From positions 3,750,001 through 3,814,000 of the forward strand of contig NZ_OY735139.1 in NCBI RefSeq assembly GCF_963457605.1: a DNA stretch of 64,000 nt, in the 5' to 3' direction. Made by a program: the position numbers and the translations under genes. The notes beneath the pieces were generated by a model, which did not search any database, was not told the origin of the DNA, and saw only the letters and a list, made by a program, of their open reading frames with translations. The DNA is from an uncultured Gellertiella sp. GTDB taxonomy: Bacteria; Pseudomonadota; Alphaproteobacteria; Rhizobiales; Rhizobiaceae. Below, in pieces: positions 1-64,000 of the stretch. Position 1 is the first letter of the stretch, and every line of letters starts with the position of its first letter.

Positions 1-2
1 CG

Positions 3-1097
3 ACCCAGGCGGTGCTCGAAGAGCGGGTGGCAGCGCTTGAAGGCGGCACCGCAGCGCTTGCCGTTGCCTCCGGCCACGCCGCACAGCTGCTGGTCTTCCA
101 CACGATCATGCAGCCCGGCGACAATTTCGTTGCCGCCAACCGGCTCTACGGCGGCTCGATCAACCAGTTCGGCAATGCCTTCAAGTCCTTCGACTGGCAG
201 GTCCGCTGGGCAAGCCCCTCCGATCCCTCGTCCTTCGAAGCACAGATCGACAGCCGCACCCGCGCCATCTTCATCGAGAGCCTTGCCAATCCCGGCGGCA
301 CCTTTGTCGACATCGCTGCAATCGCCGCCGTTGCCCACAAGCATGGCCTGCCGCTGATCGTCGACAATACCATGGCGACCCCCTACCTGATCCGTCCGCT
401 GGAACACGGGGCCGACATTGTCGTGCATTCGCTGACCAAGTTCATGGGCGGGCATGGCAATTCCATGGGCGGCGTCATCGTCGATGGCGGCACCTTCGAC
501 TGGTCGAAATCGGGCAATTACCCGATGCTGTCCTCGCCGCGTCCGGAATATGCCGGCATGGTGCTGCATGCGACCTTCGGCAATTTCGCCTTCGCGATTG
601 CCTGCCGCGTGCTGGGCCTGCGCGATTTCGGTCCCGCCATCTCGCCCTTCAACGCCTTCCTGCTGCTGACCGGCATCGAAACCCTGCCGCTGCGCATGCA
701 GCGCCATTGCGACAATGCGCTGGCGGTGGCGAAATGGCTGAAGACCCAGGACAAGATCGCCTGGGTCAATTATGCCGGTCTCGACAGCGATCCCAACCAT
801 GCGCTGCAGCAGCGCTATGCACCGAAGGGGGCCGGCGCGGTCTTCACCTTCGGGGTGAAGGGCGGTTACGAGGCGGGCAAGGCACTGGTCGAGAATCTCA
901 AGCTGTTCTCGCATCTCGCCAATATCGGCGACACCAAGTCGCTGGTCATCCATCCCGCCTCCACCACCCATCGCCAGCTTTCCGAAGCGCAGCAGGTGGC
1001 CGCAGGAGCCGGTCCTGATGTGGTGCGCCTCTCCGTCGGCATCGAGGATGTCGCCGACATCATCGCCGATCTCGACCAGTCGCTGGCGCAGATCTAA
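3..1097 (+). CDS. metY: O-acetylhomoserine aminocarboxypropyltransferase (MetY-type), 5' truncated
   Basis: PLP-dependent Cys/Met-metabolism enzyme that makes homocysteine from O-acetylhomoserine and sulfide (or methionine from methanethiol) in the cytoplasm. The frame is open to the window edge and reads [15 protein letters not shown], a conserved internal stretch, so about 60 N-terminal residues lie outside; the GTG at 12 is not the real start. The PLP lysine is in the [10 protein letters not shown] motif (Lys codon at 438-440), with the cofactor-binding [11 protein letters not shown] segment just before it. The C-terminal [11 protein letters not shown] and VRLSVGIED motifs are typical of the family. 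It ends 112 bases before a cupin gene, with a hairpin between them. MetZ-type sulfhydrylases are related, but the length and the [11 protein letters not shown] segment favour MetY. Confidence 0.9.
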
Positions 1098-1140
1098 CCC
1101 CCGACGCACGGAATTCGGTGCGCTGAGCGGACATGAATGG

Positions 1141-1173
1141 GGTGCCGGTCCTGATTGCGGGCCGGCACCTTGT
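1141..1173 (+). terminator. Hairpin after metY
   Basis: GGTGCCGG (1141-1148) pairs with CCGGCACC (1162-1169), extendable by three more pairs including a T-G wobble, followed by TTGT. The T-run is short, so it could be a weak terminator or an attenuator before the cupin gene. Confidence 0.45.
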
Positions 1174-1209
1174 CCTGTCCGGTCTTTCTTTCTTTCTGCA
1201 GGAACTGAC

Positions 1210-1554
1210 ATGTCGCATTTTCTTCGTTTTGACCACCGCGGCATCGCGCCCGAAACGGGTGCCCCCGCCGCCGACCGGCTGATCTCGGGCAATCCGGAAT
1301 TTTCCACCTGGAACCTCGAGGAGGCCGAAGGCGGCCTCTATGCCGGGCTCTGGCAGTCAACGCCGGGCAAATGGCGGATCAGCTATGACGAGTGGGAGTA
1401 TTTCCACATTCTCTCCGGCCACTCCGTCGTCACCGAAGACGGTGGCGAGGCCCTGACACTGAAGGCCGGTGACCGGCTGGTGCTCAGGCCCGGTTTCAAG
1501 GGCACCTGGGAAGTGGTTGAAACCACCCTGAAGGACTATGTCATCCGTCTCTGA
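1210..1554 (+). CDS. Small cupin-domain protein (DUF861-like)
   Basis: A 114-aa single-domain cupin. The segment WRISYDEWEYFHILSGHSVVTEDGGEALTLKAGD (about residues 58-92) and the following LRPGFKGTWEVVET match the two conserved cupin strands of the (S)-ureidoglycine aminohydrolase-like/DUF861 group. The usual double His is largely replaced (WEYFHILSG), so metal binding is uncertain. The ATG at 1210 follows AGGAAC at a suitable distance; the frame is open further upstream but that part is low quality. It lies downstream of metY and before a terminator. Substrate unknown. Confidence 0.75.
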   Translation: MSHFLRFDHRGIAPETGAPAADRLISGNPEFSTWNLEEAEGGLYAGLWQSTPGKWRISYDEWEYFHILSGHSVVTEDGGEALTLKAGDRLVLRPGFKGTWEVVETTLKDYVIRL

Positions 1555-1572
1555 GCGGTTGATAGCGTCCAC

Positions 1573-1598
1573 ACGGCCCCCGTCATCGGGGCCGTTTC
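1573..1598 (+). terminator. Terminator after the cupin gene
   Basis: Perfect 8-bp stem ACGGCCCC/GGGGCCGT with a 7-base loop, followed by TTTC, 19 bases after the cupin stop codon. Confidence 0.65.
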
Positions 1599-1854
1599 AC
1601 CGGCGTGGAGGGCGTGTCTCCCCGTCAGTGCGAAAAAAATAATGTCGTGGCCGGCAAAATTGCTCAGCGGAGAAGGCGCAATTCGTCGCCTGAGTGCCGT
1701 CCGCAACGACTGCTTTGCGAAATCCGGATGGCGGGAAAACGACAATTGCGGCGCAGGAACGCAAGGCATTTTTCATCCCGACTAAGATCCGCGAATGATT
1801 GAGGAATTGCTTTTGCAACCAGCATCTGGTGCGTCGTTGATCCATTAAGATCCG

Positions 1855-1884
1855 GTTGATGAAAACCGGTTTGTTTTCATCAAC
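1855..1884. promoter_or_regulatory. 12-bp perfect inverted repeat, possible operator
   Basis: GTTGATGAAAAC (1855-1866), a 6-base spacer, then GTTTTCATCAAC (1873-1884). It sits about 140 bases before the GGDEF-EAL start codon. There is no T-run directly after it, so an operator is more likely than a terminator. Confidence 0.45.
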
Positions 1885-1940
1885 TTTGTTTGTGACTGCT
1901 AACCGGAACGCAACATTTCCTGGATCGCCTTCGATAATAC

Positions 1941-1954
1941 TATTGATATCAATA
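1941..1954. promoter_or_regulatory. 14-bp perfect palindrome TATTGATATCAATA
   Basis: Self-complementary 14-mer in an AT-rich stretch 72 bases before the ATG at 2026. Position and symmetry suit a dimeric regulator overlapping the promoter; the regulator is unknown. Confidence 0.4.
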
Positions 1955-2025
1955 TGTTATAACCTTTTTAAACTTTGCTGATCATCATCCGGAGGAACAA
2001 GACATTTTCTGGAAATGGTGCAATC

Positions 2026-3642
2026 ATGCCAGTTCGACCGCTCTTTGCCGAGATTGTTCCCGATGTTCCCGCTGCCGCCAGCATTCTGGAGGCGATATCA
2101 CTTCCCGTCCTGGTGGTGTCTGCGTCTGGCATCATCGTCTATGCCAATGGCAGTGCCATCCGCGACTTCGGCCATGCCCTTGCCGGTCTGCTGCTGGATG
2201 TGCTGTTGCCGCACGCAACGGACGCCTTGCCGCCCTGCGGCGCGTCACGTGAGGTGCTGGACCGGGAGGGCAGGGCCTGGGAGGCGCGTTTTACCCCTGT
2301 CGATGCCGGGCATCACGCCGTCACGCTGCGGGGTGTCTCCGCCCGGTCCGAACAGCTGGAGCGGGATCGGCTGACCGGTCTTGCGACCCGCGACGGCCTC
2401 AGCCGGATGCTCGAACAGATGATCCCGGAGCAGGATGGCGCCCGTCTGCCGATTGCGGTCCACTGCTTCAGCCTCGACCGGTTCAGGATCGTCAATGACA
2501 GCCTCAGCCATGCCGTGGGTGACCTGCTGCTGCAGAAGGTGGCCGAGCGGCTCAGCCATGCCTGTCGCAAGCAGGAGGTCATTGCCCGTTCGGGCGGCGA
2601 TGAATTCATCATCCTCCAGAAGGATGTCGGGGAACCCGCCGAGGCGGAAAGGATGGCGGCCCGGCTGATCGACCTGATCGGCCGCACCTATGTGCTGAAG
2701 GGCCACACGATCAATATCGGCATCAGTTGCGGCGTGGCGCTGCATGAAGCAGGGCTTTCGGCCCGCGACCTCCTGCGCAATGGCGCGCTGGCGCTGCAGG
2801 ATGCCAAGCGGGCGGGCGGCTCCCGGTATCGGGTTTTCGAAGAGGCGATGAACCAGGCGCTCCGCGCCCGCCGCGAACTCGAAATCGACATCCGGCGGGC
2901 GCTGGCGCTCCGGCAATTCGAACTGCATTACCAGCCGTTTCTCGATGTGGAGACCAACCGGATCCGGGGTTTCGAAGCGCTGATCCGCTGGAACCATCCG
3001 GTCCGCGGGCGGGTCTCGCCGCTCGACTTCATCCCGCTGGCGGAGGAAACCGGGCTGATCGGGGCGATTGGCGAATGGGTGATGCGGACCGCCTGCCGCG
3101 AGGCGGCAAGCTGGCCTGACGGCATGACGGTGGCGGTCAATGTCTCGCCTGTACAGTTCAAGGCGGAGGGGCTTTTGGCGATGATCACCTCGGCGCTCGC
3201 CCATTCCGGTCTTGAGCCACACCGGCTTGAGGTCGAGGTCACCGAAAGCCTGCTGCTCGACAATACGGACAGGATACTCCAGTCGCTGCATGCCTTGCGC
3301 GACCTCGGCGTGAAGATTGCCATGGACGATTTCGGCACCGGCTATTCATCGCTGAGCTACCTGCAGAAATTCCCGTTCAACAAGATCAAGATCGACCGTT
3401 CCTTCGTGCAGGCTGCCCACCAGGGGGCTGACAGCGAGGCCATCCTCAAGGCCATTGGCAATCTCGGCTGCAATCTCGGCATGCTGATCACGGCGGAAGG
3501 GGTCGAGACAACCGAACAGCTGACACTGATCCGCGATAATCATTGCACCCATGTCCAGGGCTATCTGACCGGAAAACCGATGCCGGCCGATGCGATCCAG
3601 GATTTCATCGACATCAAGAGCAGGGAGCCGTTCCATGTCTGA
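2026..3642 (+). CDS. GGDEF-EAL cyclic-di-GMP signalling protein with degenerate PAS-like N-terminus
   Basis: A 538-aa cytoplasmic protein (no membrane segment) that may make and degrade the second messenger c-di-GMP. An N-terminal PAS-like sensor (about residues 10-115, VLVVSASGIIVYANGSA) is followed by a GGDEF domain with an intact SGGDEF (190-194) and an EAL domain (from about 290) with EALIRW (317-322). The EAL metal and catalytic motifs NVSPVQF, EVTES, DDFGTGYSS, KIDRSF, EGVET and QGYLTGKP are all present, so phosphodiesterase activity is likely. The usual RxxD inhibitory site reads RKQE. The start was put at ATG 2026; an upstream TTG at 1975 is less likely. The stop overlaps the BLUF gene by 8 bases, which suggests translational coupling and a shared function. 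Confidence 0.9.
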   Translation: MPVRPLFAEIVPDVPAAASILEAISLPVLVVSASGIIVYANGSAIRDFGHALAGLLLDVLLPHATDALPPCGASREVLDREGRAWEARFTPVDAGHHAVTLRGVSARSEQLERDRLTGLATRDGLSRMLEQMIPEQDGARLPIAVHCFSLDRFRIVNDSLSHAVGDLLLQKVAERLSHACRKQEVIARSGGDEFIILQKDVGEPAEAERMAARLIDLIGRTYVLKGHTINIGISCGVALHEAGLSARDLLRNGALALQDAKRAGGSRYRVFEEAMNQALRARRELEIDIRRALALRQFELHYQPFLDVETNRIRGFEALIRWNHPVRGRVSPLDFIPLAEETGLIGAIGEWVMRTACREAASWPDGMTVAVNVSPVQFKAEGLLAMITSALAHSGLEPHRLEVEVTESLLLDNTDRILQSLHALRDLGVKIAMDDFGTGYSSLSYLQKFPFNKIKIDRSFVQAAHQGADSEAILKAIGNLGCNLGMLITAEGVETTEQLTLIRDNHCTHVQGYLTGKPMPADAIQDFIDIKSREPFHV

Positions 3643-4078
3643 AATGCTCTATCATCTGGTCTATTACAGCCGGAACCTTGTATCTGACGACGAAACCGGC
3701 TTTGCCGCCGAAATCGACTCGATCCTGGCATCGGCCCGGCGCAACAACCCGTCGCGCGGCATCACCGGGGCGCTGCTGTTCAATGCCGGCTGCTTTGCCC
3801 AGATCCTGGAGGGCACGCTCGACGCCATCGAGGCGACCTTCGAGCGCATCCAGCAGGACGAGCGGCATGGCGACGTGTCGCTGCTGGCGCTGCAGCCGAT
3901 TGCCGCGCGCAGCTTTCCGAACTGGGCGATGGGTTTCGTCGGCAACCGCTCGTCCCACGCCGGCGACTTCGCCCGGATCGGGCTGTCAACCGGCTTCGAC
4001 CTCGCGCATATGAGCGGCGACCAGATCCACACGATCCTGAAGGATCTGACCATGGAACAGGAAGACGCCGGGCATTAG
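3635..4078 (+). CDS. Stand-alone BLUF blue-light sensor protein
   Basis: A 147-aa protein made almost wholly of a BLUF domain, which binds FAD and signals blue light through hydrogen-bond rearrangement. Visible key residues are the N-terminal Tyr in LVYYSR, the Asn pair in RRNNPSRGITGALLF, the photoactive Gln in FAQILEG, and the Trp/Met segment FPNWAMGF. The DERHGDVSLL motif is also typical. The ATG lies inside the last codons of the GGDEF-EAL gene (8-base overlap), so the two are very probably co-translated. In proteins such as BlrP1 and YcgF the BLUF and EAL domains are fused; here they are separate, and the natural inference is that this protein controls the GGDEF-EAL partner in trans. Confidence 0.9.
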   Translation: MSEMLYHLVYYSRNLVSDDETGFAAEIDSILASARRNNPSRGITGALLFNAGCFAQILEGTLDAIEATFERIQQDERHGDVSLLALQPIAARSFPNWAMGFVGNRSSHAGDFARIGLSTGFDLAHMSGDQIHTILKDLTMEQEDAGH

Positions 4079-4094
4079 AGTTTGTCTGGCCGCC

Positions 4095-5351
4095 CTACCG
4101 GTCCCAGGCCATGTCGAGCCGCTCGAGGCCGTGGAAATGGTAGACATCCTTGACCTCGGGCGTGCCGACGATCCTCAGCCCCTTCAGGCGCTGGATGAGC
4201 AGCGGCAGCACGATGTTCAGCTCCAGACGGGCGAGCGGCGCGCCGATGCAGAAATGGATGCCCGCCCCGAAGGACAGGTTCGGCGCTTCGCGGCGGTCCG
4301 GTTTGAAGGTGAGGGGGTCGGTGAATTTCGCCGGATCGAGATTGGCGGAGGCAAGCAGCAGGCTGATCACATCGCCCCGCTTCAGGGTGACGCCATCCAC
4401 TTGCGTATCTTCGAGCGCGAAACGGTGGAAGATATGCACGGGCGCACAGATCCGCAGACATTCCTCCACCGTCGTCTCGGTGGTCTTCTCGTCGGCAAAC
4501 AGGGTTGCCGGATCGAGGCCGCTGTCGAGGATGATCCGCAGCGAATTGCCGATCTGGTGGACGGTTGCCTCATGGCCGGCATTGAGCAGCACGATGGTGG
4601 TGGAGATCAGCTCCTCCTCCGTCAGGTGCTGGCCCTTGTGCTCGGTGGCGATCATGTGGCTGAGCAGGTCGTCGCGCGGCTCCGCCCGCCGTTCGGCAAT
4701 CACCGTCTTGACGTAATCGGCAAATTCCTTCGACGCCCGGTCGGCAAGCTCCTCGTCCTCGCGGGTGCGGCCATACATGTACATGCGGACATAGTCATGC
4801 GACCATTTCAGCAGCTGCGGCCCCATCTCTTCGGGAATGCCGATCATCCGGGCGATGATGGTGACGGGAATGATCTCGGCGAAGGTCGAGAGCAGTTCCA
4901 CCGCGCCGTCCTTCTCGAAACCGTCGATCAGCCGGTTGGCAAGCTCGGTGATCTCGGGCCGCAGCCGCTCGACATGGCGCGAGACGAAGGCGCGGTTGAC
5001 CATGGTGCGCAGCCGCGTGTGCTCGGGCGGTTCGAGTTCGAGCAGCGATTTCGATTCGGCGGCGTCGAAATGCGCGGTATGGGCGGCCGGTTCCGGCATG
5101 CCCAGCTCCTCGCGGGTGGCGATATGCAGGATCTGCCGTCCGAAACGGCGGTCGCGCAGCAGGCTGTTGACATGGTCATAGCCGGAAAAGAACCAGTGCC
5201 CCTGTTCCTTCCAGAAAAAGGTCGGGCAGGCCGCGTGGATGGCCGCATAGACCGGATTGGGGTCGCTGTAGAAGCCGGGATGGTTTCCGATCAGCGAGAC
5301 GAACCGGTTGGCGGAATCAATGGTGAGAAAGGGCGCTTGGGTCATGGCCAT
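4095..5351 (-). CDS. Cytochrome P450
   Basis: A 418-aa soluble bacterial P450 monooxygenase. The haem-binding loop SFGAGIHFCIGAPLARLE contains the axial Cys (residue 368), the I-helix oxygen-activation motif is LLNAGHEATVHQ, and the K-helix ExxR is EECLR. The N-terminal half (EPPEHTRLRTMVNRAF) is the usual C-helix region. No membrane anchor is visible. It is convergent with the BLUF gene, 16 bases apart, and divergent from clpP. An ATG two codons downstream (5345) is an equally possible start; neither has a clear ribosome site. No ferredoxin or reductase gene is adjacent, so substrate and electron donor cannot be told. Confidence 0.92.
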   Translation of the reverse strand: MAMTQAPFLTIDSANRFVSLIGNHPGFYSDPNPVYAAIHAACPTFFWKEQGHWFFSGYDHVNSLLRDRRFGRQILHIATREELGMPEPAAHTAHFDAAESKSLLELEPPEHTRLRTMVNRAFVSRHVERLRPEITELANRLIDGFEKDGAVELLSTFAEIIPVTIIARMIGIPEEMGPQLLKWSHDYVRMYMYGRTREDEELADRASKEFADYVKTVIAERRAEPRDDLLSHMIATEHKGQHLTEEELISTTIVLLNAGHEATVHQIGNSLRIILDSGLDPATLFADEKTTETTVEECLRICAPVHIFHRFALEDTQVDGVTLKRGDVISLLLASANLDPAKFTDPLTFKPDRREAPNLSFGAGIHFCIGAPLARLELNIVLPLLIQRLKGLRIVGTPEVKDVYHFHGLERLDMAWDR

Positions 5352-5769
5352 CGTGGTAGCGGATTTTTACCAGACGGAAAAGAGGCGGAATGCACTGCAA
5401 AACAAGCGATTATGCCCTATAACCGTCGGATGGATTGCCCTGTCCCTGAGGAGAGGTTTTCCGGCAATCTGCGGATGCGGGTTCACGGAGCTTTTACCCA
5501 TTTCGCCGAATTCCGGCGAATGAAGGCTAGCGTAACCCGTCCTTAATCGCGACTCGTGCAGATAGGATGGCAGGATCGTGCTGCAGGGATGAGGGCCCGA
5601 GCCTTGTGTCTGCCTTGCTCCGGCACGGCGTTGCAAGGCGAAAGCGCCCGTCTTTCCCTCGCTTCTCTTGAAGTCGGGGGTATGGACACTCTATGTAGGG
5701 ACGAGGACTTCTTTTTTGATTCCCCTTGATCGTCGCGGGCGTGAGGGGAAAGCAGGACAAAGGACGGAT
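5352..5769. other. Divergent P450/clpP intergenic region
   Basis: About 420 bases without a convincing gene. It should hold the promoters of the P450 gene (minus) and clpP (plus). A heat-shock-like promoter is annotated at 5667-5696; nothing else could be resolved. Confidence 0.5.
5667..5696 (+). promoter_or_regulatory. Putative RpoH (sigma-32) promoter of clpP
   Basis: CTTGAAG (5667-5673), 15 bases, then CTCTATGT (5689-5696), resembling the heat-shock consensus CTTGAAA/CCCCATnT. It lies 74 bases before the clpP ATG. ClpP is a classic RpoH target; the match is by eye only. Confidence 0.4.
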
Positions 5770-6399
5770 ATGAGAAATCCAGTTGATACTGCCATGGCAC
5801 TCATTCCCATGGTCGTTGAGCAGACCAACCGCGGCGAACGGTCCTATGACATCTATTCGCGGCTGCTCAAGGAACGAATCATCTTCATGACCGGCCCGGT
5901 GGAAGATCACATGGCGACGCTGGTCTGCGCCCAGCTGCTGTTCCTCGAGGCGGAAAATCCGAAGAAGGAAATCGCCATCTACATCAATTCGCCCGGTGGC
6001 GTCGTCACCGCAGGCATGGCGATCTATGACACGATGCAGTTCATCAAGCCCGCCGTCTCGACGCTCTGCATCGGCCAGGCCGCGTCGATGGGCTCGTTGC
6101 TTCTGGCCGCCGGCCACAAGGACATGCGCTTTGCCACCCCGAATGCCCGTCTCATGGTGCACCAGCCCTCCGGCGGCTTCCAGGGCCAGGCATCGGACAT
6201 CGAGCGCCACGCCCGCGACATCATCAAGATGAAGCGCCGCCTGAACGAAGTCTATGTCAAGCATTGCGGACGCAGCTATGAGGAGGTCGAGCAGACGCTT
6301 GACCGCGACCATTTCATGGATGCGGACGAAGCGCTGAACTGGGGCCTGATCGACCGCGTGCTGACCTCGCGCGTCGAAATGGAAGGCGACGCCGGCTGA
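5770..6399 (+). CDS. clpP: ATP-dependent Clp protease proteolytic subunit ClpP
   Basis: A 209-aa serine peptidase that forms the double-heptamer chamber working with ClpX/ClpA in cytoplasmic protein degradation. The nucleophile is Ser106 in GQAASMGS and the catalytic His is His131 in MVHQPSGG; the INSPGG oxyanion-region motif precedes them. The ATG at 5770 follows AGGACG and gives [18 protein letters not shown], the usual rhizobial start; the open frame before it is not family sequence. clpX follows after 289 bases. Confidence 0.97.
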
Positions 6400-6493
6400 T
6401 CAGCGCGGTGAGGGGGACCGTGTGCCATAGTTCCCACCCAATTGTGATGACAGAGAAGAGAGATCTTGTCTGTCAGGTGCAGAATTTCAATTA

Positions 6494-6522
6494 ATGCTAT
6501 GTTGAGTGATCTGACATAGCAT
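6494..6522. promoter_or_regulatory. 9-bp inverted repeat between clpP and clpX
   Basis: ATGCTATGT (6494-6502) and ACATAGCAT (6514-6522) separated by 11 bases, inside the 289-base clpP-clpX gap. It could be an operator for clpX or a weak hairpin; there is no T-run after it. Confidence 0.3.
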
Positions 6523-6688
6523 GCCCCTCAAGGGCCCGGCTCGGCCAGGAACAGGTTGTTCCCAGCGCAAGCTTCAGGCTTTTCCGGGGTTTCGGCCTGG
6601 GTGTCCGGTTCTGCCGGTTGCCCGGGCGGGCCTAGAAAGACCGTAATCCGCTGGTGCGGATCCTCGGCGTGCTGGAAGGAATTTGAAC

Positions 6689-7966
6689 ATGAGCAAAGTC
6701 AGCGGTAGCAATGGTGGGGATTCCAAGAACACCCTTTATTGTTCATTCTGCGGCAAGAGCCAGCACGAAGTCCGGAAACTGATCGCCGGACCGACCGTTT
6801 TCATCTGCGATGAATGCGTCGAATTGTGCATGGACATCATTCGCGAGGAGAACAAATCCTCGATGGTGAAATCCCGCGAGGGCGTGCCCACGCCGCAGGA
6901 TATCATCAAGGTGCTGGACGAATATGTCATTGGCCAGAAGCAGGCCAAGCGCATCCTGTCCGTTGCCGTGCATAACCATTACAAGCGCCTCGCGCATGCC
7001 TCCAAGGGCGGCGACGTGGAACTGGCGAAGTCGAACATCATGCTTGTCGGCCCGACCGGCTGCGGCAAGACCTATCTTGCCCAGACGCTGGCCCGCATCA
7101 TCGACGTGCCCTTCACCATGGCCGATGCCACCACGCTGACCGAAGCCGGCTATGTCGGCGAAGACGTGGAAAACATCATCCTGAAGCTGCTTCAGGCCGC
7201 CGACTACAATGTCGAGCGCGCCCAGCGCGGCATCGTCTATATCGACGAAGTCGACAAGATCAGCCGCAAGTCGGACAATCCGTCGATCACCCGTGACGTC
7301 TCGGGCGAAGGCGTGCAGCAGGCCCTGCTGAAGATCATGGAAGGCACCGTTGCCTCCGTGCCGCCGCAGGGTGGCCGCAAGCATCCGCAGCAGGAATTCC
7401 TGCAGGTGGACACGACCAATATCCTGTTCATCTGCGGCGGTGCCTTTGCCGGTCTCGACAAGATCATTTCGGCCCGTGGCGAGAAGACCTCGATCGGCTT
7501 CGGGGCCAGCGTCAAGTCGCCGGAAGACCGCCGCGTCGGCGAAGTGCTGCGCGAACTGGAGCCGGAAGATCTGGTGAAGTTCGGCCTCATCCCGGAATTC
7601 ATCGGCCGTCTGCCCATTCTGGCGACGCTCGAGGATCTCGATGAAGACGCGCTGATCCAGATCCTGTCGGAGCCGAAGAACGCGCTGGTCAAGCAGTACC
7701 AGCGGCTGTTCGAGATGGAAGACGTGGAACTGACCTTCCACGAGGATGCGCTGCGCGAAATCGCCAAGCGCGCCATCGTCCGCAAGACCGGCGCCCGCGG
7801 CCTGCGCTCGATCATGGAAAAGATCCTGCTCGACACCATGTTCGACCTGCCGGAACTCGATGGCGTGCGCGAAGTGGTGATCTCGGAAGAGGTGGTGCGT
7901 GCCGAAGCCCGGCCGCTCTACATCTACGCCGACCGCGCCGACGAAAAGGCCAATGTCTCGGCCTGA
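6689..7966 (+). CDS. clpX: ATP-dependent Clp protease ATP-binding subunit ClpX
   Basis: A 425-aa AAA+ unfoldase that feeds substrates to ClpP; in alphaproteobacteria ClpXP degrades cell-cycle regulators such as CtrA. The N-terminal zinc-binding domain has [11 protein letters not shown]...CDECVELC (four Cys). Walker A is GPTGCGKT and Walker B is [10 protein letters not shown]; the C-terminal [10 protein letters not shown] sensor-2 motif is intact. The ATG at 6689 follows GGAAGGA. It ends in a strong terminator before lon. Confidence 0.97.
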
Positions 7967-7995
7967 TCGGTCAGGTACGTTCAACCGATAGTCTC

Positions 7996-8021
7996 AAGGG
8001 CCCGCATCAGCGGGCCTTTTT
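7996..8021 (+). terminator. Rho-independent terminator after clpX
   Basis: GGCCCGC (7999-8005) and GCGGGCC (8010-8016) with an ATCA loop, followed by five T. It lies 29 bases after the clpX stop. Confidence 0.85.
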
Positions 8022-8242
8022 GCGTCTGGCGACGGCATGGCCGCGCGGTTTCCCGGACTGTCATCATTGCGTCTTGCGTCACAAAAGGTAAAACTGGGAA
8101 TCGAACAGCGTGAAGAGCCCGGCTGCGACATCGGATGGGGGAAGGGGACAAGCCACGGACCAGATCCCGGCGCTAGTTTCGGGCGCTGGTACAGGGTGTG
8201 CCGGTCCCAGGTCCCGACCGTTTGGCAGCAAGGCTTTCAAAC

Positions 8243-8271
8243 CTTGAAATCGCAAGCGCAGATCTCCACTT
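8243..8271 (+). promoter_or_regulatory. Possible heat-shock promoter of lon
   Basis: CTTGAAA (8243-8249), 14 bases, then CTCCACTT (8264-8271). The -35 is a perfect heat-shock match, the -10 is poor. It lies about 80 bases before the lon start, in an otherwise featureless 330-base clpX-lon gap. Confidence 0.35.
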
Positions 8272-8350
8272 GTGGAGCACGCAATAGAAAGACCGAGGCG
8301 CTTCCCGGCGCTGTCGGAAAGAAGTCCCCCCGGGGCTTTGGAAAGGAAGA

Positions 8351-10774
8351 ATGATGACGAAAAAGACGTCTGTTTCAGCCGAGCGCGCCGCCTATCCGGT
8401 GCTGCCGCTCCGCGACATCGTGGTTTTCCCGCACATGATCGTGCCGCTTTTCGTTGGCCGCGAGAAGTCGATCCGTGCGCTCGAAGAGGTCATGGGCTCC
8501 GACAAGCAGATCATGCTGGCCACCCAGATGAATGCCGGTGATGATGATCCGTCGCCGGAAGGCATCTACAAGGTCGGCACCGTCGCCAATGTGCTGCAAC
8601 TGCTGAAGCTGCCTGACGGCACCGTCAAGGTGCTGGTCGAAGGCCGCGCCCGCGCGAAGATCGACAGCTATTCCGAGCGCGAGGAATTCTACGAAGCCTA
8701 TGCCGACGTGCTCGAGGAGCCGAAGGATGATCCGGTCGAAGTCGAGGCGCTGAGCCGCTCCGTCGTCTCCGAATTCGAAAGCTACGTCAAGCTCAACAAG
8801 AAGATTTCGCCCGAAGTCGTTGGTGCCGCGAGCCAGATCGAGGACTACTCCAAGCTCGCCGATACCGTTGCCTCGCATCTGTCGATCAAGATCACCGAGA
8901 AGCAGGAGATGCTGGAAACCACCAGCGTCAAGGGCCGCCTGGAAAAGGCGCTCGGCTTCATGGAAGGCGAGATTTCCGTTCTGCAGGTGGAAAAGCGCAT
9001 CCGCTCGCGCGTCAAGCGCCAGATGGAAAAGACACAGCGCGAATATTACCTCAACGAACAGATGAAGGCGATCCAGAAGGAACTCGGCGACGGCGAGGAT
9101 GGCCGTGACGAGATGGCCGAAATCGAGGAGCGGATCGCCAAGACCAAGCTGTCCAAGGAGGCCCGTGAAAAGGCCGAGGCGGAAATGCGCAAGCTGCGCC
9201 AGATGAGCCCGATGTCGGCGGAAGCCACCGTCGTGCGCAACTATCTGGACTGGCTGCTAGGTCTGCCCTGGTCGAAGCGCTCGAAGATCAAGACCAACCT
9301 CAACAATGCGGAAAAGATCCTCGAAGAGGACCATTTCGGTCTCGACAAGGTCAAGGAACGCATCGTCGAATATCTGGCCGTTCAGGCGCGGGCCACCAAG
9401 ATGAAGGGGCCGATCCTCTGCCTCGTCGGTCCTCCAGGCGTCGGCAAGACCTCGCTCGCCAAGTCGATTGCCAAGGCGACCGGTCGCGAATATGTCCGCA
9501 TGGCGCTTGGCGGCGTGCGCGACGAGGCGGAAATCCGTGGCCACCGCCGCACCTATATCGGCTCCATGCCGGGCAAGGTGCTGCAGTCGATGAAGAAGGC
9601 GAAGAAATCCAATCCGCTGTTCCTGCTCGATGAAATCGACAAGATGGGCATGGATTTCCGTGGCGATCCGTCCTCTGCCCTGCTCGAGGTGCTCGATCCC
9701 GAACAGAACAGCACCTTCATGGACCACTATCTGGAAGTGGAATATGACCTGTCCGACGTGATGTTCATCACCACGGCGAACACGCTCAACATTCCCGCAC
9801 CGCTGATGGACCGCATGGAGATCATCCGCATCGCCGGCTATACCGAGGAGGAAAAGCTCGAGATTGCCAAGCGGCACCTGCTGCCGAAGGCCATCCGCGA
9901 GCATGCCCTTCAGCCGAAGGAATTCTCGGTGAGCGACGAGGCGCTGATGGAAGTGATCCGCGCCTATACCCGCGAGGCCGGTGTGCGCAGTCTCGAGCGC
10001 GAACTGATGAAGCTCGGGCGCAAGGCGGTCACCGAAATCATCAAGGGCAAGACCAAAATGGTCGAGGTGACTGCTGCCAATCTCAACGATTACCTTGGCG
10101 TGCCGCGCTTCCGGCATGGAGAGGCCGATGGCGAGGACCAGATCGGCATTGTCACGGGACTTGCCTGGACGGAAGTCGGCGGAGAGCTGCTGACCATCGA
10201 AGGCGTGATGATGCCGGGCAAGGGCCGGATGACGGTGACCGGCAACCTGAAGGAAGTGATGAAGGAATCGATCTCGGCAGCGGCCTCCTATGTCCGCTCG
10301 CGGGCGGTGGATTTCGGCATCGAGCCGCCGCGCTTCGACAAGGCCGATATCCACGTCCACGTGCCGGAAGGGGCAACCCCGAAGGACGGTCCTTCGGCAG
10401 GCGTTGCCATGGCCACCGCCATCGTCTCGATCATGACCGGCATTCCGGTGCGCCATGACGTGGCGATGACCGGGGAAATCACCCTGCGCGGCCGGGTGCT
10501 GCCGATTGGCGGCCTGAAGGAAAAGCTGCTCGCAGCGCTTCGCGGCGGCATCAAGAAGGTGCTGATCCCGGAAGAGAATGCCAAGGATCTGGCCGAGATC
10601 CCGGACAACGTCAAAAACAATCTGGAAATCGTCCCGGTTTCCAGAATGGGCGAGGTCATCCGCCACGCGCTGCTGCGGGTGCCGGAACCGATCGAATGGG
10701 ACGGCACGGTCGAGACCCCCGTCATCGCCACCGTCGAAGGTGTCGACGACACCGGCCAGACCATCGCGCACTGA
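8351..10774 (+). CDS. lon: ATP-dependent protease Lon (LonA)
   Basis: An 807-aa homo-oligomeric AAA+ serine protease for damaged and regulatory proteins. It has an N-terminal LON substrate domain (about 15-210, [26 protein letters not shown]), an AAA+ module with Walker A GPPGVGKT (360-367), and a C-terminal protease domain with the catalytic Ser682 in DGPSAGVA and Lys in the [10 protein letters not shown] region. The length is normal for the family. Two ATGs stand in tandem (8351 and 8354) after GGAAAGGAAG; either may be used. hupB follows, as in many alphaproteobacteria, but with a terminator between. Confidence 0.97.
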
Positions 10775-10778
10775 ACCC

Positions 10779-10824
10779 GTTCAGGGCCGGTGGCCCTGAA
10801 CACTCAGGGCCACCGGCCCTGAAC
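10779..10824. repeat. 21-bp perfect inverted repeat after lon
   Basis: Two exactly complementary 21-base arms (10779-10799 and 10804-10824) around a 4-base loop, each arm itself built from CAGGGCC/GGCCCTG half-sites. It starts 5 bases after the lon stop. No T-run follows, so it may be an mRNA-stabilising hairpin or a mobile palindromic unit. Confidence 0.7.
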
Positions 10825-10887
10825 ACGGTTTGTCCCGGACTTCGGACTTTTGGGGCAAAGTCGCGCCGAACCACTGAAAGACGAGCG

Positions 10888-10917
10888 AAAAGGCCAGCAC
10901 ATTGCTGGCCTTTTTTG
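10888..10917 (+). terminator. Rho-independent terminator between lon and hupB
   Basis: GGCCAGCA (10892-10899) and TGCTGGCC (10903-10910) with a CAT loop, A-rich before and six T after. It ends the lon transcript, so hupB needs its own promoter in the following 130 bases. Confidence 0.85.
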
Positions 10918-11047
10918 TGAAAAAGTGCCGGAATCGCTTGCTTTTCGCGGCTTTGCAGGGCTTTTGAGTTGCGGCTGGCAGGCGCTTGCGTATTCTGCCC
11001 CAGAACTACAAATTGAGTCGTTTCAAACCATTGAAAGGGGTGGAAAC

Positions 11048-11323
11048 ATGAACAAGAATGAACTCGTCTCCGCAGTCGCCGAAAAGGCAGGACTGACCAA
11101 GGCCGATGCAGCATCTGCCGTCGATGCCGTATTCGAGACCGTTCAGTCGGCACTGAAGGCCGGTGGCGATATCCGCCTCGCCGGTTTCGGCAGCTTCACC
11201 GTCTCCCGTCGTGAAGCCTCCAAGGGCCGCAATCCGTCCACCGGTGCAGAGGTCGACATTCCGGCCCGCAACGTTCCGAAGTTCACCGCAGGCAAGGGCC
11301 TGAAGGACGCCGTCAACAGCTAA
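11048..11323 (+). CDS. hupB: Nucleoid protein HU (HupB)
   Basis: A 91-aa DNA-binding protein of the HU/IHF family. It begins MNKNELVSAVAEKAGLTKADA and has the conserved GFGSF turn and the DNA-contacting arm RNPSTGAEVDIPARNVPKFTAGK. A strong ribosome site (GAAAGGGG) precedes the ATG. It is monocistronic between two terminators, as expected for a highly expressed gene. HU rather than IHF is judged from position after lon and the A-R-N-V-P-K-F arm. Confidence 0.95.
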   Translation: MNKNELVSAVAEKAGLTKADAASAVDAVFETVQSALKAGGDIRLAGFGSFTVSRREASKGRNPSTGAEVDIPARNVPKFTAGKGLKDAVNS

Positions 11324-11356
11324 GCTGTGGCACCGGATGTGATCCGGCTGGCGTTT

Positions 11357-11394
11357 CAAAAAGGGGTCCGGCCGAAAGGCCGGGCCCTTTTCCG
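11357..11394 (+). terminator. Terminator after hupB
   Basis: AAAAGGGGTCCGGCC pairs with GGCCGGGCCCTTTT (one bulge) around a GAAA loop, starting 34 bases after the hupB stop and ending in a T-run. Confidence 0.8.
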
Positions 11395-11529
11395 TGCTTG
11401 AGGGGCAAACTGGCGCAGATCTTTCGATGCAGGCCATCGCGCTGGTCTCCGCCGATACTCCGGATACGGCACTCTGCCCTTCTGCAGGCAAGTGCGGCGC
11501 AATCGGTGAGGTGCCGCAGGGGTTCGGCG

Positions 11530-11558
11530 TTGAAAAGCGGCGCGGGACTGGATATAAG
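11530..11558 (+). promoter_or_regulatory. Sigma-70-type promoter TTGAAA-N17-TATAAG
   Basis: TTGAAA (11530-11535) and TATAAG (11553-11558) with ideal 17-base spacing in the hupB to 11715 gap. It would give a 5' leader of about 150 bases for the unknown gene downstream. The rest of the 11395-11714 gap shows nothing recognisable. Confidence 0.5.
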
Positions 11559-11714
11559 CAATCCTGTATATAAAACCTGCCCGGTCGAGGCCAGATATCT
11601 GGGACAGGCCCGAATTCGGCAAAAGACAACGGATTGTGATGCCCGGCTGCCGCAGGATCTGTGGGATGTATAGTGATCCTGCGCGGCGAGTTGGTGAATT
11701 TGGGAGAAACCAGG

Positions 11715-12485
11715 ATGCAAATCAATATTCAGGTCGACCAGCCCCCGCTGGACGAACGGTCCAGCGGGCCTGTCAGTGTCGGCTGGTATCTCGACAGCAA
11801 CAAGGGCAGTGTGCTTTTTGATGCGCCCGAGCGGGTGATCACCCGCGCGCCCAACCGCAGCCACGGGAAATCCGTTGGCCGCTGCCCGGCCGCCGTCAAC
11901 ATCGAAAGCCGCTATTTCCAGATCAAGTGCCCCTTTGACATCCATGTCCAGCTTGTTCGCGACGAGAAGGGGCGACCGGTTCTGAAGGATCTTGCCGGGC
12001 CGACCTCGTCCATTCGCCAGAACAAGCTCGGACAGGTCCTCAGCATCGTCAGCGAGGCGGAATGGCGCTATCCGGACCGGCCGACACTGCAGCTGGTGCT
12101 GCCTTACATGTTCATCGCCGATGAACCCGTCTATATCTCGCAGGTGCCGCCCTTCTTTCACTACCGGGCAGAGCCCTGGCCCGGCACGCAATTTTGCGGA
12201 CGGTTTCCGATCCATGTCTGGCCGCGCCCGCTGATGTGGGCCTTCGAATGGCATGACATCCGGAAGCCCCTGCAGCTCAGCCGCGGCGAGCCGCTGTTCT
12301 ATGTGACCTTTGAAACCCTGCCGCAGGAACGCGCCGTGCAACTGGTGCAGGCGGAGGTGACGCCGGAACTGCTCGCTTATGTCGAGGCGATCTCGGGCGT
12401 GACCAACTATGTCAACCAGACCTTCAGCCTGTTCAAGACCGCCGAGGAGCGGCGGCCAGCCAGATTGCTGAAGCCGAAGCAATAG
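11715..12485 (+). CDS. Unrecognised 256-aa cytoplasmic protein
   Basis: The protein was not recognised. It starts MQINIQVDQPPLDERSSGPVSVGWYLDSNKGS, has no signal peptide or membrane segment, and is rich in aromatic and Pro residues in the middle (LPYMFIADEPVYISQVPPFFHYRAEPWPGTQFCGRFPIHVWPRPLMWAFEWHD). Four Cys are scattered without a clear zinc motif. The C-terminal YVNQTFSLFKTAEERRPARLLKPKQ is basic. The ATG at 11715 was chosen because it follows GGGAGAAACCAGG; the frame is open 54 bases further up. It has its own promoter, codon use like its neighbours, and is convergent with the aldo/keto reductase. Confidence 0.8.
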   Translation: MQINIQVDQPPLDERSSGPVSVGWYLDSNKGSVLFDAPERVITRAPNRSHGKSVGRCPAAVNIESRYFQIKCPFDIHVQLVRDEKGRPVLKDLAGPTSSIRQNKLGQVLSIVSEAEWRYPDRPTLQLVLPYMFIADEPVYISQVPPFFHYRAEPWPGTQFCGRFPIHVWPRPLMWAFEWHDIRKPLQLSRGEPLFYVTFETLPQERAVQLVQAEVTPELLAYVEAISGVTNYVNQTFSLFKTAEERRPARLLKPKQ

Positions 12486-12554
12486 ACCGGCGGGACAGAG
12501 CGGCAGAGATTCCGCGCTGGCCGAACGGCCCTGCGGCGTGAATGACCCTGACGC

Positions 12555-13541
12555 CTACCAGCGCTGGTGGACATGGGGAGCCACCAGCCGGTCATAGATC
12601 TCGCGGGCGGCGGACATGATGTCGTCGGAGAAGGGGGCAAGGCTTGCCGCCCCTGCATTGGCCCGCGCCTGCTCGGCATTGCGGGCACCGGGAATGACCA
12701 CGGTCACCGCATCGCTCATCAGGATCCATTTCAGCGCGAAAGCCGCCATGGTCGCCCCCTCCGGCACCAGCTTGCGGATTTCCTCGACGGCCTCCAGCCC
12801 GACCTCGAAGGGTACGCCTGCAAAGGTCTCGCCGACATCGAACTGTTCGCCATGGCGGTTGAACAGGCGGTGATCATCGGCGGCAAAATGCGTGTCGCGG
12901 GTGATCTTGCCCGACAACAGGCCGCTTGCCAGCGGCACCCGGACGATGACGGCGACATCATGCAGCTTGGCTTCCTCGAAGAACAGATGCGCCGGACGCT
13001 GGCGGAACAGGTTGTAGATGATCTGGATAGAGGCACAGTTCGGATATTCGATGGCCTTCATCGCCTCTTCGACCCGCTCGACGCTGACCCCCCAGGCCCC
13101 GATCTTGCCGGAGGCGACAAGCTCGTCCATGCCGTCGAGCACTTCTGGCCGGTAAAGCACATCGGTCGGCGGGCAGTGGAGCTGGACGAGATCGAGACAA
13201 TCCATATCGAGGTTCTTGCGGCTGCGGTCGATGAAGGCCTCGAGATTGGCCCGCGTATAGCCATCGGCGACATGCGGCGACAGGCGGCGGCCGGCCTTGG
13301 TCGCGACCATCGGGCGCTGCCCGGACCGGCTCTTCAGCACCTCGGCAATGATCCGTTCCGAACGCCCGTCGCCATAGACATCGGCGGTGTCGATGAAGCT
13401 CATCCCCGCATCAAGCGCGGCATGGAGGGCCGCGCGTCCATCCGCCTCGCTGACATCGCCCCAGGCGCCGCCGATCTGCCAGGCACCAAAGCCGATTTCC
13501 GAAACGGTGAAGGGGAGGCGGCCAAAGGAATGGGTGCGCAT
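12555..13541 (-). CDS. Aldo/keto reductase
   Basis: A 328-aa NADPH-dependent oxidoreductase with the (alpha/beta)8 fold. The catalytic tetrad is visible: Asp and Tyr in FIDTADVYGDGRSE, Lys in MVATKAGRR, His in DLVQLHCPP. The C-terminal cofactor segment VVIPGARNAEQARANAGA fits the NADPH pocket. It matches the subgroup of MocA/YghZ-like soluble reductases; substrate unknown. It is monocistronic, convergent with the 11715 gene and divergent from the cytochrome c peroxidase. Confidence 0.92.
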   Translation of the reverse strand: MRTHSFGRLPFTVSEIGFGAWQIGGAWGDVSEADGRAALHAALDAGMSFIDTADVYGDGRSERIIAEVLKSRSGQRPMVATKAGRRLSPHVADGYTRANLEAFIDRSRKNLDMDCLDLVQLHCPPTDVLYRPEVLDGMDELVASGKIGAWGVSVERVEEAMKAIEYPNCASIQIIYNLFRQRPAHLFFEEAKLHDVAVIVRVPLASGLLSGKITRDTHFAADDHRLFNRHGEQFDVGETFAGVPFEVGLEAVEEIRKLVPEGATMAAFALKWILMSDAVTVVIPGARNAEQARANAGAASLAPFSDDIMSAAREIYDRLVAPHVHQRW

Positions 13542-13868
13542 GAAGTCTCCTGTGCTGAAATGAGCGAAATTGTCCTTTCGGTATTGTGCAAGCCGCAGGG
13601 CATGTCCAGCAAAAATACCGCTGGTGAGAGGTGTGTGGTTTTGATTTACAACTAAATATACCCGTTAGTATTGTCTTTTATCAGAATTTTCACCGGGAAG
13701 TCGGCCGTTCCGTCCTTTGTCATAATTAAAATGGATGGTTGGACTTAGAATTAATTAATATTTTATAGTACTATATAATGATTTTGGAACGATGACCGGT
13801 TTGGTCCCGCATGATGCGATATCGCGCCCCTCCTGGGCATGAAAACATCTCTGTCACCGGGTCCGCTC
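13542..13868. other. AT-rich intergenic region
   Basis: About 330 bases between two divergent genes, markedly AT-rich from 13640 to 13790 (several runs such as TTAATTAATATTTTATAGT). It should hold the promoters of the aldo/keto reductase and of the peroxidase-chemoreceptor pair. No clear operator was identified. Confidence 0.5.
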
Positions 13869-14852
13869 ATGTTGAAAACGCTTGTCTCCCTTGCCTGCCT
13901 GACCGTGGCGCTGCCGGCGCTGGCGGGAAATCTCGCCGATTACCGGCGACCCGACATGATCCCGTTCAAGGGGGTGACCCCCTATTCGCCGCAGCTGGCG
14001 ACACTGGGCAAGATGCTCTATTTCGATCCGCGCCTGTCCGGTGCGAAGAACATGAATTGCGCCTCCTGCCACAATCCCTCCTTCGGCTTCGAGACACCGG
14101 TGAAGACGGCGATTGGCGCGGCCAATCTGGCGCTGCCCCGTCAGGCCCCTACGGTTCTCAACGCCGCCTGGGTGACCCCGATGTTCTGGGACGGGCGCGC
14201 GCCGGATCTGGAAGCGCAGGCCAAGGGGCCGATGACCTCGCCCAAGGAAATGAACGGCGACATGCATGCCATTGTCGCCGATCTTGCCTCGGTTGCCGAT
14301 TACAAGCGCTGGTTCGACGAAACCTTTCCCGGCAAGGGGATTACCGAGGACACCGTGCTGACGGCGATTGCCACCTATGAACGCACCGTGGTTTCCGGCT
14401 GGTCGCCCTTCGACCGCTGGGTCTATGGCGATGAAAAGGCGGTGAGCGACAGCGCCAAGCGCGGCTTCGACCTCTTCACCGGCAAGGCCCGCTGTTCCAT
14501 GTGCCATGCCGGCTGGAACTTCACCGACAACCAGTTCCACGATATCGGCCTGCCGGATGACGACATCGGGCGCGGCAAATACGAGCCGGACAATGTCAAG
14601 GCGCAGCATGCCTTCAAGACTCCGGGCTTGCGCAATTCCGCCTATCGCGCCCCCTACATGCATGATGGCAGCATCCCCGATCTGGATGGGGTGATCCTGC
14701 ATTACGAGGCCGGCATTACCGACCGGCCGTCGCTCTCCGACAAGCTGAAAGCGCTTGTCCTCACCGATGACGAGCGGACAGATCTCGTTGCCTTCATCCA
14801 TACGTTGACTGCTGACAAGCAGGAAACCCCGCTGCCGATCCTGCCGAACTGA
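13869..14852 (+). CDS. Di-haem cytochrome c peroxidase, periplasmic
   Basis: A 327-aa periplasmic protein of the CcpA/MauG family that reduces hydrogen peroxide with electrons from c-type cytochromes. The signal peptide is [21 protein letters not shown]. The two haem sites are CASCH (64-68) and CSMCH (209-213); further family landmarks are [13 protein letters not shown] near the N-terminus and [18 protein letters not shown]. An ATG at 13839 would add ten residues before the signal peptide; 13869 gives a normal one. Neither start has a strong ribosome site. A chemoreceptor follows after 10 bases. Confidence 0.9.
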
Positions 14853-14862
14853 GGTGCGTTCC

Positions 14863-16755
14863 ATGTCGATCCGGTTTCTCTTCATCATTCCCCTGATCGT
14901 AGCGGTCACCGCCGGTCTGGCAACTGCATGGTACATTGCCGACAACGCCACACGCGGTCAGTCGGGCGTCGCCCTCGTAGTCAACGCGGCGATGGATGCC
15001 AAGACCTATTCCACCGAGGCGGGCCATGCCTTCGATGAGGCGAATGGCGTCGTCGACCGGGTGATGGCGATGACCACCTATATCGCGCCCGCTGATGTCA
15101 AGACCATGTTCGATGCGGCCAATGGCAAGCTGAAGGCCGATCTCGACGCTTTCGCCCGGAACAGTCTCTCCGATGACGTCTCTGCCGAGGTGCAGACGCT
15201 GATCAGGCTGCATCAGGGCTGGGAACATGATGCCCGCATCGTGCTTGGCCTTGACCCGTCCGAGGGCGTGCCGACCCAGGAGCGCCTCAGCGAAAATGAA
15301 GCGGGGCTGAGGGCGGAGCTGGCGCGTATCGATGACCTCGTCAGCAAGACGGCGACCGAAAAGGTCTCCGCAGCCGGCAAGGGTCTCGCCGCCGATATCC
15401 AGCAGGTGCTGACCATGGCGGCAGTAGCGGCGGGCATCGGCTTCCTGCTGATCCTGGTGCTGTCGCACAGCATCACCAGCCCCATCGTCAAGGTGACCCG
15501 GGCGATGCGCCAGCTTGCCGATGGCGATGTGGACGTGAAGGTGCCACGCAAGCGCGGGGCCAGCGAAATCCGGGCGATGATCGAAACCCTGTCGGTGTTC
15601 CGGGCCAATGCGCTGGAACGGCTGACGCTGGAGCGCTCGACCCAGAGCCAGAATGCCAGCCTTGCGGCGATCTCGTCGGAAGCCGGACTGTTGCAGACCC
15701 AGGTGCGCGATGCGGTGACGCGGGCTGCCGAGGGCGATTTTTCCGCCCGGGTCCATGGACCATTCCAGCGCGAGGAGCACAGCGAACTCGCAGGCCAGCT
15801 CAATTACCTGTTCTCCAGCGCCCAGGCGGGCATTTCGGAAACGATCCGGGTGCTGGCAGCCCTTGCCCAGGCGGATCTGACCGTGCGCTTCGAAGGCCAG
15901 CATCGCGGTGCCTTCGCCAGGCTGCAGGCCGATACCAACAGCGTCACGGACCAGCTGTCCGATGTCGTCACCCGTCTGAAGGATGCCTGCGGCGCAGTGG
16001 CTGCCGCCAGCAGCGAAATCCTCGACGGCACGCGGGAACTGCGCCACCGCTCGGAAACCCAGGCGGGCACCATCCAGGAGACCACCGCCACCACCTATCT
16101 GGTCGCCGACACCGTCGGGCAGAATGCCGAGCGGGCCGGGGAGGCGACACGGGTGATCGCCGCCACCAACACGCTGGCCGCCGAAGGCAGCCGCGTCATG
16201 CACGGAGCGGAACAGGCGATGGAGCAGATCACCACCTCCTCGGGCAAGATCTCCGACATCATCGGCGTCATCGAAAACGTCGCCTTCCAGACCAATCTTC
16301 TGGCGCTGAATGCCGGTGTCGAGGCGGCCCGCGCCGGGGAAAGCGGCAAGGGCTTTGCGGTGGTGGCGACGGAAGTGCGCTCGCTCGCCCAATCCACCGC
16401 CAAGGCCTCCAACGAGGTGAAGGCGCTGATCCAGAAGAGCCAGGAAGAGGTGCGGGCAGGGGCCGACCTCGTGCGCCGCGCCACCGCGCAATTCACCGAA
16501 ATCGCCGCCTCGATTGCCGCCGTCTCGTCCCTGTCGAGCGAAATCGCCAGCGAAAGCAACGAGCAGACCCGCAACCTCCAGCAACTCACCGCCGCCATGA
16601 AGAGCCTCGACGAACTCACCACCTACAACGCCCGCCTCGTCGGCGACCTCGCCGGCTCCACCTCGCAGACCAACGACCATATGACCGTGCTGTCCGAAAT
16701 GGTGAGTATTTTCAGGATCAATCAGGCCGGGCAGCGGCAGCGGCAGGCGGCGTGA
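14863..16755 (+). CDS. Methyl-accepting chemotaxis protein
   Basis: A 630-aa membrane chemoreceptor. It has an N-terminal TM (about 4-25), a periplasmic helical sensor of about 160 residues, a second TM ([16 protein letters not shown], near 190), two HAMP-like segments ([23 protein letters not shown] and [14 protein letters not shown]), and the cytoplasmic signalling tip with [40 protein letters not shown]. The ATG at 14863 was chosen over a GTG at 14854 because GAGG lies 8 bases ahead. The 10-base gap to the peroxidase gene suggests an operon and a sensor for redox or oxidant conditions; that link is inference. No CheB/CheR-tethering pentapeptide is seen at the C-terminus. Confidence 0.93.
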
Positions 16756-16788
16756 GGGGGGAGGGGTGAGGGGGGGAGTGGGTGGGGA
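16755..16788 (+). repeat. G-run tract with G-quadruplex potential
   Basis: Starting at the stop codon of the chemoreceptor there are five G-runs (6, 4, 7, 3 and 4 G) separated by 1-3 bases. This satisfies the usual G-quadruplex pattern on the plus strand. It marks the left edge of the SIR2 gene region. Confidence 0.7.
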
Positions 16789-17019
16789 CCGTCTACTGCG
16801 CCGCTCTAGGAACTGAAAGCGGACAAACGTCTCTCAGGCGCACAGTCCGATCTGGCCCTAACTGAATTCTCTCAAAGCTGTGGTTTGATGCCCGGTTGAG
16901 TCTTCAGCGACTTCTTAGGGTCTGCTAATGCTACGGTCGCCCCCCCCAATACCGAAAAGTTGTGATACCTCCAATGAGTTGGTCTCGACAACGTGGTGCA
17001 AGCTTGCTCTATCTGAATT
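16789..17019. other. Upstream region of the SIR2 gene
   Basis: About 230 bases of lower GC than the neighbouring operons, with a run of eight C near 16940. No gene and no convincing promoter were found, yet the SIR2 gene must be transcribed from here or by read-through. Confidence 0.4.
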
Positions 17020-20000
17020 ATGAGATTCACCGCACATGGCCCCTCGATTCCCGACGAAATACTGCTCGCTCTTGACAGGAACGAGGTTGTTTTTTTCTGT
17101 GGCGCTGGAGTTTCGCAGGCTCGGGCTGGACTTTTAAACTTTGCGCAACTGGCTAAAAAGGTCATAGACCAGCTTGCACCTGCGAAAGGAAGCCCTGCGC
17201 GCAAGCTGCTAGACACCGCGACCAGTCTTAGCCCCATCGAAGGAGTCGGGGGCTTCGTAGCAACTGATAGGGTCTTCTCTCTCCTCGAGCGGGAATTTGA
17301 CACCTCGGATATTCACGCCGCAGTCGCGGCTGCATTGAAGCCGCAAGGTGATGCCGATCACTCAGCTCATGAAGTTGTGCTCGATCTGGCTGGCAGGAGG
17401 TCTGGGGCCATCCGTCTGGTCACCACCAATTTCGATCGGTTGTTCGAAGATTGTGATCCCAAAGCAAGATCGATCGGGCCAGGGCATCTTCCTGACCCGA
17501 AGCGTGCCGATTTGAATGCAGTGATTCATCTCCATGGACGTGTCGACCCGAAATATCTCGGCTCGGACGACGAAGGCTTCGTTTTATCGAGCGGCGACTT
17601 CGGCCGCGCCTATCTTGCCGACGGCTGGGCTGCCAGGTTCATCCAGTCCCTGCTCTCACGTTTCAGCATAGTGTTTCTCGGCTATTCGGCCGACGACCCT
17701 CCTGTGCAATACCTGCTGGAAGCTCTGAAGGGAGCCTCTCAGGCACATGGGCGAATGTACGCTTTCCAGTCCGGCGAGAGCGCTGTCGCTTCTTCCCTGT
17801 GGGAGAACAAGGGCGTACATGCGATGGCCTACGATCCGTCCGACGGACATAAAGCCCTGTGGTCGACCTTGGAAGCATGGGCACAACGCGCCATCGACGT
17901 CGATGGATGGCACGACCAGGTTATCGAGAAAGCGGTTCGCGGTCCCGAGGCGTTACATCCCCACGAGCGTGGTCAGGTCGCTCACATCCTTTCATCTGCG
18001 GATGGAGTCCGCCGACTGACGCAGCTTGCTGATGGCGGCATTCCAGCTTCATGGCTTCGCGTTATCGATCCAAGGGAGCGCTATGGACAACCCGAAATAG
18101 ACGCGAGCTCGTCGAAAGGACGTATCGATCCATTCGATCAATTCGGCCTTGACGACGACGTACCACCGCCGCCGCCTGATTCCCATGAACGCAACCGCTC
18201 AAATCTGACACAACCACGGGAGGTTCCAAAGAATAGCTGGGACGGTTTCGATTTATACCCGAGTGATGCGTTGGACGCGGCTCTGTGGTCGGGGATCTTT
18301 TATGGACGCAACGCTGCCATAGCGGACGCATTGCCGACCCGCCTCGATCTACTCGCAATCTGGCTCATGAACGTGGCGCATCAACCGGACGCGTTCTCGT
18401 GGGCGTTGAAACAACCCGATGTCCATCCACGGGTAAAGGTTTTGTTGTCGTCGGCGATCAGAGGCGGAGCCGACAAGTTTCCCGCCGAGATCGCACGGGG
18501 GTGGCGATATCTATTCCGGACGTGGGAGGACCGTCGCGAAGAACCTGATCAAGTCGCCTCCGCTATCTCGGCCGAAGTAAATGCTTCGGTATGGTCTGAC
18601 GAAATGGTGCGGCGTCTCATGAGCACTCGGCGCCCTCGCCTCAGAATAGAGCCGCCCTTCAGAGTTGGACCATCATCTGACGATGACCGAGTTTTCATTT
18701 TGAAGATCGAGTATCCGATGCCCGATGTCGATGTGGAGGTTCCGCCGGAGATGCTTAGAGTTGCCGTCGCGAGGCTTCGTGAAAACTTGGACTATGCGAG
18801 ATCGCTTGAGGCTGAAGTGCGTGGGAGCGATTGGATCTATTTGCCAACGACATACGAGACCGATGCACAGCCCCTGGACTTGCATGGCTATGGCCTTGTG
18901 GGACCTGTTTTGGAAATGCAGAGAATGCTGGCCCGCCTGGCCGCCAACGATCCTGCGACTGCGCATGCCGAGTTTCTCCGGTGGCCAGTTGACGACGACG
19001 GTATCTTCTCCCGGTTACGCATATGGGCGGCTCGTCATCCGAGTATCACGACGGCTGAAGAGGCAGCGACGATATTAGTAGGGCTGTCGGACAAGGCCTT
19101 CTGGGGAAGCCTTCACCAGCGCGACCTCTTGATGACCTTCAGCCGTCGATGGAGCGACTTTCCGCAGCGGGCTCGTCTTGAGATAGAGCGCAAGCTAACC
19201 TCCACCAACTATCCCGGGGAGAACCCCGGCAGAAGTGCTGAATACAACGACCGAGCGCTCCTCGAGCGGTTGCGATGGCTCGACGCTCAGGACTTGCGGT
19301 TCTCGTTCGACATCGAGGGGATGGTTGCCGATATAGCTGCCAGGCTAGGAGGTGAGCTACCGGACATCGATGACGCAATCGAGGACACTCAGCCGAAAGT
19401 GTTCTCAATCGCGACGAATAACGATCCCGGAGTCCTCAACGCGCTCCCAATTGCGGAGATCCTCTCCAACGCAAGAGTTCCTGAGGAAATCGACTATCGA
19501 AACCACGTGCGACACGACCCCTTCTCCGGATTGGTAGAGCTGCGCCCCATTAAGGCGCTCGCGGCGCTCTCATACGAGGCGAGGAATGGGAGAATTCACG
19601 TCGAGGCTTGGGAGTCCTTTCTTCGCTCTGATAAAAGGGAACAGGACCCGACAAGGCTGCTGGGCCTGATCTGCGGGAGACTTGGGACTATGACGGCGGC
19701 GAATTTGTCGCAGATTCTCTATCCAGCGGGGGAATGGATGAAGCGCCTCGCTCGCCGCTTGGTGGCCGAGCTTCCGGATCCGTTCGAATCCTTGTGGCAG
19801 AAGATGGTAGAAGCTGCAGCCGCATTCCCTGCCACGGAAGGTGAGAGATATGCCGAGAGGAACTGGGCCGACGACGGCCTGAACAGGCCTGTTGGAATGT
19901 TGACGCAGGCCCTCCTTCAAGATCCCAGTCTTTCAGGGAGACGTCGGAACTCAGGACTGCAAGCAGACTGGAAGGCGAAGATGGAAACCCTCCTGTCTCT

Positions 20001-20808
20001 ACCTGGTGATCTGCGTCGGCATGCCCTTGTCTTCGCATCATTCCAATTCGTGTTTTTCTGGCTGGTCGATCCGAAATGGGCTGAAGCCGTAATCATGCCC
20101 AGCATGAAATCCGAAGGCCCTGACGGAGATGCGTTCTGGGATGGCTTTGTTTGGGCCAATTGGGTGCCCCCTCCACGACTATTCCGGAAGATGACAGTCT
20201 CGATTGTTCGCAGAGTTGCCGAAGGCTCCCGCCGAAAACCGATTACGGACAGCCTCGCAGACATACTCCTATACGCCTGGATCGAGTGGTTCGACCGGAA
20301 AAGGCCTCCGCTCACCAACGCGCAGTTTAGAGAGTCCATTGTCGAAGGCGGAACGCAGTTCGGGGTGCGGGTGCTCTGGAAACTAAGGGGACGATTGAAA
20401 GAGAATACGGTGTCCCGCGAAAAGGTCGCCCTGTTTTTCCACGAGGTCTGGCCGCTTCAAAAGGCGCTGAAATCGGAAGAGACGTCGCGCGCGCTCAGCC
20501 GAGTCTTGTTCGAATCGGGAGATTTGTTCCCTGAGGTGGCGAGCCTCATCGTCGGGCGGCTCGTGCCGTGCGATAATTTCGACGCGTACGCGATATCCTC
20601 CGAAGAGATAGGCAGAATTATTGAGACTTATCCCCAAGCGCTTCTCGAGGTCCTCCTGCGCCTGCTGCCGATCGATGTTAACCGCTGGCCTCATTCGATA
20701 GGGAAAATCCTCGATCAGCTCGCCTGCGCGCCACAAGTCAACACTGATGCCGGTCTCATACGACTGAGGAGAATGATGGGACGACCGCTTATCCAACTTG
20801 CCAATTGA
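17020..20808 (+). CDS. Large SIR2-domain protein, probable NAD-depleting phage defence effector
   Basis: A 1262-aa protein with an N-terminal sirtuin-like domain (about 10-290) and a long, mostly helical C-terminal region of about 860 residues that was not recognised. The sirtuin NAD-site signatures are intact: FFCGAGVS (26-32), VTTNFDR with the catalytic Asn137, HLHG with His172, and FLGYSADDPP (219-228). A low-complexity linker with five Pro (382-386) separates the halves. In defence-associated sirtuins (DSR, ThsA) such domains hydrolyse NAD+ when a phage protein is sensed by the C-terminal part, giving abortive infection; the role here is inferred from architecture and size. It stands alone between conserved genes, convergent with the deacetylase. 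By eye its codons use more A/T in third positions than its neighbours, which suggests transfer. The ATG at 17020 lacks a clear ribosome site. Confidence 0.88.
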   Translation: MRFTAHGPSIPDEILLALDRNEVVFFCGAGVSQARAGLLNFAQLAKKVIDQLAPAKGSPARKLLDTATSLSPIEGVGGFVATDRVFSLLEREFDTSDIHAAVAAALKPQGDADHSAHEVVLDLAGRRSGAIRLVTTNFDRLFEDCDPKARSIGPGHLPDPKRADLNAVIHLHGRVDPKYLGSDDEGFVLSSGDFGRAYLADGWAARFIQSLLSRFSIVFLGYSADDPPVQYLLEALKGASQAHGRMYAFQSGESAVASSLWENKGVHAMAYDPSDGHKALWSTLEAWAQRAIDVDGWHDQVIEKAVRGPEALHPHERGQVAHILSSADGVRRLTQLADGGIPASWLRVIDPRERYGQPEIDASSSKGRIDPFDQFGLDDDVPPPPPDSHERNRSNLTQPREVPKNSWDGFDLYPSDALDAALWSGIFYGRNAAIADALPTRLDLLAIWLMNVAHQPDAFSWALKQPDVHPRVKVLLSSAIRGGADKFPAEIARGWRYLFRTWEDRREEPDQVASAISAEVNASVWSDEMVRRLMSTRRPRLRIEPPFRVGPSSDDDRVFILKIEYPMPDVDVEVPPEMLRVAVARLRENLDYARSLEAEVRGSDWIYLPTTYETDAQPLDLHGYGLVGPVLEMQRMLARLAANDPATAHAEFLRWPVDDDGIFSRLRIWAARHPSITTAEEAATILVGLSDKAFWGSLHQRDLLMTFSRRWSDFPQRARLEIERKLTSTNYPGENPGRSAEYNDRALLERLRWLDAQDLRFSFDIEGMVADIAARLGGELPDIDDAIEDTQPKVFSIATNNDPGVLNALPIAEILSNARVPEEIDYRNHVRHDPFSGLVELRPIKALAALSYEARNGRIHVEAWESFLRSDKREQDPTRLLGLICGRLGTMTAANLSQILYPAGEWMKRLARRLVAELPDPFESLWQKMVEAAAAFPATEGERYAERNWADDGLNRPVGMLTQALLQDPSLSGRRRNSGLQADWKAKMETLLSLPGDLRRHALVFASFQFVFFWLVDPKWAEAVIMPSMKSEGPDGDAFWDGFVWANWVPPPRLFRKMTVSIVRRVAEGSRRKPITDSLADILLYAWIEWFDRKRPPLTNAQFRESIVEGGTQFGVRVLWKLRGRLKENTVSREKVALFFHEVWPLQKALKSEETSRALSRVLFESGDLFPEVASLIVGRLVPCDNFDAYAISSEEIGRIIETYPQALLEVLLRLLPIDVNRWPHSIGKILDQLACAPQVNTDAGLIRLRRMMGRPLIQLAN

Positions 20809-20886
20809 TAGCGGTGTCCGCTTCGGCGGTGAGGCGAAGACGGCTCCAATGACCGAAACGAATGCGCAAAGCATACATTCCCCGCC

Positions 20887-21924
20887 TTACGCCCCCTCAA
20901 ACCCCTGCAGCACGCCCACGGCGTTCACGGCGATTTCGGCGACGGCGTAGCCGCCTTCCATGACGAAGAGGGTGGGCAGGCCGAGTTTGGCGATGCGGGC
21001 GCCGATGACGGGGTAGTTTTCGGTCTTCAGCCTGAACTTGCTGATCGGGTCCTTCTCGAACGTGTCGACGCCCAGCGAGACGACGACCACGTCGGGCTGG
21101 TAATCGGCGAGCTTGCGGCAGCCGTCTTCCAGTGCCTGGCTCCAGACATCCCAGCCGGTGCCGTGATGCATGGGATAGTTGATGTTGAAGCCTTCGCCTT
21201 CGCCAGCGCCCCTTTCGTCGGCAAAGCCGAGGAAATGCGGATATTCGTCATCGGGATGGCCATGCAGGTTGATCACCTGCACATCGGCGCGGTTGTAGAA
21301 GATCTGCTGGGTGCCGTTGCCATGGTGATAGTCGACATCGAGGATCGACACCCGGCGCGCCCCCTGGTCGAGAAAGCGCTGGGCGGCGACGGCGGCATTG
21401 TTGATATAGCAATAGCCGGCCATGAAATCGGTGCCGGCGTGATGGCCGGGCGGGCGGCAGAGGGCAAAGGCCGAGGTCTCGCCGGCATTCATCAGGTCGA
21501 CGGCGGTCAGCGCCACGTCATGCGAACTCTTGATCGCGTCCCAGGTGCCCGCGACGAAGCCGACGCTGTTGTCGAAGGAATAATAGCCGAACTGCGCATC
21601 GAAATGCCGTGGCAGCACATCCTGCCGCACGGCCCGCGTCGGGAAGACATAGGGAAGGGCGGTCGCATCCGCGGGGCGTCCTTCGGCCAGCCACCGGTCC
21701 CAGACGGTCGGCAGGAAGGCCAGATAGTCGGGTTTGTGCACCTTCGCGGCGGTCGAAAGATCATGTTCGGCGGGGGCAAGTACCGGGCCAAGGCCGACGT
21801 CATGAATGCGCTGGTGGATATATTCCGCCCGTTCCGGCTTTTCGAAACAGGGCACGGGCTGGCCGAAGACGACTTCGATATGGCCGGAATGGCCCTTGTG
21901 ACGGGGGGAATAGACAGTTTTCAT
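20887..21924 (-). CDS. Histone-deacetylase-family acetylpolyamine amidohydrolase-like enzyme
   Basis: A 345-aa zinc hydrolase of the HDAC superfamily. The active site is complete: the His pair in RPPGHHAG (161-162), zinc ligands Asp198 and His200 in DVDYHHGNG, and the third Asp in SLGVDTF. The start MKTVYSPRHKGHSGHIEVVFGQPVPCFEKPERAEYI and the length match acetylpolyamine amidohydrolases of Mycoplana/Pseudomonas, which release acetate from N-acetylputrescine and relatives. It lies last in a minus-strand set with a polyamine-type ABC transporter, which supports that substrate class. A terminator-like hairpin separates it from the binding-protein gene. Confidence 0.88.
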   Translation of the reverse strand: MKTVYSPRHKGHSGHIEVVFGQPVPCFEKPERAEYIHQRIHDVGLGPVLAPAEHDLSTAAKVHKPDYLAFLPTVWDRWLAEGRPADATALPYVFPTRAVRQDVLPRHFDAQFGYYSFDNSVGFVAGTWDAIKSSHDVALTAVDLMNAGETSAFALCRPPGHHAGTDFMAGYCYINNAAVAAQRFLDQGARRVSILDVDYHHGNGTQQIFYNRADVQVINLHGHPDDEYPHFLGFADERGAGEGEGFNINYPMHHGTGWDVWSQALEDGCRKLADYQPDVVVVSLGVDTFEKDPISKFRLKTENYPVIGARIAKLGLPTLFVMEGGYAVAEIAVNAVGVLQGFEGA

Positions 21925-21955
21925 CGAGTGGGATTCCGCGACTGTGGGACAGGGA

Positions 21956-21992
21956 CAAAAATGCCCCGCCCGGGGCCTGCCACGGGCGGGGC
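21956..21992 (-). terminator. Terminator/attenuator between the binding-protein and deacetylase genes
   Basis: GCCCCGCCCG and CGGGCGGGGC form a 10-bp stem (21963-21972 with 21983-21992). Read on the minus strand the hairpin is followed by ATTTTTG. It comes 14 bases after the binding-protein stop and before the deacetylase start, so it should reduce transcription of the last gene. Confidence 0.75.
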
Positions 21993-22006
21993 GCGGGGAG
22001 AGGGGC

Positions 22007-23041
22007 CTACTTCTGCAGCTCGGTCCAGATCTTGGTGTAGATTTCCTGGGTGGCGGGATCGCAGAGCCGCATCAGGTCCACCTTGTCCTTGAGTTCCGCC
22101 GGAACTTTCAGTTCGGGCGCGTCCTTCATGTCGGCGGGCATGTATTTGTCCGATCCGGCAATGCCGTTGGCATAGCGGGCAAAGGCCGAGATCATCGCCG
22201 CATTTTCCGGGTCCATGATGAAGTTCTGGAACAGCTTGGCATTCTCGACATTCTTGGCGTCCTTCAGCACCACGACATTGTCCGACCAGGTGTTGATGCC
22301 TTCCTTCGGATAGCCGTAATGGATGTTGGGCTTGGCCAGGCGCTGGCGCAGGGCAGAGCCGTTCCAGTCAGAGGTCGCGCCATAGTCACCGGCCGTCATC
22401 TTCTCGATGGTCGTATATTCCATCGAAATCCAGTTCGGCTTGGAATTGACCAGGGTGTCCCGCACCTTCTTCAGCAGCGTCTTGTCATTGTCGCAGAGGT
22501 TGCCGCCATTGTACTTGATCGCGGCATAGATCACGTCGTTCATCTCGGGAACCACGTTGACCTTGCCCTTCAGCTCCGCCGGCGTGTCGAACAGGATGCC
22601 CCAGGTATTGATGTCACCCTTGTAGACATCGGTATTGACGCTGACGCCGACAGTGCCGAGCTGCCACGGAACCGAATATTTGCGGCCGGGGTCGAAGGCC
22701 GGGTCCTTCCATTCCGGCGCAATATTCTTGCCGTTTTCCATCTGGCCGGGATCGGTTTCCAGCAGCAGGCCTTCGGAAATCCAGGTCGGCACGAAGGACT
22801 GGGAGGGAACCGCAATATCGAAGCCATGGCCACCGGCGCGGATCTTGGCGAGCGCCGTGTCGTTGGAATCATAGTCGGTCAGCGTCACCTTCACATTGTA
22901 TTTCTGCTCGAATTTCTTGATCAGGTCCGGGTTGGTATAGTTGCCCCAGTTGTAGATGTTGAGCTGGCCATCGGCCAGCGCCAGCGTGGAGGAAGCCATC
23001 AGCGCGGCGAGCGCCAGTCCGAGTGAGCGTGCTTTTTTCAT
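22007..23041 (-). CDS. potF: Polyamine ABC transporter, periplasmic substrate-binding protein
   Basis: A 344-aa PotD/PotF-family binding protein. The signal peptide is MKKARSLGLALAALMASSTLALA. The mature start DGQLNIYNWGNYTNPDLIKKFEQKYNVKVTLTDYDSND is the hallmark of this family, as are GGHGFDIAVPS and YGATSDWNGSA. The two permeases and the ATPase lie directly upstream on the same strand. Putrescine, spermidine or an acetylated polyamine are possible ligands; the adjacent acetylpolyamine hydrolase favours the last. The gene symbol is by family only. Confidence 0.9.
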   Translation of the reverse strand: MKKARSLGLALAALMASSTLALADGQLNIYNWGNYTNPDLIKKFEQKYNVKVTLTDYDSNDTALAKIRAGGHGFDIAVPSQSFVPTWISEGLLLETDPGQMENGKNIAPEWKDPAFDPGRKYSVPWQLGTVGVSVNTDVYKGDINTWGILFDTPAELKGKVNVVPEMNDVIYAAIKYNGGNLCDNDKTLLKKVRDTLVNSKPNWISMEYTTIEKMTAGDYGATSDWNGSALRQRLAKPNIHYGYPKEGINTWSDNVVVLKDAKNVENAKLFQNFIMDPENAAMISAFARYANGIAGSDKYMPADMKDAPELKVPAELKDKVDLMRLCDPATQEIYTKIWTELQK

Positions 23042-23069
23042 GAGTCAGTTCCTCTCTGTTTTTATTGTC

Positions 23070-23870
23070 TCAGGCGGGTTTTCTGTTGACGAAGAAGAAG
23101 ACGGTGACGACGGCGACCGACAGCACCAGGAACACGGTCGAGATCGCGTTCATCTCCGGGGTGATGGAGCGGCGCAACTGGCCCAGCATATAGGTCGGCA
23201 GCGTATCCTGGCCTGCCGACTTGACGAACTGGGTGATGACGACGTCATCGAGCGAGATGACGAAGGCAAGCATCATGCCGGCCAGTATCCCCGGCCAGAG
23301 CAGCGGCAGGGTGACAAAGCGGAAGGCGTTGAACGGGGTCGCATAGAGATCGGCTGCCGCCCGTTCCAGCGTTTCGTCCATGTTTTCCAGCCGGGCGCGG
23401 ATCGGCAGATAGGCAAAGGGAATGCAGAAGGCGGCATGCGCCGCAATCAGGTAGCCAAGGCCTGAATAGCCCGTCCATTGCTTGATCTGCGCAAAGACGA
23501 TCAGCAGCGCCACGGCGGTGACGATTTCCGGCACCATCAGCGGCAGGTTGATGAAGGCATATTTCGCCGTCAGCCCGCGATAGGGCGCAGTGCGCGTCGT
23601 GGCGATGGCGGCCAGCGTTGCCGCCGCCGTCGAGATGATCGCCGCGACCACGGCGATTTCGAGCGAACGCAGCGAGGTGTCGATCACCAGCTGGTTGTCG
23701 GCGGCCTTGGCGAACCAGCGCAGGGACAGGCCCTGCCAGTCGCTGAGCGACGAGCCCGCATTGAAGGCAAAGATCACCAGAACCGCAATCGGCAGGTAGA
23801 GCGCAAAGAAGCTGAAGAGCGCGATGGTGGCAAAACCGCGCTGGCGGCGGATGGAGAAGGATTCAGCCAT
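23070..23870 (-). CDS. potI: Polyamine ABC transporter permease (PotI-like)
   Basis: A 266-aa inner-membrane permease with about six TM segments. The ABC-permease EAA loop reads ERAAADLYATPFNAFRFVTLPLLWPGI. The ATG at 23870 was chosen because GGAGG precedes it at 5 bases; it overlaps the end of the other permease gene by 8 bases (ATGGCTGA), a typical coupled junction. A further upstream ATG (23906) would lie deep inside the neighbouring gene. Confidence 0.92.
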   Translation of the reverse strand: MAESFSIRRQRGFATIALFSFFALYLPIAVLVIFAFNAGSSLSDWQGLSLRWFAKAADNQLVIDTSLRSLEIAVVAAIISTAAATLAAIATTRTAPYRGLTAKYAFINLPLMVPEIVTAVALLIVFAQIKQWTGYSGLGYLIAAHAAFCIPFAYLPIRARLENMDETLERAAADLYATPFNAFRFVTLPLLWPGILAGMMLAFVISLDDVVITQFVKSAGQDTLPTYMLGQLRRSITPEMNAISTVFLVLSVAVVTVFFFVNRKPA

Positions 23871-24786
23871 GTGCACCTCCCTTTTCAGTGCCGGCATTGC
23901 GGACATAGGCGAGCATCGCCACCATGACGATCAGCATCAGCGCTATCGACAGGGATGAGCCGAGCGGCCAGTTGCGGCCCTGGCCGAATTGCAGCTCGAT
24001 CAGGTTGCCGAGCATCATGTTCTTGCCGCCGCCGAGAATGCTGGGAGTCACATAGGCCCCGAGCGAGGGAATGAAGACGAGGATCGAGCCGGCGATGATG
24101 CCGGGCTTGACCAGAGGGATGATGATCTTCCACAGCACCTGGCGCGGCGTCGCATAGAGATCGTAGCCCGCCTCGACGAGGCGGAAATCGATCTTTTCCA
24201 TGCTGGCATAGAGCGGCAGCACCATCAGCGGCAGATAGACATAGACCATGCCGGCCAGAACCGCGCCGTCGGTAAACAGCATCTGGACCGGCTGGTCGAT
24301 GACATGCAACCGGATCAGGATGGTGTTGATCAGCCCCTCGTTGCGGATGATTTCCAGCATGGCGAAGGTGCGGATCAGGATATTGGTCCAGAACGGAATG
24401 GTGATCAGGAACAGCCACAGCTCGCGGGTCCGTTCCGGCCTGGTGGCGATGAAATAGGCGGTCGGAAAGCCGAAGAACAGCGTGACGATGGTGGTGACGA
24501 TCGACAGCCCCACCGAGCGGTTGAAAATCGTCAGATGTGCCGAAGCGATCGACACGGTGTCATCAAAAATGTCGCGCTCGAATACCACGCCGAACCAGGC
24601 ATCGGTGGAAAAGCTCCAGACCACATTGCCATAGGGGCCAGGGGTCAGGAAGGAATAGATGAGCACGATCAGCAGCGGGCCTGTGGCGGCCAGAAGAATG
24701 ATCAGCAGGGCGGGGGCAGAAAGCAGCCAGCGATTGCGGATCGTCCGGCGCTTTTCACTCTCGATCATGTCGGTTTGCACTGTCAT
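23863..24786 (-). CDS. potH: Polyamine ABC transporter permease (PotH-like)
   Basis: A 307-aa inner-membrane permease; the first TM is LLSAPALLIILLAATGPLLIVLIYSFL (about 22-48), with five more after it. The EAA loop is VEAGYDLYATPRQVLWKIIIPLVKPGI. It starts 5 bases after the ATPase gene and ends overlapping the second permease, so the three are one transcription unit. Confidence 0.92.
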   Translation of the reverse strand: MTVQTDMIESEKRRTIRNRWLLSAPALLIILLAATGPLLIVLIYSFLTPGPYGNVVWSFSTDAWFGVVFERDIFDDTVSIASAHLTIFNRSVGLSIVTTIVTLFFGFPTAYFIATRPERTRELWLFLITIPFWTNILIRTFAMLEIIRNEGLINTILIRLHVIDQPVQMLFTDGAVLAGMVYVYLPLMVLPLYASMEKIDFRLVEAGYDLYATPRQVLWKIIIPLVKPGIIAGSILVFIPSLGAYVTPSILGGGKNMMLGNLIELQFGQGRNWPLGSSLSIALMLIVMVAMLAYVRNAGTEKGGAHG

Positions 24787-24790
24787 GGCG

Positions 24791-25885
24791 TCATGCCCTC
24801 AGCACGCGGGCAGCGCCCGGCTCGAAGCGGATGCCGACGCGCTCGCCCCTGGCAAGCCCAAAACTCTGGCTCGGCTTGTTCTGGGCTCGCACCTTGAAGT
24901 CACCGCCGGCATCAAGCGTGATGTCGAAATAGGTATCGGTGCCGAAATAGATGATTTCCGAAAGCGTCCCCGAGATATTGGCTTCGGCGCTGTCAGCTGC
25001 GACGAGCGCCGCATGTTCCGGACGCAGAACCAGCGTCACCGGCCCTGTCGTGTCGAGACCGGCGGGCAGGCCCGCCTTGATCCGGGCGCCACCGGCAAGC
25101 TCCACCTCGGCCACCCCGCCCTCGGCCGACAGCAGCCTTGCCTCGATGAAATTCGATTCGCCGATGAAATCGGCGACAAACCGGACGCTTGGCGCATCAT
25201 AGATCTCGCGCGGCGAGCCGACCTGGAGGATGTTGCCCGCTTCCATGACTGCGATCCGGTCCGACATGGTCAGCGCCTCCTCCTGGTCATGGGTGACAAA
25301 GACGAAGGTGATGCCGGTTTCGGCCTGGAGCCGCTTCAGTTCGATCTGCATTTCCTTGCGCAGCTTGTAATCGAGCGCCGACAGCGGTTCGTCAAGCAGC
25401 AGCACCTTCGGCTTGGGCGCCAGCGCCCGGGCGAGCGCCACGCGCTGCTGCTGGCCACCCGACAACTGGCTGGTCTTGCGGTTGCCGTATTTCTCCATCC
25501 GCACCAGCTTCAGCATTTCGGCGACGCGGGCGTCGATTTCCGCCTTCGGGCGGCCGAGCATCTTCAGGCCGAAGCCAAGATTGTCCGCCACCGTCATGTG
25601 TGGAAACAGCGCGTAGTTCTGGAACACCGTGTTGATTGGCCGCTTGTAGGGCGGCATGGCGGCAATCGGCGTGCCGTCCAGCAGGATTTCCCCGGTGGAC
25701 GGGAACTCGAACCCGGCAATCAGCCGCAGAAGGGTGGTCTTGCCGCAGCCGGAAGGCCCAAGCAGCGTGAAGAACTCGTTCTGGCGAATGGAAAGGCTGG
25801 CATTCCGGACCGCAGTGACGGCGCCATCCCCGGCGCCGTAGGTCTTCGAGACGTCACGAATATCAATCGCATTGGAAGCAGGCAT
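24791..25885 (-). CDS. potG: Polyamine ABC transporter ATP-binding protein
   Basis: A 364-aa ABC ATPase. Walker A is GPSGCGKTT, the signature is [15 protein letters not shown], Walker B is [12 protein letters not shown], and the C-terminal TOBE domain (about 280-360) is present. The [16 protein letters not shown]-loop and the [11 protein letters not shown] switch region match PotA/PotG. It is the first transporter gene on the minus strand, 108 bases after the YtcJ-type amidohydrolase. Confidence 0.93.
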
Positions 25886-25992
25886 GATCGGATTTTCACC
25901 CTTTATACGTTTTAAATTCCCCTGAAGGAGAGAAGATCACGCCATCTAGCCTTTGACAATGCGGATTATGTCGTAAACCCGAAGTATATTTA

Positions 25993-27682
25993 TTATCTCG
26001 ATTCCCGATCAGAACTATCGGAAAAACCGATGACCCCCGCGACCAGCGTTTCCCGCACCGACAGGCCATGAATCGCCACTCTGCGGTGTCGCGTCGATAT
26101 CGCCATCGAGAATGACGAGATCGGCGAAATGGCCGGGCCGGATCATGCCCTTGCGGTTCTCGGCAAATTCCGCATGCGCCCCTTCCACCGTATAGGCGGC
26201 AATCGCCTCCTCCAGGGTGAAATGCTGGTCGAGATCCTCCTCGCCCCAGGGCTTGCGGTTGATCGCCGCCGCGATGCCGAGCAGTGGGGAAATCGGCGAC
26301 ACCGGCCAGTCGGAGGCAAAGGGAATATGGACGCCTGCGTCTTTCAGTGTCCGCCAGGCATAGGCATAGCGCCAGCGGTCGCGGCCGATCTTGCTCACCG
26401 TCGGTTCCAGCGGCAGGCCCATCGCGCCGGGCGGATGCGGCGGCTGCATCGAGGCGATGACGCCAAGTTCGGCAAAGCGGTGGATATCGTCGGGATGGAT
26501 CACCTCGATATGTTCGATCCGGTGGCGGCTGTCGCGCGGCCCATTGGCCTTGCGGGCCGCCTCGTAGGCATCGAGCACGGCGCGCACCGCGCCATCGCCG
26601 ATGGCATGGACGGCAATCTGCAGGCCGCGCCGGTCGGCCTCGATCACCGCAGCCCGGAAATGCGCCTCGTCGAACAGTGGCTCGCCATTGCCGCCATCAT
26701 CCGCATAGGGCGCGATCATCACGGCGGTGCCGCTGTCGATGACGCCATCATAGAAGAATTTCACCAGGCCCGAGGAGAGATAATCATTGTTGAAGTGCCC
26801 GGTCATTTCCGTGGCGCGATCCAGCATCGCGAGGTCCATCGACGGCTTGAAATGGAAGGGCACCTTGACCCGGCAGGGCAGGCGGCCATCTTCCGTGAGC
26901 ACCGCCTCCAGCAATTCCAGCTGATAGCGGTTGCCATCCATGTTCTGGATCGAGGTGATGCCATGCGCCGCGCAATAGGCAAGCCCGCGCCGCATCACCT
27001 CCATGTCGGCCCGCAATTCGGCCCCGGAAGGACGCGGATCGGGCTCGAGCCCGGTGGCGAGCCCCTGCCGGTAGCGGTCGAAACCGGAAATGACGAGCAG
27101 CGGATTGAAGGCCTCCATTTCCCGCAACTCGCCCGAGGCAAGACCATCCGGACCCATCACGATCTCGTTGCCCGGCGGCACCTCGGCCCCGCGCAGCAGG
27201 CCTGCGGTTTCGAGCGCCAGCGTATTCGCCCAGGCGGTATGGTGGTCATGGGCAAAGATCACCAGCGGCCGGTCCTTGACGATGCCGTCGAGATCGTGGC
27301 GGGTGATCGGCACGCCGGTGCCAAGCAGCGTGTAATCCGCCCCTTGCGCGTAAAGCACCTTTTCACGCGGGCGGGCGGCGGCGAAGGCCGCAATCGCCTG
27401 GCGCAGGGCGTCGCGTCCGCTGACACCGGCGAGTTGCAGGTGATCAAGCTCGGCAGCGCCGGAAAAGATATGCATGTGGTTTTCGGAAAAGCCCGGCAGA
27501 ACCGAGCCACCCGCCGCATCGATCACCCGCGTTCCCGGTCCCTTCAGCGCTGAAAGGTCGTCATTGCTGCCGACGGCGAGAATCACCCCATCCCGGATGG
27601 CCACGGCCTCGGCCTGCGGCCGTTCGGCATCCATCGTCTTCACCCGGGCATTGATGACAAGCGTATCGGCAAAATCTGGCAT
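25993..27682 (-). CDS. YtcJ-type amidohydrolase with apparent 3' frameshift
   Basis: A metal-dependent amidohydrolase of the YtcJ/amidohydrolase_3 group (about 555 aa). It shows the N-terminal metal motif SENHMHIF, IAVHAIGDGAVRAVLDAYE, RIEHIEVIHPDDI and FASDWPVSPISPL. The ATG at 27682 follows GGGAGCC. In the uninterrupted frame the protein ends at 26015 with SGDSWPVGAGNAGRGGHRFFR, unlike the family. One frame over, the DNA reads RVAIHGLSVRETLVAGVIGFSD and stops at 25993, which does fit the family's C-terminal ILVGGKVVY-like strand. An indel near 26080-26092 is therefore likely, either real or a sequencing error. Its place before the polyamine transporter suggests use on an imported amide; the substrate is unknown. 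Confidence 0.85.
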
Positions 27683-27878
27683 GACGGCTCCCAACGGCAA
27701 AAAGCGGACAGGCAGTCAGGCTATGCGCTGACACGGGCCGATGGCAATGGGGGAATTATGCGATCAGATCATTGTCAACGAACCGGTTTGTGCGAATCGA
27801 CAATCGAAAACAGCAAGAGCTGAACCCGGTCTGGTTCAGTGTGACCTGACCGGGCCCGGCGGTTATCTTTGCGCCGGT

Positions 27879-29342
27879 CTATGACGGGTTATTGTGCAGA
27901 AAACGCGCATCGAGCCGAAAATATCGCCCGGTAACCGCAATCAGCGTGCAAAGTGATACCGCAAGCAACGGCAGGCTGGCCGAAAGCCAGTATCGCTCGA
28001 CAAAGCCCTGGCTGGTGGCCGCAAGGATGCAATTGCCGACATAATACACGAATGCGACAAGAGCCGGGTTCCCCCAGCCGCCGGTCCGCCAGCCCGCCAG
28101 GACCGCAAGCACGCCAAGGCTGGTCAGAAGCCAGGCAGGCAGGATGGACTGGAGATGATAGATCGGCACCCTGTCCAGCAGCCCGCCAGATACCAGCCTT
28201 TTGTCCGCGATGGTTGCGACCGGCCAGGTATAATCACCGCCGAAACGGATCTTGCTTACCTGGCTTCGCAATGAATCAATGCCTTCAAGCGTGATTTTTG
28301 TCTCTGCCCTGGTCGAGGCGACGTCGATTGGCGTCAGGATGAATTTTCCCGGCATGTCGAACAGATAGTAGGATGCCGCTGCTGCCGTGCTGAGGAATGC
28401 CTCACGCGGATGCGCCCCGAGCGCTTCGAGTCCCGCCGCAAAATACAGATCCGAGGCATGTCGGGCGCCCAAAGTCACATAGGCGGCATCACCTCCCAGA
28501 CGGATCGGATTGAGATCCCCGACCTCCGGCGAACGGGCTTTCAAACCTTCGCCCAGCTGGAAGAGTTCTGCCGAGGCGGGCCCGTTTGCCCGGTCTCCGT
28601 AGAGTTCCACTGGACGGTAGAACAGCAGATAGCCGGTCAGTTGCGCGGGCAATTCCGTGCCGGTAAAGGCGCGAAAACCGAGCAGGGGTGTGGTGGAAGA
28701 CGCGACATAGACCAGAATGGAAGCCAGCGCACCAGCAGCGGTCGCGCCCACACGCAAGGCAACGATTCCCCGCAACCCGTTCCCCAGACACATGCAGGCA
28801 AACAGCAGCAGCAGTTCGGAGCGAAATCCGGTGCCCATCCCGCAAATCGCAGCCGCCGCACAGAGCCATGACAGCCTCTTCCGGTCGGAACGGCAGGGCA
28901 GGCTGGCCCGGTACGCGGCCAGCGCCAGCAGCGACACTGTCACCTGAAACTGGTCGGTCAATGGCTTGTACCATTCCATCCAGCCAAAGCCGATCAGGGT
29001 GAGTGTCGTCGCGGCAAGATATTGCAGCCAGGAGCGCATGCCCTCAGCGCGCACCAGCGCCCAGCAGGCACAGGAAAAACAAAGGAAGGAAAAACCGAGG
29101 GCAATCGATATCGAATCTATCGAGGGGCCGAAAAGCCGGACAAAGGCATGATAGAAGAAGATGGCAAAGACGCGCGATCCCACCAGGCTTGCCGCGTAAG
29201 ACACTTTGCCATCCGCCCACAAGAGGCCGGACTGAATGTAATATTGTGAATCATTGCTGAAAAACGGTGGTGTAGCAACAACATACACGCAAAGAAAAAG
29301 GGTGCCTGCACCGAGAAGGGCCTTGCCAAAGAGTGAACCCAT
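27879..29342 (-). CDS. Polytopic inner-membrane protein, unknown function
   Basis: A 487-aa protein with about ten hydrophobic segments, starting MGSLFGKALLGAGTLFLCVYVVATPPFF. A periplasmic SNDSQYYIQSGLLWADGKVSY loop after the first TM is reminiscent of GT-C-fold glycosyltransferases (PMT/ArnT-like), but no clear catalytic DD/DE pair could be fixed, so the function is open. The upstream open frame to 29456 is Cys/Arg-rich and unlikely to be coded. No operon partner; terminator not seen. Confidence 0.65.
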   Translation of the reverse strand: MGSLFGKALLGAGTLFLCVYVVATPPFFSNDSQYYIQSGLLWADGKVSYAASLVGSRVFAIFFYHAFVRLFGPSIDSISIALGFSFLCFSCACWALVRAEGMRSWLQYLAATTLTLIGFGWMEWYKPLTDQFQVTVSLLALAAYRASLPCRSDRKRLSWLCAAAAICGMGTGFRSELLLLFACMCLGNGLRGIVALRVGATAAGALASILVYVASSTTPLLGFRAFTGTELPAQLTGYLLFYRPVELYGDRANGPASAELFQLGEGLKARSPEVGDLNPIRLGGDAAYVTLGARHASDLYFAAGLEALGAHPREAFLSTAAAASYYLFDMPGKFILTPIDVASTRAETKITLEGIDSLRSQVSKIRFGGDYTWPVATIADKRLVSGGLLDRVPIYHLQSILPAWLLTSLGVLAVLAGWRTGGWGNPALVAFVYYVGNCILAATSQGFVERYWLSASLPLLAVSLCTLIAVTGRYFRLDARFLHNNPS

Positions 29343-29468
29343 TCCCGCAGTCCAATTTGCCCCGTATCGACATTCGCGTGCCCGCCCCGGTCTTGTAGAC
29401 GCAAAAGCTGCGCATCCACAATAGCAGGTCTGGATTCCAGCGATACCGGAAATCAAATTTGGGGGGAA

Positions 29469-29879
29469 TCAGAACAGCGCCTGGATCCGGGCGGCGATGT
29501 CGCGGTCCTTCAGGTGGTCGCCATCGACGGTGAAGACCCGTTCCCTGTCGCCCTCGCGCGCCACATAGAAGAAGTGCGAGGGACGGCCTTCAAGGCCGAT
29601 GGCAATCGTCCCGGTTATCGTGATCGACCCGACCATCGCCTGGATGGACCTGACCCGTGACACCAGTGTTGCCGCAGAGGTCGAGGGGCGAAAGATCTTG
29701 CCGTAATCGGAAACCGGCCGGTAATCGATCTTGTCGCCAAAGAACCGCGCCAGCAAAGCCTCGGCAGTGGTTTCATCCGGCGCCGCAATCTTCACCTTGG
29801 TCGCCCCTTCTAGCTCCCGTGCCTCATCAAACCGGCTGACGGATGTGCGGGCGGGAAGCAAAAGCGAAAAGGGTTTCAT
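29469..29879 (-). CDS. Small conserved-looking protein, unknown function
   Basis: A 136-aa cytoplasmic protein starting MKPFSLLLPARTSVSRFDEARELEGATKVKIAAPDETTAEALLARFFGD. The ATG follows GGAAGGA at good spacing. There is no signal peptide or TM. The middle (SIQAMVGSITITGTIAIGLEGRPSHFFYVAREGDRERVFTVDGDHL) looks like a beta-rich fold. The family was not recognised. It lies next to tRNA-Val. Confidence 0.7.
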   Translation of the reverse strand: MKPFSLLLPARTSVSRFDEARELEGATKVKIAAPDETTAEALLARFFGDKIDYRPVSDYGKIFRPSTSAATLVSRVRSIQAMVGSITITGTIAIGLEGRPSHFFYVAREGDRERVFTVDGDHLKDRDIAARIQALF

Positions 29880-29981
29880 CTGGCAATCCTTCCGGGTGAG
29901 CGAAAGGAGCCTACGATTAGAAACCGCTAATGACAATAGCGCCAGACATTTATGCAGTAAGGGGACGTTGATCGAAAGGAA

Positions 29982-30057
<76 letters not shown>

Positions 30058-30692
30058 GTCCTGGCTGGCCGCTGGCCCCGCCGTTTCGGTGGCCGTGATC
30101 TATGCGGATCGGAGAAAAACCGCAAGAGTGATTTTGAAAGTTTTTTGAAAAAGTTTTGGTCCCGGCTGCGGACCGGCGCAATTGCCGGGGTTTTGGCGAG
30201 AGCGGGTTGCCGGGACGGGAAAGGGGATCGGCGGGACTTTGCTGCCTGTCAGAGGCAGATAGCTGCCATCGGCGAAAAGGCTTGAACTGGAAGGGGCTGG
30301 CGCGAGGTGTTGATTCTGTTCGTGAGGCGGGCGAATCGGAAAAGCATGCCTGGCGCATGCCCTGGCGCGTGCCCTTGTGATGTTGCAGCGCCGGGTTTCA
30401 GGAATTGTCCAATGGCGTGAAACGGGGCAGGCGCTGACGCGAGGCGGACGAAAGGCCACCTGAGCCGGGGACTTTCCAGATCCGACGGGTTCCGGCCCTG
30501 AGCCGGCACTGGCGCGAAATGGGGGGGCGGGGGAATGATTTTCACAAGGGATTTCATTATGTCTTTCAAACCTGCTTGACACCTTCTGGCGAACCCCTTA
30601 GTTAGCCGCTCATCGAACGGCGCGGGCCGCTCGTGACGGTGCTGAACCGAGGGCTGTTGTCCGGAGCGAAGCGCTGTTTTCAAGAGTTTAGT
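30058..30692. other. Intergenic region between tRNA genes
   Basis: About 635 bases between the tRNA-Val (minus) and first tRNA-Asp (plus). Open frames here are fragmentary and lack ribosome sites or recognisable protein sequence. Nothing else could be supported. Confidence 0.5.
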
Positions 30693-30769
30693 GCGGGTGT
30701 AGCTCAGTCGGTTAGAGTGCCGGCCTGTCACGCCGGAGGTCGCGGGTTCGAGCCCCGTCACTCGCGCCA
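30693..30769 (+). tRNA. tRNA-Asp (anticodon GUC), copy 1
   Basis: A 77-nt cloverleaf, GCGGGTG...CACTCGC-G-CCA with CCA encoded. The anticodon stem CCGGC/GCCGG encloses CTGTCAC, anticodon GTC. Confidence 0.96.
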
Positions 30770-30814
30770 TTCTTGAATCTGTCCGATTGGGCCGAAAGTC
30801 CCTCTTAAAAATGC

Positions 30815-30891
30815 GCGGGTGTAGCTCAGTCGGTTAGAGTGCCGGCCTGTCACGCCGGAGGTCGCGGGTTCGAGCCCCGTCACTCGCGCCA
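30815..30891 (+). tRNA. tRNA-Asp (anticodon GUC), copy 2
   Basis: Identical over its 77 nt to the copy 45 bases upstream. The pair is probably one transcript. Confidence 0.96.
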
Positions 30892-31147
30892 TTTTTCTCT
30901 TCTCCTTTGTGTAAAATTGTCAGCAATTTGAAGGTCTTGTGCGGTGCGCAGGCAGGCCCTTCCCGCGCCCGGTTGCGGGCCTGGAAAGGCTTTGTGCGAG
31001 ATCTTCACCCGATGCGGTAAGGTCTTGGATTTATCTCTGATTTTGTGAGATTCGGGATTCCATCCCTGGTAAAATTCCGGTAGTGGTTGAAAAGCTTGTG
31101 GAAGCCTTGCGCTCACCCACGGGCTGCGCTAACGAACGGCGTATCGC

Positions 31148-31153
31148 TATAAT
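31148..31153 (+). promoter_or_regulatory. Possible -10 box of the nuo operon
   Basis: A perfect TATAAT 75 bases before the nuoA ATG, in the 336-base gap after tRNA-Asp. No good -35 hexamer is seen 16-18 bases upstream, so the promoter may need an activator or be misjudged. Confidence 0.35.
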
Positions 31154-31227
31154 CTAATCGGCTTGCTGGCTTGTAATTGAGTCGCCTGTGCCGCCTGGCA
31201 CGTCGAAGGCAAGCAGGGATGGACATC

Positions 31228-31593
31228 ATGACTGACCTTCTCAGTTCCTACATTCCGATCGCGATCTTCATCGGCATTTCGCTGGTGATTGGTCTGGCGC
31301 TTTTGATTGCGCCCTTCGCTGTCGCCTACAAGGCACCGGACTCCGAAAAGCTCTCCGCCTACGAATGCGGCTTCAATGCCTTCGACGATGCGCGAATGAA
31401 ATTCGATATCCGCTTCTACCTGGTGTCGATCCTGTTCATCATCTTCGATCTGGAAGTGGCTTTCCTGTTTCCCTGGGCTGTCTCCTTCAGTGCCATCGGC
31501 TGGTTCGGATTCTGGTCGATGATGGTGTTTCTCGGCGTGCTGACGATCGGCTTTATCTATGAGTGGAAGAAGGGAGCTCTCGAATGGGAGTGA
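31228..31593 (+). CDS. nuoA: NADH-quinone oxidoreductase subunit A
   Basis: A 121-aa membrane subunit of complex I with three TM helices. Family motifs are [44 protein letters not shown]. The ATG at 31228 was preferred over one at 31219 because AGGG then lies at a workable distance and the length is right for the family. It is first of the operon and overlaps nuoB by 10 bases. Confidence 0.95.
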
Positions 31594-32159
31594 GTGACGG
31601 CACGATGGTGGCGCAGGCGCCCCGCGGCATTCTCGATCCCCGCACCGGCAAGCCTGTCGGCAGCGATGATGCGTTTTTCGGCGAGATCAACAACGAGCTC
31701 GCCGACAAGGGCTTTCTCGTCACCTCCACCGATGAGCTGATCAACTGGGCGCGCACCGGCTCGCTGATGTGGATGACCTTCGGTCTTGCCTGCTGCGCGG
31801 TGGAAATGATGCAGATGTCGATGCCGCGCTATGACGCGGAGCGTTTCGGCTTTGCGCCGCGCGCCTCGCCGCGCCAGTCCGACGTGATGATCGTTGCCGG
31901 TACGCTGACCAACAAGATGGCCCCGGCGCTGCGCAAGGTCTATGACCAGATGCCGGAACCGCGCTACGTGATCTCGATGGGATCCTGCGCCAATGGCGGC
32001 GGTTACTATCACTATTCCTATTCCGTCGTGCGCGGCTGTGATCGCGTGGTGCCGGTGGATATCTATGTGCCGGGCTGTCCGCCCACCGCAGAGGCGCTGC
32101 TTTACGGCGTGCTGCTGCTGCAGAAGAAAATCCGCCGTACCGGTACGATTGAACGGTAA
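31584..32159 (+). CDS. nuoB: NADH-quinone oxidoreductase subunit B
   Basis: A 191-aa peripheral subunit carrying the N2 4Fe-4S cluster that passes electrons to quinone. The cluster ligands are seen in [20 protein letters not shown] and [12 protein letters not shown]. The ATG lies inside the end of nuoA (10-base overlap). Confidence 0.96.
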
Positions 32160-32176
32160 GGGCAGGGGCCGATCCG

Positions 32177-32782
32177 ATGACCATTGACGCGCTGAAACAG
32201 CTTGAAACCATGCTCGGCGAAACGAAGGCAAATCTCTTCGTCTCGTCGGCCATTGCGCATGGCGAGCTGACGCTCATCACCACGACCGAAAACCTGATCG
32301 CGCTGCTTATCTTCCTCCGGGACGACAGCCGCTGCGGTTTCGTCAATTTCGTCGATGTCTGCGGTGTCGACTGGCCGGAGCGGGAAAACCGCTTCGACGT
32401 GGTCTATCACCTTCTGTCGCCGCGCCAGAACCTGAGGGTCCGGGTCAAGCTGGAAGTTACCGAAGACCAGCCGGTCCCGTCCGCGACCCCGGTCTATCCC
32501 GGTGCCGACTGGTTCGAGCGCGAGACCTGGGACATGTATGGCATTCCCTTTACCGGCCATCCGGACCTGCGCCGCATTCTCACCGACTACGGTTTCGAGG
32601 GCCATCCGCTGCGCAAGGATTTTCCGACCACCGGCTATGTCGAAGTCCGCTACGACGACGCCGCCAAGCGGGTGATCTACGAGCCGGTCGACCTGAAGCA
32701 GGAATTCCGCAATTTCGACTTCCTCTCCCCCTGGGAAGGCACCGATTACGTGCTGCCGGGCGACGAGAAGGCGAAGTCGTGA
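32177..32782 (+). CDS. nuoC: NADH-quinone oxidoreductase subunit C
   Basis: A 201-aa peripheral-arm subunit (30-kDa family). The signature [41 protein letters not shown] is complete. NuoC is separate from NuoD here, unlike the fused enterobacterial form. The next nuo gene is displaced by an inserted four-helix-bundle gene. Confidence 0.95.
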
Positions 32783-32784
32783 GA

Positions 32785-33222
32785 AGTGAGTAGTGGGGCG
32801 CTTGGTGCCGGATGGGCGGATCGCTTCTTGCAGGGATTTGAACGTCTGGCAATTCGCCATGGACTTGGCCACAGAGGCATATTCGGTGACGAAGCGCTTT
32901 CCAGGGGACGAGATGTTTGGCCTCACTTCTCAGATCAGACGCTGTTCCGTCTTGGTGGCGGCGAATATCGCTGAGGGATGTGGACGAGAAACAAGAAGAT
33001 CGTTCGTGCCGTTGCTTCGAACGGCACAAGGGTCTCTGAAAGAGCTGGAGACGCATGTACTGCTCTCGGAGCGCGTTGGATTGCTGGCAAATCCAAACGC
33101 AGCCGATCTGCTTGGCGCATGCAAAAAATGTGGAAAAATGCTGAGATCCCTCATTCGGGCGGTTCAGCGCAAACAGGCGGACGAACAGGTCGGTACGGAA
33201 TGACTACTACTCACTACTCACT
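32785..33222. mobile_element. Probable mobile insertion unit inside the nuo operon
   Basis: The insertion between nuoC and nuoD is bounded by inverted copies of AGTGAGTAGT: one at 32785-32794, two overlapping complementary copies at 33206-33215 and 33213-33222. A further related CACTCAC lies at about 33230. Between them lies a single four-helix-bundle gene and nothing of complex I. No transposase is present. That it is a mobile unit is inferred from the flanks and from the absence of such a gene in ordinary nuo operons. Confidence 0.5.
32793..33203 (+). CDS. Four-helix-bundle protein (S23/IVP family)
   Basis: A 136-aa protein of the family first met in 23S rRNA intervening sequences and also related to the Avd protein of diversity-generating retroelements. 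The family core is clear: RDLNVWQFAMDLATEAYSVTKRFPGDEMFGLTSQIRRCSVLVAANIAEGCGRETRRSFVPLLRTAQGSLKELETHVLLSERVGLL. No ATG starts the frame; GTG 32793 or GTG 32805 must be used. It begins 10 bases after nuoC and ends 75 bases before nuoD. It has no known part in complex I; the biochemical role of the family is unknown. Confidence 0.85.
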   Translation: MGRLVPDGRIASCRDLNVWQFAMDLATEAYSVTKRFPGDEMFGLTSQIRRCSVLVAANIAEGCGRETRRSFVPLLRTAQGSLKELETHVLLSERVGLLANPNAADLLGACKKCGKMLRSLIRAVQRKQADEQVGTE

Positions 33223-33278
33223 GCTGACCACTCACTCTCGCATGCAGAGCATTTCCTCCTCTCACGGAGCAAACTGAC

Positions 33279-34469
33279 ATGAACGAACACAATGTCCGCA
33301 ACTTCAACATCAATTTCGGCCCGCAGCATCCGGCGGCCCATGGCGTTCTGCGTCTGGTGCTGGAGCTGGACGGGGAGATTGTCGAGCGGGTCGATCCGCA
33401 TATCGGGCTCCTGCATCGCGGCACGGAAAAGCTGATCGAGACCAAGACCTATCTGCAGGCCGTTCCCTATTTCGACCGGCTCGATTACGTCGCGCCGATG
33501 AACCAGGAACATGCCTTTGCGATGGGCGTGGAAAAGCTGCTGAATATCGAAGTGCCGATCCGTGGCCAGCTGATCCGGGTTCTCTATTCGGAAATCGGCC
33601 GGATCCTGTCGCATCTCCTGAACGTCACGACCCAGGCCATGGATGTCGGCGCGCTGACGCCGCCGCTCTGGGGCTTCGAGGAGCGCGAGAAGCTGATGGT
33701 GTTCTATGAACGGGCATCCGGTGCGCGCATGCATGCGGCCTATGTCCGGCCCGGCGGCGTGCATCAGGACCTGCCGCACCAGCTGGTGGAAGATATCGGC
33801 AAGTGGTGCGATCCGTTCCTGCAGACGCTGCAGGATATCGACGATCTCCTGACGCCCAACCGCATCTTCAAGCAGCGCAACGTCGATATCGGCGTCGTCG
33901 ACCTGAAGGATGCCTGGGCCTGGGGCTTTTCCGGCGTGATGGTGCGCGGCTCGGGTGCGGCCTGGGACCTGCGCAAGAGCCAGCCCTATGAATGCTATGC
34001 CGATCTCGATTTCGACATTCCGGTCGGCAAGAATGGCGACTGCTACGACCGCTACCTGATCCGCATGATCGAAATGCGCGAATCGGTGAAGATCATGAAG
34101 CAGTGCGTCAACCGGCTGCTCGGCGATGCCAAGGCCGGTCCGGTTTCTTCGGTCGATGGCAAGGTGGTGCCGCCGAAGCGGGGCGAGATGAAGCGGACGA
34201 TGGAATCTCTGATCCATCACTTCAAGCTCTATACCGAAGGCTACCATGTGCCTGCGGGCGAGGTCTATGCGGCCGTCGAAGCGCCGAAGGGCGAGTTCGG
34301 TGTCTATCTCGTCTCCGACGGCAGCAACAAGCCTTACCGCTGCAAGATCCGCGCGCCGGGCTATGCCCATCTCCAGGCGATGGATTTCCTCTGCCGTGGC
34401 CACCAGCTGGCCGACGTCTCGGCGGTGCTGGGGTCGCTCGACATCGTGTTCGGCGAGGTGGACCGCTGA
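33279..34469 (+). CDS. nuoD: NADH-quinone oxidoreductase subunit D
   Basis: A 396-aa (49-kDa family) subunit that helps form the quinone-reduction site. It begins [33 protein letters not shown] and contains [12 protein letters not shown] and the C-terminal FGEVDR end. Its stop shares one base with the start of the small secreted protein gene. Confidence 0.96.
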
Positions 34470-34762
34470 TGCGCGCCGTCTCCGCCACCCTTTTGCTTCT
34501 GGCGCTGGCCGCAACCCCGGTCATCGCTCAGGACGCCACGCCAGATACGCAGGCAACTCCGGACCTCGGGGGCAAGGTCAGCGGCCAGACATCCGCCGGT
34601 GCGGTGCTGACCATGGGCCAGCTGCTGGACAAGGGCTACGTGATCAAGGCGGCGGTGCCTTCAGGCACCGACAAGGTGATCATCTACATGCAGAACGAAA
34701 AGTCGGCCTATGCCTGCGAGTTCACCAATGTGGTGAAGACGCGGTGTGGATCCATAAATTGA
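34469..34762 (+). CDS. Small secreted protein within the nuo operon
   Basis: A 97-aa protein with signal peptide [21 protein letters not shown] and a mature part (SAGAVLTMGQLLDKGYVIKAAVPSGTDKVIIYMQNEKSAYACEFTNVVKTRCGSIN) with two Cys that could form a disulfide. It starts on the TGATG junction with nuoD, so it is translationally coupled. The position between nuoD and nuoE suggests a periplasmic factor linked to complex I or simply a co-transcribed gene; no function is known to me. Confidence 0.8.
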   Translation: MRAVSATLLLLALAATPVIAQDATPDTQATPDLGGKVSGQTSAGAVLTMGQLLDKGYVIKAAVPSGTDKVIIYMQNEKSAYACEFTNVVKTRCGSIN

Positions 34763-34781
34763 TATGAAGGCGTGAGGAAGA

Positions 34782-35621
34782 ATGTCCGTTCGTCGACTAG
34801 CCGAAGACCAGTTCCAGCCCGCAAGCTTCGCGTTTACCGCGGAAAATGCCGCCTGGGCTGAAGCCACGATCAAGAAATATCCCGAGGGCCGCGAGCAATC
34901 GGCAGTCATCCTGCTGTTGATGCGCGCCCAGGAGCAGGATGGCTGGGTCACCCGCGCCTCTATCGAGGCGATCGCCGACATGCTCGGCATGGCCTATATC
35001 CGGGTTCTCGAAGTCGCGACCTTCTACACCCAGTTCCAGCTGAAGCCGGTCGGCACCCGCGCCCATGTGCAGGTCTGCGGCACCACCCCCTGCATGCTGC
35101 GCGGCGCGGAAGACCTGATCAAGGTCTGCAAGAAGAAGATCCATCCCGATCCGCTGCACACCAATGCCGAGGGCACGCTGTCCTGGGAAGAGGTCGAGTG
35201 CCAGGGGGCCTGCGTCAACGCGCCGATGGTGGTGATCTTCAAGGACACCTATGAAGACCTGACGGTGACCCAGCTCGAACATATCATCGACCGGTTCGAA
35301 GCGGGCAGGGGGGCGGATATTCGTCCCGGTCCGCAGAATGACCGGATCTTCTCCGCCCCGCAGGGTGGCCTGACCACACTGACCGAAGAGACCGGCATGC
35401 CGCCGCATCCGGGGCTTGAACCGGCGCCCGCAGCGCAAGCCGCTTCGGCTCCCGCCGCTGTTGCGCCCGCCAGCGCCGAAAAGCCGGTGAAGGCTGCCCG
35501 CAGTGCCGGAACCAGGGCGTCCGAAGGCGAAAAGGCGGCAGCCGACTCCGCCGTCAAGGCCAGGTCGCCCGCAGGCACCGGCACGCGCAAGAAGAAGTCC
35601 GCAGACGAGAATCCGGAGTAA
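34782..35621 (+). CDS. nuoE: NADH-quinone oxidoreductase subunit E, with long C-terminal tail
   Basis: A 279-aa (24-kDa family) subunit with a 2Fe-2S cluster; ligands lie in CGTTPCMLRG and CQGACVNAPM. The catalytic part ends near residue 200; the remaining 80 residues are a low-complexity Ala/Pro/Lys-rich tail (PAPAAQAASAPAAVAP and following) ending in TRKKKSADENPE. Such tails are common in rhizobial NuoE. Confidence 0.95.
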   Translation: MSVRRLAEDQFQPASFAFTAENAAWAEATIKKYPEGREQSAVILLLMRAQEQDGWVTRASIEAIADMLGMAYIRVLEVATFYTQFQLKPVGTRAHVQVCGTTPCMLRGAEDLIKVCKKKIHPDPLHTNAEGTLSWEEVECQGACVNAPMVVIFKDTYEDLTVTQLEHIIDRFEAGRGADIRPGPQNDRIFSAPQGGLTTLTEETGMPPHPGLEPAPAAQAASAPAAVAPASAEKPVKAARSAGTRASEGEKAAADSAVKARSPAGTGTRKKKSADENPE

Positions 35622-35630
35622 GAGGTCAGC

Positions 35631-36935
35631 ATGTTAAAAGATCAGGATCGCATCTTTACCAACATCTACGGCCTCAAGGACAAGTCGCTGAAAGGCGCGA
35701 TGGCGCGTGGCCACTGGGATGGCACCAAGCAGCTGCTCGAAAAGGGCCGCGACTGGATCATCAACGAAGTCAAGAATTCCGGCCTGCGTGGCCGTGGTGG
35801 CGCGGGCTTTCCGACCGGGCTGAAATGGTCCTTCATGCCGAAGGAAAGCGACGGACGGCCCCATTACCTGGTGGTCAATGCCGACGAATCCGAACCCGGC
35901 ACCTGCAAGGACCGCGATATCATGCGCCACGATCCGCATACGCTGATCGAGGGCTGCGTGGTCGCCTCCTTTGCCATGGCCGCCCATCACGCCTTCATCT
36001 ATGTGCGTGGCGAATTCATGCGCGAACGCGAGGCCCTGCAGGCGGCGATTGACGAATGCTATGAGGCGGGCCTGCTCGGCAAGAATAACAAACTCGGCTA
36101 TGATATTGATATCATTGTGCATCACGGTGCCGGTGCCTATATCTGCGGTGAAGAAACCGCGCTGCTCGAAAGCCTAGAGGGCAAGAAGGGCCAGCCGCGC
36201 CTGAAGCCGCCCTTCCCGGCCAACATGGGTCTCTATGGCTGCCCGACGACGGTCAATAACGTAGAGTCAATTGCCGTTACGCCAACCATCCTGCGCCGGG
36301 GGGCGGGCTGGTATGCGGGCTTTGGCCGCGCCAACAATACCGGCACCAAGCTCTATTCGATCTCGGGCCACGTCAACCGGCCCTGCACGGTCGAAGATTC
36401 GATGTCGATCCCCTTCGAGGAACTGATCGAAAAGCATTGCGGCGGCATTCGCGGCGGCTGGGACAATCTGCTGGCGGTCATCCCCGGCGGCTCCTCGGTG
36501 CCTTGCGTGCCGGGCGAACAGATGCGCGGCGCGATCATGGATTATGACGGGTTGCGCGAACTCGGCTCCGGCCTCGGCACGGCGGCTGTCATCGTGATGG
36601 ACAAGTCGACTGATATCGTCAAGGCGATCTGGCGTCTCTCGGCCTTCTACAAGCACGAGAGCTGCGGCCAGTGCACGCCCTGCCGCGAAGGCACGGGCTG
36701 GATGATGCGGGTGATGGACCGGATGGTGAAGGGCAATGCCCAGAAGCGGGAAATCGACATGCTGTTCCAGGTGACCAAGCAGATCGAGGGCCACACAATC
36801 TGTGCGCTGGGCGATGCGGCTGCCTGGCCGATCCAGGGCCTGATCAAGCATTTCCGTCCGGTGATGGAAGCCCGCATCGATGACTATACCCGCAACGCCA
36901 TGGCGCATGGCGTCGTGATGGAAGCGGCGGAATAA
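35631..36935 (+). CDS. nuoF: NADH-quinone oxidoreductase subunit F
   Basis: A 434-aa (51-kDa family) subunit that oxidises NADH through FMN. The NADH/FMN glycine-rich motif is [18 protein letters not shown], followed by [15 protein letters not shown]; the 4Fe-4S motif is [15 protein letters not shown] with the distal Cys in [13 protein letters not shown]. It starts 10 bases after nuoE. Confidence 0.97.
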
Positions 36936-36940
36936 GCGCG

Positions 36941-37582
36941 ATGGCAGGGATCGGGGCGGACAAGACCGGGAGCGTGAAAGGTGAGGGCGATGCTCTCGCC
37001 ACCGCCATCCTGTCTGCCCTGCCGCCCGTCACCCTGCCGCCACTGTTTGCCCCCTCCGCCGGTGCCTTTGCAGCGGCTACCGTGATGGGGCTTGGCCTTG
37101 CCAACCAGATGGCGGGTGCCTGGCTTGGGCTGATGAAGGGTGCCTTCGAGCAGAGCCGGGTGATGGCCGAGGCGCTGGGTGCGCCGGAGCGGGAAGAAGC
37201 CGGGGCGGCAACGCCTGCCGAAACCGCAAAGATCCTGCCGCTTTCGCGCAAGCCCGCGCCGGTTGCTGCAGAACCGACGCCTGTTTCCGCCAGACCGGCC
37301 CCTAAAGCCAGAAAACCGGCTGCAAAGGCGAAGGCGGTTTCTGCAAAGCGTACAGAAGCTACGCCGTCACAAGCCGCGCTGACCGACCTGAAACAGATCC
37401 CCGGGATCGGGCCGAAGCTTGAGGCGATGCTGAAGGCGCGGGGCGTAGCCTCCCTTGCCGATATCGCGGCGCTCGACAGCGACGCGGTGGCAAGGCTTGA
37501 CGCGGAAATCGGCCTTGATGGCCGCATCCTGCGCGACAATTGGGTCGGGCAGGCGCAGACGCGGCTGGGGGGAGGTGCGTGA
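36941..37582 (+). CDS. Helix-hairpin-helix protein co-transcribed with nuoF
   Basis: A 213-aa protein starting 6 bases after nuoF. It has a hydrophobic N-terminal half (FAAATVMGLGLANQMAGAWLGLMKGAFEQ), a Pro/Ala/Lys linker (about 105-145) and a C-terminal HhH domain LTDLKQIPGIGPKLEAMLKARGVASLADIAALD, as in proteins usually annotated in rhizobia as complex I associated. HhH domains can bind DNA or protein; here its place in the operon suggests a role with complex I assembly, but that is inference. Confidence 0.85.
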   Translation: MAGIGADKTGSVKGEGDALATAILSALPPVTLPPLFAPSAGAFAAATVMGLGLANQMAGAWLGLMKGAFEQSRVMAEALGAPEREEAGAATPAETAKILPLSRKPAPVAAEPTPVSARPAPKARKPAAKAKAVSAKRTEATPSQAALTDLKQIPGIGPKLEAMLKARGVASLADIAALDSDAVARLDAEIGLDGRILRDNWVGQAQTRLGGGA

Positions 37583-37794
37583 TGTTTCTTGCTGGAATGC
37601 AGGTTGCTCCTGCTCTCGCTCCTTCTCGCGGCATCCGACCTGCGGGCAAGCGGTCAACTGATTATTTCGGGAAGCCCGGTGCCCGGTCGGGTGGTCGGCG
37701 CCTCTCATTGAACAAGTACGGCAACAGCGAGCATGCCTTTGGCTGGTCGCACCTGCCGGAGGTCAAACTCTGGCAGCAGGCGCGGTGCGCCTGA
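37582..37794 (+). CDS. Possible 70-aa small protein before nuoG
   Basis: The ATG sits on a TGATG junction with the HhH gene and has an ideal ribosome site (GGAGG at 37571-37575). The product MFLAGMQVAPALAPSRGIRPAGKRS... is basic, with no membrane segment and no recognised family. The frame ends 16 bases before nuoG. It may be a true small gene or a leader that couples translation to nuoG. Confidence 0.4.
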   Translation: MFLAGMQVAPALAPSRGIRPAGKRSTDYFGKPGARSGGRRLSLNKYGNSEHAFGWSHLPEVKLWQQARCA

Positions 37795-37810
37795 GGTAAG
37801 GAAAGCGAAT

Positions 37811-39892
37811 ATGGTGAAGCTGAAAGTTGACGGCACAGAGATCGAGGTTCCGGATCATTTCACGCTGTTGCAGGCGTGCGAGGAAGCCGGGGCTGAAGTT
37901 CCGCGCTTCTGTTTTCATGAGCGCCTGTCGGTGGCGGGCAATTGCCGCATGTGCCTGATCGAAGTGAAGGGCGGACCGCCGAAGCCGGCGGCCTCCTGCG
38001 CCATGAGCGTGCGCGACATCCGCGGTGGCCCGAATGGCGAATTGCCGGAGGTCTTCACCAACACGCCGATGGTCAAGAAGGCGCGGGAAGGGGTGATGGA
38101 GTTCCTGCTGATCAACCATCCGCTGGATTGCCCGATCTGCGACCAGGGCGGCGAATGCGACCTGCAGGACCAGGCCATGGCCTTCGGCATCGACAGCTCG
38201 CGCTACACAGAAGACAAGCGCGCCGTGGAAGACAAATATATCGGACCGCTGGTCAAGACCGAGATGAACCGCTGCATCCACTGCACGCGCTGCGTCCGCT
38301 TTACCACGGAGGTGGCAGGCATTGCCGAACTCGGCCTGATCGGTCGTGGCGAGGATGCCGAGATCACCACCTATCTCGAACAGGCAATGACGTCTGAATT
38401 GCAGGGCAACGTGGTCGACCTCTGCCCGGTCGGCGCGCTGACCTCCAGGCCCTTCGCCTTCACCGCCCGCCCGTGGGAGCTGAACAAGACGGAATCGGTT
38501 GACGTGATGGATGCGCTCGGTTCGGCGATCCGCGTCGATACCCGTGGCCGTGAGGTCATGCGCATCCTGCCGCGCGTCAACGAACAGATCAACGAAGAGT
38601 GGATCTCCGACAAGACCCGCCATATCCCGGATGGCCTGAAGACCCAGCGTGTCGACCGGCCCTATCTGCGCCGCGACGGCCGCCTGCAGCCCGCAAGCTG
38701 GGCCGATGCATTCGGCGCGATCAGGATGGCGGTGTCGGCGACCTCCGGCGACAAGATTGGCGCGATTGCCGGCGATCTCGCCTCGGTCGAGGAAATGTAT
38801 GCGCTCCGCGAACTGATCCGCTCGCTCGGCTCGAACAATCTCGATTGCCGCCAGGATGGTGCCGCACTTGATCCGTCGCTCGGCCGCGCCAGCTACCTGT
38901 TCAATGCCACCATCGAGGGCATCGATCAGGCCGATGCGCTGCTGATCGTCGGCTCCAACCCGCGCTTTGAGGCCGCGGTGCTGAACGCCCGCATCCGCAG
39001 GCGCTGGCGCCGGGCCGGTTTCCCGATCGGCGTGATCGGCGAGGCGGGCGAGCTGCGCTATGGCTATGAGTATCTCGGTGCCGGAACGGATACGCTGACC
39101 GATCTGGTCAATGGCAAGTCCACCTTCCTCGACAAGCTGAAGACCGCGAAGAACCCGATGATCATCATCGGCCAGGGGGCGCTGACCGGCGTCAATGGGG
39201 GCGAGGTTCTGGCCAATGCGGCCCGGCTGGCGGTCGATGTCGGCGCGGTCAGCGAAGGCTGGAACGGCTTCTCGGTGCTGCATACGGCAGCCGCGCGGGT
39301 CGGCGGCCTCGACCTCGGCTTCGTGCCGGGCGAGGGCGGTCTCAACGCCGCCTCGATGGTCGCCTCGCTGGATGTGCTCTTCCTGCTCGGTGCCGATGAG
39401 CTGGATTTCTCCGCAAAGGGCGCGAAATTCACCGTCTATATCGGCTCGCATGGTGATCAGGGCGCGCACAATGCCGACGTGATCCTGCCTGGCGCGGCCT
39501 ATACGGAAAAGTCGGGCACCTGGGTCAATACCGAAGGCCGGGTACAGATGGGCAACCGCGCGGGCTTTCCGCCCGGCGATGCACGCGAAGACTGGGCGAT
39601 CCTGCGGGCGCTGTCCGACACACTCGGCAAGAAGCTGCCGTTCGACAGCCTCGCCCAGTTGCGCAAGGCGCTGCATGCCGCCCATCCGCATTTTGCCGCC
39701 ATCGACGGGATTGCTGCAGGCAACGGGGCCGACATCGAGGCGCTGGCGAAAAAAGCCGGGAAGATGTCTGCTTCCGGCTTTACCCCGGCGGTCAAAGACT
39801 TCTATTTGACGAACCCGATTGCACGCGCTTCGGCCGTGATGGCCGAATGTTCGTCATTGGCCCGCAACAATTTCAAGGCTGCGGCAGAGTAA
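37811..39892 (+). CDS. nuoG: NADH-quinone oxidoreductase subunit G
   Basis: A 693-aa (75-kDa family) subunit with three or more Fe-S clusters. The N-terminal 2Fe-2S ligands are in CFHERLSVAGNCRMC; next come HPLDCPICDQGGECDLQDQ and CIHCTRCVRFTTEVAG, then the molybdopterin-like domain. The ATG at 37811 follows AAGGAAAG; the open frame before it is not family sequence. Confidence 0.97.
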   Translation: MVKLKVDGTEIEVPDHFTLLQACEEAGAEVPRFCFHERLSVAGNCRMCLIEVKGGPPKPAASCAMSVRDIRGGPNGELPEVFTNTPMVKKAREGVMEFLLINHPLDCPICDQGGECDLQDQAMAFGIDSSRYTEDKRAVEDKYIGPLVKTEMNRCIHCTRCVRFTTEVAGIAELGLIGRGEDAEITTYLEQAMTSELQGNVVDLCPVGALTSRPFAFTARPWELNKTESVDVMDALGSAIRVDTRGREVMRILPRVNEQINEEWISDKTRHIPDGLKTQRVDRPYLRRDGRLQPASWADAFGAIRMAVSATSGDKIGAIAGDLASVEEMYALRELIRSLGSNNLDCRQDGAALDPSLGRASYLFNATIEGIDQADALLIVGSNPRFEAAVLNARIRRRWRRAGFPIGVIGEAGELRYGYEYLGAGTDTLTDLVNGKSTFLDKLKTAKNPMIIIGQGALTGVNGGEVLANAARLAVDVGAVSEGWNGFSVLHTAAARVGGLDLGFVPGEGGLNAASMVASLDVLFLLGADELDFSAKGAKFTVYIGSHGDQGAHNADVILPGAAYTEKSGTWVNTEGRVQMGNRAGFPPGDAREDWAILRALSDTLGKKLPFDSLAQLRKALHAAHPHFAAIDGIAAGNGADIEALAKKAGKMSASGFTPAVKDFYLTNPIARASAVMAECSSLARNNFKAAAE

Positions 39893-39904
39893 GGGCAGGG
39901 ACGC

Positions 39905-40948
39905 ATGAAAGAGTTCATTTCGACATATGTCTGGCCGGGGGCCATCATGGTTGGCCAGTCGCTGCTGCTGCTGGTGGCGCTGCTGCTGTTCATTGCCTAT
40001 TTCCTGCTCGCAGACCGCAAGATCTGGGCGGCAGTCCAGCTGCGCCGTGGCCCGAACGTCGTCGGACCCTGGGGCCTGTTCCAGTCCTTTGCCGACCTTT
40101 TGAAGTTCGTCTTCAAGGAGCCGGTGATCCCGGCGGGGGCCAACAAGGCGGTCTTCCTGCTCGCCCCGCTGGTCGCCGTGACGCTGGCGCTCGCCACCTG
40201 GGCGGTGGTGCCGCTGAATGCCGGCTGGGTGATGGCCAATATCAATGTCGGCATCCTCTATGTCTTTGCCATTTCCTCGCTCGAGGTCTACGGCATCATC
40301 ATGGGCGGCTGGGCGTCGAATTCGAAATATCCGTTCCTCGGCGCGCTGCGCTCGGCAGCGCAGATGGTCTCCTACGAAGTCTCCATCGGCTTTGTCATTG
40401 TCACCGTGCTGCTCTGCGTGGGCTCGCTGAACCTCACCGATATCGTGATGGCGCAGCATGACGGGCTTGGAACGCGGCTCGGCCTGCCGCCGTCGCTGCT
40501 CGACTGGCACTGGCTGTCGCTGTTCCCGATGTTCATCGTCTTCTTCATCTCGGCGCTGGCCGAGACCAACCGTCCGCCTTTCGACCTCCCGGAAGCGGAA
40601 TCGGAACTGGTCGCGGGCTTCATGGTCGAGTATGGCTCGACCCCCTACATGATGTTCATGCTCGGCGAATATTCGGCCATCGTGCTGATGTGCGCCATGA
40701 CCACCATCCTGTTCCTCGGGGGCTGGTTGCCGCCGCTGGATATCTGGTTCCTGAACTGGGTGCCGGGCATCATCTGGTTCCTGCTGAAGACCGGTCTGGT
40801 TTTCTTCATGTTCGCGATGGTCAAGGCCTTCGTACCGCGTTACCGCTATGACCAGCTGATGCGTCTTGGCTGGAAGGTCTTCCTGCCGATCTCGCTGGCG
40901 ATGGTCGTCATCACGGCATTCGTTCTGAAATTCATGGGGTGGGCGTAA
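39905..40948 (+). CDS. nuoH: NADH-quinone oxidoreductase subunit H
   Basis: A 347-aa membrane subunit with about eight TM helices at the quinone/proton interface. Motifs [35 protein letters not shown] and [21 protein letters not shown](MVEY) are typical. Confidence 0.96.
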
Positions 40949-40950
40949 TC

Positions 40951-41442
40951 ATGGCCGCAATCACGAGAGCTGTCAGTTCGCTTTTCCTGAAGGAGTTCTT
41001 CGGGGCCTTCGTGCTGTCGATGCGCTATTTTTTCAAGCCCAAGGCAACGCTCAACTATCCCTTCGAAAAGGGGCCGGTGAGCCCGCGGTTCCGGGGCGAG
41101 CATGCGCTGCGCCGCTATCCGAATGGCGAGGAGCGCTGCATTGCCTGCAAGCTCTGCGAGGCGATCTGCCCGGCACAGGCGATCACCATCGAGGCCGGGC
41201 CGCGCCGCAACGACGGCACCCGCCGCACGGTGCGCTACGACATCGACATGGTGAAGTGCATCTATTGCGGTTTCTGCCAGGAAGCCTGCCCGGTCGATGC
41301 CATCGTGGAAGGTCCGAATTTCGAATTCGCCACCGAAACCCGCGAGGAGCTCTATTTCGACAAGGCGCGGCTTCTGGAAAACGGTGACCGCTGGGAGCGC
41401 GAAATCGCGCAGAACATCGCCAAGGACGCGCCCTATCGCTAA
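40951..41442 (+). CDS. nuoI: NADH-quinone oxidoreductase subunit I
   Basis: A 163-aa subunit with two 4Fe-4S clusters; ligands are [12 protein letters not shown] and [12 protein letters not shown]. It begins 2 bases after nuoH at ATG 40951 ([18 protein letters not shown]); an in-frame GTG a few codons earlier is less likely. Confidence 0.96.
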
Positions 41443-41588
41443 GGCGCGGCGGACTTTCATGACCCGGGCAGGAATGCCTGCGGTTTCGATCTGTAGAAAT
41501 TCATGGGGATGGTTCGGGATATTGCCGAAACATCCGGTCGGGCAGGGGATCTTCCTTTTGCCCGGGGGAAGATGAAAAAGGCACCAAC

Positions 41589-42203
41589 ATGGGTCTTCAG
41601 GCTCTTTTTTTCTATCTCTTCGCCTTTGTCGCGATCGCGTCGGCGTTCATGGTCATCTGGGCGAGGAATCCGGTCCATTCGGTCCTGTTCCTCATCCTGA
41701 CCTTTTTCAATGCGGCGGGCCTGTTCCTGCTGACCGGCGCCGAATTCCTGGCGATGATCCTGCTCGTCGTCTATGTCGGCGCGGTGGCGGTTCTCTTCCT
41801 GTTCGTCGTGATGATGCTGGATATCGATTTTGCCAAGCTCCGCTCGTCCGCGCTCGAATACGCGCCGGTCGGTGCGCTGATCGGCCTTATCCTTGCAGCG
41901 GAAATGATCGTCGTTGTCGGCGGCAGCGTCATCTCGCCTGATATCGGCAAGACGATTGCCAATCCGATCCCGGATCTTGCCACGCGCACCAATACGGCCG
42001 CACTCGGCGACCAGCTCTACACGACCTATGTCTACTACTTCCAGATCGCCGGTCTGGTGCTTCTGGTCGCGATGATCGGCGCCATCGTGCTGACGCTGCG
42101 CCATCGCACCAACATCAAGCGCCAGAATATCGCAAACCAGGTTGCCCGCACGCCGGAAACCGCCGTCTCGGTGGTCAAGGTGAAGTCGGGCCAGGGTCTC
42201 TAA
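41589..42203 (+). CDS. nuoJ: NADH-quinone oxidoreductase subunit J
   Basis: A 204-aa membrane subunit with five TM helices ([46 protein letters not shown]...). The 146-base gap before it, larger than elsewhere in the operon, shows no gene. Confidence 0.95.
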
Positions 42204-42234
42204 GGCGGGCTCGAGAGGTCAAGGAACAAAGCTT

Positions 42235-42543
42235 ATGGAAATCGGTCTTTCCCACTACCTGACAGTCAGCGCCATCCTGTTCACGCTCGGCGTCTTCGGT
42301 ATCTTCCTGAACCGCAAGAACGTCATCATCATCCTGATGTCCGTCGAACTGATCCTGCTCTCGGTCAACATCAACATGGTGGCCTTCTCGTCGTTCCTGC
42401 ACGATCTGACCGGCCAGGTGTTCGCGCTGTTTATTCTGACCGTGGCTGCCGCCGAAGCGGCCATCGGGCTTGCAATTCTGGTGGTCTTCTACCGGAACCG
42501 CGGTTCCATCGCGGTCGAAGACATCAATATGATGAAAGGCTGA
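42235..42543 (+). CDS. nuoK: NADH-quinone oxidoreductase subunit K
   Basis: A 102-aa membrane subunit with three TM helices. The conserved Glu residues in [13 protein letters not shown] and [17 protein letters not shown] are present. Confidence 0.96.
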
Positions 42544-42549
42544 CGGCTC

Positions 42550-44553
42550 ATGCTTCTCTACAAGGCTATTGTCTTTCTTCCCCTGATCGGCTTCCTGATT
42601 GCCGGCCTGTTCGGCCGGTCCATCGGCGCGAAGGCGTCGGAATATGTCACCACCGGCCTGATGATGGTCGTGGCCGTGCTGTCGTGGATCGTCTTCCTGA
42701 AAGTCGGTTTCGGCGCGCATGGCGAAGGCGAGGGCACGATCAAGGTCGAAGTGCTGCGCTGGATCCAGTCCGGCGGCATCGATGTCGAATGGGCGCTGCG
42801 CGTCGATACGCTGACTGCGGTCATGCTGGTGGTGGTCAATTCCGTCTCCTGCCTCGTGCATCTCTATTCGATCGGCTACATGCATACCGATCCGCACCGC
42901 CCGCGCTTCTTTGCCTATCTGTCGCTGTTCACCTTCGCCATGCTGATGCTGGTGACCTCGGACAACCTGGCGCAGATGTTCTTCGGCTGGGAAGGGGTGG
43001 GTCTTGCCTCCTACCTGCTGATCGGTTTCTGGTTCAAGAAGCCCTCCGCCTCTGCGGCCGCCATGAAGGCCTTCATCGTCAACCGGGTCGGCGACTTCGG
43101 TTTCGTGCTCGGCATTGCCGGTGTCTTCGTGCTGTTCGGATCGATCAATTTCGAAACCATCTTTGCCTCCGCCGCCACCTGGCTGCCCGCAGATGGTGCG
43201 GCAAATCAGGATGTGGTGCTGACGCTGTTCGGCATGCATCTCGGCAAGGCCCAGGCGCTGACCGGCGTCTGTCTGCTGCTGTTCATGGGCGCGATGGGCA
43301 AGTCGGCGCAGTTCCTGCTGCACACCTGGCTGCCGGATGCGATGGAAGGCCCGACCCCGGTCTCGGCCCTCATCCATGCCGCCACCATGGTGACCGCAGG
43401 CGTGTTCCTCGTCGCCCGGATGTCGCCGCTGTTCGAACTCAGCCATGATGCCCTGACCGTCGTCACCGTCATCGGCGCGATCACCGCCTTCTTCGCCGCG
43501 ACCGTCGGTCTGGTGCAGAATGACATCAAGCGGGTGATTGCCTATTCGACCTGCTCGCAGCTCGGCTACATGTTCGTGTCGCTTGGCGTCGGGGCCTATG
43601 GCGCGGCGATCTTCCATCTCTTCACGCACGCCTTCTTCAAGGCGCTGCTGTTCCTTGGCGCGGGCTCGGTCATCCACGCCGTCTCCGGCGAGCAGGACAT
43701 GCGCTACATGGGTGGCCTCCGGAAATATATCCCGAAGACGTTCTGGATGATGACCATCGGCACCATCGCGCTGACCGGCGTCGGCATTCCCGGCACGCCG
43801 CTCGGCACCGCAGGCTTCTACTCCAAGGATGCGATCATCGAATCGGCATGGGCGTCGAGCCTTTCGGTCTCCGGTTTCGCCTTCACCCTGCTGGTGATCG
43901 CGGCGCTGTTCACCAGCTTCTATTCCTGGCGGCTGGTGTTCATGACCTTCTTCGGTCGCGAACGCGCCTCGCATGATGTCATGCACCATGTGCACGAGAG
44001 CCCGAATGTCATGCTGATCCCGCTCTATCTGCTGGCCATCGGTGCGCTCGTCGCGGGCTTCGTCTTCCACGGCTATTTCTATGGCGAAAGCTATGAGGCC
44101 TTCTGGAAGGGGGCGCTGTTCACGCTGCCCGGCAACCAGATCGTCGAAGAGGTCCACCACGTGCCGCTGCTCGTCAAGTGGAGCCCCTTCATCGTCATGG
44201 TGATTGGCTTCGTGCTCGCCTGGTACATGTATATCAAGTCGCCCTCGACGCCGAAGATGCTGGCAAGCCAGCACCGCGTCCTCTACAATTTCCTGCTCAA
44301 CAAGTGGTATTTCGACGAGCTCTATGACCTGCTCTTCGTCCGCTCGGCCAAGGCCATTGGCCGGTTCCTGTGGAAGAAGGGCGATGTCGGGCTGATCGAT
44401 GCCTATGGACCGAACGGGATTGCAGCCGGGGTGGTCGGCGTGACCAACCGCATGGTTCGCCTCCAGTCCGGCTATCTCTACCACTATGCCTTCGCAATGT
44501 TGCTCGGCATTGCCGCCCTTGTTACCTGGATGATGCTCGGGAGTTCCATCTGA
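42550..44553 (+). CDS. nuoL: NADH-quinone oxidoreductase subunit L
   Basis: A 667-aa antiporter-like proton-pumping subunit with about 16 TM helices. Landmarks are [49 protein letters not shown] and the long C-terminal lateral helix region. Its stop shares a base with the nuoM start (TGATG). Confidence 0.97.
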
Positions 44554-46064
44554 TGACCGATTGGCCCATTCTTTCAACGGTCACGTTCCTGCCGCTGGCT
44601 GGCGTTGTGCTTCTGCTGCTGATGCGGGAAGACGGTGTCAATGGCCGCCGCAACATCCTGAACATCTCGCTGATCACCACGGTTGCCACCTTCCTGGTGT
44701 CGCTGCTGGTCTGGCACGGCTTTGACAATGCCAATCCCGGCTTCCAGATGGTCGAAAGCCATCCGTGGCTTGGCACCGGCATCGGCTACCGGGTCGGCGT
44801 CGACGGCATCTCGATGCTGTTCGTCGTGCTCTCGACCTTCCTGATGCCCTTCTGCGTGCTGGCAAGCTGGAATTCCATCGAGCACCGGCTCAAGGAATAC
44901 ATGATCGCCTTCCTGATCCTGGAAGTGCTGATGGTCGGCGTGTTCGTCTCGCTGGATATCGTGCTGTTCTACGTGTTCTTCGAGGCCGGCCTTATCCCGA
45001 TGTTCATCATCATCGGCGTCTGGGGCGGCAAGGATCGCGTCTACGCTTCCTACAAGTTCTTCCTCTACACGCTGCTCGGCTCGGTGCTGATGCTGCTGGC
45101 GATCATGGCGATGTACTGGGATGCCGGCACGACAGATATTTCCGAACTGCTGAAGCACAATTTCCCGGCCCACATGCAGACCTGGCTGTGGCTTGCCTTC
45201 TTCGCCTCCTTCGCGGTTAAGATGCCGATGTGGCCGGTCCATACCTGGCTTCCCGACGCCCACGTTCAGGCCCCGACCGCAGGGTCGGTGATCCTGGCTG
45301 GCATCCTGCTGAAGCTTGGCGGCTACGGTCTGCTGCGCTTCTCGCTGCCGATGTTCCCGCTCGCCTCGGAATTCTTCGCGCCGCTGGTCTTCTCGCTCTC
45401 GGTCATCGCCATCATCTACACCTCGCTGGTGGCGCTGATGCAGGAAGACATCAAGAAGCTGATTGCTTATTCCTCCGTCGCCCACATGGGCTATGTGACG
45501 ATGGGCATCTTTGCCGCCAACGTGCAGGGCGTGCAGGGATCGATCTTCCAGATGATCAGCCACGGCTTCGTCTCCGGTGCGCTGTTCCTCTGCGTCGGCG
45601 TTGTCTATGACCGCACCCATACCCGCGACATCGCGGCCTATGGCGGGCTGGTCAACAACATGCCGAAATATGCCGTCGCCTTCCTGATCTTCACCATGGC
45701 CAATGTCGGTCTGCCCGGCACGTCGGGTTTCATCGGTGAGTTCCTGACGCTGATCGGCGCCTTCCGGGCCAATACCTTCGTGGCGCTGTTTGCCGCGACA
45801 GGCGTCATCCTTTCCGCCGCCTATGCGCTCTGGCTCTATCGCCGGGTGATCTTCGGGGCACTGGAAAAGGAAAGCCTGAAGAGCCTGCTCGATCTCTCCG
45901 GTCGCGAAAAGCTGATCCTCTATCCGCTGATCGCCGCGACCATCTTCTTCGGTGTCTATCCGGCACCGATCTTTGACGCCACTGCGGCTTCGGTGGACCA
46001 GCTGGTCCATCACTATGCCGCAGCGGTCGAGGCCGCGCAAAAAGTCGCGGCTCTGGTGAATTGA
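44553..46064 (+). CDS. nuoM: NADH-quinone oxidoreductase subunit M
   Basis: A 503-aa antiporter-like subunit, about 14 TM helices. Motifs [18 protein letters not shown] and [32 protein letters not shown] are typical. The ATG is set by the overlap with nuoL. Confidence 0.97.
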
Positions 46065-46082
46065 GGACAGGACCTTTTGGAC

Positions 46083-47525
46083 ATGATTGCGGAAACCCTT
46101 AACGCTAGTCTTCATCTCACCTCGCCCGAAATCATCATGGCGGTTGGCGCGCTGGCGCTGTTGATGGTCGGCGTCTTCCTCGGCGAGCGGTCCGCAGGCG
46201 TGGTCACCGGCCTGGCGATCCTGCTTCTGGTCGCAACGCTCGGCTGGCTGATCGTCACCCCGCTCGAGGGCCTGGCCTTCGGCGGCGTCTACAAGGCGGA
46301 TGCCTTCTCGCAATACATGAAGATCGCGGCGCTGATCGCCGCCATCGTCTCGCTGTTCATGGCGGCAATCCGGATGAAGGCGGAGCAACTCGATCATTTC
46401 GAGTTCCCCGTCCTCGTCGTGCTCGCCACCACCGGCATGATGCTGATGATCTCGGCCAACAACCTGATCTCGGTCTACATGGCGCTGGAACTGCAGTCGC
46501 TGGCGCTCTACGTGCTGGCCGCGATCAACCGCGACAACCTGCGTTCGACGGAAGCGGGCCTGAAATATTTCGTGCTGGGTGCGCTCTCCTCCGGCATGAT
46601 GCTTTACGGCATGTCGCTGGTCTATGGCTTCACCGGCAATACCGGCTTTGCGGAAATTGCCGCAGCCCTTTCGGCAGAGACCCGGTCGCTGGGCCTGGTC
46701 TTCGGCCTGGTCTTCGTGCTCTCCGGCTTTGCCTTCAAGATTTCGGCCGTGCCCTTCCACATGTGGACGCCCGATGTCTACGAGGGCGCTCCGACCCCGG
46801 TTACCGCCTTCTTTGCCGGTGCGCCGAAGATTGCCGCGATTGCCATGCTGTCGCGCATCGCCATGACGGCCTTCAACCCGATCTTCCACGACTGGCAGCA
46901 GGTGATCGTATTCATCTCGATTGCCTCCATGGTGCTCGGCTCCTTTGCCGCCATCGCGCAAAGGAACATCAAGCGCCTGATGGCCTATTCGTCGATCGGC
47001 CACATGGGCTATGCGCTGGTCGGCCTTGCCGCCCATAACCCGACCGGCATTTCCGGCCTGATCACCTACATGACCATCTACATGGCGATGACGCTCGGCA
47101 CCTTTGCCTGCATCATGTCGATGAAGGATGCGGAAGGCCGGATGACGGAGACCATCGACGATCTCGCGGGTCTTTCCTCCACCAATCCCTTCATGGCTCT
47201 GGTGCTGACCGCACTGATGTTCTCCCTGGCGGGCATTCCGCCGCTGGCAGGCTTCTTTGCCAAATACTTCGTCTTTGTCGCCGCCATCGATGCCAAGCTC
47301 TATACGCTGGCAGTGATCGGTGTCGTGGCTTCGGTCGTCGGTGCCTTCTACTATCTCAGGATCATCAAGGTGATGTGGTTCGACAAGGCTCGTGGTGGTG
47401 TCATCGCCGTGCCTGCCGGCCTCAAGCTCGTCTACGGCCTGTCCGGCCTGTTCGTCACCGCCTATGTGCTGTTCGGCGGCATGCTGGGCACGGCGGCGGA
47501 TGTCGCGGCAAAATCGCTGTTTTGA
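46083..47525 (+). CDS. nuoN: NADH-quinone oxidoreductase subunit N
   Basis: A 480-aa antiporter-like subunit, about 14 TM helices, with the [18 protein letters not shown] and [24 protein letters not shown] motifs. The ATG at 46083 gives the usual [17 protein letters not shown] start. It is the last nuo gene; birA follows with no gap. Confidence 0.96.
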
Positions 47526-48307
47526 GCGATCATCCTGCATATGGACGAAACCCGCTCGCCGGGTTTCGTCATGAAGCCCTTGGCGATACCGGTTCCACCA
47601 ATAGTGAAGCCCTGGCGCGGGCGCGCGCCGGAGATCCGGGACAACTCTGGATCACGGCGGAGCGCCAGACCGGGGGCAGGGGCAGGCGCGGTCGTGCGTG
47701 GATCTCGGAAGCGGGCAATCTCTATGCCTCGCTGCTGCTGATCGATCCCGCTCCGCTGCCGATGCTTGCCTCCCTGCCGCTTGCCGTTGCCCTTGCCGTG
47801 CATGACGCGGTGAAACGCGCGCTGCCGCCCGGTTCGCCGCCGCTCGAAATCAAGTGGCCGAATGATCTCCTGATCGGACGCCGAAAGACCAGCGGCATTC
47901 TGCTGGAAAGCGAGAAGCTCGCCGATGGACGGCAGGCACTGGTGATCGGCATCGGCATCAATGTCGCTTTCCGGCCCGAAGGCACCCCTTACCCGGCAAC
48001 CTGCCTCAGCGAGAATGGCAGTCCGGTTTCGCCGGAAGCGCTGTTTGCCTATCTTTTCCAGTCAATGACCGATATGCTGGAACTCTGGAACGGCGGTGCC
48101 GGGATTGCCGCTGTGGTGAACCGCTGGCGTGACCATGCCTGTGGCATCGGGGAGCGGATCACCGTCAATCTGCCGGACCGTTCCATCCATGGCTTTTTCC
48201 GCGGAATTGGCGATGACGGTGTGCTGATGCTCGATACGGGCGCGGACGGCGTACTCCCGATTGCGGCTGGTGATGTTTTTTTTGAGGAGCAGGTCCGTTT
48301 GCCCTAG
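47522..48307 (+). CDS. birA: Biotin-[acetyl-CoA-carboxylase] ligase, start uncertain
   Basis: A 261-aa ligase that attaches biotin to carboxylase carrier domains. It shows [37 protein letters not shown] with the biotinoyl-AMP GRGRRGR loop, and [17 protein letters not shown]. There is no N-terminal winged-helix domain, so it is not a repressor. The only in-frame start before the conserved part is TTG at 47522, overlapping the nuoN stop and lacking a ribosome site. An out-of-frame ATG at 47541 (MDETRSPGF) would join the conserved [11 protein letters not shown] if one base were missing near 47562, so an indel is possible. Confidence 0.88.
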
Positions 48308-48412
48308 GCAGGCGCAAACCTGTTCCATGTGTGTTTTAAAGGCAGGCGCGGCAGGAAAGCGGCAAAGAAGCGCTTTTCCCGCAGCCTGGCCAGATACAGG
48401 AATGAATTCAGA

Positions 48413-50080
48413 ATGACGAATAAGGACGAACTGGTTTTCGTGCCGCTGGGCGGCGTTGGCGAAATCGGCATGAATCTCGCACTCTACGGCTACGGGCCCG
48501 CCAATGGCCGCGCCTGGATCATGGTCGATTGCGGCGTGACCTTTCCCGGTCCCGATCTGCCGGGTGTCGATCTCGTGCTGCCGGATATCGGTTTTCTCGC
48601 CCGCGAGCGCAAGAACCTGAAGGGCATCATCATCACCCATGCCCATGAAGACCATTATGGCGCACTGGCAGAGTTGTGGCCGGGGCTCAAGGTGCCGGTC
48701 TATGCGTCGGGCTTTACGGCCGGCATGCTGGAAGCCAAGCGGGACTATGACGGCACGCGGGTGCAGATTCCGGTGACGAATTTCAAGGCGGGCAACCGGA
48801 TCAATCTCGGGCCGTTTGAAATCGAGGCCGTCGCGGTCAATCACTCGATCCCCGAACCGATGTCGCTGGCAATCACCACGCCGCTCGGCACCGTCATCCA
48901 TACCGGCGACTGGAAGATCGATGCCAATCCGTCGCTAGGGCCGCTGACCGACGAGGCGCGGTTCCGGGAACTTGGCGACAAGGGCGTGCTGGCCCTGCTC
49001 TGCGACAGCACCAATGCGATGCGCGAAGGCGTCTCGCCCTCCGAACAGTCGGTGTCCGAGAGCCTGCAGACCATTATCGAGCAGGCACCGGGCCGCGTCG
49101 CGGTCACCACCTTCTCGTCGAATGTCGGGCGCATCCGCTCCATCGCCCAGGCGGCGGAGGCGGCGGGCCGCGAGGTGCTGCTGCTCGGCAGTTCGCTGAA
49201 GCGGGTCACCAATGTCGCCCGCGATGTCGGGCTGATGGAAGGGGTGAAGCCCTTCATCGCAGAAGACGAATATGGCTATATCCCGCGCGACAAGGTGGTG
49301 GTGATCCTCACCGGCAGCCAGGGCGAGGCGCGTGCAGCGCTTGCCAAGCTGTCGCGGGACGAAATGCGCCATGTGGCGCTCGCCGCCGGCGACATGGTGG
49401 TGTTTTCCTCGCGGGCCATTCCCGGCAATGAAAAGGCCCTGCAGGACATCAAGAATGCGCTGATCGAACAGGGCGTCAAGATCGTCACCGACAGCGATGC
49501 GCTGGTGCATGTCTCCGGCCACCCGCGCCGCAGCGAATTGCAGCAAATGTACCAGTGGGTGCGCCCGCAGATCCTGGTGCCCGTGCATGGCGAGGCCGCG
49601 CATCTGACGGCGCAGACCGAACTGGCGCTTTCCTGCGGCATCAAACAGGTGCCAAGGGTGCGCAATGGCGATGTGCTGCGCCTCGCGCCGGGCCCTGCTT
49701 CCGTCATCGGCACCGTGCCGCACGGGCGGATCTTCAAGGATGGCAAACTGATCGGCGACTTCGACGATCTCGGCATCGGCGAGCGCAAGAAACTGTCCTT
49801 TGTCGGCCATGTCGCGGTCAACATGATGTTCGACAGCCGCTTCGAATTTCTCGACGAGCCGGAGATCGCGACCACCGGCCTGCCGCTCTATGACGGCGAG
49901 GGGGACGAATTCGACGACGCCCTGTTCGATGCGGTGATGGGGGCGGTGGAAAGCATACCCCGCGCCCGCCGCAAGGATCTGGAAATGGTCCGCGAGGCCG
50001 TGCGCCGTGCGGTCCGCGCCGCAGCCAACGAAGTCTGGGGCAAAAAGCCGATGGTCACGGTGTTCCTCAACAAGATCTGA
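48413..50080 (+). CDS. rnj: Ribonuclease J
   Basis: A 555-aa metallo-beta-lactamase/beta-CASP ribonuclease for RNA decay and rRNA maturation. The zinc motif is HAHEDH (76-81), followed by VAVNHSIPEPMSLAI, TGDWKID and the beta-CASP motif VHVSGHPRRSELQQM. The ATG at 48413 gives MTNKDELVFVPLGGVGEIGMN, the usual start; the 105-base gap from birA is unremarkable. Confidence 0.95.
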   Translation: MTNKDELVFVPLGGVGEIGMNLALYGYGPANGRAWIMVDCGVTFPGPDLPGVDLVLPDIGFLARERKNLKGIIITHAHEDHYGALAELWPGLKVPVYASGFTAGMLEAKRDYDGTRVQIPVTNFKAGNRINLGPFEIEAVAVNHSIPEPMSLAITTPLGTVIHTGDWKIDANPSLGPLTDEARFRELGDKGVLALLCDSTNAMREGVSPSEQSVSESLQTIIEQAPGRVAVTTFSSNVGRIRSIAQAAEAAGREVLLLGSSLKRVTNVARDVGLMEGVKPFIAEDEYGYIPRDKVVVILTGSQGEARAALAKLSRDEMRHVALAAGDMVVFSSRAIPGNEKALQDIKNALIEQGVKIVTDSDALVHVSGHPRRSELQQMYQWVRPQILVPVHGEAAHLTAQTELALSCGIKQVPRVRNGDVLRLAPGPASVIGTVPHGRIFKDGKLIGDFDDLGIGERKKLSFVGHVAVNMMFDSRFEFLDEPEIATTGLPLYDGEGDEFDDALFDAVMGAVESIPRARRKDLEMVREAVRRAVRAAANEVWGKKPMVTVFLNKI

Positions 50081-50130
50081 GGCCCGGACCAAACCAAAGT
50101 CTGGCTTTTGCCGGGGAGCCGCTTTCGCTA

Positions 50131-50247
50131 GAGTTTGTCAGGGAAAAGTGGAATCCGGTTTTCCCGCTCAAACTCGTTTGAGCGAAAAGACAAACGAAAA
50201 CAAATTTGCTTGGAGTCTGTCAGGTTCTATCTGAACCTGACAGACTC
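50131..50247. repeat. Rhizobial-type intergenic palindromic repeat unit
   Basis: In the rnj-mce gap three elements stand together: GAGTTTGTCAGGG (50131), a 9-bp hairpin CGCTCAAAC/GTTTGAGCG (50165-50184), and a perfect 15-bp hairpin built from the related motif (GAGTCTGTCAGGTTC at 50213-50227 with its complement at 50233-50247). The mosaic of related half-sites recalls the short palindromic elements scattered through Rhizobiaceae genomes. The last hairpin could also end rnj transcription. Confidence 0.6.
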
Positions 50248-50319
50248 TAAAGCGGTTCCGTCACCACTTCAGGACCGCCTTGCAACGCCTTGAAGTGATT
50301 CATCATCAGGGAGCTTGAA

Positions 50320-50724
50320 ATGCTGGGTCGGGTCAATCACGTCGCCATTGCGGTTGCGGACATGCAGCAGGGGATCGCTGCCTATCGCGATACGCTCGGT
50401 GCCACGGTTTCAGCGATCCAGCATCTGCCGGAACACGGGGTCTCGGTCGTCTTCGTCGAACTGCCGAACACCAAGGTGGAATTGCTGGAACCGCTCGGCG
50501 AGAACTCGCCGATTGCCGCCTTCCTGGCCAAGAACCCCGGCGGCGGCATGCATCACATCTGCTACGAGGTCGAGGATATCCTGGCCGCCCGTGACCGGCT
50601 CACCGCCTCCGGTGCTCGGGTGCTGGGCGATGGCACGCCGAAGACCGGCGCGCATGGCAAGCCGGTGCTGTTCCTGCATCCGAAGGATTTCTTCGGCACG
50701 CTGATCGAGCTTGAACAGGTCTGA
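50320..50724 (+). CDS. mce: Methylmalonyl-CoA epimerase
   Basis: A 134-aa vicinal-oxygen-chelate enzyme that interconverts (2R)- and (2S)-methylmalonyl-CoA in propionate breakdown. It begins MLGRVNHVAIAVADMQQG (metal His) and has VELLEPLGENSPIAAFLAKNPGGGMHHICYEVEDI and FLHPKDFFGTLIELEQ, with the metal ligands His/Gln/Glu in place. Confidence 0.95.
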   Translation: MLGRVNHVAIAVADMQQGIAAYRDTLGATVSAIQHLPEHGVSVVFVELPNTKVELLEPLGENSPIAAFLAKNPGGGMHHICYEVEDILAARDRLTASGARVLGDGTPKTGAHGKPVLFLHPKDFFGTLIELEQV

Positions 50725-50852
50725 TTGCACCGAGACCTTGCGCCCATTCAGTGCAGAACCGGCTTTCTTCACCCCGGCCACTTTACGGACCCATTCGCCC
50801 GACATAGGAAGCGGTAGATATCCGTTCAGCCCTTTTTGCCGGGATACCTGCC

Positions 50853-51128
50853 ATGCCGCTGTTTTCACTCTTTGCCATCTATTTCGTCGTCTGGTGGATT
50901 ACCCTGTTTGCCGTGTTGCCCATCGGGCTGAAGACGCAGGGCGAGGCGAATGACGTGGTGCCCGGCACCACCGAAAGCGCACCGCACAAATTTCAGGCAA
51001 AGAAGGTGTTTCTGCTGACCACGCTGATCTCGGCCATCATCTGCGCGATCTGGTGGTTCATGTCGGTGAAAATGGGGATGGGGCTGGATGCGCTGCCGAA
51101 TATCGTGCCCGACAACACAGCTAAGTAA
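50853..51128 (+). CDS. DUF1467 two-TM membrane protein
   Basis: A 91-aa protein with two membrane helices (FSLFAIYFVVWWITLFAVLPIGL and KVFLLTTLISAIICAIWWFM). The linking segment VVPGTTESAPHKFQAKKVF is typical of DUF1467. The function is unknown; it lies between mce and proS in many Rhizobiales. Confidence 0.9.
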   Translation: MPLFSLFAIYFVVWWITLFAVLPIGLKTQGEANDVVPGTTESAPHKFQAKKVFLLTTLISAIICAIWWFMSVKMGMGLDALPNIVPDNTAK

Positions 51129-51169
51129 AGGTGGCGCGTCAGAGGCTGTCGCTGAGGCAGGAGCAAAAA

Positions 51170-51196
51170 AAAACAAGGCGTGCAACGCCTTGTTTT
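51170..51196. terminator. Terminator after the DUF1467 gene
   Basis: A perfect 12-bp stem AAAACAAGGCGT/ACGCCTTGTTTT with a 3-base loop. A-rich before and T-rich after, so it can work in either direction. Confidence 0.85.
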
Positions 51197-51624
51197 CCAG
51201 TTTCGCGTGACCTTTTTCCGTTACCGGGGCTGCGTGTGAACGCGCCTAAGATCCAATCCTCCCAAGACTTGACCGCGAGATAGGCAGGAATTGAACTTCC
51301 TTGCCTGTTTTGTGGGCAGAAACTAGCCGAAGCTCCTTACCTTGTCATCCCCTAAAATTGCATTTCTGCACCAGTTTGAGAAAATTTTCTGGTTGACAAA
51401 TTTCTGCCATACCTGTTGGCGAAAGCTCGCAAACAGACAAGTCACCGGCCTGTCTGCGCCACCCTGCCTGTGGACCCTGCCGTGAGATCACGCAAATGCG
51501 GTCGGCCCGCGCATGCGGGTTTTCTTCCGCCACCGAAGCGGATAAGAACAGGGTCAAGATCCAATTCTGTCGCCGCGATTCCCGCCATGCCTGTCGGGGG
51601 AGCCGCCTTTTTCCGGAAGCCGAT
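51197..51624. other. proS upstream region
   Basis: About 430 bases without a supported gene. It contains the 12-bp palindrome AGAAAATTTTCT (51379-51390) and TTGACA (51393-51398), but no convincing -10 at the right spacing. An imperfect hairpin lies near 51282-51307. Confidence 0.4.
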
Positions 51625-52947
51625 ATGCGCCTGTCTCGCTATTTCATGCCCATCCTCAAAGAAAATCCCAAGGAAGCGGAAATCGTTTCGCACCGGCTCA
51701 TGCTGCGCACCGGCATGATCCGCCAGCAGTCGCAGGGCATCTACAGCTGGCTGCCGCTCGGCAAGCGGGTGCTCGACAAGGTCAACCGCATCATCCGCGA
51801 GGAGCAGGACCGCTCCGGCGCCATTGAACTCTCGATGCCGACGCTGCAATCGGCCGAGCTCTGGCAGGAATCCGGGCGCTATGACGCCTATGGCAAGGAA
51901 ATGCTGCGCATCCGGGACCGGCAGGACCGTCAGATGCTCTATGGGCCGACCAACGAGGAAATGATCACCGACATTTTCCGCTCGACGGTCAAGTCCTACA
52001 AGAGCCTGCCGCTCAATCTCTACCATATCCAGCTGAAGTTCCGCGACGAGATCCGTCCGCGTTTCGGCACCATGCGCTCGCGCGAATTCCTGATGAAGGA
52101 TGCCTATTCCTTCGATCTCACCCGCGAAGGGGCCGAGCATTCCTATAACCGGATGTTCGCCGCCTATCTGCGCACCTTCTCGCGCATGGGCCTGCGCGCC
52201 ATTCCGATGCGCGCCGATACCGGCCCGATTGGCGGCAATCTCAGCCATGAGTTCATCATCCTGGCCGAGACCGGCGAATCGGAAGTGTTCTGCCACAAGG
52301 ATTTCGTCAATTTCGACGTGCCCGCCGAAAATACCGATTTCGACGATGTCGGCGGTCTGAAGGCGATCTTCGACCAGTGGACCTCGGTCTATGCCGCCAC
52401 CTCTGAAATGCATGACGAAGCGGCCTTCGATGCCATTCCGCAGGCCGACCGGCTTTCGGCACGCGGCATCGAGGTTGGCCATATCTTCTATTTCGGCACC
52501 AAATATTCCGACGCCATGGGCGCGCGCGTCCAGGGACCCGACGGCAAGGAACATGTTGTCCACATGGGTTCCTATGGTATCGGCCCGACACGCCTTGTTC
52601 CCGCCATCATTGAAGCTTCGCATGACGAGAATGGCATCATCTGGCCAGCCTCGGTTGCACCTTTCGATGTCGTCATCATCAACATGAAGTCAGGCGATGC
52701 GGCCTGCGACGGGGCTTGCGAGACGATCTACAACGCGCTTTCGAAGGCCGGCAAGGATGTGCTGCTCGATGACACGGATGACCGTGCGGGCACCAAATTT
52801 GCCACCGCCGACCTGATCGGCGTGCCGACGCAGATCATCGCCGGTCCGCGGTCGGTTGCCTCGGGCGAAATCGAGATCAAGGACCGCAAGTCCGGCCATC
52901 GCGAAACGCTGACCATCGAAGCGGCCATCAACAAGCTGCTTGGCTGA
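51625..52947 (+). CDS. proS: Prolyl-tRNA synthetase
   Basis: A 440-aa class II synthetase, the short alphaproteobacterial form without the editing insertion. The class II motifs are visible: [49 protein letters not shown], and [18 protein letters not shown]. The C-terminal anticodon-binding domain starts near 340. The ATG at 51625 gives [20 protein letters not shown]; the frame before it is not family sequence. Confidence 0.96.
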
Positions 52948-52969
52948 CAGTATCGGAGCGGGAGACATC

Positions 52970-54277
52970 ATGGCGCAAAACGCGGCGGCAGGCGAGGCGA
53001 CCCCATCGGCAAAGGCGGTGATGGGGCGGCCCTTTTCGGTGTTCGAGCGCATGGTCGCGTGGCGCTACCTGAGGGCAAGGCGCAAGGAAGCCTATATTTC
53101 GGTCATCGCCGGATTTTCGTTTCTCGGCATCCTGCTCGGCGTGGCAACCCTGATCATCGTCATGGCGGTGATGAACGGCTTTCGCACCGAGCTGATCTCG
53201 CGCATCCTTGGGCTGAACGGCCACATGATCATCTCGGCCGCCGACAGCCCGCTCGACAACTACCCGGATCTCGCCACCAAATTTGCAGCCGTGCCCGGCG
53301 TCACCATGGCGCTGCCGATGGTCGAGGGACAGACGCTCGCCTCCGGCAAGGGGGGCGCGGGAACGGGGGCGCTGGTGCGCGGCCTGCGCACCGAAGACAT
53401 GACCAAGCTCGAAGTCGTCTCGAAGAATCTGAAGGCCGGTGACTTGGTGGGCTTTGCTGCGGGCAGCGGCGTTCTGATCGGCACCCGCATGGCGACCGAT
53501 CTCGGCATTGGCGTCGGCGACCAGATCACCCTGATTTCCCCCGAGGGCGACGTGACGCCGATGGGCGTCAATCCCCGCGTCAAGTCCTATACGGTCTCCG
53601 GCCTGTTCGAGGTCGGCATGTCGGAATATGACAGCGGCATCATCTTCATGCCGCTGGAGGAGGCGCAGCTCTATTTCAATGCCGAAGGCATCGTTCAGTC
53701 GATCGAGCTTTTCGTCAGCAATCCCGACAAGATCGATGAGATCAGGCCGCTGGTCGAGGCTGCCGCAGGCCGGGCGATTGCGATTACCGACTGGCGCGAG
53801 CGCAACAAGACCTTCTTCTCCGCCCTGCAGGTGGAGCGCAACGTGATGTTCATGATCCTGACGCTGATCGTCATCGTCGCCGCCCTCAACATCATTTCCG
53901 GGCTGATCATGCTGGTGAAGGACAAGGGCCGCGATATCGCCATCCTGCGCACCATGGGAGCAACGTCAGGCTCGATCCTCAGGATCTTCTTCATGACCGG
54001 AGCGGCCATCGGTGTTTCCGGCACTCTTGCCGGCGTGGCGCTCGGCGTGGTCGTCTGCCTCAACATCGAGCGGATCCGCCAGTTCTTCAGCTGGATTTCC
54101 GGCACCCAGCTCTTCAATCCCGAACTCTATTTCCTCAGCCAGTTGCCCGCCGACATGAATGGTGGGGAAACAGTATCGGTGGTGATCATGGCCCTCGTGC
54201 TGTCGTTCATCGCGACGATCATTCCCGCCTGGCGGGCCTCGCGGCTCGATCCGGTGCAGGCGCTGCGCTATGAATAG
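52970..54277 (+). CDS. lolC: Lipoprotein-releasing ABC transporter permease (LolC/LolE)
   Basis: A 435-aa inner-membrane protein of the LolCDE complex that extracts outer-membrane lipoproteins. It has four TM helices: one near 40-65 (ISVIAGFSFLGILLGVATLIIVMAVMNGF) and three in the last 150 residues, around a large periplasmic domain. The C-terminal TIIPAWRASRLDPVQALRYE is the family ending. In this group one gene serves for both LolC and LolE. lolD follows after 15 bases. Confidence 0.94.
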   Translation: MAQNAAAGEATPSAKAVMGRPFSVFERMVAWRYLRARRKEAYISVIAGFSFLGILLGVATLIIVMAVMNGFRTELISRILGLNGHMIISAADSPLDNYPDLATKFAAVPGVTMALPMVEGQTLASGKGGAGTGALVRGLRTEDMTKLEVVSKNLKAGDLVGFAAGSGVLIGTRMATDLGIGVGDQITLISPEGDVTPMGVNPRVKSYTVSGLFEVGMSEYDSGIIFMPLEEAQLYFNAEGIVQSIELFVSNPDKIDEIRPLVEAAAGRAIAITDWRERNKTFFSALQVERNVMFMILTLIVIVAALNIISGLIMLVKDKGRDIAILRTMGATSGSILRIFFMTGAAIGVSGTLAGVALGVVVCLNIERIRQFFSWISGTQLFNPELYFLSQLPADMNGGETVSVVIMALVLSFIATIIPAWRASRLDPVQALRYE

Positions 54278-54292
54278 GAAAGTCCAATCGTG

Positions 54293-54976
54293 ATGGCAGC
54301 CAAAATCGCCCTTCAGCTTTCAGGCATCGAGCGCAGCTATGGTCAGGGGGATACCCTGCTGACCATCCTCAAGGATGCCAGCTTCTCGCTCCGCTCCGGG
54401 GAAATCGTCGCGCTGGTCGCGCCGTCAGGCACCGGCAAATCGACGCTCCTGCATGTTGCAGGCCTGCTGGAACATCCCGATGCCGGCGAGATCAGCATCA
54501 ATGGCGAGGCCTGCAACGGGCTGTCCGACGACCGGCGCACCGCAATCCGCCGCGCCGAGATCGGCTTTGTCTACCAGTTCCATCACCTGCTGCCGGAATT
54601 CTCCGCGCTCGAAAACATCATGATGCCGCAACTGATCAGCGGACTTCCCCGCAAGGAGGCTGCCGAACGGGCGAAGGCGCTGCTCGACTACATGCGCATC
54701 GGCCACCGTGCCGATCATCGCCCGGCGGAACTGTCCGGCGGCGAACAGCAGCGGGTGGCCATTGCCCGTGCGGTGGCCAATGCGCCGATGGTGTTGCTGG
54801 CCGACGAGCCGACCGGCAATCTCGATCCCGAGACGGCCCATTACGTGTTCGAGGCGCTGGAGGCACTGGTGCGCCAGTCCGGCCTTGCCGCGCTGATTGC
54901 CACCCATAACCACGATCTCGCCGCCCGGATGGATCGCCGCGTGACGATTGAAGGCGGCAAGATCGTCGAATTCTGA
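54293..54976 (+). CDS. lolD: Lipoprotein-releasing ABC transporter ATP-binding protein
   Basis: A 227-aa ABC ATPase. Walker A is APSGTGKST, signature [15 protein letters not shown], Walker [16 protein letters not shown], with the MacB/LolD-type [14 protein letters not shown] region. A GTG lies directly before the chosen ATG. It makes one unit with lolC. Confidence 0.95.
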
Positions 54977-55004
54977 TCCTCCGCACCGTTCCGGCTTCTG
55001 TGCG

Positions 55005-55026
55005 CGCCCGCCCATCCCGGCGGGCG
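55005..55026 (+). terminator. Hairpin after lolD
   Basis: CGCCCGCC (55005-55012) pairs with GGCGGGCG (55019-55026), loop of 6 bases, 29 bases after lolD. It lacks a clean T-run. Confidence 0.45.
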
Positions 55027-55100
55027 TAATGCTTTGTTCACCGTGATTCCCGAGCGTGCCCCGCAATGCCATTTTCCGGCATGCATCGCTTTTCTTTGGC

Positions 55101-55129
55101 TTGACAATGGAACAAAGACCGAACAAAAT
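55101..55129 (+). promoter_or_regulatory. Promoter TTGACA-N17-CAAAAT
   Basis: A perfect -35 TTGACA (55101-55106), 17-base spacer, and CAAAAT (55124-55129). It would drive the 28-aa microprotein and possibly dnaE. Confidence 0.5.
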
Positions 55130-55158
55130 AAAAACATAAACCGAATGGAGAAGCCGAC

Positions 55159-55245
55159 ATGAACGACTATATCCGTGATGCCGCAGCCTTTTGTTCCATT
55201 GTGACCTTTGTCGCCAGCCTTTGCATCCTTGTCATGGCTTTTTAG
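55159..55245 (+). CDS. 28-aa hydrophobic microprotein
   Basis: MNDYIRDAAAFCSIVTFVAS followed by LCILVMAF: a short charged N-terminus then one membrane helix. The ATG has a ribosome site (ATGGAGAAG, 7-13 bases upstream) and a promoter-like TTGACA 53 bases upstream. It ends 214 bases before dnaE. Small single-TM proteins of this kind are often missed. The coding call rests on start signals and hydrophobic pattern only. Confidence 0.5.
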   Translation: MNDYIRDAAAFCSIVTFVASLCILVMAF

Positions 55246-55458
55246 GCGGCAGGCGCGACGACTGACTGTCGAAGGTCCGCCCTGCTTTTGACGGAACAGT
55301 CTCGCGCCTGCCTGATACATGCCAGCCGAAATACCCCTCCGTTCCGCCTCAGGCCTGTGGAAAGCGAGGGCAGGGGGTTCGGGTGCGGATCGCTGCTGGA
55401 CATTGGGGTGCCAAAAGCCGAAAATCCGGCGATTCCGGAAACAGGCAGACAGGCACCC

Positions 55459-58400
55459 ATGGCAGATCCAAAAGCGGCAGACGCGGGCACCGAAACTCCT
55501 GCCCGGCCGGCACCCGAATTCATTCATCTTCGCGTCCATTCCGCCTTCTCGCTGCTGGAGGGCGCGCTGCCGCTGAAGAAGATCCTCTACAAGGCGGTTG
55601 CCGACAACCAGCCGGCCATTGCCATTACCGATACCAACAACCTGTTCGTGGCGCTGGAATTTGCCGAGAAGGCGACCGGCGACGGCATTCAGCCGATCAT
55701 CGGCTGCCAGCTGTCGATCGACATGGAAGATGGTCTCGACATCGAGCGGCGCGGCAATCAGGCCCATCTCGCCAAGCTGCCCGCCATCGTGCTGCTGGCC
55801 TCGGACGCGGATGGCTATGAGCGGCTGGTCGATATCGTCAGCCGGGCCTATCTCGGCGGCGAGGGCGGCGACCGTGCGGTGCATGTCAAGCGCTCCTGGC
55901 TCGACGAATATGGCACCGACGGGCTGATTGCGCTCACCGGCGCACTTGGCGGACCGGTCGATTGTCTGGTGCGCGAAGGACACCACGGCCCGGCGGAAAC
56001 CCGGCTCAAGGCGCTGAAATCGCTGTTCGGCGACCGGCTCTATGTGGAATTGCAGCGGCACGGCAATTATGACCGGCGGCATGAGGCGCGAATGGTGGAA
56101 CTGGCCTATCGCCACGACCTGCCGATTGTCGCGACCAACGAGGCCTTCTTCCCGACCGCCGATGACTATGACGCCCATGACGCGCTGATGGCGGTCGCCC
56201 ACAATGCCATCGTCTCCGATGACAGCCGGTTCCGCCTGACCCCCGATCATTCGCTGAAAAGCCAGGCGGAGATGGCCCGGCTGTTTGCCGACCTGCCGGA
56301 GGCGTTGCAGAACACGGTGGAGATCGCCCGGCGCTGTTCCTTCGTGCTGAAGACCCGCAAGCCGATCCTGCCGCGTTTCACCGGTGCCAGCGACGATCCG
56401 GAAGAAGCCGAACGGGCGGAATCGGGCGAGTTGCGACGCCAGGCGGTCGAGGGGCTGGACGAGCGGCTGCGCCTGCTCGGAATGGCCCCCGGCTATACCG
56501 AACAGGAGTATCGCGACCGGCTGGAATTCGAGCTGTCGGTCATCGAGCGGATGAAGTTTCCGGGCTACTTCCTGATCGTTGCCGACTTCATCAAATGGGC
56601 AAAGAGCCATGATATCCCGGTCGGTCCGGGTCGTGGTTCCGGTGCGGGCTCGCTGGTCGCCTATGCGCTGACCATCACCGATGTCGATCCCCTGCGCTTC
56701 TCGCTGCTGTTCGAACGCTTCCTCAATCCCGAACGCGTCTCGATGCCCGACTTCGACATCGACTTCTGCCAGGACCGGCGTGAAGAGGTGATCCTTTACG
56801 TTCAGCAGAAATATGGTCGTGAGCAGGTGGCGCAGATCATCACCTTCGGTTCGCTGCAGGCACGCGCAGCACTGCGCGACGTCGGGCGCGTGCTCGAAAT
56901 GCCCTATGGACAGGTCGACAAGATCTGCAAGCTGGTGCCGAACAACCCCGCCAATCCGACGCCGCTGTCGAAAGCCATCGAGGAAGAGCCGAAACTGCAG
57001 GAGGAGGCGGAGAGGGAGCCCGTCGTCGCCCGGCTTCTCGACATCGCCCAGAAGATCGAAGGCCTCTATCGCCACGCGTCCACCCATGCCGCCGGCATCG
57101 TGATCGGCGACCGGCCGCTGTCGAAGCTCGTGCCGATGTATCGCGACCCGCGCTCCGACATGCCGGTCACCCAGTTCAACATGAAATGGGTGGAACAGGC
57201 CGGCCTGGTGAAATTCGACTTTCTCGGGCTGAAAACGCTGACGGTCATCAAGGTTGCCGTCGATTTCATCGCCAAGCGCAATATCGCGGTCGATATTCCG
57301 GCTCTGCCGCTCGATGATGCGAAAACCTACGAGATGCTGTCCCGCGGCGAAACGGTCGGCGTGTTCCAGGTGGAAAGTGCCGGCATGCGCAAGGCGCTGA
57401 TCGGCATGCGGCCGGACCGGATCGAGGATGTCATCGCGCTGGTGGCGCTCTATCGCCCGGGCCCGATGGAAAACATTCCGGTCTATAACGCCCGCAAGCA
57501 TGGCGAGGAGGAGATCGAATCGATTCATCCGATGATCGACAGCCTGCTTGCCGAAACCCAGGGCGTCATCGTCTACCAGGAACAGGTGATGCAGATCGCC
57601 CAGGTCCTGTCGGGCTATTCGCTCGGCGAAGCCGATCTGCTGCGCCGCGCCATGGGCAAGAAGATCAAGGAGGAAATGGACCAGCAGCGCGCCCGCTTCG
57701 TCGAGGGAGCAATGCGCAATGCCGTGCCAAAGCCGCAGGCCAACAACATCTTCGACCTGCTGGCGAAATTCGCCAATTACGGCTTCAACAAGTCGCATGC
57801 TGCGGCCTATGCCATCGTCTCCTACCAGACCGCCTATCTGAAGGCCCATTATCCGGTCGAATTCCTCGCCGCGTCGATGACGCTCGACATGTCGAACACC
57901 GACAAGATCAACGATTTCCGCCAGGATGCCAAACGGCTCGGCATTACCGTCATCCCGCCCTCGGTGCAGACCTCCTTCCGGCATTTTGAAACCGGCGAAA
58001 ACCGGATCTGTTATGCGCTGGCGGCGATCAAGGGGGTCGGCGAATCCGCCGTCGAACATATCGTCGCGGTGCGTGGCGACACGCCCTTTGCCTCCATCGA
58101 GGATTTCTGCCTCCGGATCGATGCCAAGCAGATCAACCGGCGGGTGTTCGAAAGCCTGATCTCGGCGGGTGCCTTCGACTGCTTCGGCCATGACCGCGCG
58201 GTGCTGATCGCCGGGCTCGACCGGATCATCGGCTATGCCCAGCGCGCCCAGGAAAACAAGGTCAGCGGCCAGTCCGACATGTTCGGCGCGGGGGCGGCGA
58301 CCGGACCCGAAGTGATCAGCTTCCCGCAGACGCCGCCCTGGCTGCCCTCCGAAAAGCTGCAGCGGGAATTCCAGGTGCTCGGCTTCTATCTCTCCGCCCA

Positions 58401-58965
58401 TCCGCTCGATTCCTACCGGGCAACGCTGGAGAAGATGCGGGTGCAGACATTTGCCGATTTTTCGCAGGCCGTGAAGCAGGGGGCGCAATCGGGCCGGCTG
58501 GCCGGCACCGTCACCTCGAAACAGGAGCGCAAGACCCGTACAGGCAACAAGATGGGCATCGTCGCCTTTTCCGACAGTTCCGGCCAGTTCGAGGCGGTGC
58601 TGTTTTCCGAAGGGCTCGGGCAATATCGCGATCTGCTGGAGGCCGGAAAGTCGCTGGTGATCACCGTCCAGGCGGAAGAGCGCCCCGAAGGCATCGGGCT
58701 GCGCATCCAGACGGCCCAGTCGCTGGAGGAAAAATCGGTACAGATGCAGAAGGCTCTCCGCGTCTTTGTCCGCGACAGCGGCCCCTTGAAGGCAGTTGCC
58801 TCGCATCTCAACCAGCGCGGTGACGGACTGGTGTCCTTCGTGGTGATCAAGGAGGATGGCAAGCGCGAAATCGAGGTGGAGCTTCAGGACAAATACCGGA
58901 TCTCTCCCGAAATCGCCGCCGCGATGCGCTCGGCACCGGGGGTCATCGACGTCGAACTGGTCTGA
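55459..58965 (+). CDS. dnaE: DNA polymerase III alpha subunit (DnaE1)
   Basis: A 1168-aa replicative polymerase. The N-terminal PHP domain starts EFIHLRVHSAFSLLEGALPL. The polymerase active site includes PDFDIDFCQDRREEVI (430-445, the two catalytic Asp) and the GPGRGSGAGSLVAYAL motif before it. The C-terminal half has the HhH region and an OB fold (RLAGTVTSKQERKTRTGNKMGIVAFSDSSGQFEAVLF). The ATG at 55459 gives MADPKAADAGTE; the frame is open to 55288 but that part is not family sequence. This is the DnaE1 type, not the error-prone DnaE2, judged by length and neighbours. Confidence 0.96.
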   Translation: MADPKAADAGTETPARPAPEFIHLRVHSAFSLLEGALPLKKILYKAVADNQPAIAITDTNNLFVALEFAEKATGDGIQPIIGCQLSIDMEDGLDIERRGNQAHLAKLPAIVLLASDADGYERLVDIVSRAYLGGEGGDRAVHVKRSWLDEYGTDGLIALTGALGGPVDCLVREGHHGPAETRLKALKSLFGDRLYVELQRHGNYDRRHEARMVELAYRHDLPIVATNEAFFPTADDYDAHDALMAVAHNAIVSDDSRFRLTPDHSLKSQAEMARLFADLPEALQNTVEIARRCSFVLKTRKPILPRFTGASDDPEEAERAESGELRRQAVEGLDERLRLLGMAPGYTEQEYRDRLEFELSVIERMKFPGYFLIVADFIKWAKSHDIPVGPGRGSGAGSLVAYALTITDVDPLRFSLLFERFLNPERVSMPDFDIDFCQDRREEVILYVQQKYGREQVAQIITFGSLQARAALRDVGRVLEMPYGQVDKICKLVPNNPANPTPLSKAIEEEPKLQEEAEREPVVARLLDIAQKIEGLYRHASTHAAGIVIGDRPLSKLVPMYRDPRSDMPVTQFNMKWVEQAGLVKFDFLGLKTLTVIKVAVDFIAKRNIAVDIPALPLDDAKTYEMLSRGETVGVFQVESAGMRKALIGMRPDRIEDVIALVALYRPGPMENIPVYNARKHGEEEIESIHPMIDSLLAETQGVIVYQEQVMQIAQVLSGYSLGEADLLRRAMGKKIKEEMDQQRARFVEGAMRNAVPKPQANNIFDLLAKFANYGFNKSHAAAYAIVSYQTAYLKAHYPVEFLAASMTLDMSNTDKINDFRQDAKRLGITVIPPSVQTSFRHFETGENRICYALAAIKGVGESAVEHIVAVRGDTPFASIEDFCLRIDAKQINRRVFESLISAGAFDCFGHDRAVLIAGLDRIIGYAQRAQENKVSGQSDMFGAGAATGPEVISFPQTPPWLPSEKLQREFQVLGFYLSAHPLDSYRATLEKMRVQTFADFSQAVKQGAQSGRLAGTVTSKQERKTRTGNKMGIVAFSDSSGQFEAVLFSEGLGQYRDLLEAGKSLVITVQAEERPEGIGLRIQTAQSLEEKSVQMQKALRVFVRDSGPLKAVASHLNQRGDGLVSFVVIKEDGKREIEVELQDKYRISPEIAAAMRSAPGVIDVELV

Positions 58966-59074
58966 GGCCACAGCACGGCGAAAGCGGAAAGCGATTCCGC
59001 TTCAGCAGCTTGGCGGCGTTACCGGATTCAGTTTGGAAGAGACCTGATTCAATCTGTGAACAGTCCGGGCCTGT

Positions 59075-60301
59075 TCAGCCGTCCGTGCCTGCGGGATGGG
59101 TGAGGGTGATGAAATCGGTGCCGTCCCGGCCGGTTTCCTTGCCGATCCCGTCATCGGTGATGGTGATCGTCGAGCCCTCCGTCAGGGCCGCCTCGATGCG
59201 GGCCCTGATGTCCTCGGGAATAGTGATGCGGTCCATGGTGTCCTGAAGGCCAGCCGCATCGCCGGTGATGCCAAGGCGCTTTCTGGCCTTCCGGCTGAGT
59301 GTATCGGGCACCGAAAATCCGTACCAGTCCGCCCCGCCCGCGACCGCATCCATGTGGCGCAATTGCAGGAAATGGGTGCCGAGCGCTTCCTCCGGCTCAT
59401 GGATCAGCACCGGCGCGTCAAACAGCGGCCTGAAGTCCTGCCGAACGAATATCTGTCCAGCAGGCGGTTTCGGCTTTCCTGTCGCCGTGTAGAGGGCGTC
59501 GATCACGGTTTGCGGTAGAACCGCGCCGCGAACGGGCAGGGATTTGGCAAGCTTGAAGGCATTGAGCGCGATCACCGTGTTCCGCCCCAGCCGCCCGTCC
59601 GGTTCACCCGCTGCAAAGCCGAGATCGTTCAGCATCGCCTGGATATCGCGGATCAGTTCCGTCTGGGTCCGGCGGGTGATCAGAATCCGGAGACCCTTCC
59701 TTGCCTCTTGGGCAGGTGCCTGCGGCTCCGCCACGACGACATCGTTTTCAGCCACCTCCGTCGGCACCAGAAAATCCGAGACCGGCCGAAGGCGCAACCT
59801 TGCATCCGAAAGCAACAGGCCGTTTTCAGCCGGATTGGAGGGCCGGAACAGCAGGGGGTGGATGATTTCGGCAGGGGTCAGGGGCTGATCGGCAATCACC
59901 ACCGGAACGCCGGTTTCCGTCATGCCGTAAAGCTGCCGGGCAAAGCCATGCGGCAGCCGCACGCAGCCATGCGAGGCCGGGTGGCGCGGCACGGAATTCG
60001 ACTCGTGCAGGGCAACGCCCGACCAGGTGATGCGCTGCATGAAGGGCATCGGGGCGGAGGAATAGAGGTTGGATTCGTGATAGGGCTGCTTTTCAAGGAT
60101 GGTAAAGATGCCCGTCGGGGTCGAATGGCCGGGCTTGCCGGTCGAGACATTCGACGTTGCCACCACCTGGTCGCCGTCATAGACAACCAGGCTCTGCGTA
60201 TCCCTTGAAACCACGATTGAGAGAGACCGGGCAGACCCGCCATAGGCGGGCACGGCCAGGATCAGGGCTGTCCCCAGCCCCAGAACCACGCGATACAGCA
60301 T
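59075..60301 (-). CDS. L,D-transpeptidase (YkuD) with peptidoglycan-binding domain
   Basis: A 408-aa exported enzyme that cross-links peptidoglycan or attaches proteins to it. The signal peptide is MLYRVVLGLGTALILAVPAYG. The YkuD domain (about 26-140) has the catalytic HPASHGCVRL motif with Cys113. A peptidoglycan-binding-1 domain follows (LIRDIQAMLNDLGFAAGEPDGRLGRNTVIALNAFK, about 215-250). The last 120 residues are unassigned. It is monocistronic on the minus strand, convergent with dnaE. Rhizobia carry many such enzymes, in line with their 3-3 cross-links. Confidence 0.9.
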   Translation of the reverse strand: MLYRVVLGLGTALILAVPAYGGSARSLSIVVSRDTQSLVVYDGDQVVATSNVSTGKPGHSTPTGIFTILEKQPYHESNLYSSAPMPFMQRITWSGVALHESNSVPRHPASHGCVRLPHGFARQLYGMTETGVPVVIADQPLTPAEIIHPLLFRPSNPAENGLLLSDARLRLRPVSDFLVPTEVAENDVVVAEPQAPAQEARKGLRILITRRTQTELIRDIQAMLNDLGFAAGEPDGRLGRNTVIALNAFKLAKSLPVRGAVLPQTVIDALYTATGKPKPPAGQIFVRQDFRPLFDAPVLIHEPEEALGTHFLQLRHMDAVAGGADWYGFSVPDTLSRKARKRLGITGDAAGLQDTMDRITIPEDIRARIEAALTEGSTITITDDGIGKETGRDGTDFITLTHPAGTDG

Positions 60302-60448
60302 TCGTTACCCGTTCAACGCAAAACAACACAGACGCCATGCCTAACCAAATTATCCTGCAAAAAGGGGATGAGATGGAGGCGTTCTTGTGCATATTCACAG
60401 AGGATGATTAAAAATGATTTCCCGATCAGGGCGAAATCCGCCCGTCGC

Positions 60449-61750
60449 TCACGGCGCAGGCGGTTTCTTGCGGGTCGCGCCGAAGGTGTAGCCGGTTTCG
60501 ACCGTTCCCTTGCCGAACTTGTCGCGGATCTTGTCCATCGCCGCTTCCGCAGCCGCGCGCCTTGCGGCTGCGGGGTCGACGAGATCCGGCGGATCGGCGC
60601 GGTCGGGTTCGGTAAGGTCGCTGACCCCGATGCCGATCAGCCGGAACTTCGTGCCGTCGATTTCCTTCTCCAGCAGGGCAAGGCCGGTGCGGAAAATCCG
60701 GTCGGCAAGCTGGGTCGGATCTTCCAGCCGCCGGTTGCGGGTGCGGCTTTTGAAATCCGCCGTCTTCATTTTCAGCACCACCGTCTGGCCGGAAATCCCG
60801 GATTTCTTCAGTCGCCAGGCGACCTTTTCGGAGAGATCGCGCAGGATCGGCACCAGATCCTCCTCGCGGGAGAGATCGTCGAAGAAGGTGGTTTCCGCCG
60901 AAACGCTTTTCGCCTCGCCATTCGGATGCACCTCGCGGTCGTCAATCCCGTGCGACAGCCGGGCGAGCCGCTGGCCGATCACCCCATAGCGGCGCATCAG
61001 GTCGGTTTCGTCCATCGCCTGCAACTGCCCGATGGTGCGGATGCCGTCGCGCTCCAGCGTCGCGGCAAAGGCCTTGCCGACGCCCCAGATGGTGGTGACG
61101 GGGCGGGGGGCGAGAAAGGCGACGGCCTCGGCCCGGCCGATCACCGAGAAGCCGCGCGGCTTTTGCAGATCTGAGGCGATCTTGGCGAGGAACTTGCAAT
61201 AGGAAAGACCGACCGACACGGTGATGCCGATCTCCTTTTCGACGGTGCGGGCAAAGCGGGCCAGCACCCTTGCGGCACTTTCATGGTGCAGCCGCTCGGT
61301 GCCCTTCAGTTGCAGGAAGGCCTCGTCGATCGACACCGGCTGCACCAGCGGAGTCAGATCCTCCATCATCTTTCGGACCTGCCGCCCGACCCGCACATAT
61401 TTCTCCATGTCGGGGCGAATGACGACGGCCTCGGGGCAGGCCTCCAGCGCCTTGAACATCGGCATGGCCGAGCGCACCCCGTGGATGCGGGCGATATAGC
61501 AGCAGGTGGACACCACGCCCCGCTTGCCGCCACCGATGATCAGCGGCTTGTCGAGGAGATCGGGATTGTCGCGCTTTTCGACCGACGCATAGAAGGCATC
61601 GCAATCGATATGGGCGACGGTGAGATCATCGAGTTCGCGATGGGCAACCAGCCGCGGACTTCCGCAGGCCCGGCAGCGTCTCTGCCCCGCAGGCGCACTC
61701 GCCATGCAGTCGCGGCAAAACCCTGGTCGCATTGTTGCTTCGCCTGTCAT
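60449..61750 (-). CDS. dinB: DNA polymerase IV (DinB), SOS-regulated
   Basis: A 433-aa Y-family translesion polymerase. The catalytic acidic residues are in [20 protein letters not shown] and SIDEAFLQL. An N-terminal extension with two Cys pairs ([19 protein letters not shown]) looks like a zinc ribbon and is typical of one of the two rhizobial DinB forms. ATG 61750 or ATG 61732 may be the start; the latter has AGGCGA ahead. The SOS operator at 61756-61770 directly precedes the first ATG. Confidence 0.94.
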
Positions 61751-61755
61751 ATCCG

Positions 61756-61770
61756 GAACATTTGTTGAAC
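61756..61770 (-). promoter_or_regulatory. Alphaproteobacterial LexA box (GTTC-N7-GTTC) of dinB
   Basis: On the minus strand the sequence is GTTCAACAAATGTTC, an exact match to the direct-repeat SOS operator known from Rhizobium, Rhodobacter and Caulobacter. It lies 5 bases before ATG 61750, just downstream of a TATTCT -10-like hexamer, where bound LexA would block transcription. Confidence 0.8.
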
Positions 61771-61813
61771 AGATGTCAGAATAGGCTGCGAAAACTAGTC
61801 ACACAAGCGGCGA

Positions 61814-62464
61814 TCAATCGCCGGAGCGCTGAAAATGGCTGCGCAGCAAGGTGCCCGCATGCGGCCAGTCGCGGGCGCGCTGCACATGGGCGGCAGGCTG
61901 CGGCGCGAGCCGGTGGATTTCGCTGTCCGGCATCATGTGGAGCAGCAGGCAATCCTCCACATGGTCGCCGACCGAGTGGAGGTTATGCGCCATGTCATCG
62001 ATGAAGGCGACGGGGAGTGGACGCGCCTGATGCAGCGCGCCCACCACCGGCCCCTTCGGGCTTTCGGTTGCCACCATCGGGAATGACAGTTCCAGCCGGT
62101 CGAGCAGGCGTCGACGCTCGGTGGCATAGCGCGGTGGCATCGCCGTCAGAAACACGACGTCGGCATCCCGGCCCAGCGCCTGCAGGGTCTCGACCGCCCT
62201 GGTGAAGGGCGTCTGCCAGTCTTCCTGTGCCTTGAAAAAAGTTTCCAGCATGTCACTTACAATACTGTCCTCCAGGGCCATTTCAGTTTCCAGTGAAATG
62301 ATGTTGCCATGCAGCCGGAACGAGCGCGGCAGGAGTTTGGCCCCTGTGGCGGCCAGAAAGGCCTCGAAGGGGCTCAGAAACTGCAACACGACATCATCGA
62401 CATCGCAGACCACCAGCGGCCTGTCGGCAAGGGTGACGTGGTCAAGTGTCGGCAACGGGGCCAT
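61814..62464 (-). CDS. HAD-superfamily-like protein
   Basis: A 216-aa protein with a HAD-like motif I VVCDVDDVVLQFL and a later VFLTAMPPRYATERRRLL (motif II-like Thr) and VAFIDDMAHNLHSV (DD motif). Phosphatase activity is possible; the substrate is unknown. The ATG shares one base with the stop of the DUF3572 gene upstream (TGATG), so the two are coupled. Confidence 0.8.
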   Translation of the reverse strand: MAPLPTLDHVTLADRPLVVCDVDDVVLQFLSPFEAFLAATGAKLLPRSFRLHGNIISLETEMALEDSIVSDMLETFFKAQEDWQTPFTRAVETLQALGRDADVVFLTAMPPRYATERRRLLDRLELSFPMVATESPKGPVVGALHQARPLPVAFIDDMAHNLHSVGDHVEDCLLLHMMPDSEIHRLAPQPAAHVQRARDWPHAGTLLRSHFQRSGD

Positions 62465-62763
62465 CAATATTGTCCTGAGTCGAGGCCGGGGCCGGAAATC
62501 CGGTGCCAGGCTGCCGAAATCTGTTCCGGACTGTAGCCGCTGGCCCCGGCAAAGGCGACGAGCGATGGTTCGTGCTGCATGATGAAGTCGAGCAGACCGG
62601 CGTGAAAGCCGGGTTCGTTCATCGCGGCCCTGAGGTCATGCGGGCCGAGGCCGGACAGTGCCAGAAAGCGGGACAGCATTTCCGGCTCGCTGGCAAGCCA
62701 GCCGAGAATGGCGATTGCGAGCTCGGAAGGATCGGCTTTTTCGAATTTGGGACCGGTCTGCAT
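62464..62763 (-). CDS. DUF3572-type protein
   Basis: A 99-aa all-helical small protein (DPSELAIAILGWLASEPEMLSRFLALSGLGPHDLRAAMNEPGFHAGLLDFIMQHEPSLVAFAGASGYSPEQI) without signal peptide. The WLASEPEMLSRFLALSG segment is what I recognise from DUF3572, commonly found beside divK in Rhizobiales. Function unknown. It is divergent from divK over 129 bases. Confidence 0.85.
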   Translation of the reverse strand: MQTGPKFEKADPSELAIAILGWLASEPEMLSRFLALSGLGPHDLRAAMNEPGFHAGLLDFIMQHEPSLVAFAGASGYSPEQISAAWHRISGPGLDSGQY

Positions 62764-62892
62764 TTTTCTGAAATGATTACCTATTTCTCAACTAAATCGG
62801 GCTAGCGTCTCAATGGGAAATCGGATGCGTTAACCGCCCGGAAGGCAGTATTTGTCTTTTGCAACGCGGACACTGAGGACAGGCTGAACGAT

Positions 62893-63264
62893 ATGCCGAA
62901 GCAGGTTATGATTGTAGAGGACAATGAGCTCAATATGAAGCTCTTTCGCGACCTCATCGAAGCCTCTGGCTATACCACGATCCAGACCCGCAATGGCCTG
63001 GAAGCGCTTGATCTTGCCCGCAAGCATCGTCCGGATCTCATCCTCATGGATATCCAGCTGCCTGAAGTTTCCGGTCTGGATGTGACAAGGTGGCTCAAGG
63101 AAGATCCTGAACTGCACGTGATTCCCGTCATTGCCGTCACTGCCTTCGCGATGAAGGGCGATGAGGAGCGGATCCGGCAGGGTGGCTGCGAAGCCTATGT
63201 GTCGAAGCCGATTTCGGTGCCGAAATTTATCGAAACCATCAAGACCTATCTTGGTGATGCCTAA
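62893..63264 (+). CDS. divK: Single-domain response regulator DivK
   Basis: A 123-aa receiver domain without output domain, controlling the DivJ/PleC/CtrA cell-cycle phosphorelay and cell polarity. The phosphoacceptor is Asp53 in [10 protein letters not shown]; the acidic pair is VEDNE and the Lys is in YVSKPIS. It is followed by pleD after 15 bases, as in Caulobacter and rhizobia. Confidence 0.95.
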
Positions 63265-63279
63265 GGCAGGAAGAACTGC

Positions 63280-64000
63280 ATGACTGCGCGCATTCTCGTC
63301 GTCGATGATATTCCAGCGAATGTGAAGGTGCTCGAAGCCCGTCTGCTGGCGGAATATTTCGAGGTGCTGACGGCTGGCGACGGATTCGTGGCCCTGTCGA
63401 TCTGTGAACAGACGCAGGTGGATCTGATCCTGCTCGACATCATGATGCCGGGGATGGACGGGTTCGAGGTCTGCGAGCGGCTGAAGGCAAATCCCCGCAC
63501 GTCGCATATTCCCGTTGTCATGGTCACCGCACTCGACCAGCCCTCCGACCGCGTGCGCGGTCTGAAGGCCGGTGCAGACGATTTCCTCACCAAGCCGGTC
63601 AACGACCTGCAACTGGTATCGCGGGTGAAAAGCCTGCTGCGGCTGAAGACGCTGAGCGATGAACTGCGCATCCGAGCCGGACATGGAAATCCGATGGATG
63701 AGCAGGGCCGGTTTGCCGAGGGCAGGGTGGAAGAGGCAGCCCAGGTGCTGCTGGTCGATTCCCGCGCCAGTTCGCAGGAACGAATCATCAAGGCCCTGAA
63801 GCCGGTGGCGGAGGTGACGGCGATGCCGGACCCGCAGGCCGCGCTGTTTGAAGCGGCTGAAAATGCCTTCGACCTCGTCATCGTCAATGGCAATCTCGAC
63901 GACTATGACCCGCTGCGTCTCTGCTCGCAGCTGCGCTCGCTGGAGCGCACCCGCTTCATCCCGATGCTTCTGATCACCGAGCAGGGCGAGGAAGACCTGA
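63280..64000 (+). CDS. pleD: Response regulator diguanylate cyclase PleD, 3' truncated
   Basis: The first 240 residues of a protein of about 455 aa. The first receiver domain has Asp53 in LILLDIMMPGMDG and Lys in FLTKPVND. The second receiver-like domain (from about 145, AQVLLVDSRASSQERIIKALKPV) lacks some acidic residues, as in PleD. The GGDEF output domain lies beyond the window. The ATG at 63280 follows GCAGGAAG. It turns DivJ/PleC phosphorylation into c-di-GMP synthesis at the pole. Confidence 0.93.
   Translation, partial: MTARILVVDDIPANVKVLEARLLAEYFEVLTAGDGFVALSICEQTQVDLILLDIMMPGMDGFEVCERLKANPRTSHIPVVMVTALDQPSDRVRGLKAGADDFLTKPVNDLQLVSRVKSLLRLKTLSDELRIRAGHGNPMDEQGRFAEGRVEEAAQVLLVDSRASSQERIIKALKPVAEVTAMPDPQAALFEAAENAFDLVIVNGNLDDYDPLRLCSQLRSLERTRFIPMLLITEQGEEDL

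Follow-up and report, generated by a model that had tools for sequence, protein, structure and literature searches.

Inspection of a 64,000-nucleotide stretch of DNA from a soil bacterium of the rhizobium family (the window) raised the question of what function is served by a single large open reading frame (ORF), which the initial annotation had assigned to a probable NAD-cleaving SIR2 defense protein of an uncharacterized type. The gene is intact, beginning with ATG and running for 1262 codons with no internal stops, and it does stand singly, between a chemotaxis-receptor gene ending at 16755 and a convergent histone-deacetylase-family gene (Table 1). Its base and codon use had also been described as unlike those of its neighbors, and measurement bears this out: its GC content is 0.571 and its GC3 is 0.618, compared with a GC3 of 0.79-0.82 in the four nearest recognized genes (AKR, CCP, MCP, and HDAC), with the qualification that five of the 26 ORFs measured besides the SIR2 gene also have GC3 values of 0.57-0.66, some of these perhaps not being genes. 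Elsewhere in the window, two tandem tRNA-Asp genes with the same anticodon are separated by 45 bases (30693-30891), and a tRNA-Val gene lies nearby on the opposite strand.

Pfam SIR2_2 matches residues 133-268 at E=1.5e-18, and the SIR2 assignment is therefore not a product of chance. The four sirtuin motifs and the poly-Pro linker previously listed were all found at the residues quoted for them (GAGVS 28-32, TTNFD 135-139, HLHG 170-173, GYSADD 221-226, and PPPPPD 382-387), with the linker around residues 391-404 having a mean pLDDT of 47-52 in two models. The active site was compared across 87 sequences, consisting of the window protein and 86 of 98 relatives, the other 12 being omitted for their frame length. 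G28, G30, S32, N137, D139, H172, G173, and D226 are identical in all 87, although three of them (N137, D139, and D226) are favored by the patterns used to search for relatives, unlike H172 and the glycines. Of the residues counted within HLHG, H172 and G173 alone are invariant, as residue 170 is H in 48 sequences and Y in 39, and residue 225, in the ADD of GYSADD, is D in 65 of the 87. For the putative DSR2 counterparts of N137 and H172, two papers describe the N133A/H171A double mutant as an inactive control (PMC10973363) and alanine at either position as reducing activity (PMC10981675).

The C-terminal part of the protein (residues 395-1262) yielded a mostly helical AlphaFold2 model with a pLDDT of 87.3, and the top matches in a fold search with it were HEAT/ARM proteins. 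PADLOC Dsr1 profiles match the window protein at E=9.1e-68 (best over residues 1-353) and E=2.7e-67 (best over residues 1-311). Beyond the SIR2 domain, homology to DSR1 is hard to see because pairwise identity to six annotated Dsr1 examples is only 14-18% in the C-terminal part (33-36% in the SIR2 part). When the C-terminal ~860 residues of the window protein and 12 relatives were compared as a profile with the C-terminal parts of five annotated Dsr1-group proteins (hhalign, SIR2 excluded), the two sides aligned over 793 columns with P=100% and E=1.4e-39, and four reversed-side controls, two for this pair and two for other pairs, all remained at P<1%. Likewise, in a joint alignment of 56 window-side and 10 Dsr1-side sequences, with two distant rows excluded from both groups, both sides agree on the majority residue (≥80%, in many cases Trp) at 46 C-terminal columns, and the window protein deviates from that residue at five of the 46. 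Thus, judged from the profile match and the shared columns, the window protein is a homolog of DSR1 along its whole length. The label of uncharacterized type consequently falls away for the C-terminal region, and of the groups that the initial annotation had proposed for it, the DSR1-like one is borne out by the profile comparison. A SIR2-DUF4020 protein was rejected, as Pfam found no DUF4020 in the window protein (E<=1) or in nine proteins of six relatives (E<=0.01). On the NCBI Dsr1 model NF041818, the window protein scores 309.6 bits against a cut-off of 1400 and so does not reach the equivalog threshold; we therefore file the gene as a DSR1-like sister branch rather than Dsr1 proper.

Table 1. 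Features of the SIR2 gene, its variable spot, and the two-gene loci (window coordinates; locus coordinates for L184-L192).
Feature	Position	Strand	Basis
Whole gene: 1262-aa DSR1-like protein, N-terminal SIR2 (predicted NADase) and C-terminal helical solenoid	17020..20808	+	ORF, translation, full-length relatives, DSR1 profiles, C-terminal profile-profile match
SIR2 domain, about residues 1-295	17020..17904	+	
Codon of N137, predicted catalytic Asn, counterpart of DSR2 N133 by motif	17428..17430	+	Identical in 87/87 aligned sequences; DSR2 double-mutant literature
Codon of H172, predicted catalytic His, counterpart of DSR2 H171 by motif	17533..17535	+	Identical in 87/87; outside all search patterns
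Helical extension of SIR2 domain, about residues 296-355	17905..18084	+	Model helices 314-324, 327-336, 345-349, mostly high confidence
Linker, about residues 356-415, with poly-Pro 382-387 (18163-18180)	18085..18264	+	Motif position; low pLDDT
HEAT/ARM-like helical solenoid at the C-terminus (residues ~416-1255), presumed to sense infection	18265..20784	+	AlphaFold2 model, fold search, DSR1 homology
Aldo/keto reductase gene, left flank of variable spot	12555..13541	-	Pfam; likewise placed in G003 and G004
Genes for a di-haem cytochrome c peroxidase and a chemotaxis receptor, within variable spot	13839..16755	+	Pfam; absent from this spot in both G003 and G004
Histone-deacetylase-family gene, right flank of variable spot	20887..21924	-	Pfam; present in 3/4 other genus genomes
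Two-gene locus L184	5415-9252		
Two-gene locus L185	4130-8148		
Two-gene locus L186	4578-8415		
Two-gene locus L187	5589-9030		
Two-gene locus L188	4524-8364		
Two-gene locus L191	4812-8652		
Two-gene locus L192	4730-8691		

The trees place annotated Dsr1 on one side of a well-supported split and the window protein on the other. This split was recovered for the whole protein (68 rows, by a quick method) as well as separately for the C-terminal part and the SIR2 part (44 rows each, by a careful method), with roots that are midpoints only and with the long branches (NGR234, R. leguminosarum 248) placed unsurely. In none of the three trees is the window protein nested among the annotated dsr1 sequences. 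Of 414 stretches from a genome-contig scan, 352 were confirmed and 80 were retained; all 36 of the relatives chosen from these for diversity and included in the whole-protein tree are on the window's side, and their records carry the names of several phyla, some being metagenome bins. On the basis of these trees, the branch of the window gene is an unnamed and widespread sister to annotated DSR1.

Relatives were also found by tblastn in 68 plasmid records, 25 of which have one place covering ≥80% of the query and 23 of which are typed conjugative. The nearest are on a Sinorhizobium meliloti plasmid (85% identity, typed conjugative) and a Rhizobium plasmid (71%). Among IMG/VR viral contigs, 18 of 35 stretches were confirmed as relatives, and a search of 50,697 phage records yielded none. 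A distant DSR1-like protein on a Sinorhizobium fredii NGR234 plasmid (L031 1-8594) has a TIR-domain protein and a restriction endonuclease in its vicinity. The neighbors of window-side relatives include CBASS, AbiEii, Shedu, and VapC toxins; one annotated E. coli Dsr1 neighbors restriction genes, and some other relatives have ordinary neighbors. PADLOC matched 118 families at E<=1e-10 over 117 neighbor ORFs of the genome-contig relatives, a count of families rather than genes, as one gene may match many; the best 25 of the 118 include BREX BrxL, Shedu, CBASS phospholipase, AbiEii, and type I and IIG restriction. Some of these (CBASS, AbiEii, and Shedu) derive from the plasmids already counted above, or from near copies of them, and so add no independent evidence. 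These 117 remained of 140 ORFs called after 23 were removed by hand (neighbors of broken or shortened homologs, very long ORFs, and near-duplicates). By comparison, 88 control ORFs from the window and four syntenic stretches, a smaller and taxonomically narrower set, matched five families with a best E of 2e-30. The ORFs of both sets are crude, and some may not be genes. We use this comparison as support only.

A defense protein of this kind might instead be aimed at plasmids or other mobile DNA, its solenoid sensing when an incoming element conjugates or replicates, and the recipient being removed through NAD depletion. The number of plasmid-borne relatives, with 23 of their 68 records typed conjugative, would accommodate a role in competition between elements, and PMC10981675 describes short pAgos working with Sir2 domains as detectors of invading phage or plasmid DNA. 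However, the homology is to DSR1, which is described as an anti-phage system in PMC10952713 and PMC10973363, the 18 viral contigs carry relatives too, and plasmids also bear phage defense. We consider such a target to be unlikely.

A search of 61 related genomes matched the window protein in four, counting its own, and in none of the four remaining members of the genus (one assembly being just 77% complete). Across the family, 20 of 394 genomes contain the Dsr1 profile (E<=1e-20). In two of the other genus genomes (G003 and G004), the spot is likewise bounded by the aldo/keto reductase and histone-deacetylase genes, which there enclose different genes (about 2 and 4 kb). The corresponding spot in the window (13545-20886) holds the peroxidase, chemotaxis receptor, and SIR2 genes, and is therefore variable in content between shared flanks. 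By eye, one of G003 and G004 has haemolysin-type repeat proteins at the spot. In G003, two neighboring proteins of 321-322 aa at the spot (L170 7835-8800 and 8916-9884) have C-terminal ends that are similar by eye, an apparent tandem duplication. In a third genus genome, the histone-deacetylase gene adjoins genes that by eye are ClpP- and ClpX-like, with Lon farther on. Conservation of the gene at this site in all related strains, which the initial annotation had held would argue against a defense role, was not what we found: the gene had no match in the other genus genomes and the spot is variable. Because of its codon use and plasmid relatives, we consider that the SIR2 gene was probably gained here, by horizontal acquisition, rather than lost elsewhere.

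The adjoining histone-deacetylase-family gene might suggest a housekeeping or stress-regulated sirtuin, acting as a protein deacetylase or NAD-dependent regulator with no role in defense, but that gene occurs without the SIR2 gene in three of the four other genus genomes. The near-absence of the SIR2 gene from relatives speaks against this explanation, as do its rare and patchy occurrence and its codon use, unlike that of its neighbors. Furthermore, classical sirtuin deacetylases carry a four-Cys zinc module in the SIR2 domain, which is absent from residues 1-310 of the window protein, where the only cysteines are Cys27 and Cys145, and its predicted SIR2 fold is closer to DSR2, ThsA, and KomC than to classical Sir2 among the structures shown. 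A housekeeping function is accordingly very improbable.

Relative to the S. meliloti homolog, dN/dS is 0.22-0.40 (0.22 for the SIR2 part and 0.30 for the C-terminal part). Such low values indicate a gene under purifying selection, which points to a function. The dN/dS values relative to Rhizobium sp. L51/94 are unusable (dS 1.7-2.6 or undefined); identity to this relative is 66% in the C-terminal part and 85% in the SIR2 part, a weaker C-terminal conservation that would be expected of a sensor and that may have other reasons. The 12 of 98 relatives having frames outside 1200-1300 aa, some of them cut by contig ends, could be read as a sign of cargo that is inactive or decaying and now without function, but this is scarcely credible for the window copy, which is intact, retains all catalytic residues, and has the dN/dS of a selected gene.

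The 20 family genomes with the Dsr1 profile also revealed a different arrangement. In five of them, SIR2 and solenoid are encoded by separate genes, adjacent or overlapping on one strand, with a SIR2 protein of 395-420 aa followed by a solenoid protein of 751-920 aa. In another 11, a single frame exceeds 1100 aa, and the remaining four contain shorter frames, some of which lie at contig ends, these counts coming from listed open frames of which only the window's was examined closely among the fifteen. Two plasmids have the same two-gene order. In the tree of each part, all seven split pairs group together as a single clade on the Dsr1 side, and the best PADLOC match is Dsr1 for seven of seven split proteins scanned. 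No account of a DSR1 encoded by two genes turned up in the portions of the open-licence literature consulted.

Among named systems, the window protein resembles DSR1 in its length (annotated examples have 1194-1279 aa), its order of SIR2 and then C-terminal region, and its one-gene organization, but differs in occupying its own branch in the trees, scoring under the NF041818 cut-off, and having low C-terminal identity. Bacillus subtilis DSR2, solved by cryo-EM, has about 1005 aa compared with 1262; the window C-terminal profile has no sequence match at E<=10 among PDB chains, DSR2 included, and the fold matches listed for this part are generic HEAT/ARM proteins. The tail tube protein that triggers DSR2 and its inhibitor DSAD1 are not known to apply to the window protein. 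KomC (chain of 264 aa) and ThsA of Thoeris (485 aa) are shorter and without a large solenoid, unlike the window protein. KomC acts with a partner protein. The same is stated for ThsA in PMC10973363. In the parts of the literature consulted, structures and a trigger are given for DSR2 only and DSR1 is mentioned briefly. As for the abortive infection that the initial annotation had inferred, one review states that DSR1 differs from other systems of this type in blocking phage replication without killing the cell (PMC10952713). A literature search found no paper joining SIR2, phage, rhizobia, and defense system.

Taken with its family, fold, conserved catalytic residues, sporadic distribution, and the defense genes beside some relatives, which support the NAD-cleaving SIR2 defense protein predicted by the initial annotation, the gene probably encodes a DSR-type anti-phage system consisting of a single protein. 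Its N-terminal SIR2 domain would be an NAD+ hydrolase with N137 and H172 as catalytic residues, which, by analogy with DSR2, the C-terminal HEAT/ARM-like solenoid would hold off in uninfected cells. Binding of a phage component to the solenoid sensor (probably of a structural protein, as with DSR2) would switch on the SIR2 domain, such that NAD+ falls and phage growth stops, protecting the cell or the population. The gene is thus probably a known kind of defense system, less novel than the initial annotation had hoped, with a branch and two-gene relatives that are worth specialist attention. With about equal weight for and against, we further suggest that DSR1-like proteins form a large superfamily in which infection-sensing solenoids are joined with a SIR2 NADase. 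It would comprise three or more deep branches: annotated DSR1, that of the window gene, which is unnamed and widespread and would probably have hundreds of members in several phyla, and the two-gene rhizobial form. Each branch may sense its own phage protein, and the split form may be a natural two-component system separating sensing from killing. The window gene represents a widespread branch with kinship to the less studied DSR1, in a group of plant-associated hosts for which laboratory strains and phages exist, and the two-gene relatives make it readily possible to investigate both the binding partner of the solenoid and the means by which it switches the NADase.
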